A DNA stretch of 64,000 nt, taken from Epinephelus fuscoguttatus (Eukaryota; Chordata; Actinopteri; Perciformes; Serranidae). Shown in pieces: positions 1 to 64,000 of this stretch. The notes beneath the pieces are model-generated. The model had not been told where the DNA came from, made no database searches, and was given only the letters and a program-made list of their open reading frames with translations. Made by a program: the position numbers and the translations under genes. The stretch is from assembly GCF_011397635.1 (NCBI RefSeq), contig NC_064761.1:30731643-30795642 (forward strand), given 5' to 3'. The first letter of the stretch is position 1. Every line of letters begins with the position of its first letter.

Positions 1-1193
1 CGAAAAACCAATACACAATATCCGGTCACACATAGTAAACGCGACCGTAATCAGCAGTATAATTAACAAACTTAACGACATGCACTTCGTATTCCTGCTC
101 AAACACAGAGCACCTGACAGCAGTAACAACACGTAACACAAGAAAACACATGTGCTGAAGTTGACATATCTCTGACATGCTGAATGCATGTGTGAAGCTG
201 GATCTAATTAGCATATTCATCCCGCACCTAAACTCTAAATTATCATCCACCTCTGCCGTCAGAAATCCTCCACAGCTGCACATCAACACCGGTAGACACA
301 ACACCACAGGCAATATAAACAACAATATTCACTTTCAATTCAGCACAAACCGCTGTGAAGAGTAATAAAAGTTACTGCACTGCAAACCTCTGGTGCATCT
401 CTCCACTGACTCTCTGAGGCACCTGGTGACACACTGATTTGAGAAAGTGCTCACCTTCACACAGGTAGAACGTTGCATGTCCAGTCTTCATCTCAGGTAA
501 GTTTCCACTTCACAGTTTCAGAATCCATCACAGGTTGGTGTCCATTCAACTGTTCAGTGTCCATTAAAGATACGTTTCCATTCATCTTTTTAACACGCCA
601 CACCTAACACGGTCAAAAAACCGTTTGCTTCCCCAGTGACACACCTGCAACTCATCACCTGCACCTCATCCGAATCACCTGCGTTTCCCTACTCTAGTGC
701 GCCACCCCGTGTACAAACAACAAAACTGCATCTATTTACATGTAGTCACCATGAAACACAAATAATGTTACTGTGGCTCCAACATAGCCCTAAAAATAAT
801 ATCCAGATATTTCAGGTATTTTTGCGGTAACGATATTCATGACATTATGACTAATTAGTTAAAACAAATTAGATAATTAAATAAAATAGGACTGCAACAA
901 AATAAGTGATATAGTTTTACAGTTTGCCTTCAAATATTCAGTAAAAACATAACAAAAATGATCTCTCATTTCTTTAGTTTGTGAACAACAGCAGCAACTC
1001 CAAAAAAATCCTAAATGATTGAGTTGGTTTTTTTGTCACCTGGACCTTTAAGCTCTGCTAATTCTAGCTTTCAAGCTAGATTTTGGCGAGGGAACAACTG
1101 GCATGAGCATTTTCGAAGGGGTTGTTTCCACCAAATGTTTTGTCTCTTACAATCAATGTACTCCTTCAAATTAAAGCTGTATATTGTCTTTTT
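1..1193. other. AT-rich intergenic stretch, no gene seen
   Basis: I find no exon, repeat with clear ends or RNA gene here. A minus-strand open frame at 26-325 begins with TTG rather than ATG and has no recognisable domain. The sequence holds runs of A/T and simple non-coding sequence. It lies downstream of the mutyh 3' end. Confidence 0.5.
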
Positions 1194-1387
1194 CAGTGGC
1201 GTAAGGTAGTTACGTGGGTGTTAGTGGGTTTGCCTTATTTAGGCCATGTATGGAAAATAGCACCATTTTTGTTTTAATGTGAGTTGTTCTTTGAACACGG
1301 GCGTATTTCCAGGTGGCAGTCGGGCCCCTCCACCAGATGGGCCCCAGAGCAACTGCACTGCCTGCACTGTCTATATTTACGCCCCTG
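1194..1387. mobile_element. Small non-autonomous hAT-type element (MITE, 194 bp)
   Basis: The element begins CAGTGGCGTAA and ends TTACGCCCCTG, an 11-bp inverted repeat with one mismatch. It is flanked on both sides by the same 8 bp, GTCTTTTT (1186-1193 and 1388-1395). An 8-bp target duplication and CAG...CTG ends are the hallmark of hAT transposons. At 194 bp it can encode nothing and must have been moved by an unlinked transposase. A related, longer and interrupted copy lies at about 13831-14822. Confidence 0.8.
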
Positions 1388-1833
1388 GTCTTTTTAAAGA
1401 AAAGGACTACCAGCCTATTTGGGTAACAATGAATCGCCCAACACGTGTGTAGGTACAGAACAAATTAAAACAGGATTATTGTGGAAATCAAAATGATAAC
1501 TAGGAAATCAAATAATTAGTAGTATTAACTGTAAAATCAGAAACCAAAGTATAAATGTATGTGGTTCCTTACATCTAATATTGACATAGTCTTCAACTAG
1601 CCCATAAACTTAAACGGCATATTCAAAATTCCTGAAATTCAGTAATGACTTGGTTTTTGTGCTACCCAAAGATTTTCAGTGGCTCATCTGGCCACCCCTG
1701 TGAAAACATTCTGGGGTGCCACTGACAAGTTGTGTTCACTATGTTTTGCTCACTTTCTCCATGTTAAAAAAATAGGTATTAAATCTTGATTGGAGGATGA
1801 ACAGCAGATCAAATTGCCATGTCTTGTGTCTGT

Positions 1834-1839
1834 TTTATT
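1834..1839 (-). promoter_or_regulatory. Polyadenylation signal for mutyh (AATAAA)
   Basis: Read on the minus strand this is AATAAA, about 380 bases past the mutyh stop codon. A second AATAAA at 1901-1906 (minus) is a possible proximal alternative. No transcript evidence was available. Confidence 0.5.
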
Positions 1840-2216
1840 ATAAGTACCATAAAAGCTGAAAGTTACTTTCTCTACACTTTTTGTCCACTAACATTACACT
1901 TTTATTGTGGTTATAAACATGACAAGAATCGTACATGCTGCTTGTAAAAGACGTAGACTAGTTACAATATAGTGATAAAAACATTATCTGCAATGAGGTC
2001 ATTACAAATCAAACTACACTGTTGATTCACTAAAAGTCCCGACAGGAACATCACAGGAGCAATATCGTTTTTTAAAATGTGCATTTTTTTAAGAATTTAA
2101 AAACTGATCTTGTTAAAATAATTTGATTGGACCACAGTAATACCTTGATGTGGCAACACACTGTGATGCTTTGGCAGTAAGGCACATGTGTATGACTTTG
2201 ACACACAACAATATTA

Positions 2217-5200
2217 TCAAGATTCCTTTTTAACGCTGTTGAAGAAGGAGCTGAGGGAGAGCTGTCTGCTGCTGCTGTGAGCTGCACTCAGTTTGGGTTT
2301 TTTGGAAGTCTGTGGTCTCTTGTTGCTCTTTGTGCCGCTGTGCTTCTGTATTTTTCCATCCTATATGAGACATGAAGAGACAAATGATGAAGGTGTGATC
2401 TGTCATTAGTATATCATCATAGAATAAGGTAAATTATATAATATACAGAAGGATTCTCACCTTAGAGGTTTGTTCTTTTTGACTGTCTACAGAGTCGCAC
2501 AACTTCACAATCTGCAGGAGAATTAAATATGTTGATCCCATTTATTCAGACGACACATGAGCAGATGTGGACACTCACTCGCTTACTTCTGCTGTCAAAA
2601 CTGTCTTATACAAACTCAACAACTGCACCTGCCCTTCACACTTTCTTCATATTTAAAGACTTAAAATCACTGAGAACCTGTAATGTGACACAGGTTAACT
2701 GTACAAGTGTCTCTACACACCAGAGGTACATGTAGAAAAATACACTGCTGCTGCAAAAGCATGCTTTCTGTTCTCTCCTGGTGCTGCCTAGGACTTCAGC
2801 AAAGTTTCACACACGCTGTGTAAACAAAATAAAAACCTTTTTCATTCCCGTGGACACAGCCGCCTCCTGCAGAGCAGACCTGGTGAGCCACTGTGCATTT
2901 TCAGTCTGTGTTAGTGTGTCAGCTTCCTTCAAACACACACTGTGAACCATGTACGTCTGGTGGATGTGGGAGAAGATGTGAACCACCTGCAAACAGCCAA
3001 TCAGTGATGCGTAAGAAGGCTGCAGAAAGGGTTTATTTACATATGAAAGTGTGTGTGACAGATGGGTGGTAAACATCAGGCTTACCTCTCCCACATACTG
3101 GACGAGGCTTTCCGTCAGAGGGGTTCCCAGTATCCCGCTGATCTGAGCACACAGCGCCCTCTTCTGTTTCATCTCAGAGCTCTTCTCCTCTTGCAGAAGA
3201 CTCGGAAACTCCCACAAGCCTGCCAGCAAACCTTTAAACGCAAACGCACATGCACAAGATTAACTGGAGCTTTCTTTTTTTTTTGTTTTAATTAATTTTG
3301 CATTTTGAGTCACATTTTTAACAATAGTAATAGTAATAAACTTAATTTATAAAGCATTTTTCCAGACAAAGAAACAATGTGCTAAACATGGTTGTACAAG
3401 GATTTAAAACAGCAAGATTTAGGCAAATAAAATCCGGCAATTTAAGTAATACAGAAAGTAAATGGGGGGGGGGAATGAAAAGAAAAGAACCATAACAATA
3501 CAGATAAATAGGCTACCAACAATAAAAAAAGTGATGTTGGCAATTAAGTACCCTGAAGAAAACACTGAGGTAAATAAATTAATTATAATCATAATTATTA
3601 GAATAATTATTTTTTCATTATAATTAGATTATTAGACAAAAATAAAAGAGTAAAATACCCAGTGTCAATATAAGACGAGAATAATAATAATTATTATATT
3701 AGTTTTTTTATTTGTTTGTTTTGTTTTTAAATGCATTTCAGCAGTGGTAGAAAAAAATTATCTTCAGTAAAAGTAGCAATATTATAGAATAAAAAGTAAA
3801 AGCTCTGCAATCAAATTACTACTTAAGTAAAAGTACAAACGTATCAGCATCAAAATATACTTAAAATATTCATAATGAAGACTGTTGGACTCAGAATAAA
3901 TTACTGTATTATAAGTGTTGATACATTTATGTGTTCATCACTTAAATGTTACAGCTGGTAAAGGTGAAGCTTATTTTAATTACTTTATATACTGATGAAT
4001 ACTTGTGAATTTCCCCCCAGGATTATTATTTTTTTTTTTAATCTGTAATAATACATTCGATTTTTTGTTGTTGATTGTATTATCAATCTGAATCTGCAAA
4101 GGACCTGGAAACTTATGTTTTCAAGTCACTGTAGTGGAGTAAAAAGTACAATATTTGCTCTCTGAAGTGACGAGAAGTAGAAGTACTTGAGTTAAGTTTC
4201 TTTTCACTGCTGCATTTCTGTATTTAATATTCTTCAAAGTTTGCTTGACTTAGAGTAAAATGACAATAAAAAATCAAAATAAACTCTGACGGCATAAAAG
4301 CTGCAGAGTTATTGAAGTCTATTAGAATAATGGACCTATGAATCACTGCTCACTTCCCCAATTCATTCCACAATTCAAATAAGGAAGTGAAAACAAAACA
4401 GCATTTCAATCTGATTATCAGGCTGGAGACGACTTCCTTTTGCAGCCAACTCTTGACCACCACATACAGATCCCTGACCAGTGGCACACACTGCGAGCAC
4501 TGACCTTTGTTCGGCCTCTGTGTGAGCAGGTATTCATCCTCTCCCTCCTTGCCAGGTCTCGTCACCACACAGGTCAGAGTTCGCTCCACTCGAGGCGCCT
4601 TCTTCGCCGGCTTTCTGGGGAAGTTCTGAACTCCCAACTCATCGTCCCAGGGCTCCATGGGACACAGTGGACACGTCCCACTGTTCACTGAGAGAGTAAA
4701 AAGTGCTTTAATTGAATGTCATGACTATATGGAGGTCTGAAGGAGAGAAGAGGAGTCAGGACACTTACTACAGTCTTCTATATCAGGCAGGGTGGATGAC
4801 TTCCTGTCTAGCTTCCCCAAGAGCTTCCTGGAGTTTGTCTCTTGTTTGACTTGAACCTACACATACACACGCTGTGTTAACCATCATGTACACTGAGAAA
4901 TAAACAAATCCCACCCTTTTCACTACGATCTAAAGTATTAATCTGTTTTAGCACGTCTGCATTTACAGCCCAAAGCAAAGCACTACCCAAAACCATTGCT
5001 TACTAGCACTACTTTAGCACATGGGACATTTTTTACCTTGCGGAAAGAGTGGCAGTGAGCCTGTACGGGACACTGGCTGCACAGTGGTCCTTTTGGGGTG
5101 CAGACTCGTGCTCCCAGCTCCATCATGGCTTGGTTAAAGTCCCCGGGTCTCTCAGGGTCCACCAGTGTGTTGGCTAGACTCCTGAAATTGATCAGAAAAA

Positions 5201-8200
5201 AATAACTCAAAAACTGGAATCACAGCATATTCATTTAAGCAATTCATCCCCCCCTGAATGAATGGATCTTAGGACTTTATTTCTTAGCTGAAACTTTAAA
5301 ACCACATTAATACCATTTTACAAAAACTGGCTTTGGTATTAAATATTTCTTTTTTTCAGTGCTGCGATCACATGAAACGCTGATGTTTCTTTTCACAGTA
5401 AAGAGAGCATATTTGGACTTGGATTGGACTGTGGCAACTAAAAAATGTCTTTCAGATTCCCTAACCCCGTCCAGTTTTCTGTTTTATATCTTTAAGGAAT
5501 ATTTCTCTTTTGTTTTAAACAGAGGAATATCCCTCAAAGATTTCTTTTATATCTTAATATTTTAAAGGAATACTTCAGTCCCCAATTGAAAATGTGTGTA
5601 TCTCAGCTCATGGCACGTTGAATTCATGAAGAAAACATTTTTCTCGCATGCCTCCACAGTGAACGCACAATCAAGAATAGAGAAAATTTCTTGATGCATT
5701 GAAGTCATTGGGGTTAGTTAGTTTGTGTTGTTGTATGACTTTGTTGAATCCAAATTAACCCTTTAACACAAATGTCACACAAAAACTACTGATCAAGGCA
5801 GTGGTAGACCAGCAGCTCCCGTGTTCAGTGAGGTAAAATTACTGTTTTTTTGTCAACATTATCTGGCTTTGAAGAGAGCACAGATTAAGTTTAACTTTCT
5901 GTTGAGTTCCTCATTGGAAAGAGGTGTCTGTTTGGGAGGTACTGAGCATACAACTGGATAAATCAGACCTGGATTATACTGCACGTTTTATAAGAGTTTG
6001 TGACTATGACTTCAATTCAACAAAATTTCCCCTTTGTTGGGATTCTTTCTTTATCAAACACGTGCCAAAAACATCATTCATTAATTAAAAAAAAAACATG
6101 AAATAAGTTATTGATATACACATGACTAGTGCAACAATTGTAACAGTGTGTTTATGAAAGCCAATGAAAACTGTATGCAGAGTTCGTAACTGACCATTAC
6201 AGAGATGTGTTTGGGTGTCCGGCAGACATTTATGTTTATTGCATGCAGAACTTACAAAGGCAGGTAACAAATACAACAACAGCATCACAGTAACATTCAG
6301 AGACATTAAAGTAGGTGCTGGGATCAAAACCAAGGATATCAGTTTGAAGTGTTAATCTCACCAAAGTGCCTCTGTTACTGCAGGACTTGTGCTGTCAGCA
6401 CCAATGGCCCTCAGGCGACACAGCACCCGGATCAAATTGCCATCCACGGCTCCAGTAACCTAGGCGACAGAGATCTTTTCAGTCATCAGTGATAAACAAG
6501 GCAGTGCAGCTATCAAGTGTGGCCCCACAATTTTTCCTCGCCCACAGAAACACACCTGACCCAGTGCAATAGAGCCTATAGCTGCAGCAGTGTAGCGTCC
6601 CACTCCAGGTAGCTGTTTCAGAAGGCCGTCGACTGTTCGAGGTATCTGCCCTTTAAGCTCTGACACCACCTGCAACAGACCAGTGATACAATGAACACTC
6701 TGCACCTTCATATTTCATAAGTGACTGTTTAGCACAATTACATCTTTGCTCTGAGCCACAAGATCACAACACAGACCTTTTGAGCTCCTTCATGCAGTCT
6801 TCTTCCTCTGGAGTAGTAGCCAAGACCCGCCCACATCTGGTTTACTTCCTACACAGAAATTAAATCAATAAATTTAGTCTGAAATCAATACAATTTTAAA
6901 ACCAGCCTCATCTTCAGAGACACTGCTTTTGTAGTGATCACCTCTAGTGTAGCAGCTGCGAGATCCTGCACCGTGGGCCAACGCTGGAATACAAGAAGAG
7001 TTTAAATTGGTGCAATATATTGATTACATTATATACTGCAAGGACTCCAGTGTGATGAACAACTCTCAACTACACCCACCTTCATCCATTTGTTGTAGTA
7101 ATCTATTACTGTGGCCACTTGGGTCTGTTGCAGCATGATTTCTGAAACCCACACTGAAAAAAATGAGAGAAAACAGTTTAATGGAGAGTGTTTACAGCAG
7201 TTAATGATGTGTAATTATGACAAGAAAAGTGGAAAAACAACACGCACATCTTACCCCGTATGAGGGTGGGTGCTGGACCAAAAAAGTTATCATGTAAAAA
7301 ACAAGTAAAGTCAACCCATGTCGGCTCTTCCTCAGATGCTTATAAGCATCTGAGGAAGAGCCGACATAGCTCAAAACGTCATGCTATAAATAAATCACAC
7401 TTGATTGGAGCTTTTTTGGTGTGCGGACTTTACTTGTTTTTTACTAATTATGACAAGAAAACATCTTCTTACCTGCATACGTTCTAATGTTGAGGTCTGA
7501 CTCTGTCACAGCCTGTAAAATAAATACAAGGAGCCTTTTAGGATACCACATTGAATGATGCATTTTATTATTGAGTAAAAATAAATGCAAAATTAAAGCA
7601 ATTTCAAGGAATTCGTGCTGAAAACCAGATGAGAATACTGTCTAAAAAAGCCAAGGCATAACAGGAAAGACTTTAGTAGAAATACGGTCAGATATTATCA
7701 TTATGAAATTAAGATTAACCACACATTATTATTGCAATATTCAATTGGGCCAATACAAAAAGGTTATGAATTTTATTTAATTTTATCTTGATTTTTAATC
7801 AGTATGTTGTGTTGCTCCCATTTCGTCTAAGTGTGACACATCACATTATCTTACACTATCTTTTTTATTTTTCCCATTTAAATGGATGTGTCACTGGTGC
7901 GTCGATCAATTTAATTAACAGGAGAGAGTGAAATGGGGGAGTGAGAGAGAGTTGGGGGATGACATGCAGCAAATGGTCGCGAGCCGGAGTCGAACCCACG
8001 ACCGCTGCAGCGAGGCATCACCTCTGTATATGGGGCGCTGCCACAACCCATACGTTACCGACACCCCATAAAATGAATTTTTGAATAATTTTGTTAATAA
8101 ATATTTCATGAGTAATAGCTGGTTGTCATTTCATATTAGTAAATAAAAACAAACATTTATGTTGTTATAAGAGTGGTAACACACATTATAGAGTCTATTC

Positions 8201-9981
8201 TGCACAACTATAAATACAGGTGTACCTTGAGATTTTGGCATGCCCTTTGGTGTGCCTTGGGTACAAAAAGTTTGAAAACCACTAACCTAAATTCATTTAC
8301 TGTGACTTTGTAATCCCTGTTTTTGTTGTTTTACTTTTAGGATCTGTACAGTGACAAAATAAGAGATTAAATGCACTAATTGGTGCACCAAATGTGGTAT
8401 GATAGAAATGTCAGTGATAAAAGCATCATTATCCAAATGGGAAAAAAATAACAGGTTTCCTGTACAATGCTATATCCTCACCTCTGAACAAAACTTGCAA
8501 CAACACCTCCTATACTTTCATAATGAAACATAACAAAGGTTTGTCTCTGACAAACAAATACTTGGATTAATAAAAGACAACATTTCTTGTCAAAACCAGA
8601 AAAAACTTTAAAAATTCTTTACCAGAGTCCTCCATGGCAGCTCTCTCTTTTCCTTGTCGTACCAGCGGAGGAGCTGAGAGCGCAGCAGCACCACATCAGC
8701 AGGATCAGGGAAAGTGTGGTATGTGGATGGTGAGGAGGCATTCGAGGTTTCCTCTGGGCAAACAAAAACATTAGTTTCATTTACACAAAGCAGACTTTTA
8801 ATAAGGCAAATGTCACTGATATTCAAGCAAGTAACTGATAACTGATACAGATATATCCACTTTTTCCCAACCTTATTTTAAGTGATCATCATGTCTCTTC
8901 TGTAGTGGAATTAACATCATATTATGCATGTCTACTCTTACTATGATGGCCCACCAGAAGATGGAGACATGAAATACAGCGCTTTTCAATGTATGTAATA
9001 TTTATTCATTGTGCAAAATAAGAAAAAGCATGTTGGCTGATTCTGATAGTTAATTTTAAAGCCGATATCAGCCATTACAGATGATGTACCTGTATTCTCG
9101 TGCATCCCTACACTATAAATGGGCTACAGACAAAAGTGCGGACAAAAATGGAGGCCAATATTGGACAGAGAGATGTGGATGAAGTCTGTCTGTCTGAAGT
9201 CTCATTATTTCAGGTTTTTTTTCAAACAGAAATGTTAGTTTTCTACAGCTGTGCTTTAGTTTTTTGTGTTAGAGTGTTAGAACATTTTGAAGAAAAAAAA
9301 AATTCACTTTAAAACCACAAATGTTATTAATATATAATATCAGTGTGTAGTTGGTGTTTTGTGTGCTTATTCTAATGATGTTTTTTTAAATACTTTACTG
9401 ATACAAAAGCACAATTTTTTAAAAAGAGTTTTGCAATTAGTGTTTGCTTTAGCAAGACATGCATGTTTTGCTGATTTTGAGTAAGGATTTGTGGCTATAT
9501 GTTCAAAAATAGTGCCGAAGCAATAAGAGAAAAATCTGCAATGTCTAATTTCCGAGGCTGTATACTTCCAAAATCAGTTGAATGAAAATCTTTGTCACAC
9601 TGTTTCAAACACAATTGCAGAAATGTAACGTCAACATCGGAATGCCAGTATGTAATGTCTGTGAGTGTCTGTTGAACAGGATAACATTACGCCATGCATG
9701 TGTTGCTTTAATTGTGTCAATCTTCCATAAATCTCGTGCAGACTGCAGGATGTTTGCAGAAAGTCATTGACACATGTTGGTTCGAATTCACTATCATATT
9801 AATATGCACAATATTCAAAGTGTCTGTGTCTGTCTTTTAACATAGTAAGTTAAATAACATGATCATGTCTGCTACCTTGTTTCACAGCTGTGTTTGACCT
9901 CTTCCGCTTTGTCTTCGCGGTCTCCACCATCTCCAGTCCGGCTCTCTTTCCTTTAACCATCGCTGAACGCAGCCTGCTCAT
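2217..9981 (-). CDS. mutyh: Adenine DNA glycosylase MUTYH (MutY homologue), 15 coding exons
   Basis: Removes adenine mispaired with 8-oxoguanine in base-excision repair. Exons: 9876-9981, 8623-8753, 7473-7512, 7080-7153, 6942-6983, 6777-6848, 6556-6669, 6362-6459, 5037-5181, 4769-4856, 4505-4687, 3086-3231, 2813-2986, 2461-2511, 2217-2360; total 535 codons plus stop, close to human isoforms. Visible parts: [10 protein letters not shown] with the catalytic Glu (about 97), helix-hairpin-helix LPGVGRYT (175-182), catalytic Asp199 in VDGN, the 4Fe-4S cysteines C253-x6-C-x2-C-x5-C269, a second cysteine group (303, 309, 312) matching the zinc linchpin, a NUDIX-like 8-oxoG recognition domain starting [11 protein letters not shown], and a C-terminal PCNA box QLSLSSFF (521-528). 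The ATG at 9981 is the first in frame after an upstream stop. The exon 13 donor (GTGTGA) is the least certain border; it keeps phase and the conserved MKKVF. The gene appears intact. Confidence 0.95.
7294..7444. repeat. Fold-back element with nested perfect palindromes in mutyh intron 3
   Basis: Two nested inverted repeats lie in the intron between mutyh exons 3 and 4. The outer arms, 7294-7312 and 7426-7444, are 19-bp perfect reverse complements. Inside is a 50-bp perfect palindrome, 7318-7367, with 25-bp arms and no spacer. The right half carries GAGCCGACAT followed by AAAACGTC and an AATAAA-like stretch, a layout I recall from tails of dispersed fish retroelements, but I cannot name the family. 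It would form a strong hairpin as single-stranded DNA or RNA. Confidence 0.8.
7921..8069 (-). repeat. tRNA-derived SINE in mutyh intron 2
   Basis: Read on the minus strand it starts with GGGGTGTCGGTAACGTA and contains a B-box-like GGTTCGACTCC, the internal RNA polymerase III promoter pattern of a tRNA-derived SINE. It continues into a non-tRNA body rich in CT. A second member of the same family is at about 20252-20402. The acceptor-stem pairing is lost, so it is not a functional tRNA gene. Confidence 0.8.
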
Positions 9982-9989
9982 ATCCAAAC

Positions 9990-10150
9990 ACCATGTGTGG
10001 AGACTTATATCAATTCTCTGCAGAGCACAAGCTCTTCTGTTTACTTCACGGATTCATTTCAGCTCCCGCCACGTTCAGGGCGGACTGCCGCTGCTCGTCC
10101 AATCCGCTGGAGGGAAGCAGCGGAAGTGCGTAGACGTCATCTCCGGTGGG
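9990..10150 (-). promoter_or_regulatory. Probable mutyh core promoter
   Basis: The stretch directly upstream of the mutyh start is GC-richer than its surroundings. It has a CCAAT box (10099-10103), an ETS-type CGGAAGTG (10121-10128) and a CRE-like GACGTCAT (10133-10140), with no TATA box. That is the usual make-up of a housekeeping repair-gene promoter. The transcription start itself cannot be placed from sequence. Confidence 0.5.
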
Positions 10151-11100
10151 CGGTCAAAAAATAAAATTAGGTAACTGCGGTGTGTGCGGTTGTGCAACGA
10201 AAAAATAATATTATTTTTTATTATCATCATCAATACACTGGATTAAAAGAGGCTTTTATTTCATTAGTGGATAATGAAAATTACACAATGTAATTTATCA
10301 TTAAAAACACATTCAGAGAACTTATTTACAAACATATTTGATGGAGTACTTCACTTATAAAATGAGTTTGAAAAAAGAGGGTCTAAGTGGTCAAATTACT
10401 AGCGTAAGGGAAAAGATTAATGAATAGAAGCTACTGGAATGTTGTTCCTTCGTATCAGGTCTGACAGTCATCAAGGGGTACTCTTTTGTATTTGTACATT
10501 ATTTATTTATTTTCATGTATTGTTTTATTTACTCATTATTATCATTAGTTTTTTTGTAGTTATTCATTTTTTTGTGCGTGCATGTGTGGGCATTTTTTTA
10601 AATTTATTTTATTTTTAGCCTTTTGTTGCTGTACAGGAGGATTAAAATACTGAATGAAAAAAACTGATTAGACATTAGATATTTTTCCATGACATGAAAA
10701 TTAGGATAACATACTTTAAAATTCAAACCAGTTCAAACCTATTTCTGTTTCTCATTGTATATCAATAGTTTGTTACTCCAATGTATCACTGGATGACACA
10801 CAGATTCACATAATTTCTCATCTAAAAAAACAGAAAGGAATGTCATCAGTACATGAGCTTCGTAATGGGCAAGATCCATGAAATGATATGATGATAATAA
10901 AAAGTATTAAAAAAAGAAAACTTCTTTCCAAATGCTGAGAGAAGCACAGAAAAAACTAAATCAAATTTTGTGATAAGCAAACTAATAACAATTCAATGTA
11001 AAACTGTATTAAAGCTGTTAATATGTAACATATAAAATACAAAGTGATCACAAGTCAAGGAAAGAAAAAAGGTAGACAGCAAATTAGGAAGTAAACTGTC
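10151..11100. other. Intergenic sequence between mutyh and armh1, no gene seen
   Basis: AT-rich sequence with poly-A/T runs and no open frame resembling a protein family. It separates the upstream end of mutyh from the 3' end of armh1. The human divergent partner of MUTYH (TOE1) is not seen here. Confidence 0.5.
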
Positions 11101-11101
11101 T

Positions 11102-11107
11102 TTTATT
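11102..11107 (-). promoter_or_regulatory. Polyadenylation signal for armh1 (AATAAA)
   Basis: AATAAA on the minus strand, about 50 bases beyond the armh1 stop codon, giving a very short 3' UTR. Other candidate signals further downstream are weaker. Confidence 0.5.
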
Positions 11108-11155
11108 AAAATACAAACAGTATTTACACTTTTCTAGTTTATTCAATCGGCATTA

Positions 11156-15411
<4,256 letters not shown>

Positions 15412-15636
15412 TTTCACGGTGGTGAACTAAAACGCTGTTTTTTATTGTTCTCTTTCCAAGAACCACTGTAATGTAGAGTCCAGGCTGTAGCTGATTTAGC
15501 TATTGTTAGTTATAAAGTCAAAACAACCTAATAACTAATTTTTTGTTGTCCAAAACAAGTAATTTCTCGATAGCGTGATTTGCTTATCTTCTCCCTTTAG
15601 CTAGCTTACTCTGTTTATAGCAGCAGTTAGCTAACG

Positions 15637-15649
15637 GTTGCTTAGCAAC
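15637..15649. promoter_or_regulatory. Perfect RFX X-box upstream of armh1
   Basis: GTTGCTTAGCAAC is a perfectly symmetrical X-box (GTTGCY-N-RGCAAC), the binding site of RFX factors that drive ciliary genes. It lies 226 bases upstream of the armh1 start codon, in the range where functional X-boxes usually occur. This suggests RFX control of armh1. Binding and ciliary expression are inference. Confidence 0.65.
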
Positions 15650-16159
15650 GTCGTCACAGCTCCCTGAGTGTGTGGCCAAAGCATCAATCAGGATATCGAT
15701 CCTATTTTTTTTTTTTTAAAAAAAAGTAGCCTACTTTTAAAGTCTGTGTAACTTATATAGTTTACTTTAAGAAATGTCCCTCATGTTACAAAAAAACTAA
15801 ATAAATAAAAATAAAAAAAGTGTAAAAAGAGTCCAAAGACAATTAAGTTATGTAGATCTTATCTCTGTTAAGTTGGAGAAAATGTTGATGTCTCCAATCA
15901 TTGATTAGCTCAGTACACACCACACAGACGTTCCACAGGTCCATAATCACCTGGTGAAAGCAATATATTAGATAGATAATGTAATGGAAAATTAAGATAT
16001 AACTGTATAACCCATCACTTGTATTAACTTTCCTCAAACAAATGCCTTTTTTAAGTTGCTCACTGAGAGAACTCTCCAATGACTGCCTCCCATGTGATTT
16101 AAAAATGCTTACACAATCAAATACTATACAGGATTTGTTATGTTTGTTGCATTCTGTTC

Positions 16160-16400
16160 AAGGCTAAGTCGACTTGTTAACCACAGAACCTGTCCTAGCC
16201 GGTTGATGTCCTTGCAGGTGCAAGTATCTTCTTATCAGTTTCCTCCCTAACTTGTCTATAAAGGAGTCCCAGCAAGGATACCTTTTGTCTATACTCTGCA
16301 GACTGCCTGCTACTCTGTTTGATTGCCTGACCCTTTGCGCAAAGCATTAAAAGATTGAAAGACATCTCTGGTGTTTCAGAAATCATTATTTCAGACTCTC
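16160..16400 (+). repeat. Possible solo-LTR-like fragment (fossil, uncertain)
   Basis: The stretch has a TATA-like box (TCTATAAAGG), an ATTAAA polyadenylation-like signal some 90 bases on, and a following segment of about 60 bases, the order seen in the U3-R-U5 of a long terminal repeat. No partner repeat, internal coding region or target duplication was found. Family and age are unknown, and the ends are approximate. Confidence 0.25.
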
Positions 16401-16479
16401 ACAAGCTCATAAAGTGCATATATTTTTGGAAACCACAATATATAGATAGATAGGAAGCCCCATAGTTTATGTTATATTC

Positions 16480-17519
16480 CAGGGATGTCACTTCCGTTCA
16501 TGGGCCACATACTTAACATCCCCTTCAAAGTTTTCCCTGTTTTTAGTGTAAAGAAGTCCATTCTGAAAACATTCATCCATTTACAAAACAAACGATGAAC
16601 AGCCCACAATATCCTAAGAAAAATTATGTGCAAATTAAACAAAACCATTGACAGTCTGAAGTTTTGTCAGTGCCTCAGCAGCAGGGTTCCACCCATATTG
16701 TTTTAGATAGAAGTCTGATACAGATTCTTTTGTACTGGAGCTGCTGGTTGACAATATTTTGCACAGTGTTCAATATCTTTAAATATGATGACATGCTAGG
16801 ACTTAGGGGAGGTACAAGTCATGAGAGCAATCAGACCTTTGTGGATATGGTTTCGATGTTTGGGGTTTCCATGTGACAGGGACTCCAGGAGGGTGCATGC
16901 TGTCTCTTGGGTTTCATCTGCATTTGACTTAGCCAGGCACTCTGCTGTGACTTTCACACCTGCAAGAGTGTATGAAATAGAGAGGGCAAAACTGATATGG
17001 CTCCTGCAACGTTGCACAAATGATCTGGATGGGAAACAGAAAAAATAGATAAACCACAGAGAATGAAAACAGGTTGCAAACTATTTTTACAAAGCAGCGT
17101 CATCAAGAAGTTTGTATGTATTCAAGAAAAAAATCTTAATAAATTTTTAGCATTTCACAGATAACCTCTTTGTACTTGCGACCAGCATTTGAGACAGCGA
17201 GCAGAAGACGGAGGGCCTCTGCCTTCTCCTCCTCTTTGCTCTGAGATTGGCTCAAGATGTCCAGCACAGTGAGAACACCTCCATCCTCCAGGAACTCCAC
17301 CAGGTACTGATCACTGAGGAGAGAGAGAAAAGTGGGTTAAAGACAAAACAGAAAATATTCTCATTGTGTAAGAGAGCTGTATTCTGGTCAGCGTGCTCCT
17401 GAAACCTCCTGGCCTTCACAAGTGCATCAATATTGGGTGTGTAAAGTCATCTAGAGGGCTGGATTGGACCCTTTGGTGGGTCAGTTCTGGCCCCCTGGGC
17501 CATATGTTTGACACCCCTG
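16480..17519. mobile_element. hAT-type element carrying a captured fragment of armh1
   Basis: The element starts CAGGGATGTCA and ends TGACACCCCTG (11-bp inverted ends, one mismatch). It is bounded by a perfect 8-bp duplication TTATATTC at 16472-16479 and 17520-17527, so the 1040 bp moved as one unit. Positions 16480-16803 and 17351-17519 are transposon sequence. Between them lies a copy of armh1 DNA. It encodes no visible transposase and is non-autonomous. The right terminal 100 bases plus flank recur at 22910-23056, carried there by the lgals3bp duplication. Confidence 0.85.
16804..17350 (-). pseudogene. Transduplicated armh1 fragment (parts of exons 3 and 4 plus intron)
   Basis: Corresponds to armh1 12900-13466. 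The exon-4 copy is 16804-16959 (frame reads [20 protein letters not shown] against [20 protein letters not shown] in the source). The exon-3 copy runs to 17313. The intron between them is kept with small deletions, so the copy came from DNA, not mRNA. The donor side of exon 3 has changed (the source ATG|GTAAAA region is altered), the exon-4 copy is cut inside the exon, and there is no start codon, so no armh1 protein can be made. It has the same orientation as the source gene. Divergence is modest, mostly single substitutions. Confidence 0.9.
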
Positions 17520-17639
17520 TTATATTCTCTCTCACTTGTTGCTTTTTAGTTACATATTGCAAGAAGACCTCAAGATGTCACTGCAGTCTACAAAGTGACA
17601 AAGGTGAGGGTGTGTCAAATCATATGAATAAATGAGTAA

Positions 17640-18409
17640 TTGCATGTTTGGGAAAAAAAGTTCGAGTGCCGAAGACAATCACAGCCGTGACAATATCACA
17701 GTACAACATCACGAGCTCGAGTGTGATATTGCTTTTATACAACAGTTCAACAGTTAAATAAACAAGGCTGATTAAGAAATGTTGAAAAATGAGGACAAAA
17801 TAGTCAATTTAAGCATTTTATTTGTCTTCCGCCAACAAAAATAGTTCCCTCAGGACTCTGTCACTGTTGCTATATAACGCAGACATGGTGCGCCAGGTAC
17901 TTACTCGTTATACACATTTATCTGCACGTTTCCATTAATTGTGCAGCCGGTGAAATAAGTCTCTGGTGACTGCATGGTGGAGTGTCGCTTCACAGGCACA
18001 GCCGACTCTGCCTTCTGATCTGACAGTATGTTGCTTTTCTCCAAGTCATTGAGCTCCGCTGATCAAACACTGACAAACCTGGATGTGTGCTCAGATGGAT
18101 TCAGCTACTCCTCTCCCTCATCTTCCTCTGAAGACCATTCATAGTTCAATTCAAAACTGATTTTAGGAAATAAATCCATATTTTTGGCTGTTTGACAGTG
18201 GATGAATTAATTAGCCTACAACGCAACTGCTGACCTAACTGACACTAACTGTCAGTTTTGATTTCATTGTTGATTGCAATCAGCTGTGAGGCGGAGTGAT
18301 ACATACACAGTGAAATAACCGTGATGTTGTAGGCCTACTCCAATATCATCATGGTTTTACTGTCTCTCGACCAATCAGATTGCAGGGCCGGAACTAACTG
18401 TTGTATAAT
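17640..18409. repeat. Inverted-repeat DNA element just upstream of lgals3bp copy 1
   Basis: TTATACAACAGTT (17735-17747) and AACTGTTGTATAA (18396-18408) are perfect reverse complements, and partly matching CAATATCA motifs lie inside them. The outer left boundary is uncertain. The element stops about 20 bases before the shared CATGTCCTGAACATA-type sequence that precedes both lgals3bp genes, and the second copy lacks it. It therefore forms the distal promoter region of copy 1 only. Confidence 0.55.
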
Positions 18410-18509
18410 ATTTAACAAATGTCCTGAACATAGGACACAAAATCTTACAGAGTACAGCAGGTTAGTGCTGTTCTTTGTGTCCTTCTTTCCACAGTGCACT
18501 GCAATCAAA

Positions 18510-21500
18510 ATGAAAGAAAAGACTTTGTTACTGTTCAACATTCTTTTCCTGATCAGCTTGTCTGCTGGTGAGTAAACTGTCCTTAGTCTGTGTAGCTGTT
18601 GTAGAAGCTCAGCTTAATTTTACAATGAATCAAAAGCTAGTTTTATGAGAAAGACCAGAATTTTACTGTAAAACTAAAGTAAAACCTGAGCTCATATTGG
18701 CATCATATAATACAGACATGATTTATGCTGACTTCTCTTTCTTCTTTTTCTATTTGAATAATCATCACTGAACTCAGACGACTAAACTTGGTTGTGACAT
18801 TACTTTTTTCTACAGGTCATGAGGAAGGTTTTATCAGACTGGTTGGTGGTCAAGATCACTCTGAGGGCCGTGTGGAGATCTTTCATAATGGACTTTGGGG
18901 GACTGTGTGTGATGATGAGTGGGACATAAATGACGCTCATGTAGTGTGTCACCAGCTCCATTTCCCTGGTGCAACAGAAGCTGTAGGGTCAGCTGCATTT
19001 GGCAATGGTAAAAAAAGCTAAATCTGAAATTGTTAAACCACTCATTTTGAGTGTTATCACTCATTTGAATGGGTGTTATCAGTGGTTATACACCTCATAG
19101 ATATGGATTAGAAGGGGCCTGCAACATCTATTAGTAGGGTCAGAACGTACTATGTCTTTTGGTTTAGAAAAAAGATCACTGTTTGGGTTAAAAAGTATGT
19201 TTGTTATGTAATGCAACATGATGTAACAAACTTATTAACATCAGTTAAGATAAGTCAGTGCTAACTTTTAGTTTCACAAGGGGGCACAGTCTCTTGGGTC
19301 AAAAAAGTCATCCCTACGTGGACTTTCTTGCTCTTTATACTAACATTACGTCACCTGACTTCTTCTTCTGCTGCAGTCACAATTACTACGGCCACTGGAG
19401 GTTTCTGCTGATGAATAAACACAGCCATTTAATGGGCTGATAATGCCGTTCTATACTAGTAGATGTAGCAGGCCCCTTCTAACCCATACCTATGAGGCTG
19501 ATAACCAATGACAACATCTGTTCAATAGAGTGCTAACATTCCAAGTGGGTGGCCAACCACTACCAATGTCAACATATTGCTCTGTAATCTGTAATTTTGA
19601 AAAATATTTGTTGTCACTAAATGTTTTTATTCTGTGATTGGTTTTGTGTAGGGGATGGCAACATCTGGATGGATGATTTAGGATGTAGTGGGACAGAGAT
19701 TAGCCTGGTCCAATGTACATTTCGTGGGTGGGGGGTCCATAACTGTGGTCACACAGAAGATGCTGGTGTCAGATGCAAAAATGGTAAGGCAACCAATGTT
19801 TAAGCGAAAGGCGTAAATCTTCCATGGTGACATAAAGGAAAACAGTTAGATGCCAATTTCTCTTCACAGTAAAATCACTCACTGTTCCCATATTGATCTC
19901 CATCAGAGCCAGAACCAATCATCAGGGATCTAAGCCACGAGTATGATATAGACCACAACACAAGCCTTTCTCATCAGCTGGAGGAACTGTTTGACAATGG
20001 ACATGACTGTGACTTGAACATCGCAGTGGTGGCGCAAAGCAACAGCCTTGAGACAATCTGTGCTCACAGGGTCATCCTCTCTCTGAACTCGTTCCTCAAA
20101 ACTTCACAGTCAGACCTCAGCAGCCTCAGCATCAATACCACGCATGACTGCAGTGAGCACGCCAAGAGCTTTGTCAGGTAAAAGCAAACCTGTGACTTTA
20201 AACTGCCAAGTACTCTGTCATGCAAACCTGTGCCACATGCAGCTTTAATGGACAGGACAGATTGAAATGGGGTGAGAGAGAGAGAGTGGGGGTTGACATG
20301 CAGCAAAGGGTTGCAAGCCGGAGTCGAACCTGCGACCGCTGCAGTGAGGCATTGCCTCTGTACATGGGGCGCCGGCACTATCCACTACGCTACCGACGCC
20401 CCACCTGCAGCTGACCTTTATAACTTGATGCATATTGTATGCACTGATTAGCAATAGCTGAACCTCGCTAATTAAAATGTTTGCATTTCAGATACTTCTA
20501 CACAAGAAAGATTAAATTCACACGATCCTCTGCCTATTGCATTCTCAAGATGGCATCCGACTGGGGTCTGACAGAAGTACAGAATGAGGCTGCAAATATT
20601 TTCAGACTGTTTCTTCCAGAGGATCCCACTTTCCAGAGTCAGAGCTCTTTCTATGAGTTTGCAGTTCACACAAGGGATGAGGCACTGCAGGAAGTTTGTC
20701 TTCGCTACCTGGCGTGGAACTGTGAGGCGCTGATCCTTTCCTCAGCCTGGACAAATCTTCCACTGGGTCTGATCAAAGCTCTTCTGTCTCGCTCAGACCT
20801 TGTGGTTCGTAATGAAACTGTCATCCTGAATGGACTGGAGAGATGGGCGGCAGCCCGAGGAAACACAACCATTCCTGAGATTCTTTTGAAACTCATCCGT
20901 TTCCCACTGATACCAGCTGGGGACTTATACACACTTGATGGCTCACAGTACCAAGCCAGCAAGTTACAGGGGTTTCAGTTTAATGCTCTGCCTTTTGCAA
21001 CATTGCTAAATGACCTAAGGGAAGAACGACATGTCTACACATCCAGGATTTACACTGGTAAGCCGTGGAGCTTTACACTCAGCTACCACATCATCAAAGC
21101 TTACAAAGATTTTGGGTTCTACACTGTTGATGGCCAGCGCATGAGCAGTCTGACATCTGATTTCCAAACACCGGTTCATCACAGTGCCTATTTTGCTCTT
21201 CACAACATGCGCTGGAAAACAAAGGTCTATATCAGTGCTGCAGATTGCTCGAGTGAAGGTGTCTCTTGTCCTACTTTGCCAGCTGTTAGTTTAAAGGTTG
21301 CGGAAAGGAACAGTGATCTACCCAGTGAGATGGAGGGACATATTCGTTACAGTAACAGGCTCATTGTCATGTGTGATGGGAGGTATGTGTTCCACGTTCA
21401 TGAATTTAATGCTGTTGATGGAGATAATCTGGTGTTTGTCCCAAGAGGCGCAGAACAAGTCTATCCATGTCACTCAAACCTGTTCTCCTACCAGGTGGTG

Positions 21501-21527
21501 GTGCGACCTCACTACTCCACAGATTAG
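18510..21527 (+). CDS. lgals3bp: Galectin-3-binding protein-like, copy 1 (SRCR-BTB-BACK)
   Basis: Secreted glycoprotein; the mammalian family member binds galectins and matrix and modulates immune responses. Exons: 18510-18567, 18816-19007, 19652-19783, 19907-20177, 20492-21527; 562 codons (human 585). The N-terminus [19 protein letters not shown] is a signal peptide. Exons 2-3 encode one SRCR domain (about 27-127) with the typical VCDDEWD, VVCHQL, LGC, VQC and VRC cysteines. Exon 4 gives a BTB domain ([18 protein letters not shown]). Exon 5 gives BACK and the family's C-terminal beta-rich region. A 5' non-coding exon is likely, because an acceptor (CCACAG) lies 17 bases before the ATG. Polyadenylation signals are at 21699-21704 and 21893-21898. 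Intron 2 holds a 430-bp inverted-repeat element and intron 4 a SINE, both absent from copy 2. The gene looks intact. Confidence 0.92.
19078..19507. repeat. Inverted-repeat element in intron 2 of lgals3bp copy 1
   Basis: The left arm (CCTCATAGATATGG, GAAGGGGCCTGC; from about 19092) and right arm (GCAGGCCCCTTC, CCATACCTATGAGG; to about 19494) pair over about 45 bases with few mismatches. Weaker pairing extends to GGTTAT/ATAACC outside. The matching intron of copy 2 is only 176 bp and lacks it, so it inserted after the duplication or was lost from copy 2. Family not identified. Confidence 0.75.
20252..20402 (-). repeat. tRNA-derived SINE in intron 4 of lgals3bp copy 1
   Basis: Minus strand begins GGGGCGTCGGTAGCGTAGTG (A-box) and contains GGTTCGACTCC (B-box), followed by the family body. 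It belongs to the same family as 7921-8069 and is better preserved. TGCAGCT on both sides is a possible short target duplication. It is absent from the corresponding intron of copy 2. Confidence 0.85.
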
Positions 21528-21889
21528 TTTCTGTTTCCTCTGGGAACTTCAGCAAAGAGGATATGGACAGGGATGATTTATGAACAGCATATTGTCTGTT
21601 ATCATGAGAAACCTTATCTTTTATCAGGTACTTTTACACTCAACAGATTACATTAGTTATTTCATTTAGAAGATGTAGTTGACTTAATAATTGTTTTTAA
21701 TAAATGTAAATGTGTCAAGTTTGAGAAAGTCAGCAATAGGATTCATACACACATGCTACATTCTGTAAAAGGCTTGTAGTGTGAAGGGAGGTGCATGTTT
21801 CCTATGTTAGAGGTAATGATTTTGAGCTTAGAGTCTCAATACAGCATTTGTTCTGGCAAATAACAGTATACGGTACAAGTCTTTTCATG

Positions 21890-22683
21890 CTTAATAAACC
21901 TGTTCTACCAACTGGAGATGCATCATCTCACTTATGTTTGGCCACATCAACAAAGTAGAGGTGGAGGAGGCTAGAGAGGCCACTGAATGCATCATATTAA
22001 ACTTCAGCAGAAAATACATAAACATGCAGTGTACTGCGAGACTAAAGATCATTAAGATGAATTTCATATTTCATTTTTGAAATAAGGTAAACAGTGCAAT
22101 TCAGCAGTATGACTGTGTTTTACAAGGTTGTGTCATAAAAAAAGAATTGTGACTGTTATTTTACAGATTGTCACTGTTATCGTACCTTCAAAGAATGTGC
22201 AGGATGACCACCGCTCCACTCAGCTTAGTCTTTGCGAAGCTGCTGAAAGCATCAGTGAGTCCAATCTGAAAGAGGAGATTTACGCACACTTAGATCTGTG
22301 CAGTGTTTTACCTTATTTTAGGCTTTCTGCTATCAGACAAAGCAAGATTCAACAGTGGACAGGCAGTAGTCATTGGCAGTATGTAACGCACCTGTGCACA
22401 TCCTGGTGGAAAAAGCTCCACCTCTTGGGAATCGTAGTTTTTAAATACTGGATGAGGAGCTGTTAGGCATACAAATGGAAGCCATTCTTGTTATAAAACA
22501 CAAGAAATGGTGCTCCAAATAATGTTAAATAGTTTTTTGGTATTACCATAATAGTTTGTAGTTTTAAGACAAGCATTTATACAAGGTTGTGTCAGAAAAA
22601 TGCTGTAAGTGTGTCCATGTATTCCAAATGAATTTGGTAAAAATATAGTCTCATTTGTCCACACCTGTGCCTAAAGTGATTTA
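21890..22683 (+). repeat. Copy-1 3' flank shared with copy 2
   Basis: This segment is highly similar to 28881-29651 and marks the downstream part of the tandem duplication. An open frame at 22128-22466 has a shorter counterpart at 29140-29382, but the shared similarity is at DNA level, the start differs and no domain is seen. I treat it as duplicated 3' UTR or flank, not a gene. Confidence 0.65.
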
Positions 22684-22909
22684 TGTTACACAAGCTAATA
22701 ATGATACCAGGGAAGATGACCACTAAAGATTGTTTAATATGTTTATTTGGATAGTGATACTGATGTTTGGGCTCACCCTCACTCAAGATGTGAACTGATA
22801 AAAGAAAAGCAAATAGTGTAAAATCAGGGTTTGCTCCTTCTGATTTAGAGCCACTGAAAACTGTATTCACACAGTGCAGCATCTTTGGAGCTGTTGAGCT
22901 GATCCATAC

Positions 22910-23056
22910 CAAGTGCATCAATACTGGGTGTGTAAAGTCTTCTAGAGGGCTGGATTGGACCCTTTGGCGGGCCAGTTCTGGCCCCCCAGCTGTATGTTTG
23001 ACACCCCTGTCAATTCTCTCTCACTTGTTGCTTTTTTGTTACATATTGCAAGAAGG
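22910..23056. repeat. Duplicated right end of the hAT element plus flank
   Basis: Matches 17419-17566 over about 147 bases: the transposon right end (ending GACACCCCTG) plus about 45 bases of unique flank (TCTCTCACTTGTTGC, TACATATTGCAAGAAG). Because the match continues past the transposon end, it is a segmental duplication and not a second insertion. It sits immediately before the second lgals3bp gene and marks the left edge of the duplicated unit. Confidence 0.75.
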
Positions 23057-23784
23057 AAGCTTATTCAAGACAGAGGATGTGCAATAAAAGAAGGCCCTGC
23101 AGCCTCCTGACATCTTTATAAAACATGTGTTTTTCCAGTTTAGTGTTGTAGGCTGTAGGAATTGGTGATGACTAATGCCTAATAAGCATGCTAACATAAC
23201 ACCATGGCACCATAAACAAATTTGACATAATTACTGCATGTGTGGTAGAAATCACTTTTAAAAATGGCCTTTGTGGGAATAATAAAATGTGACATCAGAA
23301 CTATTTTTCTGAAACACCCTTTTAGTGGGAGTGGTCATTCCTGGAAAATAGCTGTTTACAGCTTGTTAAATTCTGCTCAGAGTTTCACCATTGTTCCTTC
23401 AGTGAGATGCCTTTCTTTTGTTCACTTCATTTTGAGTTCTGGTAAGTTCATCTCTACTTTTAACCAGAAAATGTATAGGCTACTGATGGCATGCACATTA
23501 TTTGTGTAGAGAGAAACTTTGGAGCAAATTATGGACAATTTGTCATTATGGTAAATAATCTATGTCACCACATAAATGCTCAGCAAAGTTGTATTTGCAT
23601 GTGTTTGTGTATATTGGGTCATGTGTGAGAAAACTCTAATGTCTAATGTCTGTCAGACTTAGCTCTGGGTGTAAAGAAGCTGTAGTGAATGGTCACTATT
23701 AAACACATGTCCTGAACATAGAATTAAAAAACCTAAAAAGTGCTGTTCCTTGTTTCCTTCTTTCCCCAGTGCACTGCAATCAAA

Positions 23785-26700
23785 ATGAAAGAAAAGACTT
23801 TGTTATTATTTGGTATTCTTTTCCTGATCAGCTTGTCTACTGGTGAGTAAACTGTCCTCAACCGGTGCAACTAGAACCTCTGTTGTACTAAATATGTTCA
23901 AGCTCAGCTTAATTTAACAATGAAAATAATGAAAATTACCTTCTTGAAATCAATCGACTTTTCTCCCAAAATTTTTCTCCTCTCTTTGAGAGGTGTAAAC
24001 TAGATTTTGACAGATGGGCTGGTCTCCCATTATTCCTAGTAGGTTGAGTCAGTTTGGTTAAAATGATTGTTTTACCAAAGTTCTTATATCTTTTTTCACA
24101 TATCCCCGTACTGATTAAGAAGTCATTTTTTAGATCACTTGATCAATTAATAATTTCAGTCCTCTGGGGAAATAAAAATCCACGCATCTGGAGATCAGTG
24201 CTACAGCTCCCCAAAGCTCTGGGTGGCTTAGCATTGCCCAATTTCTTACACTATTACTGGTCTTGTAATATTCATAAACTTTTTATATTGGATTAACAAC
24301 ACAGCAGACGACATGCGCCCTGCAAGGGTGGAGATGGAACTGCATCCTCTAAACTCTCTCTTCATTCCCTGGATGGCTCTCAACTCCCTTTGACTGCCTC
24401 CAACTTTACCTCAAACCCAGTGGTAATTAACTCTGTTAGACACTGGATCCAAATTAGGAAATGCCTAGGCCTTCAGGGCCTCAGACCTCTCCCTCACTGT
24501 AATCGTTCACCTATTTCTGCCCTCTAGCACTGATTTAACCTTTCGGACTTGGTTTGACAAAGGGATAACAAAATTTAAGGACCTTTACAACCAAGAGTCT
24601 TTTATGTCCTTTTCTGAGCTCTCAAAGAAATTTTACTTACCTAAATCCCACCTATTTCATTTTTTCAGCTAAGGCATTTCATTCGGAATCAGAACCCCAA
24701 ATTCCCTAGTCGTCCTCCAGATACTCTGGTAGACTCTTTATTGGCTCTTGATCCTGGACAAAAGCGGCTAATTTCTTGCATCTACAGCCTTATCAATTCT
24801 ACTATTGATAGCCCAGCGTTGTTGAAAAAAGACTTGTATGATCAAATCAGTTCACAGCCTTCTGTGGGTATTTTATTGAAGACACAACTTGCAACAATGA
24901 GACAGCACTGTAGAGCAGTTCACCAAACATTCTTATACTCCTCAGACAAACATCATACCTAACTTTCCATGTGTGTGTTTGTGTTGTCCTGCCATTTCCC
25001 AGAACTTGTTTCACCATCTCAGTGTTTGCCAGGTCACTTTGTTTTCACTATCACAGTGTTTGCCAGGTCAGTCTGCTCTTAGACTTCCCCCCAGAGTGAG
25101 ACCATTCAGGATTATTCAATTTTAGTAAACACGTTTTACTTCTAGCTTTATCTCAACTCCCAGACATTTCTTGGCCTTTTCGCTACCACATATTTTCTTT
25201 TCTACCAATTAGGTAGAACATACATAAATAATTTCAAATTTCCAGATTACCGTTACTGTCAGATTTTATGTGCCCATACATGTGTGTAAGGTCATTGATC
25301 TGTGTTGGTGAAACTGCCCTGTAGTGGTGCTGTTAACTTGCAGTGAAGAACGTATAACTGAAGAGTAACAATACCTTATTAATTATGTTAGTGCGTGATT
25401 AGAGAATTCCCTTAACCATAATAAACTACACAAATCAAGGTTACACAAAATTAGGGTTCACACCGTTTAAGAGTGAAAAACCTGTCGGCTATTTACAGGA
25501 TTCTCTTATGGCCCCTCCCGCTGGCAACCTTTAATGTGAAAGTAAAATTGTGCACAAAGCTCACTACACTAATTTGAGGCTTTCTTGGATTTACGCCAAT
25601 GTTCTGGTCCCGTCCCATGCTTGCCACCTCCTGGTCTGAAATCTTCAGAACTCTTAGCACAGCATATAATACTATCACTCCTGCACCTGTCTTGGCCTTG
25701 TTTGGTGCCCCCTTGCAGCCTATTACCTCTAAAGTCATGCAGACTGTTCTTGCCCTTACCACCCTGTTGGCCAGGCGACTCATACTCCTTAATTGGAAAC
25801 ACCCTCAACCTCCATCTCACAACAGGTGGGTGAAAGAGCTGTTCCTGTCCATTAGACTGGAAAAGCTTAGATTTCCCCTCAATGCCTCCTAAACTCATTT
25901 GAAAAGACTTGACAATCTCTCTTAAATCATATTTAATCCTTGACATCTTTGTGATGACTATTGTTAACATGATATTAATGGATGTACAATGATAATCGCT
26001 CTCCCTTGGGTGGGATGTGACTGTGGGAGGGATAAAAAGATAAGGGAAAAATTGAAAGACTGGATGTTTTCTTTGTCACATTCCACTGTTGTGTTGTTGC
26101 TCCCAATAAAGAGAGTTAAAAGAAAAAACCTTCTTGAGTGAATAAACAACACCCTTGATAGCAATATATGTGTAAGTAATAAACTCAAATCACTCAGTTA
26201 AAAAATCTATGGTGTATTTTAACCAAAATAGTATTACAACCACTGCAAAATTTTCAGCTGGCAAATAGTGGATATACGTAACAGTCGACTGGTAAGTAAC
26301 TGGCCTTCATACATTTTATAAATGAAATTGAGGCAAGATATCTGTCTGTCAAAGTCACATATTATTGTAAATACAAAACAAAACCTGGGCTCATGGCATG
26401 ATATTACTTATTAACAGGCATGGTTTACTTATGTAAATGCAAACTTCTTTTTCATCTTCACTATTTGAGTAAATTTTATAACATCACATTTTTCTACAGG
26501 TCATGAGGAAGGTTTAATCAGACTGGCTGGTGGTCAAGATTACTATGAGGGTCGTGTGGAGATCTTTCATGATGGAGTTTGGGGGACTGTGTGTGATGAT
26601 GACTGGGACATAAATGACGCTCATGTAGTGTGTCACCAGATCCACCTCCCTGGTGCAGCAGAAGCTGTAGGGTCTGCTGCATTTGGCAATGGTAATAAAG

Positions 26701-28532
26701 TTCATTTGACTGTGACCCTCTTAGACTCAAAGCAGGGTACAGTCATATATGTGCCAGACACTAACATGCTGCTTTTGGAAACCTGTAACACGTATTTTTT
26801 AACAATATTTGCTTCAAACGACTACATTATCACTATCTGTTTTTATTCTCTAATTGGTTTTGTGTAGGGGATGGCAGAATCTGGATGGATGATTTAGGAT
26901 GTAGTGGGACAGAGAAGAGCCTGGTCCAATGTACATTTCGTGGGTGGGGGGTCCATAACTGTGCTCACACAGAAGATGCTGGTGTCAGATGCAAAAATGG
27001 TAAGGCAACCGATCTTTGAGCAAGAGGTAAGAATCTTCTAACTCCCCTTTTCCTTACAATAAAATTACTCAGTGTCCATATTAATCTCCATCAGGAACAA
27101 AACCAATCAACAGGACTCTAAGCCACGAGTATGATGTAGACCACAAAACAAGCCTTTCTCAACAGCTGGGGGAACTGTTTGACAGTGGACATGACTGTGA
27201 CTTGAACATCACAGTGGTGGCGCAAAACAACAGCCTTGAGACAATCTGTGCTCACAGGGTCATCCTCTCTCTGAACTCCTTCTTCAAAACTTCACAGACA
27301 GACCTCAGCAGCCTCAGCATCAATACCACGCATGACTGCAATATTTATGCCAAGAGCTTTGTCAGGTAAAAGCAAACCTGTGACTTTAAACTGCCAAGTA
27401 CTCTGTCATGCCACTTGGAGCTGTTTTTATAACTTCCAGTTGTATGCACTGATTAGCAATAGCTGAACCTCGCTAATTAAAATGTTTGCATTTCAGATAC
27501 TTCTACACAAGAAAGATTAAATTCACACGATCCTCTGCCTATTGCATTCTCAAGATGGCATCCGACTGGGGTCTGACAGAAGTACAGAATGAGGCTGCAA
27601 ATATTTTCAGACTGTTTCTTCCAGAGGATCCCACTTTCCAGAGTCAGAGCTCTTTCTATGAGTTTGCAGTTCACACAAGGGATGAGGCACTGCAGGAAGT
27701 TTGTCTTCGCTACCTGGCGTGGAACTGTGAGGCGCTGATCCTTTCCTCAGCCTGGACAAATCTTCCACTGGGTCTGATCAAAGCTCTTCTGTCTCGCTCA
27801 GACCTTGTGGTTCGTAATGAAACTGTCATCCTGAATGGACTGGAGAGATGGGCGGCAGCCCGAGGAAACACAACCATTCCTGAGATCCTTTTGAAACTCA
27901 TCCGTTTCCCACTGATACCAGCTGGGGACTTATACACACTTGATGGCTCACAGTACCAAGCCAGCAAGTTACAGGGGTTTCAGTTTAATGCTCTGCCTTT
28001 TGCAACATTGCTAAATGACCTAAGGGAAGAACGACATGTCTACACATCCAGGATTTACACTGGTAAGCCGTGGAGCTTTACACTCAGCTACGACATCGTC
28101 AAAGCTTACAAAGATTTTGGGTTCTACACTGTTGATGGCCAGCACATGAGCAGTCTCACATTTGATTTCCAAACACCAGTTCATCACAGTACCTATTTTG
28201 CTCTTCACAACATGCGCTGGAAAACAAGGGTCTATATCAGTGCTGCAGATTGCTCGAGTGAAGGTGTCTCTTGTCCTACTTTGCCAGCTGTTAGTTTAAA
28301 GGTTGAGGAAAGGAACAGTGATCTACCCAGTGAGATGGAGGGACATATTCGTTACAGTAACAGGCTCGTTGTCATGTGTGATGGGAGGTATGTGTTCCAC
28401 GTTCATGAATTTAATGCTACTGATGGAGATAATCTTGTATTTGTCCCAAGAGGCACAGAACAAGTCTATCCATGTCACTCAAACCTGTTCTCCTACCAGG
28501 TGGTGGTGTGTCCTTACTACTCCATAGATTAG
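23785..28532 (+). CDS. lgals3bp: Galectin-3-binding protein-like, copy 2 (SRCR-BTB-BACK)
   Basis: Tandem sister of copy 1 with identical exon sizes: 23785-23842, 26500-26691, 26868-26999, 27095-27365, 27497-28532; 562 codons. The signal peptide is [23 protein letters not shown] cysteines, BTB (SLSQQLGEL to NTTHDC) and BACK are all present. The two proteins differ mainly in the SRCR/BTB exons and in the last 150 residues (for example SYDIVKAY against SYHIIKAY). The first 190 or so residues of exon 5 are identical. It ends in YYSID instead of HYSTD, and one extra cysteine (VVVCPYY) replaces Arg near the end. Intron 1 is expanded to 2.66 kb by an L1. Polyadenylation signals are at 28704-28709 and 28884-28889. 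The gene looks intact. Confidence 0.92.
23948..26127 (+). mobile_element. 5'-truncated L1-type LINE in intron 1 of lgals3bp copy 2
   Basis: About 2.18 kb flanked by the 10-bp direct repeat ACCTTCTTGA (23938-23947 and 26128-26137), as left by target-primed reverse transcription. Reading frames on the + strand show the ORF2 C-terminus typical of vertebrate L1: [47 protein letters not shown], and near the end [13 protein letters not shown]. The 3' end has AATAAA and an A-rich tail. It carries several frame breaks, so it is dead, and the reverse transcriptase core is missing by 5' truncation. It is absent from copy 1. Confidence 0.9.
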
Positions 28533-28779
28533 TTTCTGTTTCCTCTGGGAACTTCAGGAAACAGGATACAGACAGGGATGATTTATGAACAGCATATTAT
28601 CTGATATCAGGACAAATTTTTCTTTAATCAGGTACTTATACACTCAACAGTTAACATTTCATTATTTCATTTAGAAGATGTAGTTGACTGAATAACTGTT
28701 TTTAATAAATAAAACACATGTAAATGTATGAAGTCAGCAATAGGATTCATACACACATGTTACATTCTGTAAAAGGCTT

Positions 28780-28798
28780 GGGGGGGGGGGGGGGGGGG
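28780..28798 (+). repeat. Poly-G run of 19
   Basis: Nineteen consecutive G in the 3' region of lgals3bp copy 2. The matching place in copy 1 (about 21774-21794) has a mixed sequence without the run. It could form a quadruplex in the transcript if the distal polyadenylation site is used, or its length could be an assembly or sequencing artefact. Confidence 0.9.
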
Positions 28799-29659
28799 CA
28801 TGTTTCTTGTGTTAAATGTAGTGTTTTTGAGGTTGCATTTGTTCTAACAAATAACAGTATATGGTACAAGTCTTTTCATGCTTAATAAACCTGTTCTACC
28901 AACTGGAGATGCGTCATCTCACTTATGTTTGGCCACATCAACAAAGTAGAGGTGGAGGAGGCTAGAGAGGCCACTGAATGCATCATATTAAACTTCAGCA
29001 GAAAATACATAAACATGCAGTGTACTGCGAGACTAAAGATCATAAAGATGAATTTCATATTTCATTTTTGAAATAAGGTAAACAGTGCAATTCAGCAGTA
29101 TGACTGAATTTTACAAGGCTGTGTCATTAAGAAAGAATTGTGACTGTTATTGTACCTTCAAAGAATGTGCAGGATGACCACCGCTCCACTCGGGTTAGTC
29201 TTCACGAAGGTGCTGAAAGCATCAGTGAGTCCAATCTGAAAGAGGAGATTTACGCACACTTAGATCTGTGCAGTGTTTTACCTTATTTTAAGCTTTCTGC
29301 TATCAGACAAAGCAAGATTCAACAGTGGACAGGCAGTAGTCATTGGCAGTATGTAACGCACCTGTGCACATCCTGGTGGTAGAAGCTCCACCTCTTGGGA
29401 ATTGTAATTTTTAAATACTGGATGAGGGACTGTTAAGCATACAAACGGAAGCCATACTTGTTATAAAACACAAGAAATTGTGCTCTGAATAATCTAAAAT
29501 AATTGTTTAGCATTACCATAATAGTTTGTAGTTTTAAGACAACTATTTATACAAGGTTGTGTCAGAAAAATGCTGTAGGTGTGTCCATGTATTCCAAATG
29601 CATTGCATGCATGTTAAAAATATAGTCTCATCTGTGCCTAAAGTGATTTAGAAAGATTC

Positions 29660-31680
29660 AGGGTGTTTGAGAAATTATTTGGGGCTGAAGCTCCAGAAGC
29701 CATCCCCCGCTCCGCCTCTGATACTACCAAGCAGATAACTGGAAGTTTAAGTTCTAGATGCAAGACTTTTGGGCCTCAACAACAAGGTTTCCCCCCAGGT
29801 CCAATAACAGGTTAATCCAGCCCTGTTGTTGGGTGGTTTGATCTCTAAATAGGAGTCATATTTAATAGGATTATTGTAGGTACAGTCCCTCAAAGCTTCC
29901 AGGGAGGTTGCAGGGTCTTCTTGATTTTAAGGGGTGTGAGATTTTTATTATTATTTTTTTTTAATATAAGTATGTAGTAGGCCCCTATCTCAGTATTTAA
30001 CTGATACTCGTATAGCAAAATGATTTTTTTTTAAAGTTTAGATTATTATTCAGGATATAAACATAAAAGAAACTCCCAGGATGAGGACCTGAAAACTCTA
30101 TTACAGTTTTCACTTTCTGCAAAACAGCCTCATCCTGCATTAGAAAACAGCAAATACAACAATAGCCAGGCATCAGAAAGAAAAGAAAATACTGAACTTT
30201 TCAATAAAAAAGCCCATTAAGTCTGTATGATTGTTAAAAAAATCCATAACACTGACAATCCTATAAAAAGCATCTAAAAACATCAGAAAAACGTACCTCT
30301 GACATTCTCTCTTTTATTGTTGTTCACTGACTATAAAATCAAATATCCCTAAAATGTGTCACTTAGTCAGGGGTTTCATTTTTTAATGTTATATTTCGAA
30401 TTACTTGTTGTGAAAACATTGTTTCAATAAAGGCTAGATTATTTTCAGCAATGTAAATTCCTTCATTTTACTTATTACAGAGGATAATTCAAATGATCAC
30501 CTGGTTCAAATGTATGGTTTAAACACAGGGGGCATTGATGAGCTTTATTATAGAGGTGGTATTAATTTTAAAACTTATTTGGTGTGTCTAAAAAAAAACC
30601 CCTAAAAAGTTGGACTTCTTTAATCATTTTTTCCCTGAAACCCGACTGATAAATATAGGGACAACCACCCTCATGATGGGGTTGAGTGTCACAGTGCGTC
30701 ACAGTGTCTTTGATGGTTTAATACTTACTGTACTGACCATTTCAAGCCAGACGTTGAGCTTTCAATTAATGTAGTAATGACTATTGAATGATGTTTTGAT
30801 GATGAGCAGCTCACACAAGCGCGAACAGTGTGACAACCAACCCTGGTCTCCCCTACCTAAAGGAAAAGGGTTGGGGACCACTGCAGTAGCCTTACCATAA
30901 TATGCCTATTTGACAGAAATGTCACCTGGAGCAGAAACTTAATGTAAGTCATAATTGTACAAAACTTTCTCCACTGTTGCTCAACTGCAGCTTTGACCAC
31001 ACTATCACAACAACACAGTATATTGGAGCCAGACATGCGGTTATATGTGTGAACACAGGCCTGTATTACCACCAGGTGGAGGCAGGAGGAACTGAAGCCC
31101 AGCTAAGACACAGTGGTGGAGGTTTGCTGCCCTCCGCAGGCTGCTTCCCAGTAAATGTGCTTCTTTTCTTTCGGAGATAAAGAAGGAACATCTCGGTGTA
31201 GTGAAGAAACCCACACTATAACATCAAACACGGGGCCAGCTCGTGATTTAACACCCCACAGACCTCTGGGCTTAGCTGCCGTGTAGTGTTTCTTACATAT
31301 AAAGACACCATAATCTCCAGGATGTACTTTTAATCTGCCTAAATGCCAAATAGCGGTTGGCTCACGCGCACGGGGCGACACTTCATCTTTCCGGACGAAA
31401 CGCAGATTAACCGCGACATTGTTTAGATTTTAATAACATTAAAGGCATTTCCTGCACACACAGCTGATTGTGTTACATTATTAATGCTTGTGTAGTATTT
31501 TTGGTGTTATGAATGTGTGAATAATGGCAGGCGGACCGGCATGGCACGTCAGACAGAAGAACACAGGGAGAGTGACAAGGACGGGGAGAGGGAGAAAGAA
31601 AGGGGAGGGGAACTGACATTAAAGCAACACAACAAGGAAACTACACTGCAGAGCCACAGACGCCTTCATTTTATGTTTTT
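29660..31680. other. Intergenic sequence between lgals3bp copy 2 and mpnd
   Basis: No gene recognised. It is AT-rich with long A/T runs, except 31080-31400, which is GC-richer and may be a CpG-rich flank of the mpnd promoter. Short open frames here have no domain signature. A short piece near 29690-29725 (CTCCAGAAGCCATCCCCC) looks repeat-derived but was not assigned. Confidence 0.4.
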
Positions 31681-31825
31681 GAATAATAGCCGGAGCTAGT
31701 GTGGCGAAGTGTATCTGTGAGATCTGCCCGGAGCTCAGACCCGCACACAGCCTCAAGTGCCCGGAAAAAGGAGCAGCTTTGGACCGAGTTGGATTTAAAG
31801 GCGCTTCTCGGACGCTTTCAGAGAT

Positions 31826-34800
31826 ATGGGTGAGAATAATGAAAGAGGGGTTTAATTGTAATACTGAGGGAAATTAACAGAGAGAGAGGGGGAACAGGCC
31901 TCTTCTTGCGGAGACAGCCGTGCCCTAATGGGAAGTGGAAACAAAAGGCCAACCGCATAGCTTAGCCGTAATTAATGAAATGCCAATTTAGATTATCTTT
32001 TGCCTATTTTGGCCCCTTGAGATCCCTCTCACCATGATAGGCTGCTATCATTTTAGCATGCAGCAATTATGAATGATGTCGGCTGCCATTACAGTGGAGC
32101 TTTCATTATAAAGTCATTATAATTAGAATAATGGACATTTACACTGGCTTTGTTCCTGATGTAACTCTGATATACAGATGTTTAACTGGCAGCCAGGTGC
32201 TTTGGCTAATTGTGAAGCCTCTGAGTGATAAAACCATTCACAAGAGGCTGTTTAATGAGGAAGCATTGTGTACATGCATCATAATATGCCAAGATTATGG
32301 TTTTCAGTATTAATATCACACCCACGTGTCACTCCAAGCAGACCTGGGCACAGTAGGATCCATCAATGTGTGTTTGTGTCTTCAGGCTCAGAGCCACCCA
32401 GCTCTCCACAGGTGGTGGAGGATGGAGGAGAGGAGGATGAGGAGGAGCTGAGTGGAGGAGAGGAGGCAGATCTGCGGTCCAGCTCTGGCCGGGGTTCCCT
32501 GCTGACCCGGAGAGGAATCACCCTGAGGGTGCTGCTCAAGGACGGACTGGTGGAGCCAGGGGACGGCGTGCTAGCTATACACTACCTGGTAATAACACAC
32601 AACAGTTGGATACAGTAAGAATGTGGTCGTTCATTATTTATGCCAGAGTTAAGTCATGTGAGGTTGCATGTGCTATTAATGCCAAACTAACCTGGCACTG
32701 ATGAAATTCAATAAGGAGTAGCTTTAAAGGAGCAAGCCTGCATACGTGCCTTGTGTCTTGGTTTAAAATGTCTCTCCTCTCTGCCTCCCTCAGGGTAAGA
32801 ACTTTGTAGGAGACCTGTTGAATGATGGGAAAATCAGGTGGGTGGAGACGGGCCAGATCTTCAACTCCCCCAGTGCCTGGGCAACACACTGCAAGCGTCT
32901 GGTTAACCCAGCCAAGAAGTCTGGCTGTGGCTGGGCGTCTGTACGCTACCGAGGACAGAAGCTGGTCCAGTACAAAACCACCTGGCTGCACAAGTACCAG
33001 CCCAGCGCAGACATGGTGAGGAGAGAACATCTGTAACTTAACTTTTTATTTTTCTTACATTAGTCAGCATATGGCCTCAAATATCTTAGGCAACAAGTTT
33101 AATCAAGTTTAATTTCTGTCAGGGTCAAACATTGTGACCCAAATTAATCAAAGAAAAAACCAAACACTGCTTCTGAATGCCTTATTTTTATGCAGTTTTG
33201 TACCAAGAAAAAATATCTGATTCAAGTTTTAAAAAGGAATGACGAAGCCTGAAAAAGATGCAGATTTTTTTCACAGCATACAGTTAGTTAGTTTAGGGAT
33301 CAGTACAAAGACTGGTCTGTTGTTTTAGGCCATGGACGACTCTTGACACACAAGAAAGAAGGGAGAAGCAGGGGAGAAACAAAATGAGGGCTGGTTGTGA
33401 AAGAGGGATTATGAAATCAGTAAGAGGCAAAAGAATAGAACTTTGTTAATATAAAAATAAAGTCTCGTCACAGGTCGTGGCCTCAGTGTGGACATGAGCT
33501 GTGGGCAGGTTTCATTGTCAGACTGCTTCATTTGAAGAAGTTTCCAAAAAGGGGAAAGTATCCAGTGCATGACGAGATAAAAAAGATCATTTTTGGCTTT
33601 TTTTGTTATTAATTGCTATGAACCTAATTTTCTTAAAACAAGTGGAAACAGGTACAGTGAGAGTGAGTGTTTCAAAAACTAAGTAAACTTTAAGAACAGG
33701 AAATTTAAAGAGAGATTTTAAAAAGCAAAAATGACATACAAAGTGTTATGCTGTCGTCTATATCTACAGTAACCTGTCCCATATTGTGTTCCTTTCTTGT
33801 GTCGCCAGAGCCTGGTGAGCGAAGAGGATGATGACGAGGATGAGGAGGAAGGGAAGACAGCTGTGCAGGCAGATGACAAGAACAAGAACAACAAACCTGG
33901 ATTGAATGGTATGATTCTCCTTTCCTCTAATTTTGTAAAATTTCATGATTTTGTAGTTTCAACAAAGTGTAAAACAAATGTCCATGTCAACTGTTACAGA
34001 CGTGATTGTTTCACGGAGGACTGACAGAGAGAGAATTCCTGTCAGATATTGCACCTTGGGCACCAGGGATGCTGCCAGGTACTGACTTTTATTCTGAAAG
34101 ATCAATGTAGGTTTGTGTGACCAGTGGAGTGAATTAAGAGTGTGATAGACACTTACTTGTATCCTCAGAGATCCACACACACTCGTGGAGCTGTCAGCCT
34201 TCTCAGCCATCAACAGATTCCAGCCTTTCAATGTAGCTGTTTCCAGTAACGTACTGCTGCTAATGGTAAGTAACAAGTGTATCTAAAACTGGGTAATTAG
34301 GTACTAATGAACAGTTAATGGAGAGCTGCTTTTTATCCTTATCAGGACTTCCACTGTCACCTGACCACCAGTGAGGTGGTGGGATACCTCGGAGGACGAT
34401 GGGACACAAACACACAACGTGAGTATGATAAGACAGTCACTGCAAGACATGTACAGAAGTAGAAAATGAAGCCATCTTTGAAACCAGCATCTTTCTCTCT
34501 CTGTGCTTGGTGTATTCCAGTGCTGACAGTCTTAAGGGCTTTCCCCTGTCGGACCAGGCTGGCAGACAGAGAATCTGCCTCCGCCGTTGAGGAGGAGGTA
34601 ACACATGGACAGTGAATCAGTAGTCTGCACTAACAGCATGTATGCCTTCAGAAAACATGGAGGTGAATGACACCCATTTTAAAAATTCACAAGTTCTTCC
34701 TGTGCTGCAGGACAGCTCGGCAGCCAGCACTTGTCAGCATGCATCTGTCTTTCCAAAAGCCAGACACCAAAGAACCGGCTCTTGAGTTTCCATCACTGGA

Positions 34801-37799
34801 ACACTGACTGAGTGTGTTAACCCCAGAAATGTCTGCGTTTTCACTCTTAAATACAAATTTGTTAATGTTAACAATCTTGGAATATAAAATTTCAAGTTTT
34901 TAAAGTGTTTAAGATTATTACAGAGCTGTCCTGAGATAAAGACCTTAATGTGAAATCTGAAAATAGTGTCCATCCCTTTAGATTCTGTGCACTTATATTA
35001 GCAAATTTGTAGCCACACACAGTTTCTTTGAATGTTAGGCACTGAAAGTAGAGTGATTAACAGAATATGAAAAGCTAAAACTGTGACTGCCAAAACAAAA
35101 TTTAGCTGAAAATTATGACAGAGCTTCTTTTGTGAACTGGTTAAGTCCATAACAAGTGTAGTAAGATGAGAAAGGTTGCTTCAGACAGTGGGTGGGGCTT
35201 TGTTTTAGCTCACCAGTTTTTCACATGTAGAGCGCCTCACAAACTTTCTCATGTCACAGCTAAACAGAAACATTTGAGGCCAAACATATTTTTACAAAAG
35301 TCACCCAATACCTTTAAAGCAAAGTTAGGCTCTTTTCTAATCAGTGTCTGTCATGTTGACTCTGCTCTAGATCTGTCAGAACCTGTTCATGCGTGGGCTG
35401 TCGTTGGTGGGCTGGTACCACAGCCACCCGCGAGGTCCGGCTCTGCCGTCGCTGCAGGACATCGACTCCCAGATGGACCATCAGCTGAGGCTGCAGGGTT
35501 CAAACAACGGCTTCCAGCCCTGCCTGGGCATCATCTGCGGTATGTGCCTGCCTTTATATTCAGTATGGGACTGTATCGATGAGACAGATTAGGGAAATTC
35601 TCCTTCAATACCTCGTCCACAGGGAGCTGTGAAAACAGAAAACAGACACTTAATTTATCCAATGAAAGGAAATGAAATTGTATTGCTGAGAGTATGAAGC
35701 AGGAGATGAAGAGGATCCATCTACGATAAATATATTGTAATTATAAGAAGTGTGTGTATGTCAGAATTAGAGACCCACGAGTTGCACTACCAAAAAATTG
35801 TACACCTACAAAGAATGGAATAAAGGGATGGAGTGAAGTGTACACAGATAGCAGCATTTGGCAAAAGAATATAAGTATTGCACTTGAATGAGACTTGAAT
35901 GAGGAGCAAAGTATCCCTTGAGTGTATAGCAGAGGTGGGAGTAAGTCACACATGTGCAAGTCACAAGCAAGTCTTAACCTTCAAGTCTCAAGCAAGTCCC
36001 AGGTCTTGTGGAGAATAAAAAGCAAGTCAGGTTGAGTCACTGTCAAACAAGACAGGTCGAGTCACTGCTCAGGTCGAGCAAGTCCCAGGTCAAGTTGTAT
36101 GAAATATTGATGATCTGGTCAAATGTTTTCTAGCTGAGGTCTGAGTAACTAAAAAGTTTACTAAAATGACACATTCATGGACCTTTGTGAGTTTTTTTAG
36201 TGACAGATGAAGTTCGATGTTGTGGTGGCCTTGTCTCTGTTTTTTTTTTTTTTTTTTAAATTGCAAACCTTGCATACTGCTGCTCTCTTCTCACTACTGT
36301 CATTGACAACATAACCATCAATCTCAATTAAATTATTTTTGGACCTCCATTAAAGCTGTCTTGTGTGCTGCCCTCTGCTGGTCTTCTTTGTCATACTAGG
36401 TTGCCAAGTTTGCGTGCATTGCTCTAGAAATCACCCAGTCATGTTTCAAAAACCCAATATAACACTCAATATCTAGGAAAATGAAAATATTTCATAAAAC
36501 AGTCAATCCTTTTCGAGTCATTTGCCTCAATTCTAAGTTAAGTCTTAAGTCATGAATACCAAGTCAAATTCAAGTCGAGAAAATCCATATCAGTCAAACA
36601 AGTCCTCAAATTTGTCTGACTCAAGTCATGTGACATGAGCCCCCCTCTTTCCCGGTGTATAGCCGTGATTGACTGGTGGTAACGGAAAAGTTAATAAATG
36701 TTTAGCAACTGGACACCCTCAAGAATATAATAATAATGAAGAAATGTTATTTTTACTGTGCTATTGTTTTGCAAGAAAATAACATAGAAAAAAAAAGAGT
36801 ATAAAATGTAGGAAGCAGAAAAAATACAAAAGATGAAGGAATAAACCCACAAGAAACTTCTCCACAATGAAGGTAACCAAACTGTAATTAATGTCTTCAA
36901 AAGGACATTTATGTGGCGTTCCTAAATCTGCAACAACTTCCAGTTTTTACCATGGCATGTGAAGGCATCATCATCATCATCATCATCATTATGAACCTTG
37001 CTTGTCTCATTAAAACCTGGACTTTCTGACCATCAGGCCACTAAGCTTTCATTTTTTAATTCTTTCAGGACCATATTATCACGGCAATCAAGGTGTAGCA
37101 TCCACAATAACCCCATTCTGGGTTGTACCTCCGCCAGAGGTGAGGACACAGGTGTATCTACACTACTCACCTTCTTATTTTTTAGCTTTCTTACTTAGTC
37201 TTTTCTGGTATTCTTGATTTAGACAGACACTTGTGCTCATGTTTTTCCTCTAAACTTATGCATCATCTGCCTTCCTGCAGCAACGGCCCAATGACCACGG
37301 CATCCCAGTGGCTGTGGAGGTCACTTACGTACAAGACAACTTCCTCACCAGTGATGTTCTTAATGAGATGGTACCAATACTGCGGCCTCAGTCCTACAAA
37401 AATAGAGAAATCAAAATGTGTGTAATGCATTTCAAGTCATTATAAATGGTCTGTTTATTTCCCCCACAGATGCTGCTGGTTGACTACTACAGGACAGCTC
37501 CTGACCTCGTCCAGTTCAGCCAGTACTGGTGTCCTGATACGACTATGTTGGACAAGATCAAGGTAGGGTGATTTATAGAAGACCTGAAATATAGAAGAAT
37601 ATAGAGGGCAGACATTAGATGGTGATCCTGACAGTCTTTCAGGGCTTCATACACCCTCCTGCACTCTGACCCAGCTGACCTAACTTCATCAACTTTCTCT
37701 CTTCTTCTTCAGGGCTCTCTGAGTTGCCACGCTCCCAAAGATCAGGCCTACTCTCAGATCTTAGAGCATGTCTACAGTCAGCTGAGCAGCATACACTGA
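31826..37799 (+). CDS. mpnd: MPN domain-containing protein MPND (JAMM metalloprotease family), 13 exons
   Basis: Nuclear protein of the JAMM/MPN+ family with an N-terminal RAMA-type domain. Exons: 31826-31829, 32386-32588, 32794-33015, 33809-33908, 34000-34078, 34169-34265, 34346-34418, 34521-34597, 35371-35539, 37069-37139, 37281-37370, 37470-37562, 37713-37799; 454 codons (human 471). Visible parts: acidic N-tail (12-30), RAMA-like domain about 41-135 (FNSPSAWATHC, SGCGWASVRYRGQKL), an acidic linker with EEDDDEDEEEG, then the MPN domain from about 220. The metal site is complete: Glu245 in TTSEVVGYLGG, His302 and His304 with Asp315 in HSHPRGPALPSLQD. Exon 1 supplies only ATGG, set by the donor GGTGAG and acceptor phase; the lack of any other in-phase ATG supports it. 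The end is SSIH. It is convergent with sh3gl1. RAMA is reported to bind N6-methyladenine DNA; that role here is inference. Confidence 0.93.
31965..32135. promoter_or_regulatory. Candidate conserved non-coding enhancer in mpnd intron 1
   Basis: About 170 bases dense in homeodomain cores: TAATTAATGAAATG at the left, CAATTATGAATGATG in the middle, and TCATTATAATTAGAATAATGG at the right (written here to 20 bases or fewer per motif where overlapping). It also has evenly spaced GCATGCA and GGCTGC words. The composition is unlike the repeats nearby and typical of ancient vertebrate developmental enhancers. Conservation was not tested. Confidence 0.35.
35930..36654. mobile_element. Non-autonomous hAT-type element in mpnd intron 9
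   Basis: About 725 bp. The left end CAGAGGTGGGAGTAAGTCAC and right end (CATGTGACATGAGCCCCCCT read on +) are imperfect inverted repeats. The 8-bp GTGTATAG lies directly to the left (35922-35929) and again at 36655-36662. Both ends are packed with CAAGTC words in opposite orientation, a layout known from abundant fish hAT-derived repeats. A few extra bases (TTCCCG) at the right end suggest later damage. No coding capacity. Confidence 0.7.
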
Positions 37800-38750
37800 G
37801 TGGACTTGCTGTGCATGTGGACTGCCCTCATTCCCAAGTCGTTCCACTTTTAAAAAAACACAACTTTGTGCAGAGCTGCAGGACTGGAGTGACAGATGTA
37901 CAATGTAAAAACCTGCTTGAAAATCATATAGATGCCTTGAATTCTCTCGTGCTTGACTGACACTTAATTTTGATACAGCATTATGGTGACTTAAAGAGAA
38001 ATGTAAGATTGAAACACAAAACCAAACAGCACCAGATCAGAGAACACAATATCAGCATTTTACACAAAGACACTAAATAGAAGCATTTTGGGGCATGAAA
38101 TCAGCCTGCTGACTGGCCTCTCTCCTTCTCCACATGGACCTATGTGCCTATCTGTGCCAGTATCCTACAGATACTGCCAGGTATGTACAATGTAAACTTT
38201 CAGTGTGTTGTAATTGCCTTTATAGACTAAACCAATGGAGCAGTGGTCAGGAAATACTGAAAACAAGTAGTGCAAAATATACTACATTAGCAAAGTATGC
38301 AAGTGTGTCTTGGTTTGACCTCAGCTGTTCTCTGCAATAGGTTTTGTGAATGTTTGTTCCTCAAGTCAAATTGGATGGTTGCAATGTGGTGCAAGTAATT
38401 CCATTGTGCCAAGCAAATTGTTTTTTTTCTAATGAACTTGTGTGTGTGTGTGTATGTGTGTTGTGAATGTGCCCCTCTACTGTCTCCGTCAGGTTATATG
38501 AGACATGAGTCCTGTTGGTCGGGACAGATACTTGCTTCCTCTTTACCTGTACTGTATTTATTACTAACTGTGGATTGTGTCATGTACATGTATCAAGACA
38601 GAGCAATGCCTTACGCCTGCTGATGATCCACAAAGCATTAAAATATACACACTGGAACTATTTAAACATGGATGTTGGTTCCTTCTTGACTTCCTTCTGG
38701 AAAAATGATGAGTCAGCTATGCTAGTGGCTCTGTGAGGCACATCAGTAGT

Positions 38751-39222
38751 TTAAAGGGACAGGTCATTCTAAAATCTAAAATACAGATTGTTCCTCTTAC
38801 TTGTAACAATATTTATTAATCTAGATTTTTTTGGTTTGAAATGCCAAGTGGTGGAGATATCAGCCAGAGAGATATCTGCCGTCTCTTGAATATAGTGGAA
38901 CTAGATGGCACTCTGCTCGTGGTGCTCAAAGCACCAAAAAAGTAGATTTGAATAACTCACCAGCAGTGTCTTTTTCCAAAAATCATGACCCGGTTACTCA
39001 AGATACTTCAGATAAAATCTCCATCAATCGAATCACCACAACAGAAGGAAGAGTGCATCTACGGCTAGCTCGTCTAGCACAACTGTAGCTAACATTAGAG
39101 GTCAGCCGAGGAGGACGTTGTTTATGTTTTATCTCACACGGTTACAAGCATGAGCTTCTCGTCTATGAGTAGATGCACGCTTCCTTTCTTATTTTTGATT
39201 TTGGGGTGAACTGTCCTTTTAA
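38751..39222. mobile_element. TTAA-flanked piggyBac-like MITE
   Basis: TTAA at 38751-38754 and again at 39219-39222 bound a 472-bp unit whose ends, TTAAAGGGACAGGTCA and the complement of TGAACTGTCCTTTTAA, are inverted repeats with few changes. A TTAA target is the hallmark of piggyBac elements. No transposase is encoded. It lies between the convergent mpnd and sh3gl1 genes, just past the mpnd 3' UTR. Confidence 0.65.
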
Positions 39223-40540
39223 CTTAAATGCTAATGTCAGCATGCTAACACGCTCACAATGACAATTTAACACGCTGATATTTAGCAGGTATAATGTTAA
39301 AATGTTCATCATCTAGCTTGTTCGCATGCTGATATTTAGTAATTAGCACAGAACACAAAGTACAGATTTGTAGTTTAAGGTACTTGGTCATAAATAAAAC
39401 CAAATTCATTGGCTTTCCAACCAAAACTTAAAACATTTAACTCAAAACCACAAATGTGAATCTCATGGTGGCACTAAAGGAAAAAGTCAGAGGATCACTG
39501 CAGTCATTACAGGCCCCCCAAAACAATACTCAGCAGTGTTGGAGCAAAGAAATCCCCTGCTGCACAAAAGGCATTTTACCCCCTAGACCAAAAGAGAAAT
39601 CTGTAAAACTGTTGACACCTCAAACTGCAAACATTAATGACTCTTTCTGTAATGAATTTTTTGATCCATGGAGGTTTTATATTCGTAAACTTTACTTGAG
39701 CCAAAAAAAAGCGATCGAAAAATCTTTATAATGTAAAGTCTGTGAGGGAAGTGTAACCTCATAGGTGGGGCCAGCGGGAGAAACACTACTGCGTATATTC
39801 AGAGGGCCCCATATCACAGAAGTAAACCTGGAAGCTGGAAGCTAGAAACTTTTTTTTGCCATTTGCGCCAAGTGAGCATTTCCATTGGACTGAATAGAGG
39901 CCATGTTGGCATCCAGTATCTAGTTATTATTATACAGTCATTTGGATTCATCCTCTGGGGAGCATGACTGTGTATACATAAATTTCATGGCAGTCCAGTA
40001 AATAGTTGTCCAGTTATTTCAGTCTGACCCATTAAAAACAAAAGAAAATATTTGTAGTAGCCCTTTTAAAAATTTTAAATTCTTGTGCATAAAGCCAGAA
40101 GAACATTTCCTTTTATTTTCCTTCTCAGATCATATGTGTCTAAGTTAAACTATGCAGGAATTGTTGGCTTGTAAACAGTATTGCCATCAAATATGAAAGT
40201 GAAAGCCCACCACATTTGGAGATTCCTCTGGAGGTGCGCTGCTTACAGTCCTGCACCTGGTCGCTACCTTTTTCCTGTTTCTCCTCTCCTGTCCTGACCT
40301 CATGTGTGTGCTGTGCCCAGGAACGCCCCTAACACTGCAAAAATAATAGAAAACACAAGCAGAGGACAGGATCTGTGCAGACATATACGCCAATCGAGAG
40401 TAGTTACTTCCGTGTGAGTCTGTACATTTCTTTCCTTTTCGGAAAATCCTGCACAGTATACATTAAAACATAAATTCAAAGCCACGCATAATGTTGTTGG
40501 AAGATCTCGCTATTAATATGCAACAAAAACACATTTTTCT
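39223..40540. other. Intergenic sequence between convergent mpnd and sh3gl1
   Basis: No gene seen. It contains low-complexity blocks and a repeat-like piece at about 40195-40460. A loosely similar block near 50070-50260 (shared words around ACTTCYGTRTG, TGTACAWT and AATCCTGCA) suggests a dispersed family of unknown type. The open frame at 39456-39731 has no recognisable domain. Confidence 0.4.
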
Positions 40541-40542
40541 TT

Positions 40543-40552
40543 TTTATTTATT
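40543..40552 (-). promoter_or_regulatory. Polyadenylation signal for sh3gl1
   Basis: Overlapping AATAAA signals on the minus strand, about 2.65 kb beyond the sh3gl1 stop. The sequence between is free of other genes and reads like one long 3' UTR. Nearer signals may also be used. Confidence 0.4.
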
Positions 40553-43198
40553 GTAAGAAGGGGAGGGTGGGGGACAAGAAAGAAGCACATACAATAATAA
40601 AAGACAAAATATTGTGGTTAAATTCTGTACTCTTACCAAAAGTAAAAAGGCAACTTAAATCTAAAGACATACATGTACAAGGTGTAATATAGGACTACAT
40701 GCAAAGATTAATTTATATGTTTTAAGGTCTTGTATATAAAAAATAATACTATAGAGAGCCAGAATGATTTAATGCTGTTCCAAAGAGCATTTAAGACTGA
40801 TTAAACAAATACATAGCCCTTTAAAAAAAAATGAAGAAATCAGTGGGACTTTAGTTTTTTTCAAACATGGATTAAAATCTACATAAAAAACAGTTTCCGC
40901 TGGTGGTCTGCTGATCAACTTCACATTAGTACACACAACACATGTCTAGGAAACTGCCTGTAGTGTCAGATATGTGCAGAAATGTGCACACATGCATTTT
41001 ATCTTTACACATGAAAAGCGCCAATGGCTAGAAATAAAAACCAAAAGTAGAAAAAAATTCTTGACCATATTCTTAAGTTGCTAGGTTAGGTTTTGGTTGC
41101 TGGATTAGTTGCGGTACTTTCCCTCCTTTCTTTTCCAAAGGCACTAAAACAAAGCTAGCAAGGACTTTTTTTTTTTTTTTTTTTTATAACAGTGTGATCC
41201 AGACAGCACCTCCTACAGCCCTTTAACTTTGCCCTGATCTTGATACAAGCATTGAAATGTAGTAAGATCAGAGATGTAAACATATTAGACAAGGACCAAA
41301 CTCGGGAGTGGGGGAAGTGTTTGGCAGCATGGAGTGATAGACAAACACAGATAATACGGGGGGAAATGTAGCAGAGATATTACAAGACACTTTTCTCATT
41401 CACAATTTTAACTTTTTTTTAGACCTCCAGACAGTTTGAAATCAGCTGGACGGACAGTTTGTTTGGTAAATTTTCATGTTTGGTAACAAAGTTCTCCAAA
41501 TTCGCCAAAGTGAACAACAGCTTACATTTATTTTTCCCTTGATGTTTTCCCTTTCACTCCAGGTCTTTCCCTCATACTGTACAGTGTATGTTGGATTAGA
41601 CTCCATCTGCAGGTGTGGACTGCGGTTAAATCCAGAACAAGAACCAGCCTTGTCCAAATAGATTAACTAAACAGGAACGATACCTGTCTACATCTGCCCA
41701 ACGTACTACTCACAAATAAATCAAGCCATTGTGAATCATCAGAATCACAGGGTCAGAATAAGTTTCAAAGCACAGATGAGTTTCACATTCTCAAAGACAC
41801 GACGGAAAACAGAAATAGTGGGACACTTAGTGATGAATATGAAAGACTGAGTCGCTGCCAGCAGCGTCATCTATTCAGGCACTGCATGGAGGTAACAGGC
41901 GCCTACAACAGGTCAAAAGACCGAATAAAGGAAAGGCTAAACATGCTAAGACAAACAGGCCCAAAACTAAATGAATATATGGCTATATTACAGAATAGTT
42001 AGCAGTTTAGCAAACAGGCGCACCGAGCGATATGTTTCTATTGCATTTTATAAAGTTTTTTGGCTCTGTCTCCTCTATTGAACAGACAAGCAGACTAAAC
42101 AACGTAATAACTCTGCATGTCTACACAACAAACACGCCTGCCTTGAGTGACAAAAAGGTGCAACGTCTGCATTTAACTTTGGGTCTGTGTGTAGCGGTGG
42201 AGTAAGTCTTTCACACACACATCAATCTCATCTGAGGACCAAGGTGCAATTACATGTTCTCACATATTCAGTAAGCAGTTCTACTTTAAAGCTACTGTAG
42301 TAGGTTGAGACTGAAATAAATCAAATACTGAGAGGACACCACTGTATCAGGCCTGTTGTCTTCTGAAGCTATCAGTGCACAGGTTAGACTCAAATCTAAC
42401 GAGCATTACAAATAGGCCTAAACCTGAACATGGTGTAAAGCACAAATCTGAGGATAATTTCTGCTCGTTTCTCATTAAAAATGCAAATGCAGTATTTTTT
42501 CCTTTTTAATACAAACAACATTTTTAGTCGTGTGTAGTTCCATTTTAGTTTAGGTGAGAGTAATTCTCAGTTTGGCCAGCAGGTGGCATCATGAGATGAG
42601 CTCTAGTCCTTCAGGGACACAAACAGTTTTCAGTTTTGAAATGAAGATGATATTCAGCCAAGTTAATTGACACTTACTGTGAGGTTTTGTTTCAAGTTGG
42701 CCTCTTCAGCCTGAAACTAACTGTTAAGTTGGTGAGCAACCTGAGTTTTAAACAGACTGCAGTCACACATACAGGATGATATCAATGTCACCCCATCATA
42801 AACACCAGATTTAATACAAATTATCTTTATGATATCAGTAATTTCTGTGGTTAAAGGAAATATTGCTTATAAATGTGTCATCAGTTAGTCCTCAGGAAAT
42901 GTTTCTGACTGCCAGATAACGGGTGATGACACTTAATGTCCGTCTCAGATCCTTTTACCTTTGGGTGGAACAGGTTGATATTCTGGTCTGGACTTTGAAA
43001 TGTGACCGTCTTCTCCAGAATTCCAGATGACAAAAAGTGCTTGTCTCTGATGGTGACGTTGGAGCTGAAGGTGAAAATGAATGTTCTGCGGACCATCCCT
43101 TGGCTTTGCTTTCCTCCCTCTCTACTAATTCTACTTGCTCTCTCCTTTTCCTCCTCCTCTCCATCAGTCTCCTCCTTAACGCTCATGCTCTCTTTCTA

Positions 43199-46100
43199 TT
43201 AGTGTGGCAATGGGACGAGGACCTCGACATAGTTGAGAGGGAAGAATCCCGACTGGCTGTTCAGCATGCCCTCGTACCAGTTCTCGTCGATCTGATTGGT
43301 TAGAGTGATGATATCGCCCTCGCGGAAGCCCAGCTCGCCCTCGTTCTCTGGCTCAAAGTCATACAGCGCTTTACAGCTCGGCTGCTCTGGGGCTGAGAAA
43401 ACACAAGGAGAGAAAGAAAGAGGAAGATGAGGACAACATTCAGAATTCTCTAAGACACAGTGAGGATCCACAGCAGTGTCAGTTTCAGGAAAACATTGTC
43501 ACACTGCACAGGTTAGGCATGTAATCTACTGCATACTGTAGTTCATACTTGTTTATATATGTTAGTATTACATAAGCTCGTGGTGCAGTCAGATCAACTT
43601 CAACAAAGCATTGCAAACAAGCTCAAGAGTGCTGACAAGTTGAAACCACAACATCCTCTGACAGCAAGTTTTTGTGTGAATGTCCCCGTCCCTCCCCATC
43701 CGACCACCGTTTCCCCCATTTATGCCTTTCTCTGTGACCTCACAAAGATCAGCGGAGGAGAGTGGGGCTCCACACGCGAGACAAACTAGGCTTTTTTGTC
43801 TCCTAACAATTTTCTCATTGTATCAACTTAACCCCACAGACTGCTGGGCAGGCTAGAGATGGGGAAAGCTTTGGCCACTAGTTCTCTATGTATTACTCTC
43901 ACACTGTATCAGTTTACAGAGGCAGAAAAAAATAAGCAATCAATTTGAATCAACTCTGAAGCAAAATAATAATAATTACAATTAAAAACATTTTACTAAT
44001 TAAAGGTAGGTTAGATCCGAGTACATGCCAATTTGTCATAGTAAAAAGCTTGTAAGCTAGTATGACCCACTTCTCTATCAGTGCTTTTGATGTCTGGTGC
44101 TTCTCAAAGTCTTAAAGCTGAATTTCACGGTCATCAAATCCTGCCGAAGGACTTCCAATGTCAAAGATGCTTTGAATTCTACCAAGGACCGAGTCCCTCC
44201 TTCAGAGAATTTTCAAGGATGCATGTGTGCATCCTCAGCGGGCATGAAATACCCACAATTTGTTGCGCATGATTAGCCAGAATTGAAGGCTGGGCCTTTT
44301 CAATGACACACGTGGTCACTCACTAGCCTGTTCCAATGTGTGCTCATCGAATGCTAGGAAGAAGTCTTGCCTTGCCTCTGTAGGACCCGATTTAGAAGGA
44401 CCTATCAAAGAAGCATCCTTGAATTTTAGAAGCACTTTCATTCAATTGCCTTAAAGCTATTGGCATTCTTAGTATTCTAGTTAAGTGTCACCAACACCAG
44501 CTTCTGAAGGAAATATCAGTCTGTCATCAGTCAATTCAATTCAATTCAATTCAATTCAAATTCGCTTTATTGACATGAAAGTTATAATAACAATATTGTC
44601 AAAGCACTTAGAGAATTAATAACATAAAATAAAATAAGTGTAAAAATAGTATAACAACAATAATAGTAATAGTATTAGTAGTAAAAGTAGTAGTAAATAA
44701 TAGTAATAATAAGTAATAACAAGTGATATATAAAATTTAACATTAAACTATATACATGTATGTGTGTCTGAGGGGGTTGAAGTGTTACATTGTTGTGTTT
44801 ATGTGTGTGTGTGTGTGTGTGTGTTCATGTGTGTGTGTGTGTTCATGTGTGTGTGTGTGTTCATGTGTGTGTGTGTGTGTGTGTGTTCATGTGTGTGTGT
44901 CATCAGTCTTTAGCGGCTAAATGCTCCACTATGTTCACCAGCTAGTCACTAACTTCGTCTGTCTGCGGTTTGGTGCCAAGCAGGTAGCGAACAGTGGGTA
45001 TTAACAGCTGCCTGCAGCCGCTGAAAATAACAGTACAAGAGTGGTGAGAGTGAACCAAACCAAAGCTGTGAGACGAACAGCTTAACAATAAGCAGAAACT
45101 ATAAACCTCCGTAGACAAGGGGAGCTGCAAATTCAGGTGATAATTCTCTGTAGGTTCATCACTACAAGCAAACACTTTCACATTATCATTTGATACACTG
45201 TTATCATAAAAAATATATAAGCAAAATAGCAATGTCAAGAAAACAGGTGACTTATTTGAGTGATTTCAATATGAATATGTGCTAAAAGCAGCAAGCTACT
45301 CCAAAGTCACATCAGTTTTACTCTGTATGGTCTTCAAGATAGTGGGTTAAAAATGATTTGTTTACACATGGACACACATAAACATAGATGACAGGTGATT
45401 AATACCACTTGATTCAAAGTAGGTGACCTTATTTCTCTTTATAACAATAAAACTAAATCTGATACTGACTAAAATACCACTACAAATACTGAACAATTGA
45501 TTATAATTCTAGCACCAGCTGCTTGTTTCTTGAATGTTAGTTATAGGTCAAGTGTGTAAGATTTAGGGGCAAATAATCATTTATGATATTCACAACTGTT
45601 TTCATTAATTTATAATCACCTGAAAATAAGCTGCTGTGTTTTCATTACATTAGAATGAGCCATTTATACCTACATACGGAGAGGGCGCTCTTCCACAGAG
45701 TCCGCCTTGTAGTTCTAAAGTAGCCCACAAGGGACAAACCAAACACTGGCTCTAAATAGTGCATATGCGTTTTCACGTCGGCCACCAGAGCTCTTCTACA
45801 AACCTGACCACACAGGAGAAGTTTCAGTTTTGCAACCTCACTGCTTGATGCCACCAAATTCTACACACTGGACAAAAGCACCTGCTTTACAACTTAATAA
45901 TTTAGCAATAATAATACTACCTGAAATATTTATTAATATAGCATTTTATAAAGACAAACAAACAACAAGTTTGGAAGTTTGTTGCTTGTTACTCGCACCA
46001 ACTAGATCCTCATTTATTCTTTTTGAATGTGTAGAATATCCACGTTTAAAGCAATTGTGGATTGAGTCAGTGATCGCAAGGTGTTAAGAACTTTGAGTAA

Positions 46101-47441
46101 GTCAGGCTGCAGTATCTACAGGTTGTGGATCTCATAAAAACCACAACTACGAACATGCTGTTAATACACGTGCACCATAAACCACCAATTACGTGTCGAA
46201 TGTGTGAGAAGCAACTATCCTACTTCCTACATTTCACACCAGAAGCTGTGCAAGCATACTGGACCATTTCAACACCGCAAGAATATGTGATGACCCAAAA
46301 AAAAAAAAAGGCCCACACAATCTGTGACTCACACAATCTGGGTTTCCGAAAGGACAATGTGGCCAAGTGAAAAAACGGCTCTGATGATATCACAGGAAAG
46401 AGGAACAAGGTCAGTTGGAGAAAGGCCAGCCAGATGACAGGACAGGACACACTCTCTCTTACACACGCACACATACACACAAACACCCACACCCCGTGCA
46501 TAAACAGACGTCCATTTTCTCATTGTAAACAACTGAGTCCATTTGACTCGAATATTTAGTGCACACCACCATTTATACAGCCACATTAAGACTACAGAAA
46601 GAGGAGAATTTGTTTCACATATTTGTGCTCAGTGGCACTGATTGGTTGCAGGTCTTGAGCAATAATGTTGGCAATGCGGAGCGTTTTTTCCAGTTTAGTT
46701 TCTGTCAGATTTCTAAGGAGTGTGTTCAATGCAGGCATTCTACTTTGGCTAAGTCCATCTTGTGTATGTAGAAACAGCTGGATGTTTTATTGCTGTATGG
46801 CAGCTCTTTTCCACAAATCATGCCTGAGAGAGGGTTTATTTTGTTTTGTCAAGACATCATCTGCTCTCTGGTGCAAACAGTACCGTCAGCCACTTCATCA
46901 TTTTGACATTCATAGTTAGCCAAAATGTGTTTTACTAAAGTGTTCATGGTAAAATAAAATAAAAAAAACCATCAATGTTTACCCTCACTCACAAATGTTT
47001 CAGAAATGTGTTTTTAAAGCCCTTCAACTGTTTCTTACCTGAGTTGCGTGAAGGTGGAGGGGCCATCGAAGTTGAGTAGCCGCCATTTGAATGGCTGTCT
47101 TCTCCAAAGTCAAAGATAGGTTTGGGTTTAGGTGTGTATTCACGTCTTGGTCGAGACTGAGCATCATTCATCCTATTCAAAAAGATAAGTTCTACATTTC
47201 AAAACTTCCACAATAATTACAAACTAATGTTAGAAGTTACTGTGACTGAACCAGAAGGAGAAAAGCTCCAATCAGAAAGCTGCACAGTTAGATACACCAC
47301 ACAGTATGCTATTAGTGCATGTCTGGTCTCATTACTGCACCTGTCTCTGAGTTTGTCAGACAGCTCCTCCAGCACCTGTACAGCCTGTCTGTGGTACTGC
47401 AGCTGGGACTCCACCAGGGATGAGAGCTGGCTCACCTGCTC

Positions 47442-47497
<56 letters not shown>

Positions 47498-50400
47498 GAA
47501 GATGTTACTTTGCTTAAGTTCTTGCCAATCCAATGGATAAACAGTTCAATATTCTGCACTATAAATAACACCGTTTGTAAAAACCCCAGTGACAGCATGT
47601 GGGCATATACTGCACCTTAGGGATTCACGATCATGAAGCTAATGTGTGGTAAATAATTAATATTAGTTTGACAACATAATCTTTACTCATGGTCCACTTT
47701 CTCTGAAACATTTAACCTCAACTGATTCTAGTGAGTAGACCCTAATTTAGATTATTTTGTCTAAGCACTATACCCAACATCAGAAATGATCTGTCCCGCT
47801 CAAATTTACAGATACATAGTGTTTAAATGATCATAGGGAACAACCTAAAAAGAGGCTGGATCTACAGAACTAACAAGAAATGTGGAACAGATGCACTTCC
47901 TCCAGGTAACACTAGTCATATTTACACTGTTAACCTGTCTTCAGCATTATAACTAAACAACAAAAGGCTGTGCTGTCATATAACAAAACACACAATTCAA
48001 CATAAATCTAGATGAAGTCCAACGTGCACCCTAAGCTGTTTTGTTCTCTATGCCTCTTCACCTACAGGTGTGCACACCTGCAGTTACAGGGCAAACAAAT
48101 GCTTTAATTTCAAAACCCAAAATCAAACAGTTATTAAATGGAAACTGCTATTTAAAGACGTGTTTATCTCGAGTGTGAGTGTTGGCTGAACACCTTTACA
48201 GGTGTAACTATTGCCGTGTTTGTCCTATGGGTGTGTATTTAACAGCAGAAAAGTGGAGCTCATTGTAGGTCCACAACAAAGCACTCATGAAATGTTTCAC
48301 ATGATATGGCAGCACCAATTAATGTCACAAGACAGCCCAGGCTGAAAATAATTGTGGTTACCATTTGAAATGTTGTCTTTGATATGCTTTAATGGGGGCT
48401 TTTTTTATTACTGTAAGGACATACAGCAATATAAAGTATAGTAAAGATTATTGGTGCTTGAAAGGCTGTATTTTTAGTATGTGTATTTAATGTATTTAAT
48501 GTATTTAAGTGTTCTGTGTTCAAAGCTATATGCTAAGACCCCTAACTTTTGGATGTAATTACCCCTTTCATTTTAAAGATGGACTGCACAATGCTGATGC
48601 TTCGGAGGACAGACACACATACAATGCACTGAACAGTAACAAATCAGTCCTCACGTCAGTCTCCAGCAGGTTGTACATGCTCGTCTCAGCCACTTCCTTT
48701 GACTCGTGAAACTTCTCCAGGGCCTGTCGAAGCTCCTCGTCTGGAATCTTACCCTGACGCTTTTTCTTATAATCATAGTCCAAGCGACGGCCTTCCAGCT
48801 TCTTCAGGTGATGCTGAGGTGGTAAACATTGTTGGTTACGGAGGTGGCACGGAAGTGATCACCATCTTGTTTTAAATTTAACATAATTTGAAGAAATTAT
48901 CTTGTCGATGTACCTGAATCTCTCTGAGGTCCTTGTCACAGAGCCCTTGCAGTGGATCGATAAAGTTCTGTTTAACATCGATATCTAGAGAGTCTTTGAC
49001 TTCTGCCAATCTTTTCATGGCCTCTCCAACATCCACTAGCGCGCCGCCTGAGCCACACAGACAGAGATTGATAGTTTTGTGATATAGTAGATTTATAGTG
49101 TTGTACCAAAGAATCATATCTCCATCAGAACACACATAAAGTAACAGATAGTATCTAATAAAAACACACAGAGACACAAACACAATACTTTAAACAGTCA
49201 AAGCATTTGGGTGCAGTCTATCAGTCAGCATACCACACATACACAACCATGTACAACCAAAAACCCATAATAACAAACTCCAACATTTCTGTGCCAGGAG
49301 TTTATGGTCTCTCTCCACACACACACATATCTTACCAAAGTTAGTGTCCTCTCCGAGGTCCCGTCCATACTTGCTCATACATTCCCCAAGCAACCCCTCG
49401 GCCTGAGGGTAGCCTGGGTTCTTCACCTGACCGCGGATCTTAGACATGGTGTTCAACATGGACAGTTTGGCCCGTGATGCTACAAAGGGGAATTAAAATA
49501 AGTGTCATCAGTCATCAGAACAGTTCAAACTGTTCCAATAAATACACTAAAAGTGGTTTTCTTCTCACCTGGGTTGGGCTGAAGGTACTCTGATGTTTTG
49601 GAAATTACCTCCACTACTGCTTTACTGGTCACATCTACTTTCTACAAAACACAGCACGTACACACACACATAAGTCAGTGTACAACAGAGCTGCTGTAAT
49701 CACACAACTAAATGACAGGCAAATGAGGTGCGTGGTTAAACCATCTGTTAACCACTGCCTGCTTATTGGTATATACACATGAACTACTTTAAAAGTACAG
49801 TGAGTTATTTTTCTTCCCATGAATTTTGCATACAGTGCATACTATAGTGACAAGGGCCACTACATGCTGGTGTGACTAAGCCTGAAAGCGGAATGCTGTA
49901 TTAAAAGGTATACTGTAAACGCACTCCCTGGCGAGAGTGAAAGTAAAAATCAACCCCAGATTCACTCTTGTTTGGCATTCTACCTCACTATATTTGGGGT
50001 TTTTTTGGCGCTGTGTTTCTTGGATTGCCTACTGCTTATAGTCTGTCACTGGGTTGCTAACTTTTTATTAAGCCCCAACCTCACCTGAGCACTGTGGAGG
50101 TCAACGCCAATAAATGTACCAAGCACAGGAAATAAGAATGTAAGAAAATACAGGCAGAGGGTAGCGTCTTTGCAGAAAAACACACCGCCACACACTAGTA
50201 CTTCATAAAACATGATTGCAAGGGATTACTTCTGTATGTTTCTGTACAATCCTGCATAGCGTGCCTTTAAGCACTCCTATCATCCCTTTATGTTGGAATT
50301 ATTCATATTGTTGATGATGAACATTAAAAAATGTAAACTAGGGCTGCAACAATTTTCATAATGAATTAATACTATGATTATGCCGTTAACTTTTTCCAAG

Positions 50401-53400
50401 ATCAAAACGTGATGTCAAAAAGTGTTTTTCTGCCCAAAAGTCCAAAATCCAAAGATATTCAATTTAGTACTGTATTAGAAGACCAAGAAAACCAGCAAAT
50501 ATTCACATTTGAGAAACTGGAAACAGTGAATTTTGACATCTTTGAAAAAAAAAAACATTGGAGGCAAGAGATCCTGGATGAAAACAGTGTTTTCATGCAC
50601 TGGTCAATTTTGAGATTTTGGGTGATATTTTTTACTCTGTAACATGTCTTCTTTCAGACTAGAGCAAAGTAGTTTTCCAAAATACACACTGAGGTGTTTA
50701 TTTGAGTTCAGATACCTATTCTGAAAATGTCTGCTTGAAGGACATATTTAGGCAAGGCGAGGCAGCTTTGTTTGTATAGCACATTTTGTACACCAGGGCA
50801 ATTCAAAGTGCTTTAAAGGGCAATAAAATGTGAAACATAACAAAGGATGAACAGATTTACAATAAAAGAGTAAGGAAAAACAAGATTACAGAAGTCAATT
50901 ACTTCATGATTTACAATTTAAAAAAAAAAAAAAATCACCATTAAAAATAGCAAAAGTGCAGACACGAGATGCAAAGATAAAATGAGTATTTAACGTGATT
51001 TAAAAATAAGTTTGCAGTCATTACAGGGTGGAGTAGGAAGTGTAAAAAAGGAATGTTTTTAGCTTTGACCTAAAACTGGTCAGAGTCCGGGCTTGTCCAA
51101 CATCATCCGGTTATTCCAGGTTTGTCCTGCATGATAACAAAATGCTGCTTCACCATGTTTTGTTCTGACTCTTGGGACGGTCAATAGGCCGGCCCCAAAA
51201 TGGCCTTAGATTTAATTAGATAATGCCTCAATTGCATGTTTAAACATAAACATTCAGAAAACCTTGTAATACAGAAAAGTAATTATCATAATGTAAATAA
51301 TCAACTGGGGAAGTTTTATAGTGTGCTATCTCTTAGTTAATCTTTTTGCCATAGTGTCTTAACTTTTGCTTAAAAATGTATGGTATTTTACAACACATAT
51401 CTTTAGAGGATATTTTCTAAAAATGTGTTTTTTTTGCTCATACTCTGAGACAAAAATCTCAACTTTAGTAGCCACTGCATATGCCAGACTTTCTGGTTTT
51501 ATTCCCGTCTATATTCTGAAGGTTTTTACAGAGGGATTTATTAATATATCTTTCATAGCCTGGTTTATACAACAATTTATTCCTAAAAACACGGCAAAAA
51601 TTGTTTTTATGGCTGCTGGCAGTATTTATTGATTTAAGGAGTGATGAAATGAGATATCCGAAACGGTCTCTGTAAAAACCTTTGACTTTAATATAACAAA
51701 ACCACTAAACAAGAATTTTAAACCCAGATTTTGTTCTGGAAATTCAAGCAAATTTGTGCATATTTAATTAGATAATGCACACATTTGCATATTTCAACAT
51801 AATATTCAGAAACTTGTAATATAAAAATAACTGTCTTGATCTAAGTAATCAATTGGGGAAGTTTCATGGCGATATCTATTAGTTAAAAATTCACCTGAGG
51901 TGTCTTCCCTTCATCAATTATCAAAATATTGCTGATTGATTTGTTGTTTTTGATGTCACACACACAGTTTTAAAGGATTTAATAAAATTTGAGGTCAGAA
52001 TTTTGTTCTCAACTTGCAGAGGATGGTGTATTGCTTTCGTTCTTCATGGTGTAAACATCAAGAGCGAACACAGCAGTATGTTTGTTTACTGAGTGTAAAA
52101 CCAATCAGGCCTGTAGCTTCGGCCAAGGATGTTTCTCTTTTAAGACCACACAAAGATGCCTCTCTTACCCGTTCCAAGTCTCTGAAGTCATCATCTAGTT
52201 TGGTTCCTTCAGCACCTCCGACTTTCTCGCTTACCATCTAGAGGGAGAGAGAGGGGAAATGAGAGGGAAAGACAGAAAGAGCGCTAATTCATTAATGCTG
52301 CTCACAAGGTTTTCATTTGAGAGGCGAAACAAACATAAGCTCATCTCTAAATTACACATCCACAGGCCTGCTGTGTAGAAAATGCAATAATTAACATTAA
52401 TATGTATGGAGCACTGTGTACAAATCCAACCTTTAACCTAACTCATCAGGTGACTTTACATTTTTAGAATTAGAGTAACAGATAACGGTGTACCACAAAG
52501 AACAACAACGCAAGCAGCGTTATGCAATCCATTTTGTTTACAATTGGCACAGTGAAGAAATGTTACCAGCTAACTCTGTTGCTTTTATTTCAATAAAGAC
52601 AACATGCTTTAACTTAAGCAGACTGATTGAAAGCATATGTTTTCCAAGTGAGATCTCTCGGCATGTTTTTAGGTCACAGACATAAGACTAAGAAATAGAA
52701 AACAGTCCCCTTCATGTGCATGTACAGTAAGTGTTTCTGTAAATAATTCTTGGCTAATTCCTTAAATTGAGAGCAGGATTTGTGCTTTTTCAAAGACAAA
52801 AGTCAGTCAAAGAGGACTGGAAAATTAATTAAACGGTTACTCTGGCTTTGTAATGAGTCTCTACTGCTGTGACTTCAAGATACTTAAAAGCTTGACTGCT
52901 GTGTCTGTGAACTACATGGTTCCCTATCTGACTTTCTTCAAGTGGAATGGGCAGAAAAAACAACCCCCATCACTACCAGGAAGATAATAAAACTGGCATG
53001 CAACAGTGCTTGGTTGCAGAGTAACTTGGAGACCTATTGTGCAAAGACAAAAGCAAACCACAATTACTACTTTTACTCAGGGTTTATGCCATGATTCTAG
53101 TCGAAATGCTGCACGACACTTTTGTATTATTAAAACTTGTGTCACCAGGATCAGGGTGTATTAAATGTTTTGCACAGGAATGTATCTTGTGCACTGACGT
53201 TTTGAGGGAAGTTCTATCAACCCTGATGTTAATGTTTAATTATTTCAACTACAGTGTGAACAAAGGAAGCATTTTAACGGTCTGGATAGTTAATTAAACA
53301 CGACAAAACAGGCCCTGAAAGAGGGATAAATAATCAGAAATCATTTGTACGATTTTTAATTTCATTTTCAGATGATCTTCTCAGGTGGTGTAGCTCTTTG

Positions 53401-56400
53401 AACTGGTTTGTTAGACATATTCGACCCTTTAGTTAGGAGATTATGCATTCATATTCACTCCTCTGTGGTAGGACAACGGCAGTTTGAGTCATTTCCTACA
53501 TGACTCAAACCGCTGTTCGTTATTACTGGAATTACCATGAATTTCTGGGTCTGAGGGAAATGCTTATGTAAAGACTATTGTGTAGTCACAAAAGGTTTAA
53601 ATCAAAGCTTTAGGTATAGAGCTTTAACAGGGTTTTTTTAATCTATTATCTGTTCTTCTAGCCAACATAATAGACATCATAGATAATCTTTCCTGAGCAG
53701 TGGCTGACTGATGTTTGCTTAACAGTCTGGGATCTTCAAGTACTGCTGAATCTCTGCAGTATGCGGAGAGCACATGACAGGGGGCCTTGGGGGATCCAGG
53801 TCACAAGTAAAGACACAGCTTCGACTCTCAGTCTACTTAGCTTTTGACTCCCTACCTTAGAGTAAAGATTGCAGTCTGCAGTTCTAAATCTTTGCTATCT
53901 TTCCTGACACCCTAGCCTGCCTTAAAAGACATTTAGGGATGTTGAATTTATTTCATGACAGGGTATATCACTACTATTGTAGCAAGTCAGTAACTTGAAA
54001 TATTCGTCTTGTTCTGATTTTGGGAGGCTAAGTGATTTGTTGCACTAAATAATTCATTTTTTCCTCTATGAATGAATCAAGTTCTCATGCCAGTGTAACA
54101 TTATTATTTACATGCACACAGGCTCAAAAGAACGAAGCCCAAAAACATCCACAAAAGGTTACCATCTGGGAGTTTTGGTGTAAACACTCAGAGGGATCAG
54201 TCTGCAACAGGTATCCCTTTCATCATAATAACTGGGTATTTAAGCTACTACTACTCAGTTAAGTGCTACTCACAAAGCCTAGTTCAAGATCTTGTTTGGC
54301 TTCAGATGGTTTGAAGATTGCTACACCCAGAAAGTTGACTTATACAGAGGCCTGGGGCCTGTATCACGAAGGGAGATCAACCTTTCCTGGGTTACCCAGA
54401 CCTATCCTGGGTTGACTAACCCTAACAATGGCAATCAGGATATTCGGTATCACGACGCTGGATATCAACTTGGTAACTCAACCCAGGGTTGCTTTATCAA
54501 GAGCCGTGAACGCGCACGCAGCGAACCAATCACAATCATGAGAGAAGCGCAGCGTCACTGAGCGTCCTCACAGAGCGCTGTGTGTGAGGAAAAAAAAGTA
54601 TTTCTCGTGAGGATCATTCTACTAAAATATGAGGAGAAAAGCAACATTACAGAAAAGGCCAACAACGTGGCAGCTGCAGGAGGAGGAAACATGCGTGGCA
54701 ACACATAATGGGATGAATAATGTTTAGTTTTAGTTTAGATTAGTTTATTTGCACATAATGTTAAAAACAGACAGTATAAATTTACAAGATTAAAAAAAGA
54801 AAAGTGCCGGAGAGGTCAGAAGCCACTAAAACTTATCAAAGAAATTCCCCTGTCAAAACATCAATGAAATCACATAATAGAGAAGAAAAAAAATGGGTAA
54901 GGAAAGAAGAAATAGAGGAGGAGAGAGGGAAAAATCAAGACAAAACAAGGTAGCAAATACAATTATGTGTAGGTTAAATTACTCATCACTGGTTCAAGTA
55001 GCTACAGTACCTGTGCCTGTACATCTGACACTGATCACACCCTTGAATCCCATGAAATCAATGCTGCGCAGATGAATTGCGTGTATTACAATTATCGTCT
55101 AACATTGCGTCTGATAAATTGGTCTTCTTTGTCCTAACGTTATATATGCTACAATAAAGCTTAAAGCTGACGCCACAATTAAATCATATCAACACCAAAG
55201 TGATAGTCTGAATAAAATCATCCTGATATTGAGCTGTGTTAGAAATTAACAGCTGCGCAAAAATATACCTAGTCTCCCTCTTTAAAAAAAACAAAACAAA
55301 AAGGAAAATCCCTCAAACACCATGAAGTGTACACATGATAGGCTACTTTCCACATTTCCAGCAGCAAAGCTGTCAGTTAGGCCCATTATCTTTAACAGGG
55401 ATCATTTCCTCCAACAACAAAAAAATGTTGGCACTAATTAATGGTGCTATTAAGTGTCCATAAATTATCAGTTTCTTTCTTATGAAGGGGTGGGATGAAA
55501 TTTTGACTTCTTTCCACTCCTTTTTGAGCAATCTTTTCATTGTCTGCTGTTGTTGCTTTCTTTTCTTTTTTAATGTTCAAAATAAACTTTCAAATCAAAA
55601 TCAATCAAATGAATTAAATTTCCCATCATGACTGGGCTGCATTTCTGTCAGCGGAGTCATTTTTTTCCAAACAGCTGATTGGCCAGTGGGTGGTGCTTTT
55701 TATAGGATCAGATTCAACCCTGAACTTACCCTGCTCCAGAGCAGGATAGCCGTTCAGAGTAAGTTGCCATGGTGATCTACCCCGATAAGAACTGAACTGG
55801 CTTCGTGAGTTCCCTCGCTAAGACATTAATCCTGCTTCGTGATACAGGTCCCTGGTTACCAAATGGGTAGAGGGAGAAAGAGGACAAGTGGTGGTCTAAT
55901 GCAGATCATATTGTTTTCTAACAGCATTTGAAAAATCAGCTGGTAAACAGCAGTTGGCAGGGAAAACCATTAATTTCAGTGGGTTATTTTTGCTACACAA
56001 CAAAACTGTCTCTTTTTTTTTTTTTGTCAAAGCCATCATTCATGATAAAGAAATGTAAGCCCAGAATATAAAGGATTAAAGAAGAAAGCCCATTTTATAG
56101 CTGCAACATTGTGTCTAGAATTCATGAGAAATAGGTCAGTGAGGTTACAGATCAAAGCTCGATATACAAAGAGAGCTCGGGCACCACAGTATCTGAGCAT
56201 ATACCACATTTCAAGCGGAAACTATGTTACTGTGATCAGATATAAAAAGTGTAAAGACTCAGCAGCCTCTCTGGTGATACTTCAGAATCTGGCTTGTACT
56301 ATGTACATCAACAGACCTTAGCAAGAGTCCAATCAGGAATGGTGCCAAGGCTTTAAAATAATTTCCCACTTTACTGCATTTAAAATTCAAGATGCAACTC

Positions 56401-58834
56401 TCTCCTGGTTCTTTCCAATAAATCAGTAAGCATACACAATCACTGCAGTCTTTCACCAGCACCTGTATTGTGGCTCAATCTAGATTAAAAGTAATAATTT
56501 CCTTGGTGGGGATTACATTGCGGACTGATTATCACTCCTATAAATGGGGATTAATCCCAGATGAAGGCTGCGGCAAACACTGATCTACGGTGGGGCAGAA
56601 ACAGCAAGGCCGCATTCACGCCTGCTTTAAAAAATCCAGCCCTCTGATTCATTTCAGTGGAGCTAGTCCATAACTGCAGCAGGGGTGTCAGTGCATAAAG
56701 ATTCAGCACACACTCCTGGTGGATTACTGTGCAATGTGAACGCTGTATTTCTACAGTTTACCTCCTAACTGTCATGATGAAAGACAGGTTACATCTTCTT
56801 ATAGATTACAGATTTGATGCTTCTTCCAGTTAATGTTAAAAGTTTAATAAGAGAGGTAAAAATAACTCCTTGATATCACAATTTATACTGTGGCTACTCT
56901 GAAGTCTTGAAATTGGTTGGCTGACATTATTTTCTGGTAGCTGAATAGTATAACTGGACACATCTGCACAGGTGTTTGTACTAGCATTAAACTCAAGGCA
57001 AGGACATCAACAGTGATGCTTATCTGCAGAGCTTGGAGCTGCTGTTATGTGTTTAATAAACAAAAACACATAAATTCAAATGAGTTTGATATTTGCTTCC
57101 CTTCAGCTAGTTTTTGCATCTTTTTGCATTTGCGTCACCCACTACAAACATGAAACAGATAACTTGTTGGGTATTATCGCTTACTTAACCTTTAGATATC
57201 CTCCATGTTTGCATAACTGTTTATTTGCAACTGTAACTCGAAGCACTGGAGAACCAGAAGACTTCTAACTACGTCAGTGCATAAATAAACTTGATAAACT
57301 GCACACATATTGTTAAAAAAAACACACAAAAAAAGAGCTGTTGAATATTGTCTAAATCTGTCATCTCCATTCAGGACTAACAATCACTCACACTCTAATT
57401 TCTATTACTGTGATGTTGTTTGTGTTTTAACTGTCCTCAGACTGTCAAGTTTTTTAAGATTTAGTGTTGAGAGTAATTCTTAGAAAAACAGGGAAGCAGA
57501 GGCAGTAAAAGAGAAAAACAAGGATGTGTGAGCTACAGGACACAGATATCATTTCCACGGCCAACTTCCTGCATGCCTCCAGTGAAGAAAATCTGAGCTA
57601 TGTCAAGTGTTATTGACTCTCATGGAGATTTTGGCAAGAAAAGGAGCTGCATTGCAGTCAAATAAAGGGGAAGGCCACTCTTTCCTCCTCCTTCTCTGCA
57701 TCATTCCCTGGGCCACTTTCTTGTGCGCTAATCCACTTAATATCCCTCAAACACCTTTAGTTTTCACTTGCATTACAGCCAGTGCCAACAGCCGTGACAT
57801 GACAGCTTCTAAGTCGTGTTATTTTTCCTCACAACCAAACCAACAGGGATATGAGTCTGTTCCTGAAAGGAAGCTGGGGCAGAAACCAAATGTCTTTCCT
57901 GCTTAGATCAGCAGGGGTAGGAAGAAAAGAGACTCACAAAAAAAATCTTTTTAACCGTCCCCGCCCATGACTAAGAGAGCTGGCCAAAATTAAAAACATT
58001 CACACCAAGGTTCAGACAGTAAAAGACAGTAACTCTTTTATATGTCCATTAAAGGCAGTGGCTTTCTGCTGCAATAGCATTTTTCATGTCTCCCCTCAGT
58101 TGCCCTACATATTGATTTGTCTCACTAAACAAAAGACTGAAGAAAACACAGCTGGAAAATAGGTAACTGGGTCTCCACTGCAAAGGAGCATGCCTGAAAC
58201 CTAATGTTGACTGCCTCACAAAGGGATGGCTCTTACACTGAATAAATAAAACTGTTAACTTTTAGTGTCAGTGCTGTCTTGGTTTATATTGCACGACATT
58301 TCTGTGAATTGTTTTTTAGTCTAAAGAGCTGTGAGTCACCCGGAGAGTCCCTTAGGCAAACAGAGCTAATGTTTACCACAGGATGTGTACTTTCTGAATC
58401 TGAATTGAAAAAAAAAAAAAAAAAACCCACATAAAATGTAAACTAACCTACATGTAAACCACCAACGGCACAATAATGCCAGTTAGCATTAGCTTAAGTT
58501 AGTTAGCTTAAGTTAGTTAACGTTAGTTCAACTAGCGTTAATGCAGAAACATGTCCGAGAGATGCTCATTAACGTTAGCTATAAAAGAACACAAAGTGCC
58601 GACTAAAAATAACCGTGACATTTTCCACACTGACACAAAGCATTTCAAACGTCTACCCAGTCCACACACTTACAGCCACATTAACAAAGCGTTATTAACA
58701 TTAGCCAACTATAAACCGCTAGCTAACAATGCTACATGAGGCTAGCTGCTACATGACAGTTGCTAACTAGAAAGAAAAGTTTTGCAAACCTGGCTGGCTT
58801 TATAAAACTGCTTCTTCAAGCCCGCTACCGACAT
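43199..58834 (-). CDS. sh3gl1: Endophilin-A2 (SH3GL1), 9 coding exons
   Basis: Peripheral membrane protein that bends membrane and recruits dynamin and synaptojanin in clathrin-mediated and fast endocytosis. Exons: 58790-58834, 52169-52237, 49569-49641, 49336-49479, 48914-49047, 48655-48813, 47341-47444, 47039-47172, 43199-43392; 351 codons (human 368). The amphipathic helix [15 protein letters not shown] is exon 1. The N-BAR domain spans about 1-245, including the insert region and [19 protein letters not shown] short variable linker (about 246-290) is followed by an SH3 domain with [14 protein letters not shown] and [10 protein letters not shown]. The ending VPLPH resembles the A2 paralogue. 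The linker is about 17 residues shorter than in human, which accounts for the length difference. Whether this is the a or b teleost paralogue is undecided. Intron 1 is about 6.5 kb and intron 8 about 3.6 kb. Confidence 0.95.
44531..44900. repeat. Dispersed-repeat tail followed by compound TG microsatellite
   Basis: Pentamer repeats of TCAAT run into a CGCTTTATTGACATGAAAG segment, a motif frequent in fish dispersed repeats. An AATAGT-rich stretch follows, and then (TG)n broken at regular steps by TTCA (about 44803-44899), which gives a higher-order repeat of some 20 bases. It lies in sh3gl1 intron 8. Confidence 0.75.
45545..45880. mobile_element. Short decayed inverted-repeat element in sh3gl1 intron 8
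   Basis: The left end AGTGTGTAAGATTTAGGGG and right end (read on +) ACCAAATTCTACACACTGGAC form an imperfect inverted repeat. They match the ends of the element at 62630-63519, so the two are family members. TTAA flanks are not preserved here. Confidence 0.55.
47447..47491. repeat. (AC)n microsatellite at the sh3gl1 exon 7 acceptor
   Basis: More than 20 CA units begin within a few bases of the 3' splice site of exon 7 (47444). On the minus strand the run is (TG)n ending GTGTAG|ATAGAG, so it replaces the usual pyrimidine tract. Confidence 0.9.
50755..51180 (-). mobile_element. L2-like LINE 3' fragment in sh3gl1 intron 2
   Basis: On the minus strand a C-terminal ORF2-like stretch can be read ([16 protein letters not shown]), followed by a tail containing AATGTGCTATACAAACAAAG, the same arrangement as the fragment at 14155-14600. 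It is 5'-truncated and dead. Confidence 0.6.
52260..54340. other. Left part of sh3gl1 intron 1, no gene seen
   Basis: Long, mostly unique intronic sequence. The only structure noted is a hairpin with two AP-1-type sites at about 53477-53515. Short open frames here match nothing I recognise. Confidence 0.5.
54354..55852. mobile_element. PIF/Harbinger-like inverted-repeat element in sh3gl1 intron 1
   Basis: About 1.5 kb with ends GGGGCCTGTATCACGAAG and, as complement, GGGACCTGTATCACGAAG: 18-bp inverted repeats with one mismatch. Both ends continue with loosely matching CCTGGGTT/AACCC words. GGGCCTGT-type ends are common in fish PIF/Harbinger MITEs. No matching 3-bp target duplication could be settled. 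A retroelement-like 3' end seems nested inside (about 54720-55620, ending TTCAAAATAAACTTTCAAAT). No transposase was recognised. Confidence 0.6.
56505..56565. promoter_or_regulatory. Candidate OTX/CRX-type element in sh3gl1 intron 1
   Basis: GGGGATTACATTG followed 40 bases later by the palindrome GGGATTAATCCC, which contains back-to-back bicoid-class sites (GGATTA/TAATCC). The surrounding 100 bases are not repetitive. This is a sequence-only suggestion of an OTX/CRX/PITX-bound enhancer. Confidence 0.3.
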
Positions 58835-59060
58835 CTTGAACCCCGGCTGTCGTCAACTTCCAACGAAGGTGTTAAATAGGTCACGATATAACTAAAGTTA
58901 GCGATACAGTTTGTTAGAAAAGGGGCCAGTGCAGAAATGTGTAGGAGGAATCATAGGACAGCACAGCCGTCACTCCAAGTCGGGACACGCCAACTGACCA
59001 CGTCCACGTCGAGGCTGATGGTTCCCACTGTCACAGCAGATAACGGAGCGAAGTGTGCTA
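58835..59060 (-). promoter_or_regulatory. Probable sh3gl1 promoter
   Basis: The region directly upstream of the ATG is richer in CpG (CCCCGG, GTCGTC, CCACGTCCACGTCG) than the flanking DNA and lacks a TATA box, as expected for a broadly expressed gene. The 5' UTR length is unknown. Confidence 0.4.
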
Positions 59061-59709
59061 AATCCGCCCAAATATTATTCCTCAAACTACTGAAGCAAGC
59101 AGACACAATCTAGGGCGCGGGCTTTACGGTAAACGGAGCACCAAATCTGCACCAGCCACTTTGAAGAAATCAGTTTGCCGAGTTTAGATAGTAGACCAGT
59201 ATGGAGGCTTATCTTAGCGCACACCGCCCCCTGCTGGATGCAGCAGGTACACACCCGTCTGTCTGCTGCAGGATTTACAAGCCAGATGTTCCCATCCTCA
59301 GGCAATATACCCTGTTTGCAGCTTTTATATGTCTGAATACACAAAGGCAGATTTAGATTAAGTTTTCCTAATTTGCAGAAGTACATTAAATTACATTATT
59401 ATACATATATGATGGCTTGAAACACAGCTGGATTGATTTGCTACAGTGCCCCAGGGCAAAACATAAGCAGCTGGGCCCCTATAATAACCCCTTTCCTTCA
59501 ACTCACTGTGCAGCCTGTGCAGTTTTTTTCTATACTGGAATGTTACCTTACTGGAGAATAGCTGTGTAGCAATTTTGAGCATGTATTTTAAGGGGAACAT
59601 AACCACCAAGAATCCAAGTATGTTATATCTATGGCCGAGGAAAGCTCAATCCATATTTGTGAACATGAGCTACTCTCTCTCTTTTGAAGCCAGAAACCAG
59701 GGAAGTAAA

Positions 59710-59965
59710 CAGTGGTTCCCAACTGGTGGGTTGTGGTCCAGAACTGGGTCTCAGATTCATTCTGAATGAACCGTAAGTGACTTGCAAATGTTATCAAGTT
59801 TATTTGATTTTTTGTTAAAAAACAAACAACAGCATTTATTCTAACGTGCTGTTTCCTGCTGTAGAATAAGTGGCCAATGGGCAGCTAATTGACAGAGACA
59901 GCAAACTAGCTTGATGACAGGAGGAGAAATCTGGACCCTGTGGGTGGACCAGTTGGGAACCACAG
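59710..59965. mobile_element. hAT-like MITE, first of a pair
   Basis: Starts CAGTGGTTCCCAACTGG and ends CCAGTTGGGAACCACAG, a near-perfect 17-bp inverted repeat; 256 bp in all. Flanking 8-mers do not match, so the target duplication has decayed. A relative lies at 60170-60506. Confidence 0.65.
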
Positions 59966-60169
59966 CTTTAAAACTTGTGATTCTCATCAAGTTAATGAAT
60001 GGCAGTCTGATTTTTGTGGACCCACAGAATGTTTGTTTTCTTCTTCATTCCCAGATGAGATTTATTCTATTGTAATGTGCTCAGTCTGAAACAGAAAATG
60101 TACCCATATACTCATATATACTCATATACCCAGGATCATCTCCCTGGGTGCTTCCAGTGTCTTCTACTA

Positions 60170-60506
60170 CAGTGGTTCCCAACTGGTCCTGCCACGGGGT
60201 CCAAATTTCTCCTTAGTCATTAGTTCAAGGTCCACACAGTTGAACACATTCAGTGTCATACTTGTGTTTGGCCATGTACTTGAGCTAATTTGCTGTCTCT
60301 GTCAGGTAGCTGTCTGCTAGTCACTCAGTCTATAGCAGGAAACGGTACTTCAAAATAAAAACTCTGCAAGACAGTCACTGTACTTAAGACAGTCACTGTA
60401 CTTAAAAATAAAGAGTGATTTTTTTATTTTTTTTTTACAAACTTGACACCTTTGTGAGTCACTTGCGGTCCCTTCTGGACTGTGACCCACCAGTTGGGAA
60501 ACACTG
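60170..60506. mobile_element. hAT-like MITE, second of a pair
   Basis: Starts CAGTGGTTCCCAACTGG and ends CCAGTTGGGAAACACTG. It shares the terminal sequence and interior words (TGTGACCCACC, GTCACTTGC) with the element at 59710 but in the opposite orientation. Non-coding. Confidence 0.65.
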
Positions 60507-62629
60507 ATCTAGAACATCTTTCCCAATTAATTGTCTATGTAGCAGCTCCAGATGTCATACCTGTGACATCACAAATTAGAGTTTTGCAATTAGAGTCATT
60601 CATGTTTACTTATATTTTAGGACTGTCTTAGACCATAGGAATAACATGTATGAATTTTGAAAATGGGTGCAGTTCCCCTTTGCAACATATAAGCATAACC
60701 CTAACTATATTCTGACACCCTCTTCACCATAGAACCTTGAAAGTAGGTAATAAACCATGCAGGAGCCATTTTAAGACCCTTGTCATGACAGTTTATATTG
60801 TACTTTAGTGTTTCGTACCCTCAAACAACATTTAAATTAAATCACTACAAACCACTTGACACACAGTAAGCCTGGAGCTGCTGGGGCCCCTTGAATTTAG
60901 GGCCCTGAGGGCAGTTGGCTGTCTTACCTGAAAACATCAAAGTGTCCCATCTTTTCTCACTGCCTTAACAGTGCATAACCATCCAAATAGTTTTTGGATT
61001 TATGTGACATGACTTTGAGATAAACATCTTACCCCATCTCTGCCTCAACCCGTTACAACAAAGGACAGAATTTTATTCGTTCTGGTTACTGGTTTCTCTG
61101 GAATATCCACAGGCCTGGCTATAAACAGGTTTCAGTGAACAGTGAAAACTGTTGCCAGTACTGTTTCAGATCACTTACCCAGTATGTTTATATGAATATT
61201 TCCTTTCATTACTATTGCAGTTATTCTAACAACTGATATTATAGTTTTATTTTCCTAAACTTTATGCTGTTACTTGTGGCAAGTCTGAATTGGTGGCCAG
61301 AGTGAGGCTTCACCAAGACTACATGACCCTGAGATATGTATATGTGTACCATGCTGTGTATTGCTATATGTTGTTTTTGTTATTTGTCTTAATAAAAAAT
61401 ATATATATGCTTACTCAAGTATGCAGTTGGGTCTCTAAACAGCTGTTACCTACCACATGGTGGTAACAATGCACCATCCATAACTCTGCTTTTATGACTA
61501 TGGACTGCAGTGACAAAAGCTGACTCATGTCATGATGTAAGAGATGTCAGAAAATACAATGTCATATTTGTCTTTTTTAAATTGCCCTTTATCTTTGATG
61601 TATCATTGCCCTTAATTTTTTTCCCTCAAACATTTTGTCTGACCAAATAAGAAATGCCTCAAATGTAAAGGTTAACTAAACCAATAAACGGATGCAGAAT
61701 TATAAAACATAAAAAAAAAAGTAAAACCACAACAAGTTTTTCTTTTAATTGTAAAAAGACTTTTATTACATTCTTAAATCCACATATTGTATCACCATTG
61801 TGCAATAACACTTTACTGTGTTAAAACCTCTTGGGCTTTATATCCATAACATATCATAAATTATTTCTTATTAAAATCTATATTGATTTAATAATAATAA
61901 TAATCTTAAAATAGAGTGAACATATCATAAACAGAGAGGATCATGACAAAAGAGAAACTTTTAGGGAGACATCTTTAAAAACGCTCTTTAAAAAAATAGA
62001 ATTACATCTCTCCAAGACAAAAAGGACACTAAACTGATGAGAAAAAAAAACAGTACACAAAGGGATAAAAATTAAGAAACAAAAGATCACAACAAAACCA
62101 ACACAAGATTCAGAGATTATAATCCATCTTTTATATTTATTTATTTATTTACTATATTTACTTTTTTAATATCCTATTTCATCTATGACTCAAACTCAAA
62201 GAATAAAAAGTCTTGCAATAATGATATTAGACAGGGGTAAAATCTTTGATACTTCTGAAATCAAACATTCACAAGAACATGTACTGTACACAGTGATCAA
62301 GGTTTTAAGGTCTTCTATGTTGGTGCAAGGTGTCTTGCTAGCTAGACTGACTGCAGACACTGTAGGACAGAGAGCCCAGCTATCTCCCTGAGTAACTCTA
62401 AACGGAAATGTAAGTGCAGATCCAAAGTGCTGCCACCTGGACAGCTTTTAGGCCTGTATACTGAATCTTTTCAAATCAGCATGTCTAACATTCTCCACAC
62501 ACAAAGTATTGCACTTTGTTACAATCTGTAAGTGTCATCTGGCTGCGTCAGCTGAGAGCTGACCTGTGTAGTGGTTGGCTGTGTATTTGGTACATTATAT
62601 TATAGATGGTTATCTGTAGTGCTGCGAGG
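60507..62629. other. AT-rich sequence, no gene supported
   Basis: No exon recognised. The minus strand at 61740-62600 begins with AATAAA-like signals (complement of 61759-61764) and has the look of a long 3' UTR of a gene beyond the right edge, but no coding sequence confirms this. Remnants rich in GGGGCCCC words near 60880-60920 look like old hAT ends. Confidence 0.35.
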
Positions 62630-63519
62630 TTAAAGCAACAGTGTGTAAGATTAAGGGGGATTTAGTGGCATCTAGTGGTGAGGATTGCACATTGCAACCA
62701 GCTGAAACGATAAGAATTCCTTCAGAGTTCTTTATTCGGGAGGTTTTCCGCGGGAGCCGAATTCGGTCTCGTAGCGGTCTCTTCCTCTCCAAAACAAATG
62801 GATCAGGTGATTAAAACCGGTAATAAAACTGAATAAAGCAGTTTAACTTTACAAATTAGTGTTTCTCTGACGCTGCTTGGCCTGTCTGCGACAAGCACCT
62901 GCTAAGAGAACACGTTCAGGAGTTTTTTCCGGGCGCTAAATTATCTGCAGAGGTCTCTTTGACGTGGTTACTCAAATTGGCAAAAATATTCAAGAAAGCA
63001 GTTTAACTTTACAAATCAATGTTTCTCTGACGCCGTTTGGTTCGTCTGAGATGGGCTGCTTGCACCTGATAATATGTGCTAACCTTTTTTCTTGGATAAC
63101 TTAAGATCCAGACTTTAAGGAGGTTTTTACCCAGAGCCAAATAATCCTAAGAGGTCTCCTCCTCTTCAAAACAAATTGACCCGATGACTAAACTGGTAAA
63201 AACAGTAAATTAAGCAGTTTTAGGTACGAAGAAATCAGTGTTCTTCCAATGCTGAGGGGCTAAGTGCGGCGGCCAACGCGTAACCACAAATAACGTGACC
63301 TAAAGCCAGGGGCTACTGTTGAAACCCGGCGGTGCAACATAGCAGAGTGGATAGTGGATAAGAACTAGCCATGCAGACATAAACAGTTCATTCTAATGTA
63401 ACAAAACCGCAATCATTCTTATTTGTTAGGTGACTGTACACGAAGCAAAACATACTTATTATATTAGCCTCCATTTCTGCCAATATATCCCCCCAAAATC
63501 CTACACACTGGACCTTTAA
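62630..63519. mobile_element. TTAA-flanked inverted-repeat element (piggyBac-like, 890 bp)
   Basis: TTAA at 62630-62633 and 63516-63519 bound the unit. The ends TTAAAGCAACAGTGTGTAAG and, as complement, TTAAAGGTCCAGTGTGTAGG agree at most positions. Inside are three imperfect repeats of a GCAGTTTAACTTTACAAAT / GTTTCTCTGACGC block (about 62840, 63000, 63210). No transposase was seen. It is related to the shorter element at 45545. Confidence 0.65.
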
Positions 63520-64000
63520 CTGAGCTGGAGTGCTTCTGAAAGTAGTAACTGTAATACATGGCAACAAAGGCCCAACATACTGAGAACAATGGGAGAGACA
63601 TTATTGCACAATCCCACCATGCCACTGTCTTACGTACCCAGAAGAGGGTAATATACCCCTTCATACTGCGAGATAATGTATGGCGAACAGCACTGTCCCA
63701 GCAGTGCAAAGCAAACCTGGCTGACAGCTTAGAGCTAGACATCCAACATGTGTCATGTGATTGTCTTAAAATGCTTTTAACAGTTAAAAACAGCATCAGT
63801 TACATCTATTCTTTTCTAGCAGCTTCATCAGGACACTGGTAGAAATCTAATATGTCCTCCAACTCTGAGGAAAAAAGGTTTCATCTGGACACACCCTGTG
63901 TCTCCGGAGACTTTACTTCAGATAGATCTGTATCTAAGTAGGGCTTCCTGGACCTGAAGGCATGAACTGCTCTCAAATGACAGAAAAGCAGTCAGAGATC

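Follow-up and report, generated by a model that had tools for sequence, protein, structure and literature searches.

A hAT-like transposon copy filled with exons and an intron of its neighbour armh1: a probable product of local gap filling in Epinephelus fuscoguttatus

How does a piece of a gene, intron included, come to lie inside a transposon only a few kilobases from the gene itself? This question is raised by a locus of Epinephelus fuscoguttatus in which positions 16480-17519 of the stretch analysed (hereafter the window: 64,000 bp of NC_064761.1, our contig C10 in a genome searched as 26 contigs and 1.05 Gb) are a non-autonomous hAT-like element interrupted by about 559 bp of armh1 DNA. 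The left part of the element runs from 16480 to 16788 (+ strand, element positions 1-309), the captured segment with its junctions from 16789 to 17347 (in the armh1 orientation, that is -, element positions 310-868), and the right part of the same element from 17348 to 17519 (+ strand, element positions 869-1040). An exact 8-bp target-site duplication (TSD), TTATATTC, stands on the + strand at 16472-16479 and again at 17520-17527, and the 1040-bp composite unit between the two copies opens with the terminal inverted repeat (TIR) CAGGGATGTCA (16480-16490) and closes with TGACACCCCTG (17509-17519), each directly abutting its TSD; the family form of these ends is CAGGGGTGTCAAAC and GTTTGACACCCCTG. 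The initial annotation had described just such a direct repeat and inverted ends and had called the unit a hAT-type element, and both descriptions hold, with 8-bp TSDs recurring across the family. We take the CAGGG...CCCTG motif of the ends to be typical of hATs. The element itself lacks any coding capacity.

The captured DNA has one evident donor. By BLAST, 16794-17348 aligns to 12889-13462 (- strand) inside armh1; of the 596 alignment columns, 479 are identical and 63 are gaps, and the E value is about 1e-160. The aligned copy is about 555 bp long, as against about 559 bp for the captured segment with its junctions. The copy holds the end of intron 2, exon 3, the whole of intron 3, which aligns between donor and copy, and most of exon 4. 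It had been read as a copy of armh1 including the intron between exons 3 and 4, which stands, with donor limits of 12900-13466, which differ slightly from those of the alignment. In the donor, exon 3 (13261-13427, -) and exon 4 (12858-13054, -, the copied part of which starts at 12889) both have their AG and GT splice signals, and the region 15172-15411 (-) contains the exon with the presumed start codon (15411) and a splice donor. Four exons joined from the minus strand of the window match Pfam DUF5578 (PF17741), which we take to be ARMH1, with an E value of 2.4e-105, and the copy of exon 3 alone matches PF17741 at 2.1e-24. A literature search for ARMH1 together with a transposon gave nothing related. 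Next to armh1, at 6463-8877 on the minus strand, are exon-like frames that resemble MUTYH, one 26-residue piece of which weakly matches HhH-GPD (E 0.0005, below the curated cut-off), and 7318-7367 is a 50-bp perfect palindrome-like self-match between opposite strands.

Was the copy made from DNA, and was it made once? Intron 3 is kept, which confirms the earlier view of a capture at the DNA level and rules out a processed retrocopy. In the genome, the captured stretch has two places only, itself and the donor (both of the two candidates were scored). The initial annotation had proposed asking whether any other copy of the family holds armh1 DNA; run genome-wide with the captured stretch, this search found none besides the loaded element and the donor, and an amplified Pack element is ruled out because the captured stretch is single apart from its donor. 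Copy and donor are 3,332 bp apart. The insertion had been placed about 1 kb upstream of its source, a figure that does not apply to the donor and fits instead the 1,069 bp from the start of the element to the first (presumed) start codon of armh1. Beside the donor there is no member of the element family: in a search of the whole window, the matches of the element were confined to itself, to the donor and to 22910-23009.

To what family does the element belong? In the same genome, the left end (324 bp) and the right end (169 bp) each found more than 1,100 candidates at first look, 40 of which were scored in each case, and the two ends are consecutive parts of one element, which bears out the assumption that both belong to one family. 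Because each end has so many first-look matches in the same genome, the ends are not chance resemblances, and two unrelated flanking repeats are ruled out by their being consecutive parts of one element. The element without its insert found 1,678 first-look candidates; the closest matches among the 40 of these that were scored cover its right two thirds and match it at 81-83%. TSDs were examined at 61 family loci, of which 18 with an unrecognised end were left out. The 43 copies with both ends recognisable have a median length of 653 bp (570-725 bp in 29 of them), and 23 of the 43 are flanked by 8-bp repeats with two mismatches or fewer (7 exact), as against 137 of 1806 swapped left/right pairs; the remaining 20 have flanking repeats with three or more mismatches. 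Positions 4-5 of the TSD are mostly TA across the family, as in TTATATTC. A TA-centred TSD may be linked to the Buster group of hATs. The consulted part of PMC3942097 gives 8 bp as the length of hAT TSDs and does not confirm a TA centre for the Buster group.

Is the element itself intact on either side of the armh1 DNA? Based on the 33 family rows selected as reaching the interruption point, the element is continuous there in 28 (L012 and L030 are the same place), and the five exceptions have internal deletions at that point. A comparison of 58 family loci showed 6 in which only 1-3 bp separate element positions 308/309 from 868/869. The parent was therefore an ordinary non-autonomous element from which almost nothing was lost, the missing sequence at this interior breakpoint amounting to about 0-5 bp. 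Microhomology is weak: at the right junction it amounts to about 2 bp, with a 17% expectation by chance. At the left junction, a 5-bp switch at GACCA predicts the right length but leaves 7 mismatches in 30 bases, and filler bases are equally likely.

The single copy, the nearby donor and the near-lossless interior breakpoint are consistent with a mechanism in which the element was inserted first and armh1 DNA was copied into it afterwards by repair, a Pack-hAT made by local gap filling, and we consider this order of events likely; the slightness of the microhomology and the size of the copy, close to the largest of those described by Pace et al. (2009, PMC2671141), count against it. We posit that a hAT-like, non-autonomous element some 0.6-0.7 kb long landed upstream of armh1, duplicating the 8-bp site TTATATTC, and that a break or stalled fork later occurred within it. 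Repair synthesis would then have switched template to nearby armh1, copied about 0.56 kb and returned to the element, hardly any of which was lost, leaving a single-copy Pack-hAT in which the copied exon parts would have decayed neutrally. We prefer capture after insertion because the copy number, the distance to the donor, the size of the gap and the position of the breakpoint all agree with it: the captured DNA is single copy, its donor lies within 15 kb, and the gap is small and interior, as in the gap-filling subclass of Pack-TIRs, and several copies of the same captured DNA at different TSDs, the mark of the transposed subclass, are absent from the genome. The initial annotation had put the capture first and the insertion second; a single loaded copy, a donor 3.3 kb away and an internal breakpoint that lost about 0-5 bp make up the published pattern of the reverse order.

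How old are the two events? Against the family majority, the element shows 31 differences in 441 positions, or 0.070 (95% interval 0.050-0.098), a count that leaves out the first 34 element positions, where too few copies are aligned, and that is unevenly spread (12/270 on the left, 19/171 on the right). Between filler and donor there are 24 differences in 314 coding positions and, in the confident non-coding blocks, 21 in 164, about 0.064 per branch for these blocks; for the intron, the whole alignment gives 37/170, above the confident blocks at 18/129. Because 0.070 for the element is so close to about 0.064 per branch for the filler, capture and insertion appear, within error, to be of similar age and the capture appears no older than the insertion, and a capture very long after the insertion seems unlikely. 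Equal ages do not, for their part, separate a capture that followed the insertion from one that came just before it.

Since the ages are equal within error, excision-linked repair and capture before insertion both stay compatible with them. Could the capture, then, have taken place while the hAT family was still jumping, either as an excision was being attempted or shortly before a local hop over a small distance? We regard this as doubtful; if true, it would mean a vertebrate hAT caught in the act of taking up host exons as it transposed, as opposed to one that served only as a passive site of breakage. The hop would require that armh1 DNA was captured elsewhere near armh1, by abortive gap repair after excision, and that the loaded element then moved about 1 kb upstream. 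hAT elements are capable of local hops, which would favour this course, as would the equal ages and the TSDs that enclose the whole composite. We nevertheless think it unlikely, given that the genome holds no further copy with armh1 DNA, that the multicopy, transposed cases described by Tan et al. (2021, PMC8277862) are always distal to their donors, and that the near-lossless interior breakpoint is set against the large terminal losses which the same work leads one to expect of excision repair. Alternatively, transposase may have cut the inserted element in place, and incomplete repair may have taken up armh1 DNA and made other internal deletions as well. Besides the equal ages, this would account for the absence, relative to the family, of stretches of about 45 bp at 33/35, about 110 bp at 162/163 and about 50 bp at 912/915 of the armh1-loaded element; however, family copy L055 is without a similar 912/915 piece and other copies carry deletions of their own, such that the losses may be ordinary decay, and the capture breakpoints are interior with almost no element lost, which together make excision-linked filling quite improbable. 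An accidental composite, in which an ordinary segmental or tandem duplication of armh1 came to lie between independent repeat fragments, has a larger local tandem duplication nearby (17419-22683 versus 22910-29650) to recommend it and is nonetheless extremely improbable, as the two ends join at the interruption point as successive parts of a single element, matching TSDs lie outside them, and no element lies beside the donor.

That larger duplication deserves a description of its own. The colinear matches between 17419-22683 and 22910-29650 show 4.8-8.5% mismatch, except for one block (12.5%) and another, short one (19.6%), and an 801-bp part of the stretch has two copies in the genome, which are 99% identical. 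A later copy of the element's right end with 47 bp of its right flank (source 17419-17566) lies at 22910-23055 (+), differing at 10 of 146 positions, and opens this colinear series. The matches look like the product of a local tandem duplication whose left edge falls within the right end of the hAT element and which has no bearing on the order of the armh1 capture. To the left of the element, 16100-16437 belongs to another dispersed repeat, with 17 candidates of which the best reaches 91% across most of the stretch; it ends some 42 bp short of the element. To the right, a high-copy repeat begins at 17663-17900 (a first look gave 1,017 candidates, and the scored copies besides this one, 39 in number, are 93-96% identical), and inverted partial copies stand beside many of its members.

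Are the copied exons still of use? Based on the codon comparison, copied exons 3 and 4 have 7 + 7 amino-acid-changing codons as against 2 + 3 silent ones, counted without exon 4 positions 12889-12904, where the junction is uncertain. Both copied exons retain their acceptor AGs, and no stop falls within the aligned exon parts that were counted, which points weakly towards function. Functional duplicated exons are opposed by the 14 changing as against 5 silent codons, by the loss of the splice donor of copied exon 3 and by copied exon 4, which is cut short and then runs into a stop. To judge from these changes, the copied armh1 parts look like a neutral, decayed fragment.

Does the locus add a new kind of event to those already described? 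The initial annotation called it a plausible vertebrate Pack-hAT, and the name is apt: both flanking pieces come from the same element and reach its ends, the roughly 559 bp of internal DNA falls within the 100-5000 bp required of Pack-TIRs and has one unambiguous parental copy in armh1, the intron is present, and no element lies within 100 bp of the donor in the window-wide search. The accompanying statement that such capture is much rarer in vertebrates than in plants needs qualifying, in that Tan et al. (2021, Nat Commun, PMC8277862) report 370 Pack-TIRs in 100 animal genomes, 8 of them in zebrafish and 208 in hATs, the class most often represented. In their view, single-copy Pack-TIRs arise by gap filling after insertion; the donor is within 15 kb in 160 of 281 single-copy cases (under 5 kb in most of those), microhomology is present in 190 of the 281, the median gap is 4.6% of the element, and breakpoints are interior. 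The armh1 case is like their single-copy hAT Pack-TIRs in its TIR and TSDs, its one donor closer than 5 kb, its single copy, its interior breakpoint and its small gap. It differs in that its capture looks about as old as its insertion and in that the order of events rests on one genome, whereas 91 of 97 primate cases in that survey had an empty orthologous element in the outgroup (PMC8277862).

Repair-mediated duplications are a second point of reference. Pace et al. (2009, PLoS Genet, PMC2671141) count 824 proximal ones in human and 80 in zebrafish, lying within repeats, up to 619 bp long (the human maximum) and with donors under 5 kb. The likeness is close: a repeat is interrupted by DNA whose sole other copy is within 5 kb, and exons are copied together with introns. 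The armh1 copy, at about 555 bp, is near the 619-bp top of the proximal human sizes, and its breakpoints are less clearly marked, probably because age has blurred them. Plant Pack-MULEs and Pack-TYPE elements likewise carry gene fragments with introns, but are often multicopy and moved by transposition, whereas the armh1 case is single-copy and local. The armh1-loaded element is thus a further instance of a well-described and catalogued event in animal genomes, and the known picture is unchanged. Nonetheless, it illustrates, cleanly and readably, that transposon copies close to genes serve as places where copies of neighbouring exons land, and the near-equal ages of insertion and capture make it a fair case for asking whether attempts at excision, and not passive fragility, trigger such captures in fish.
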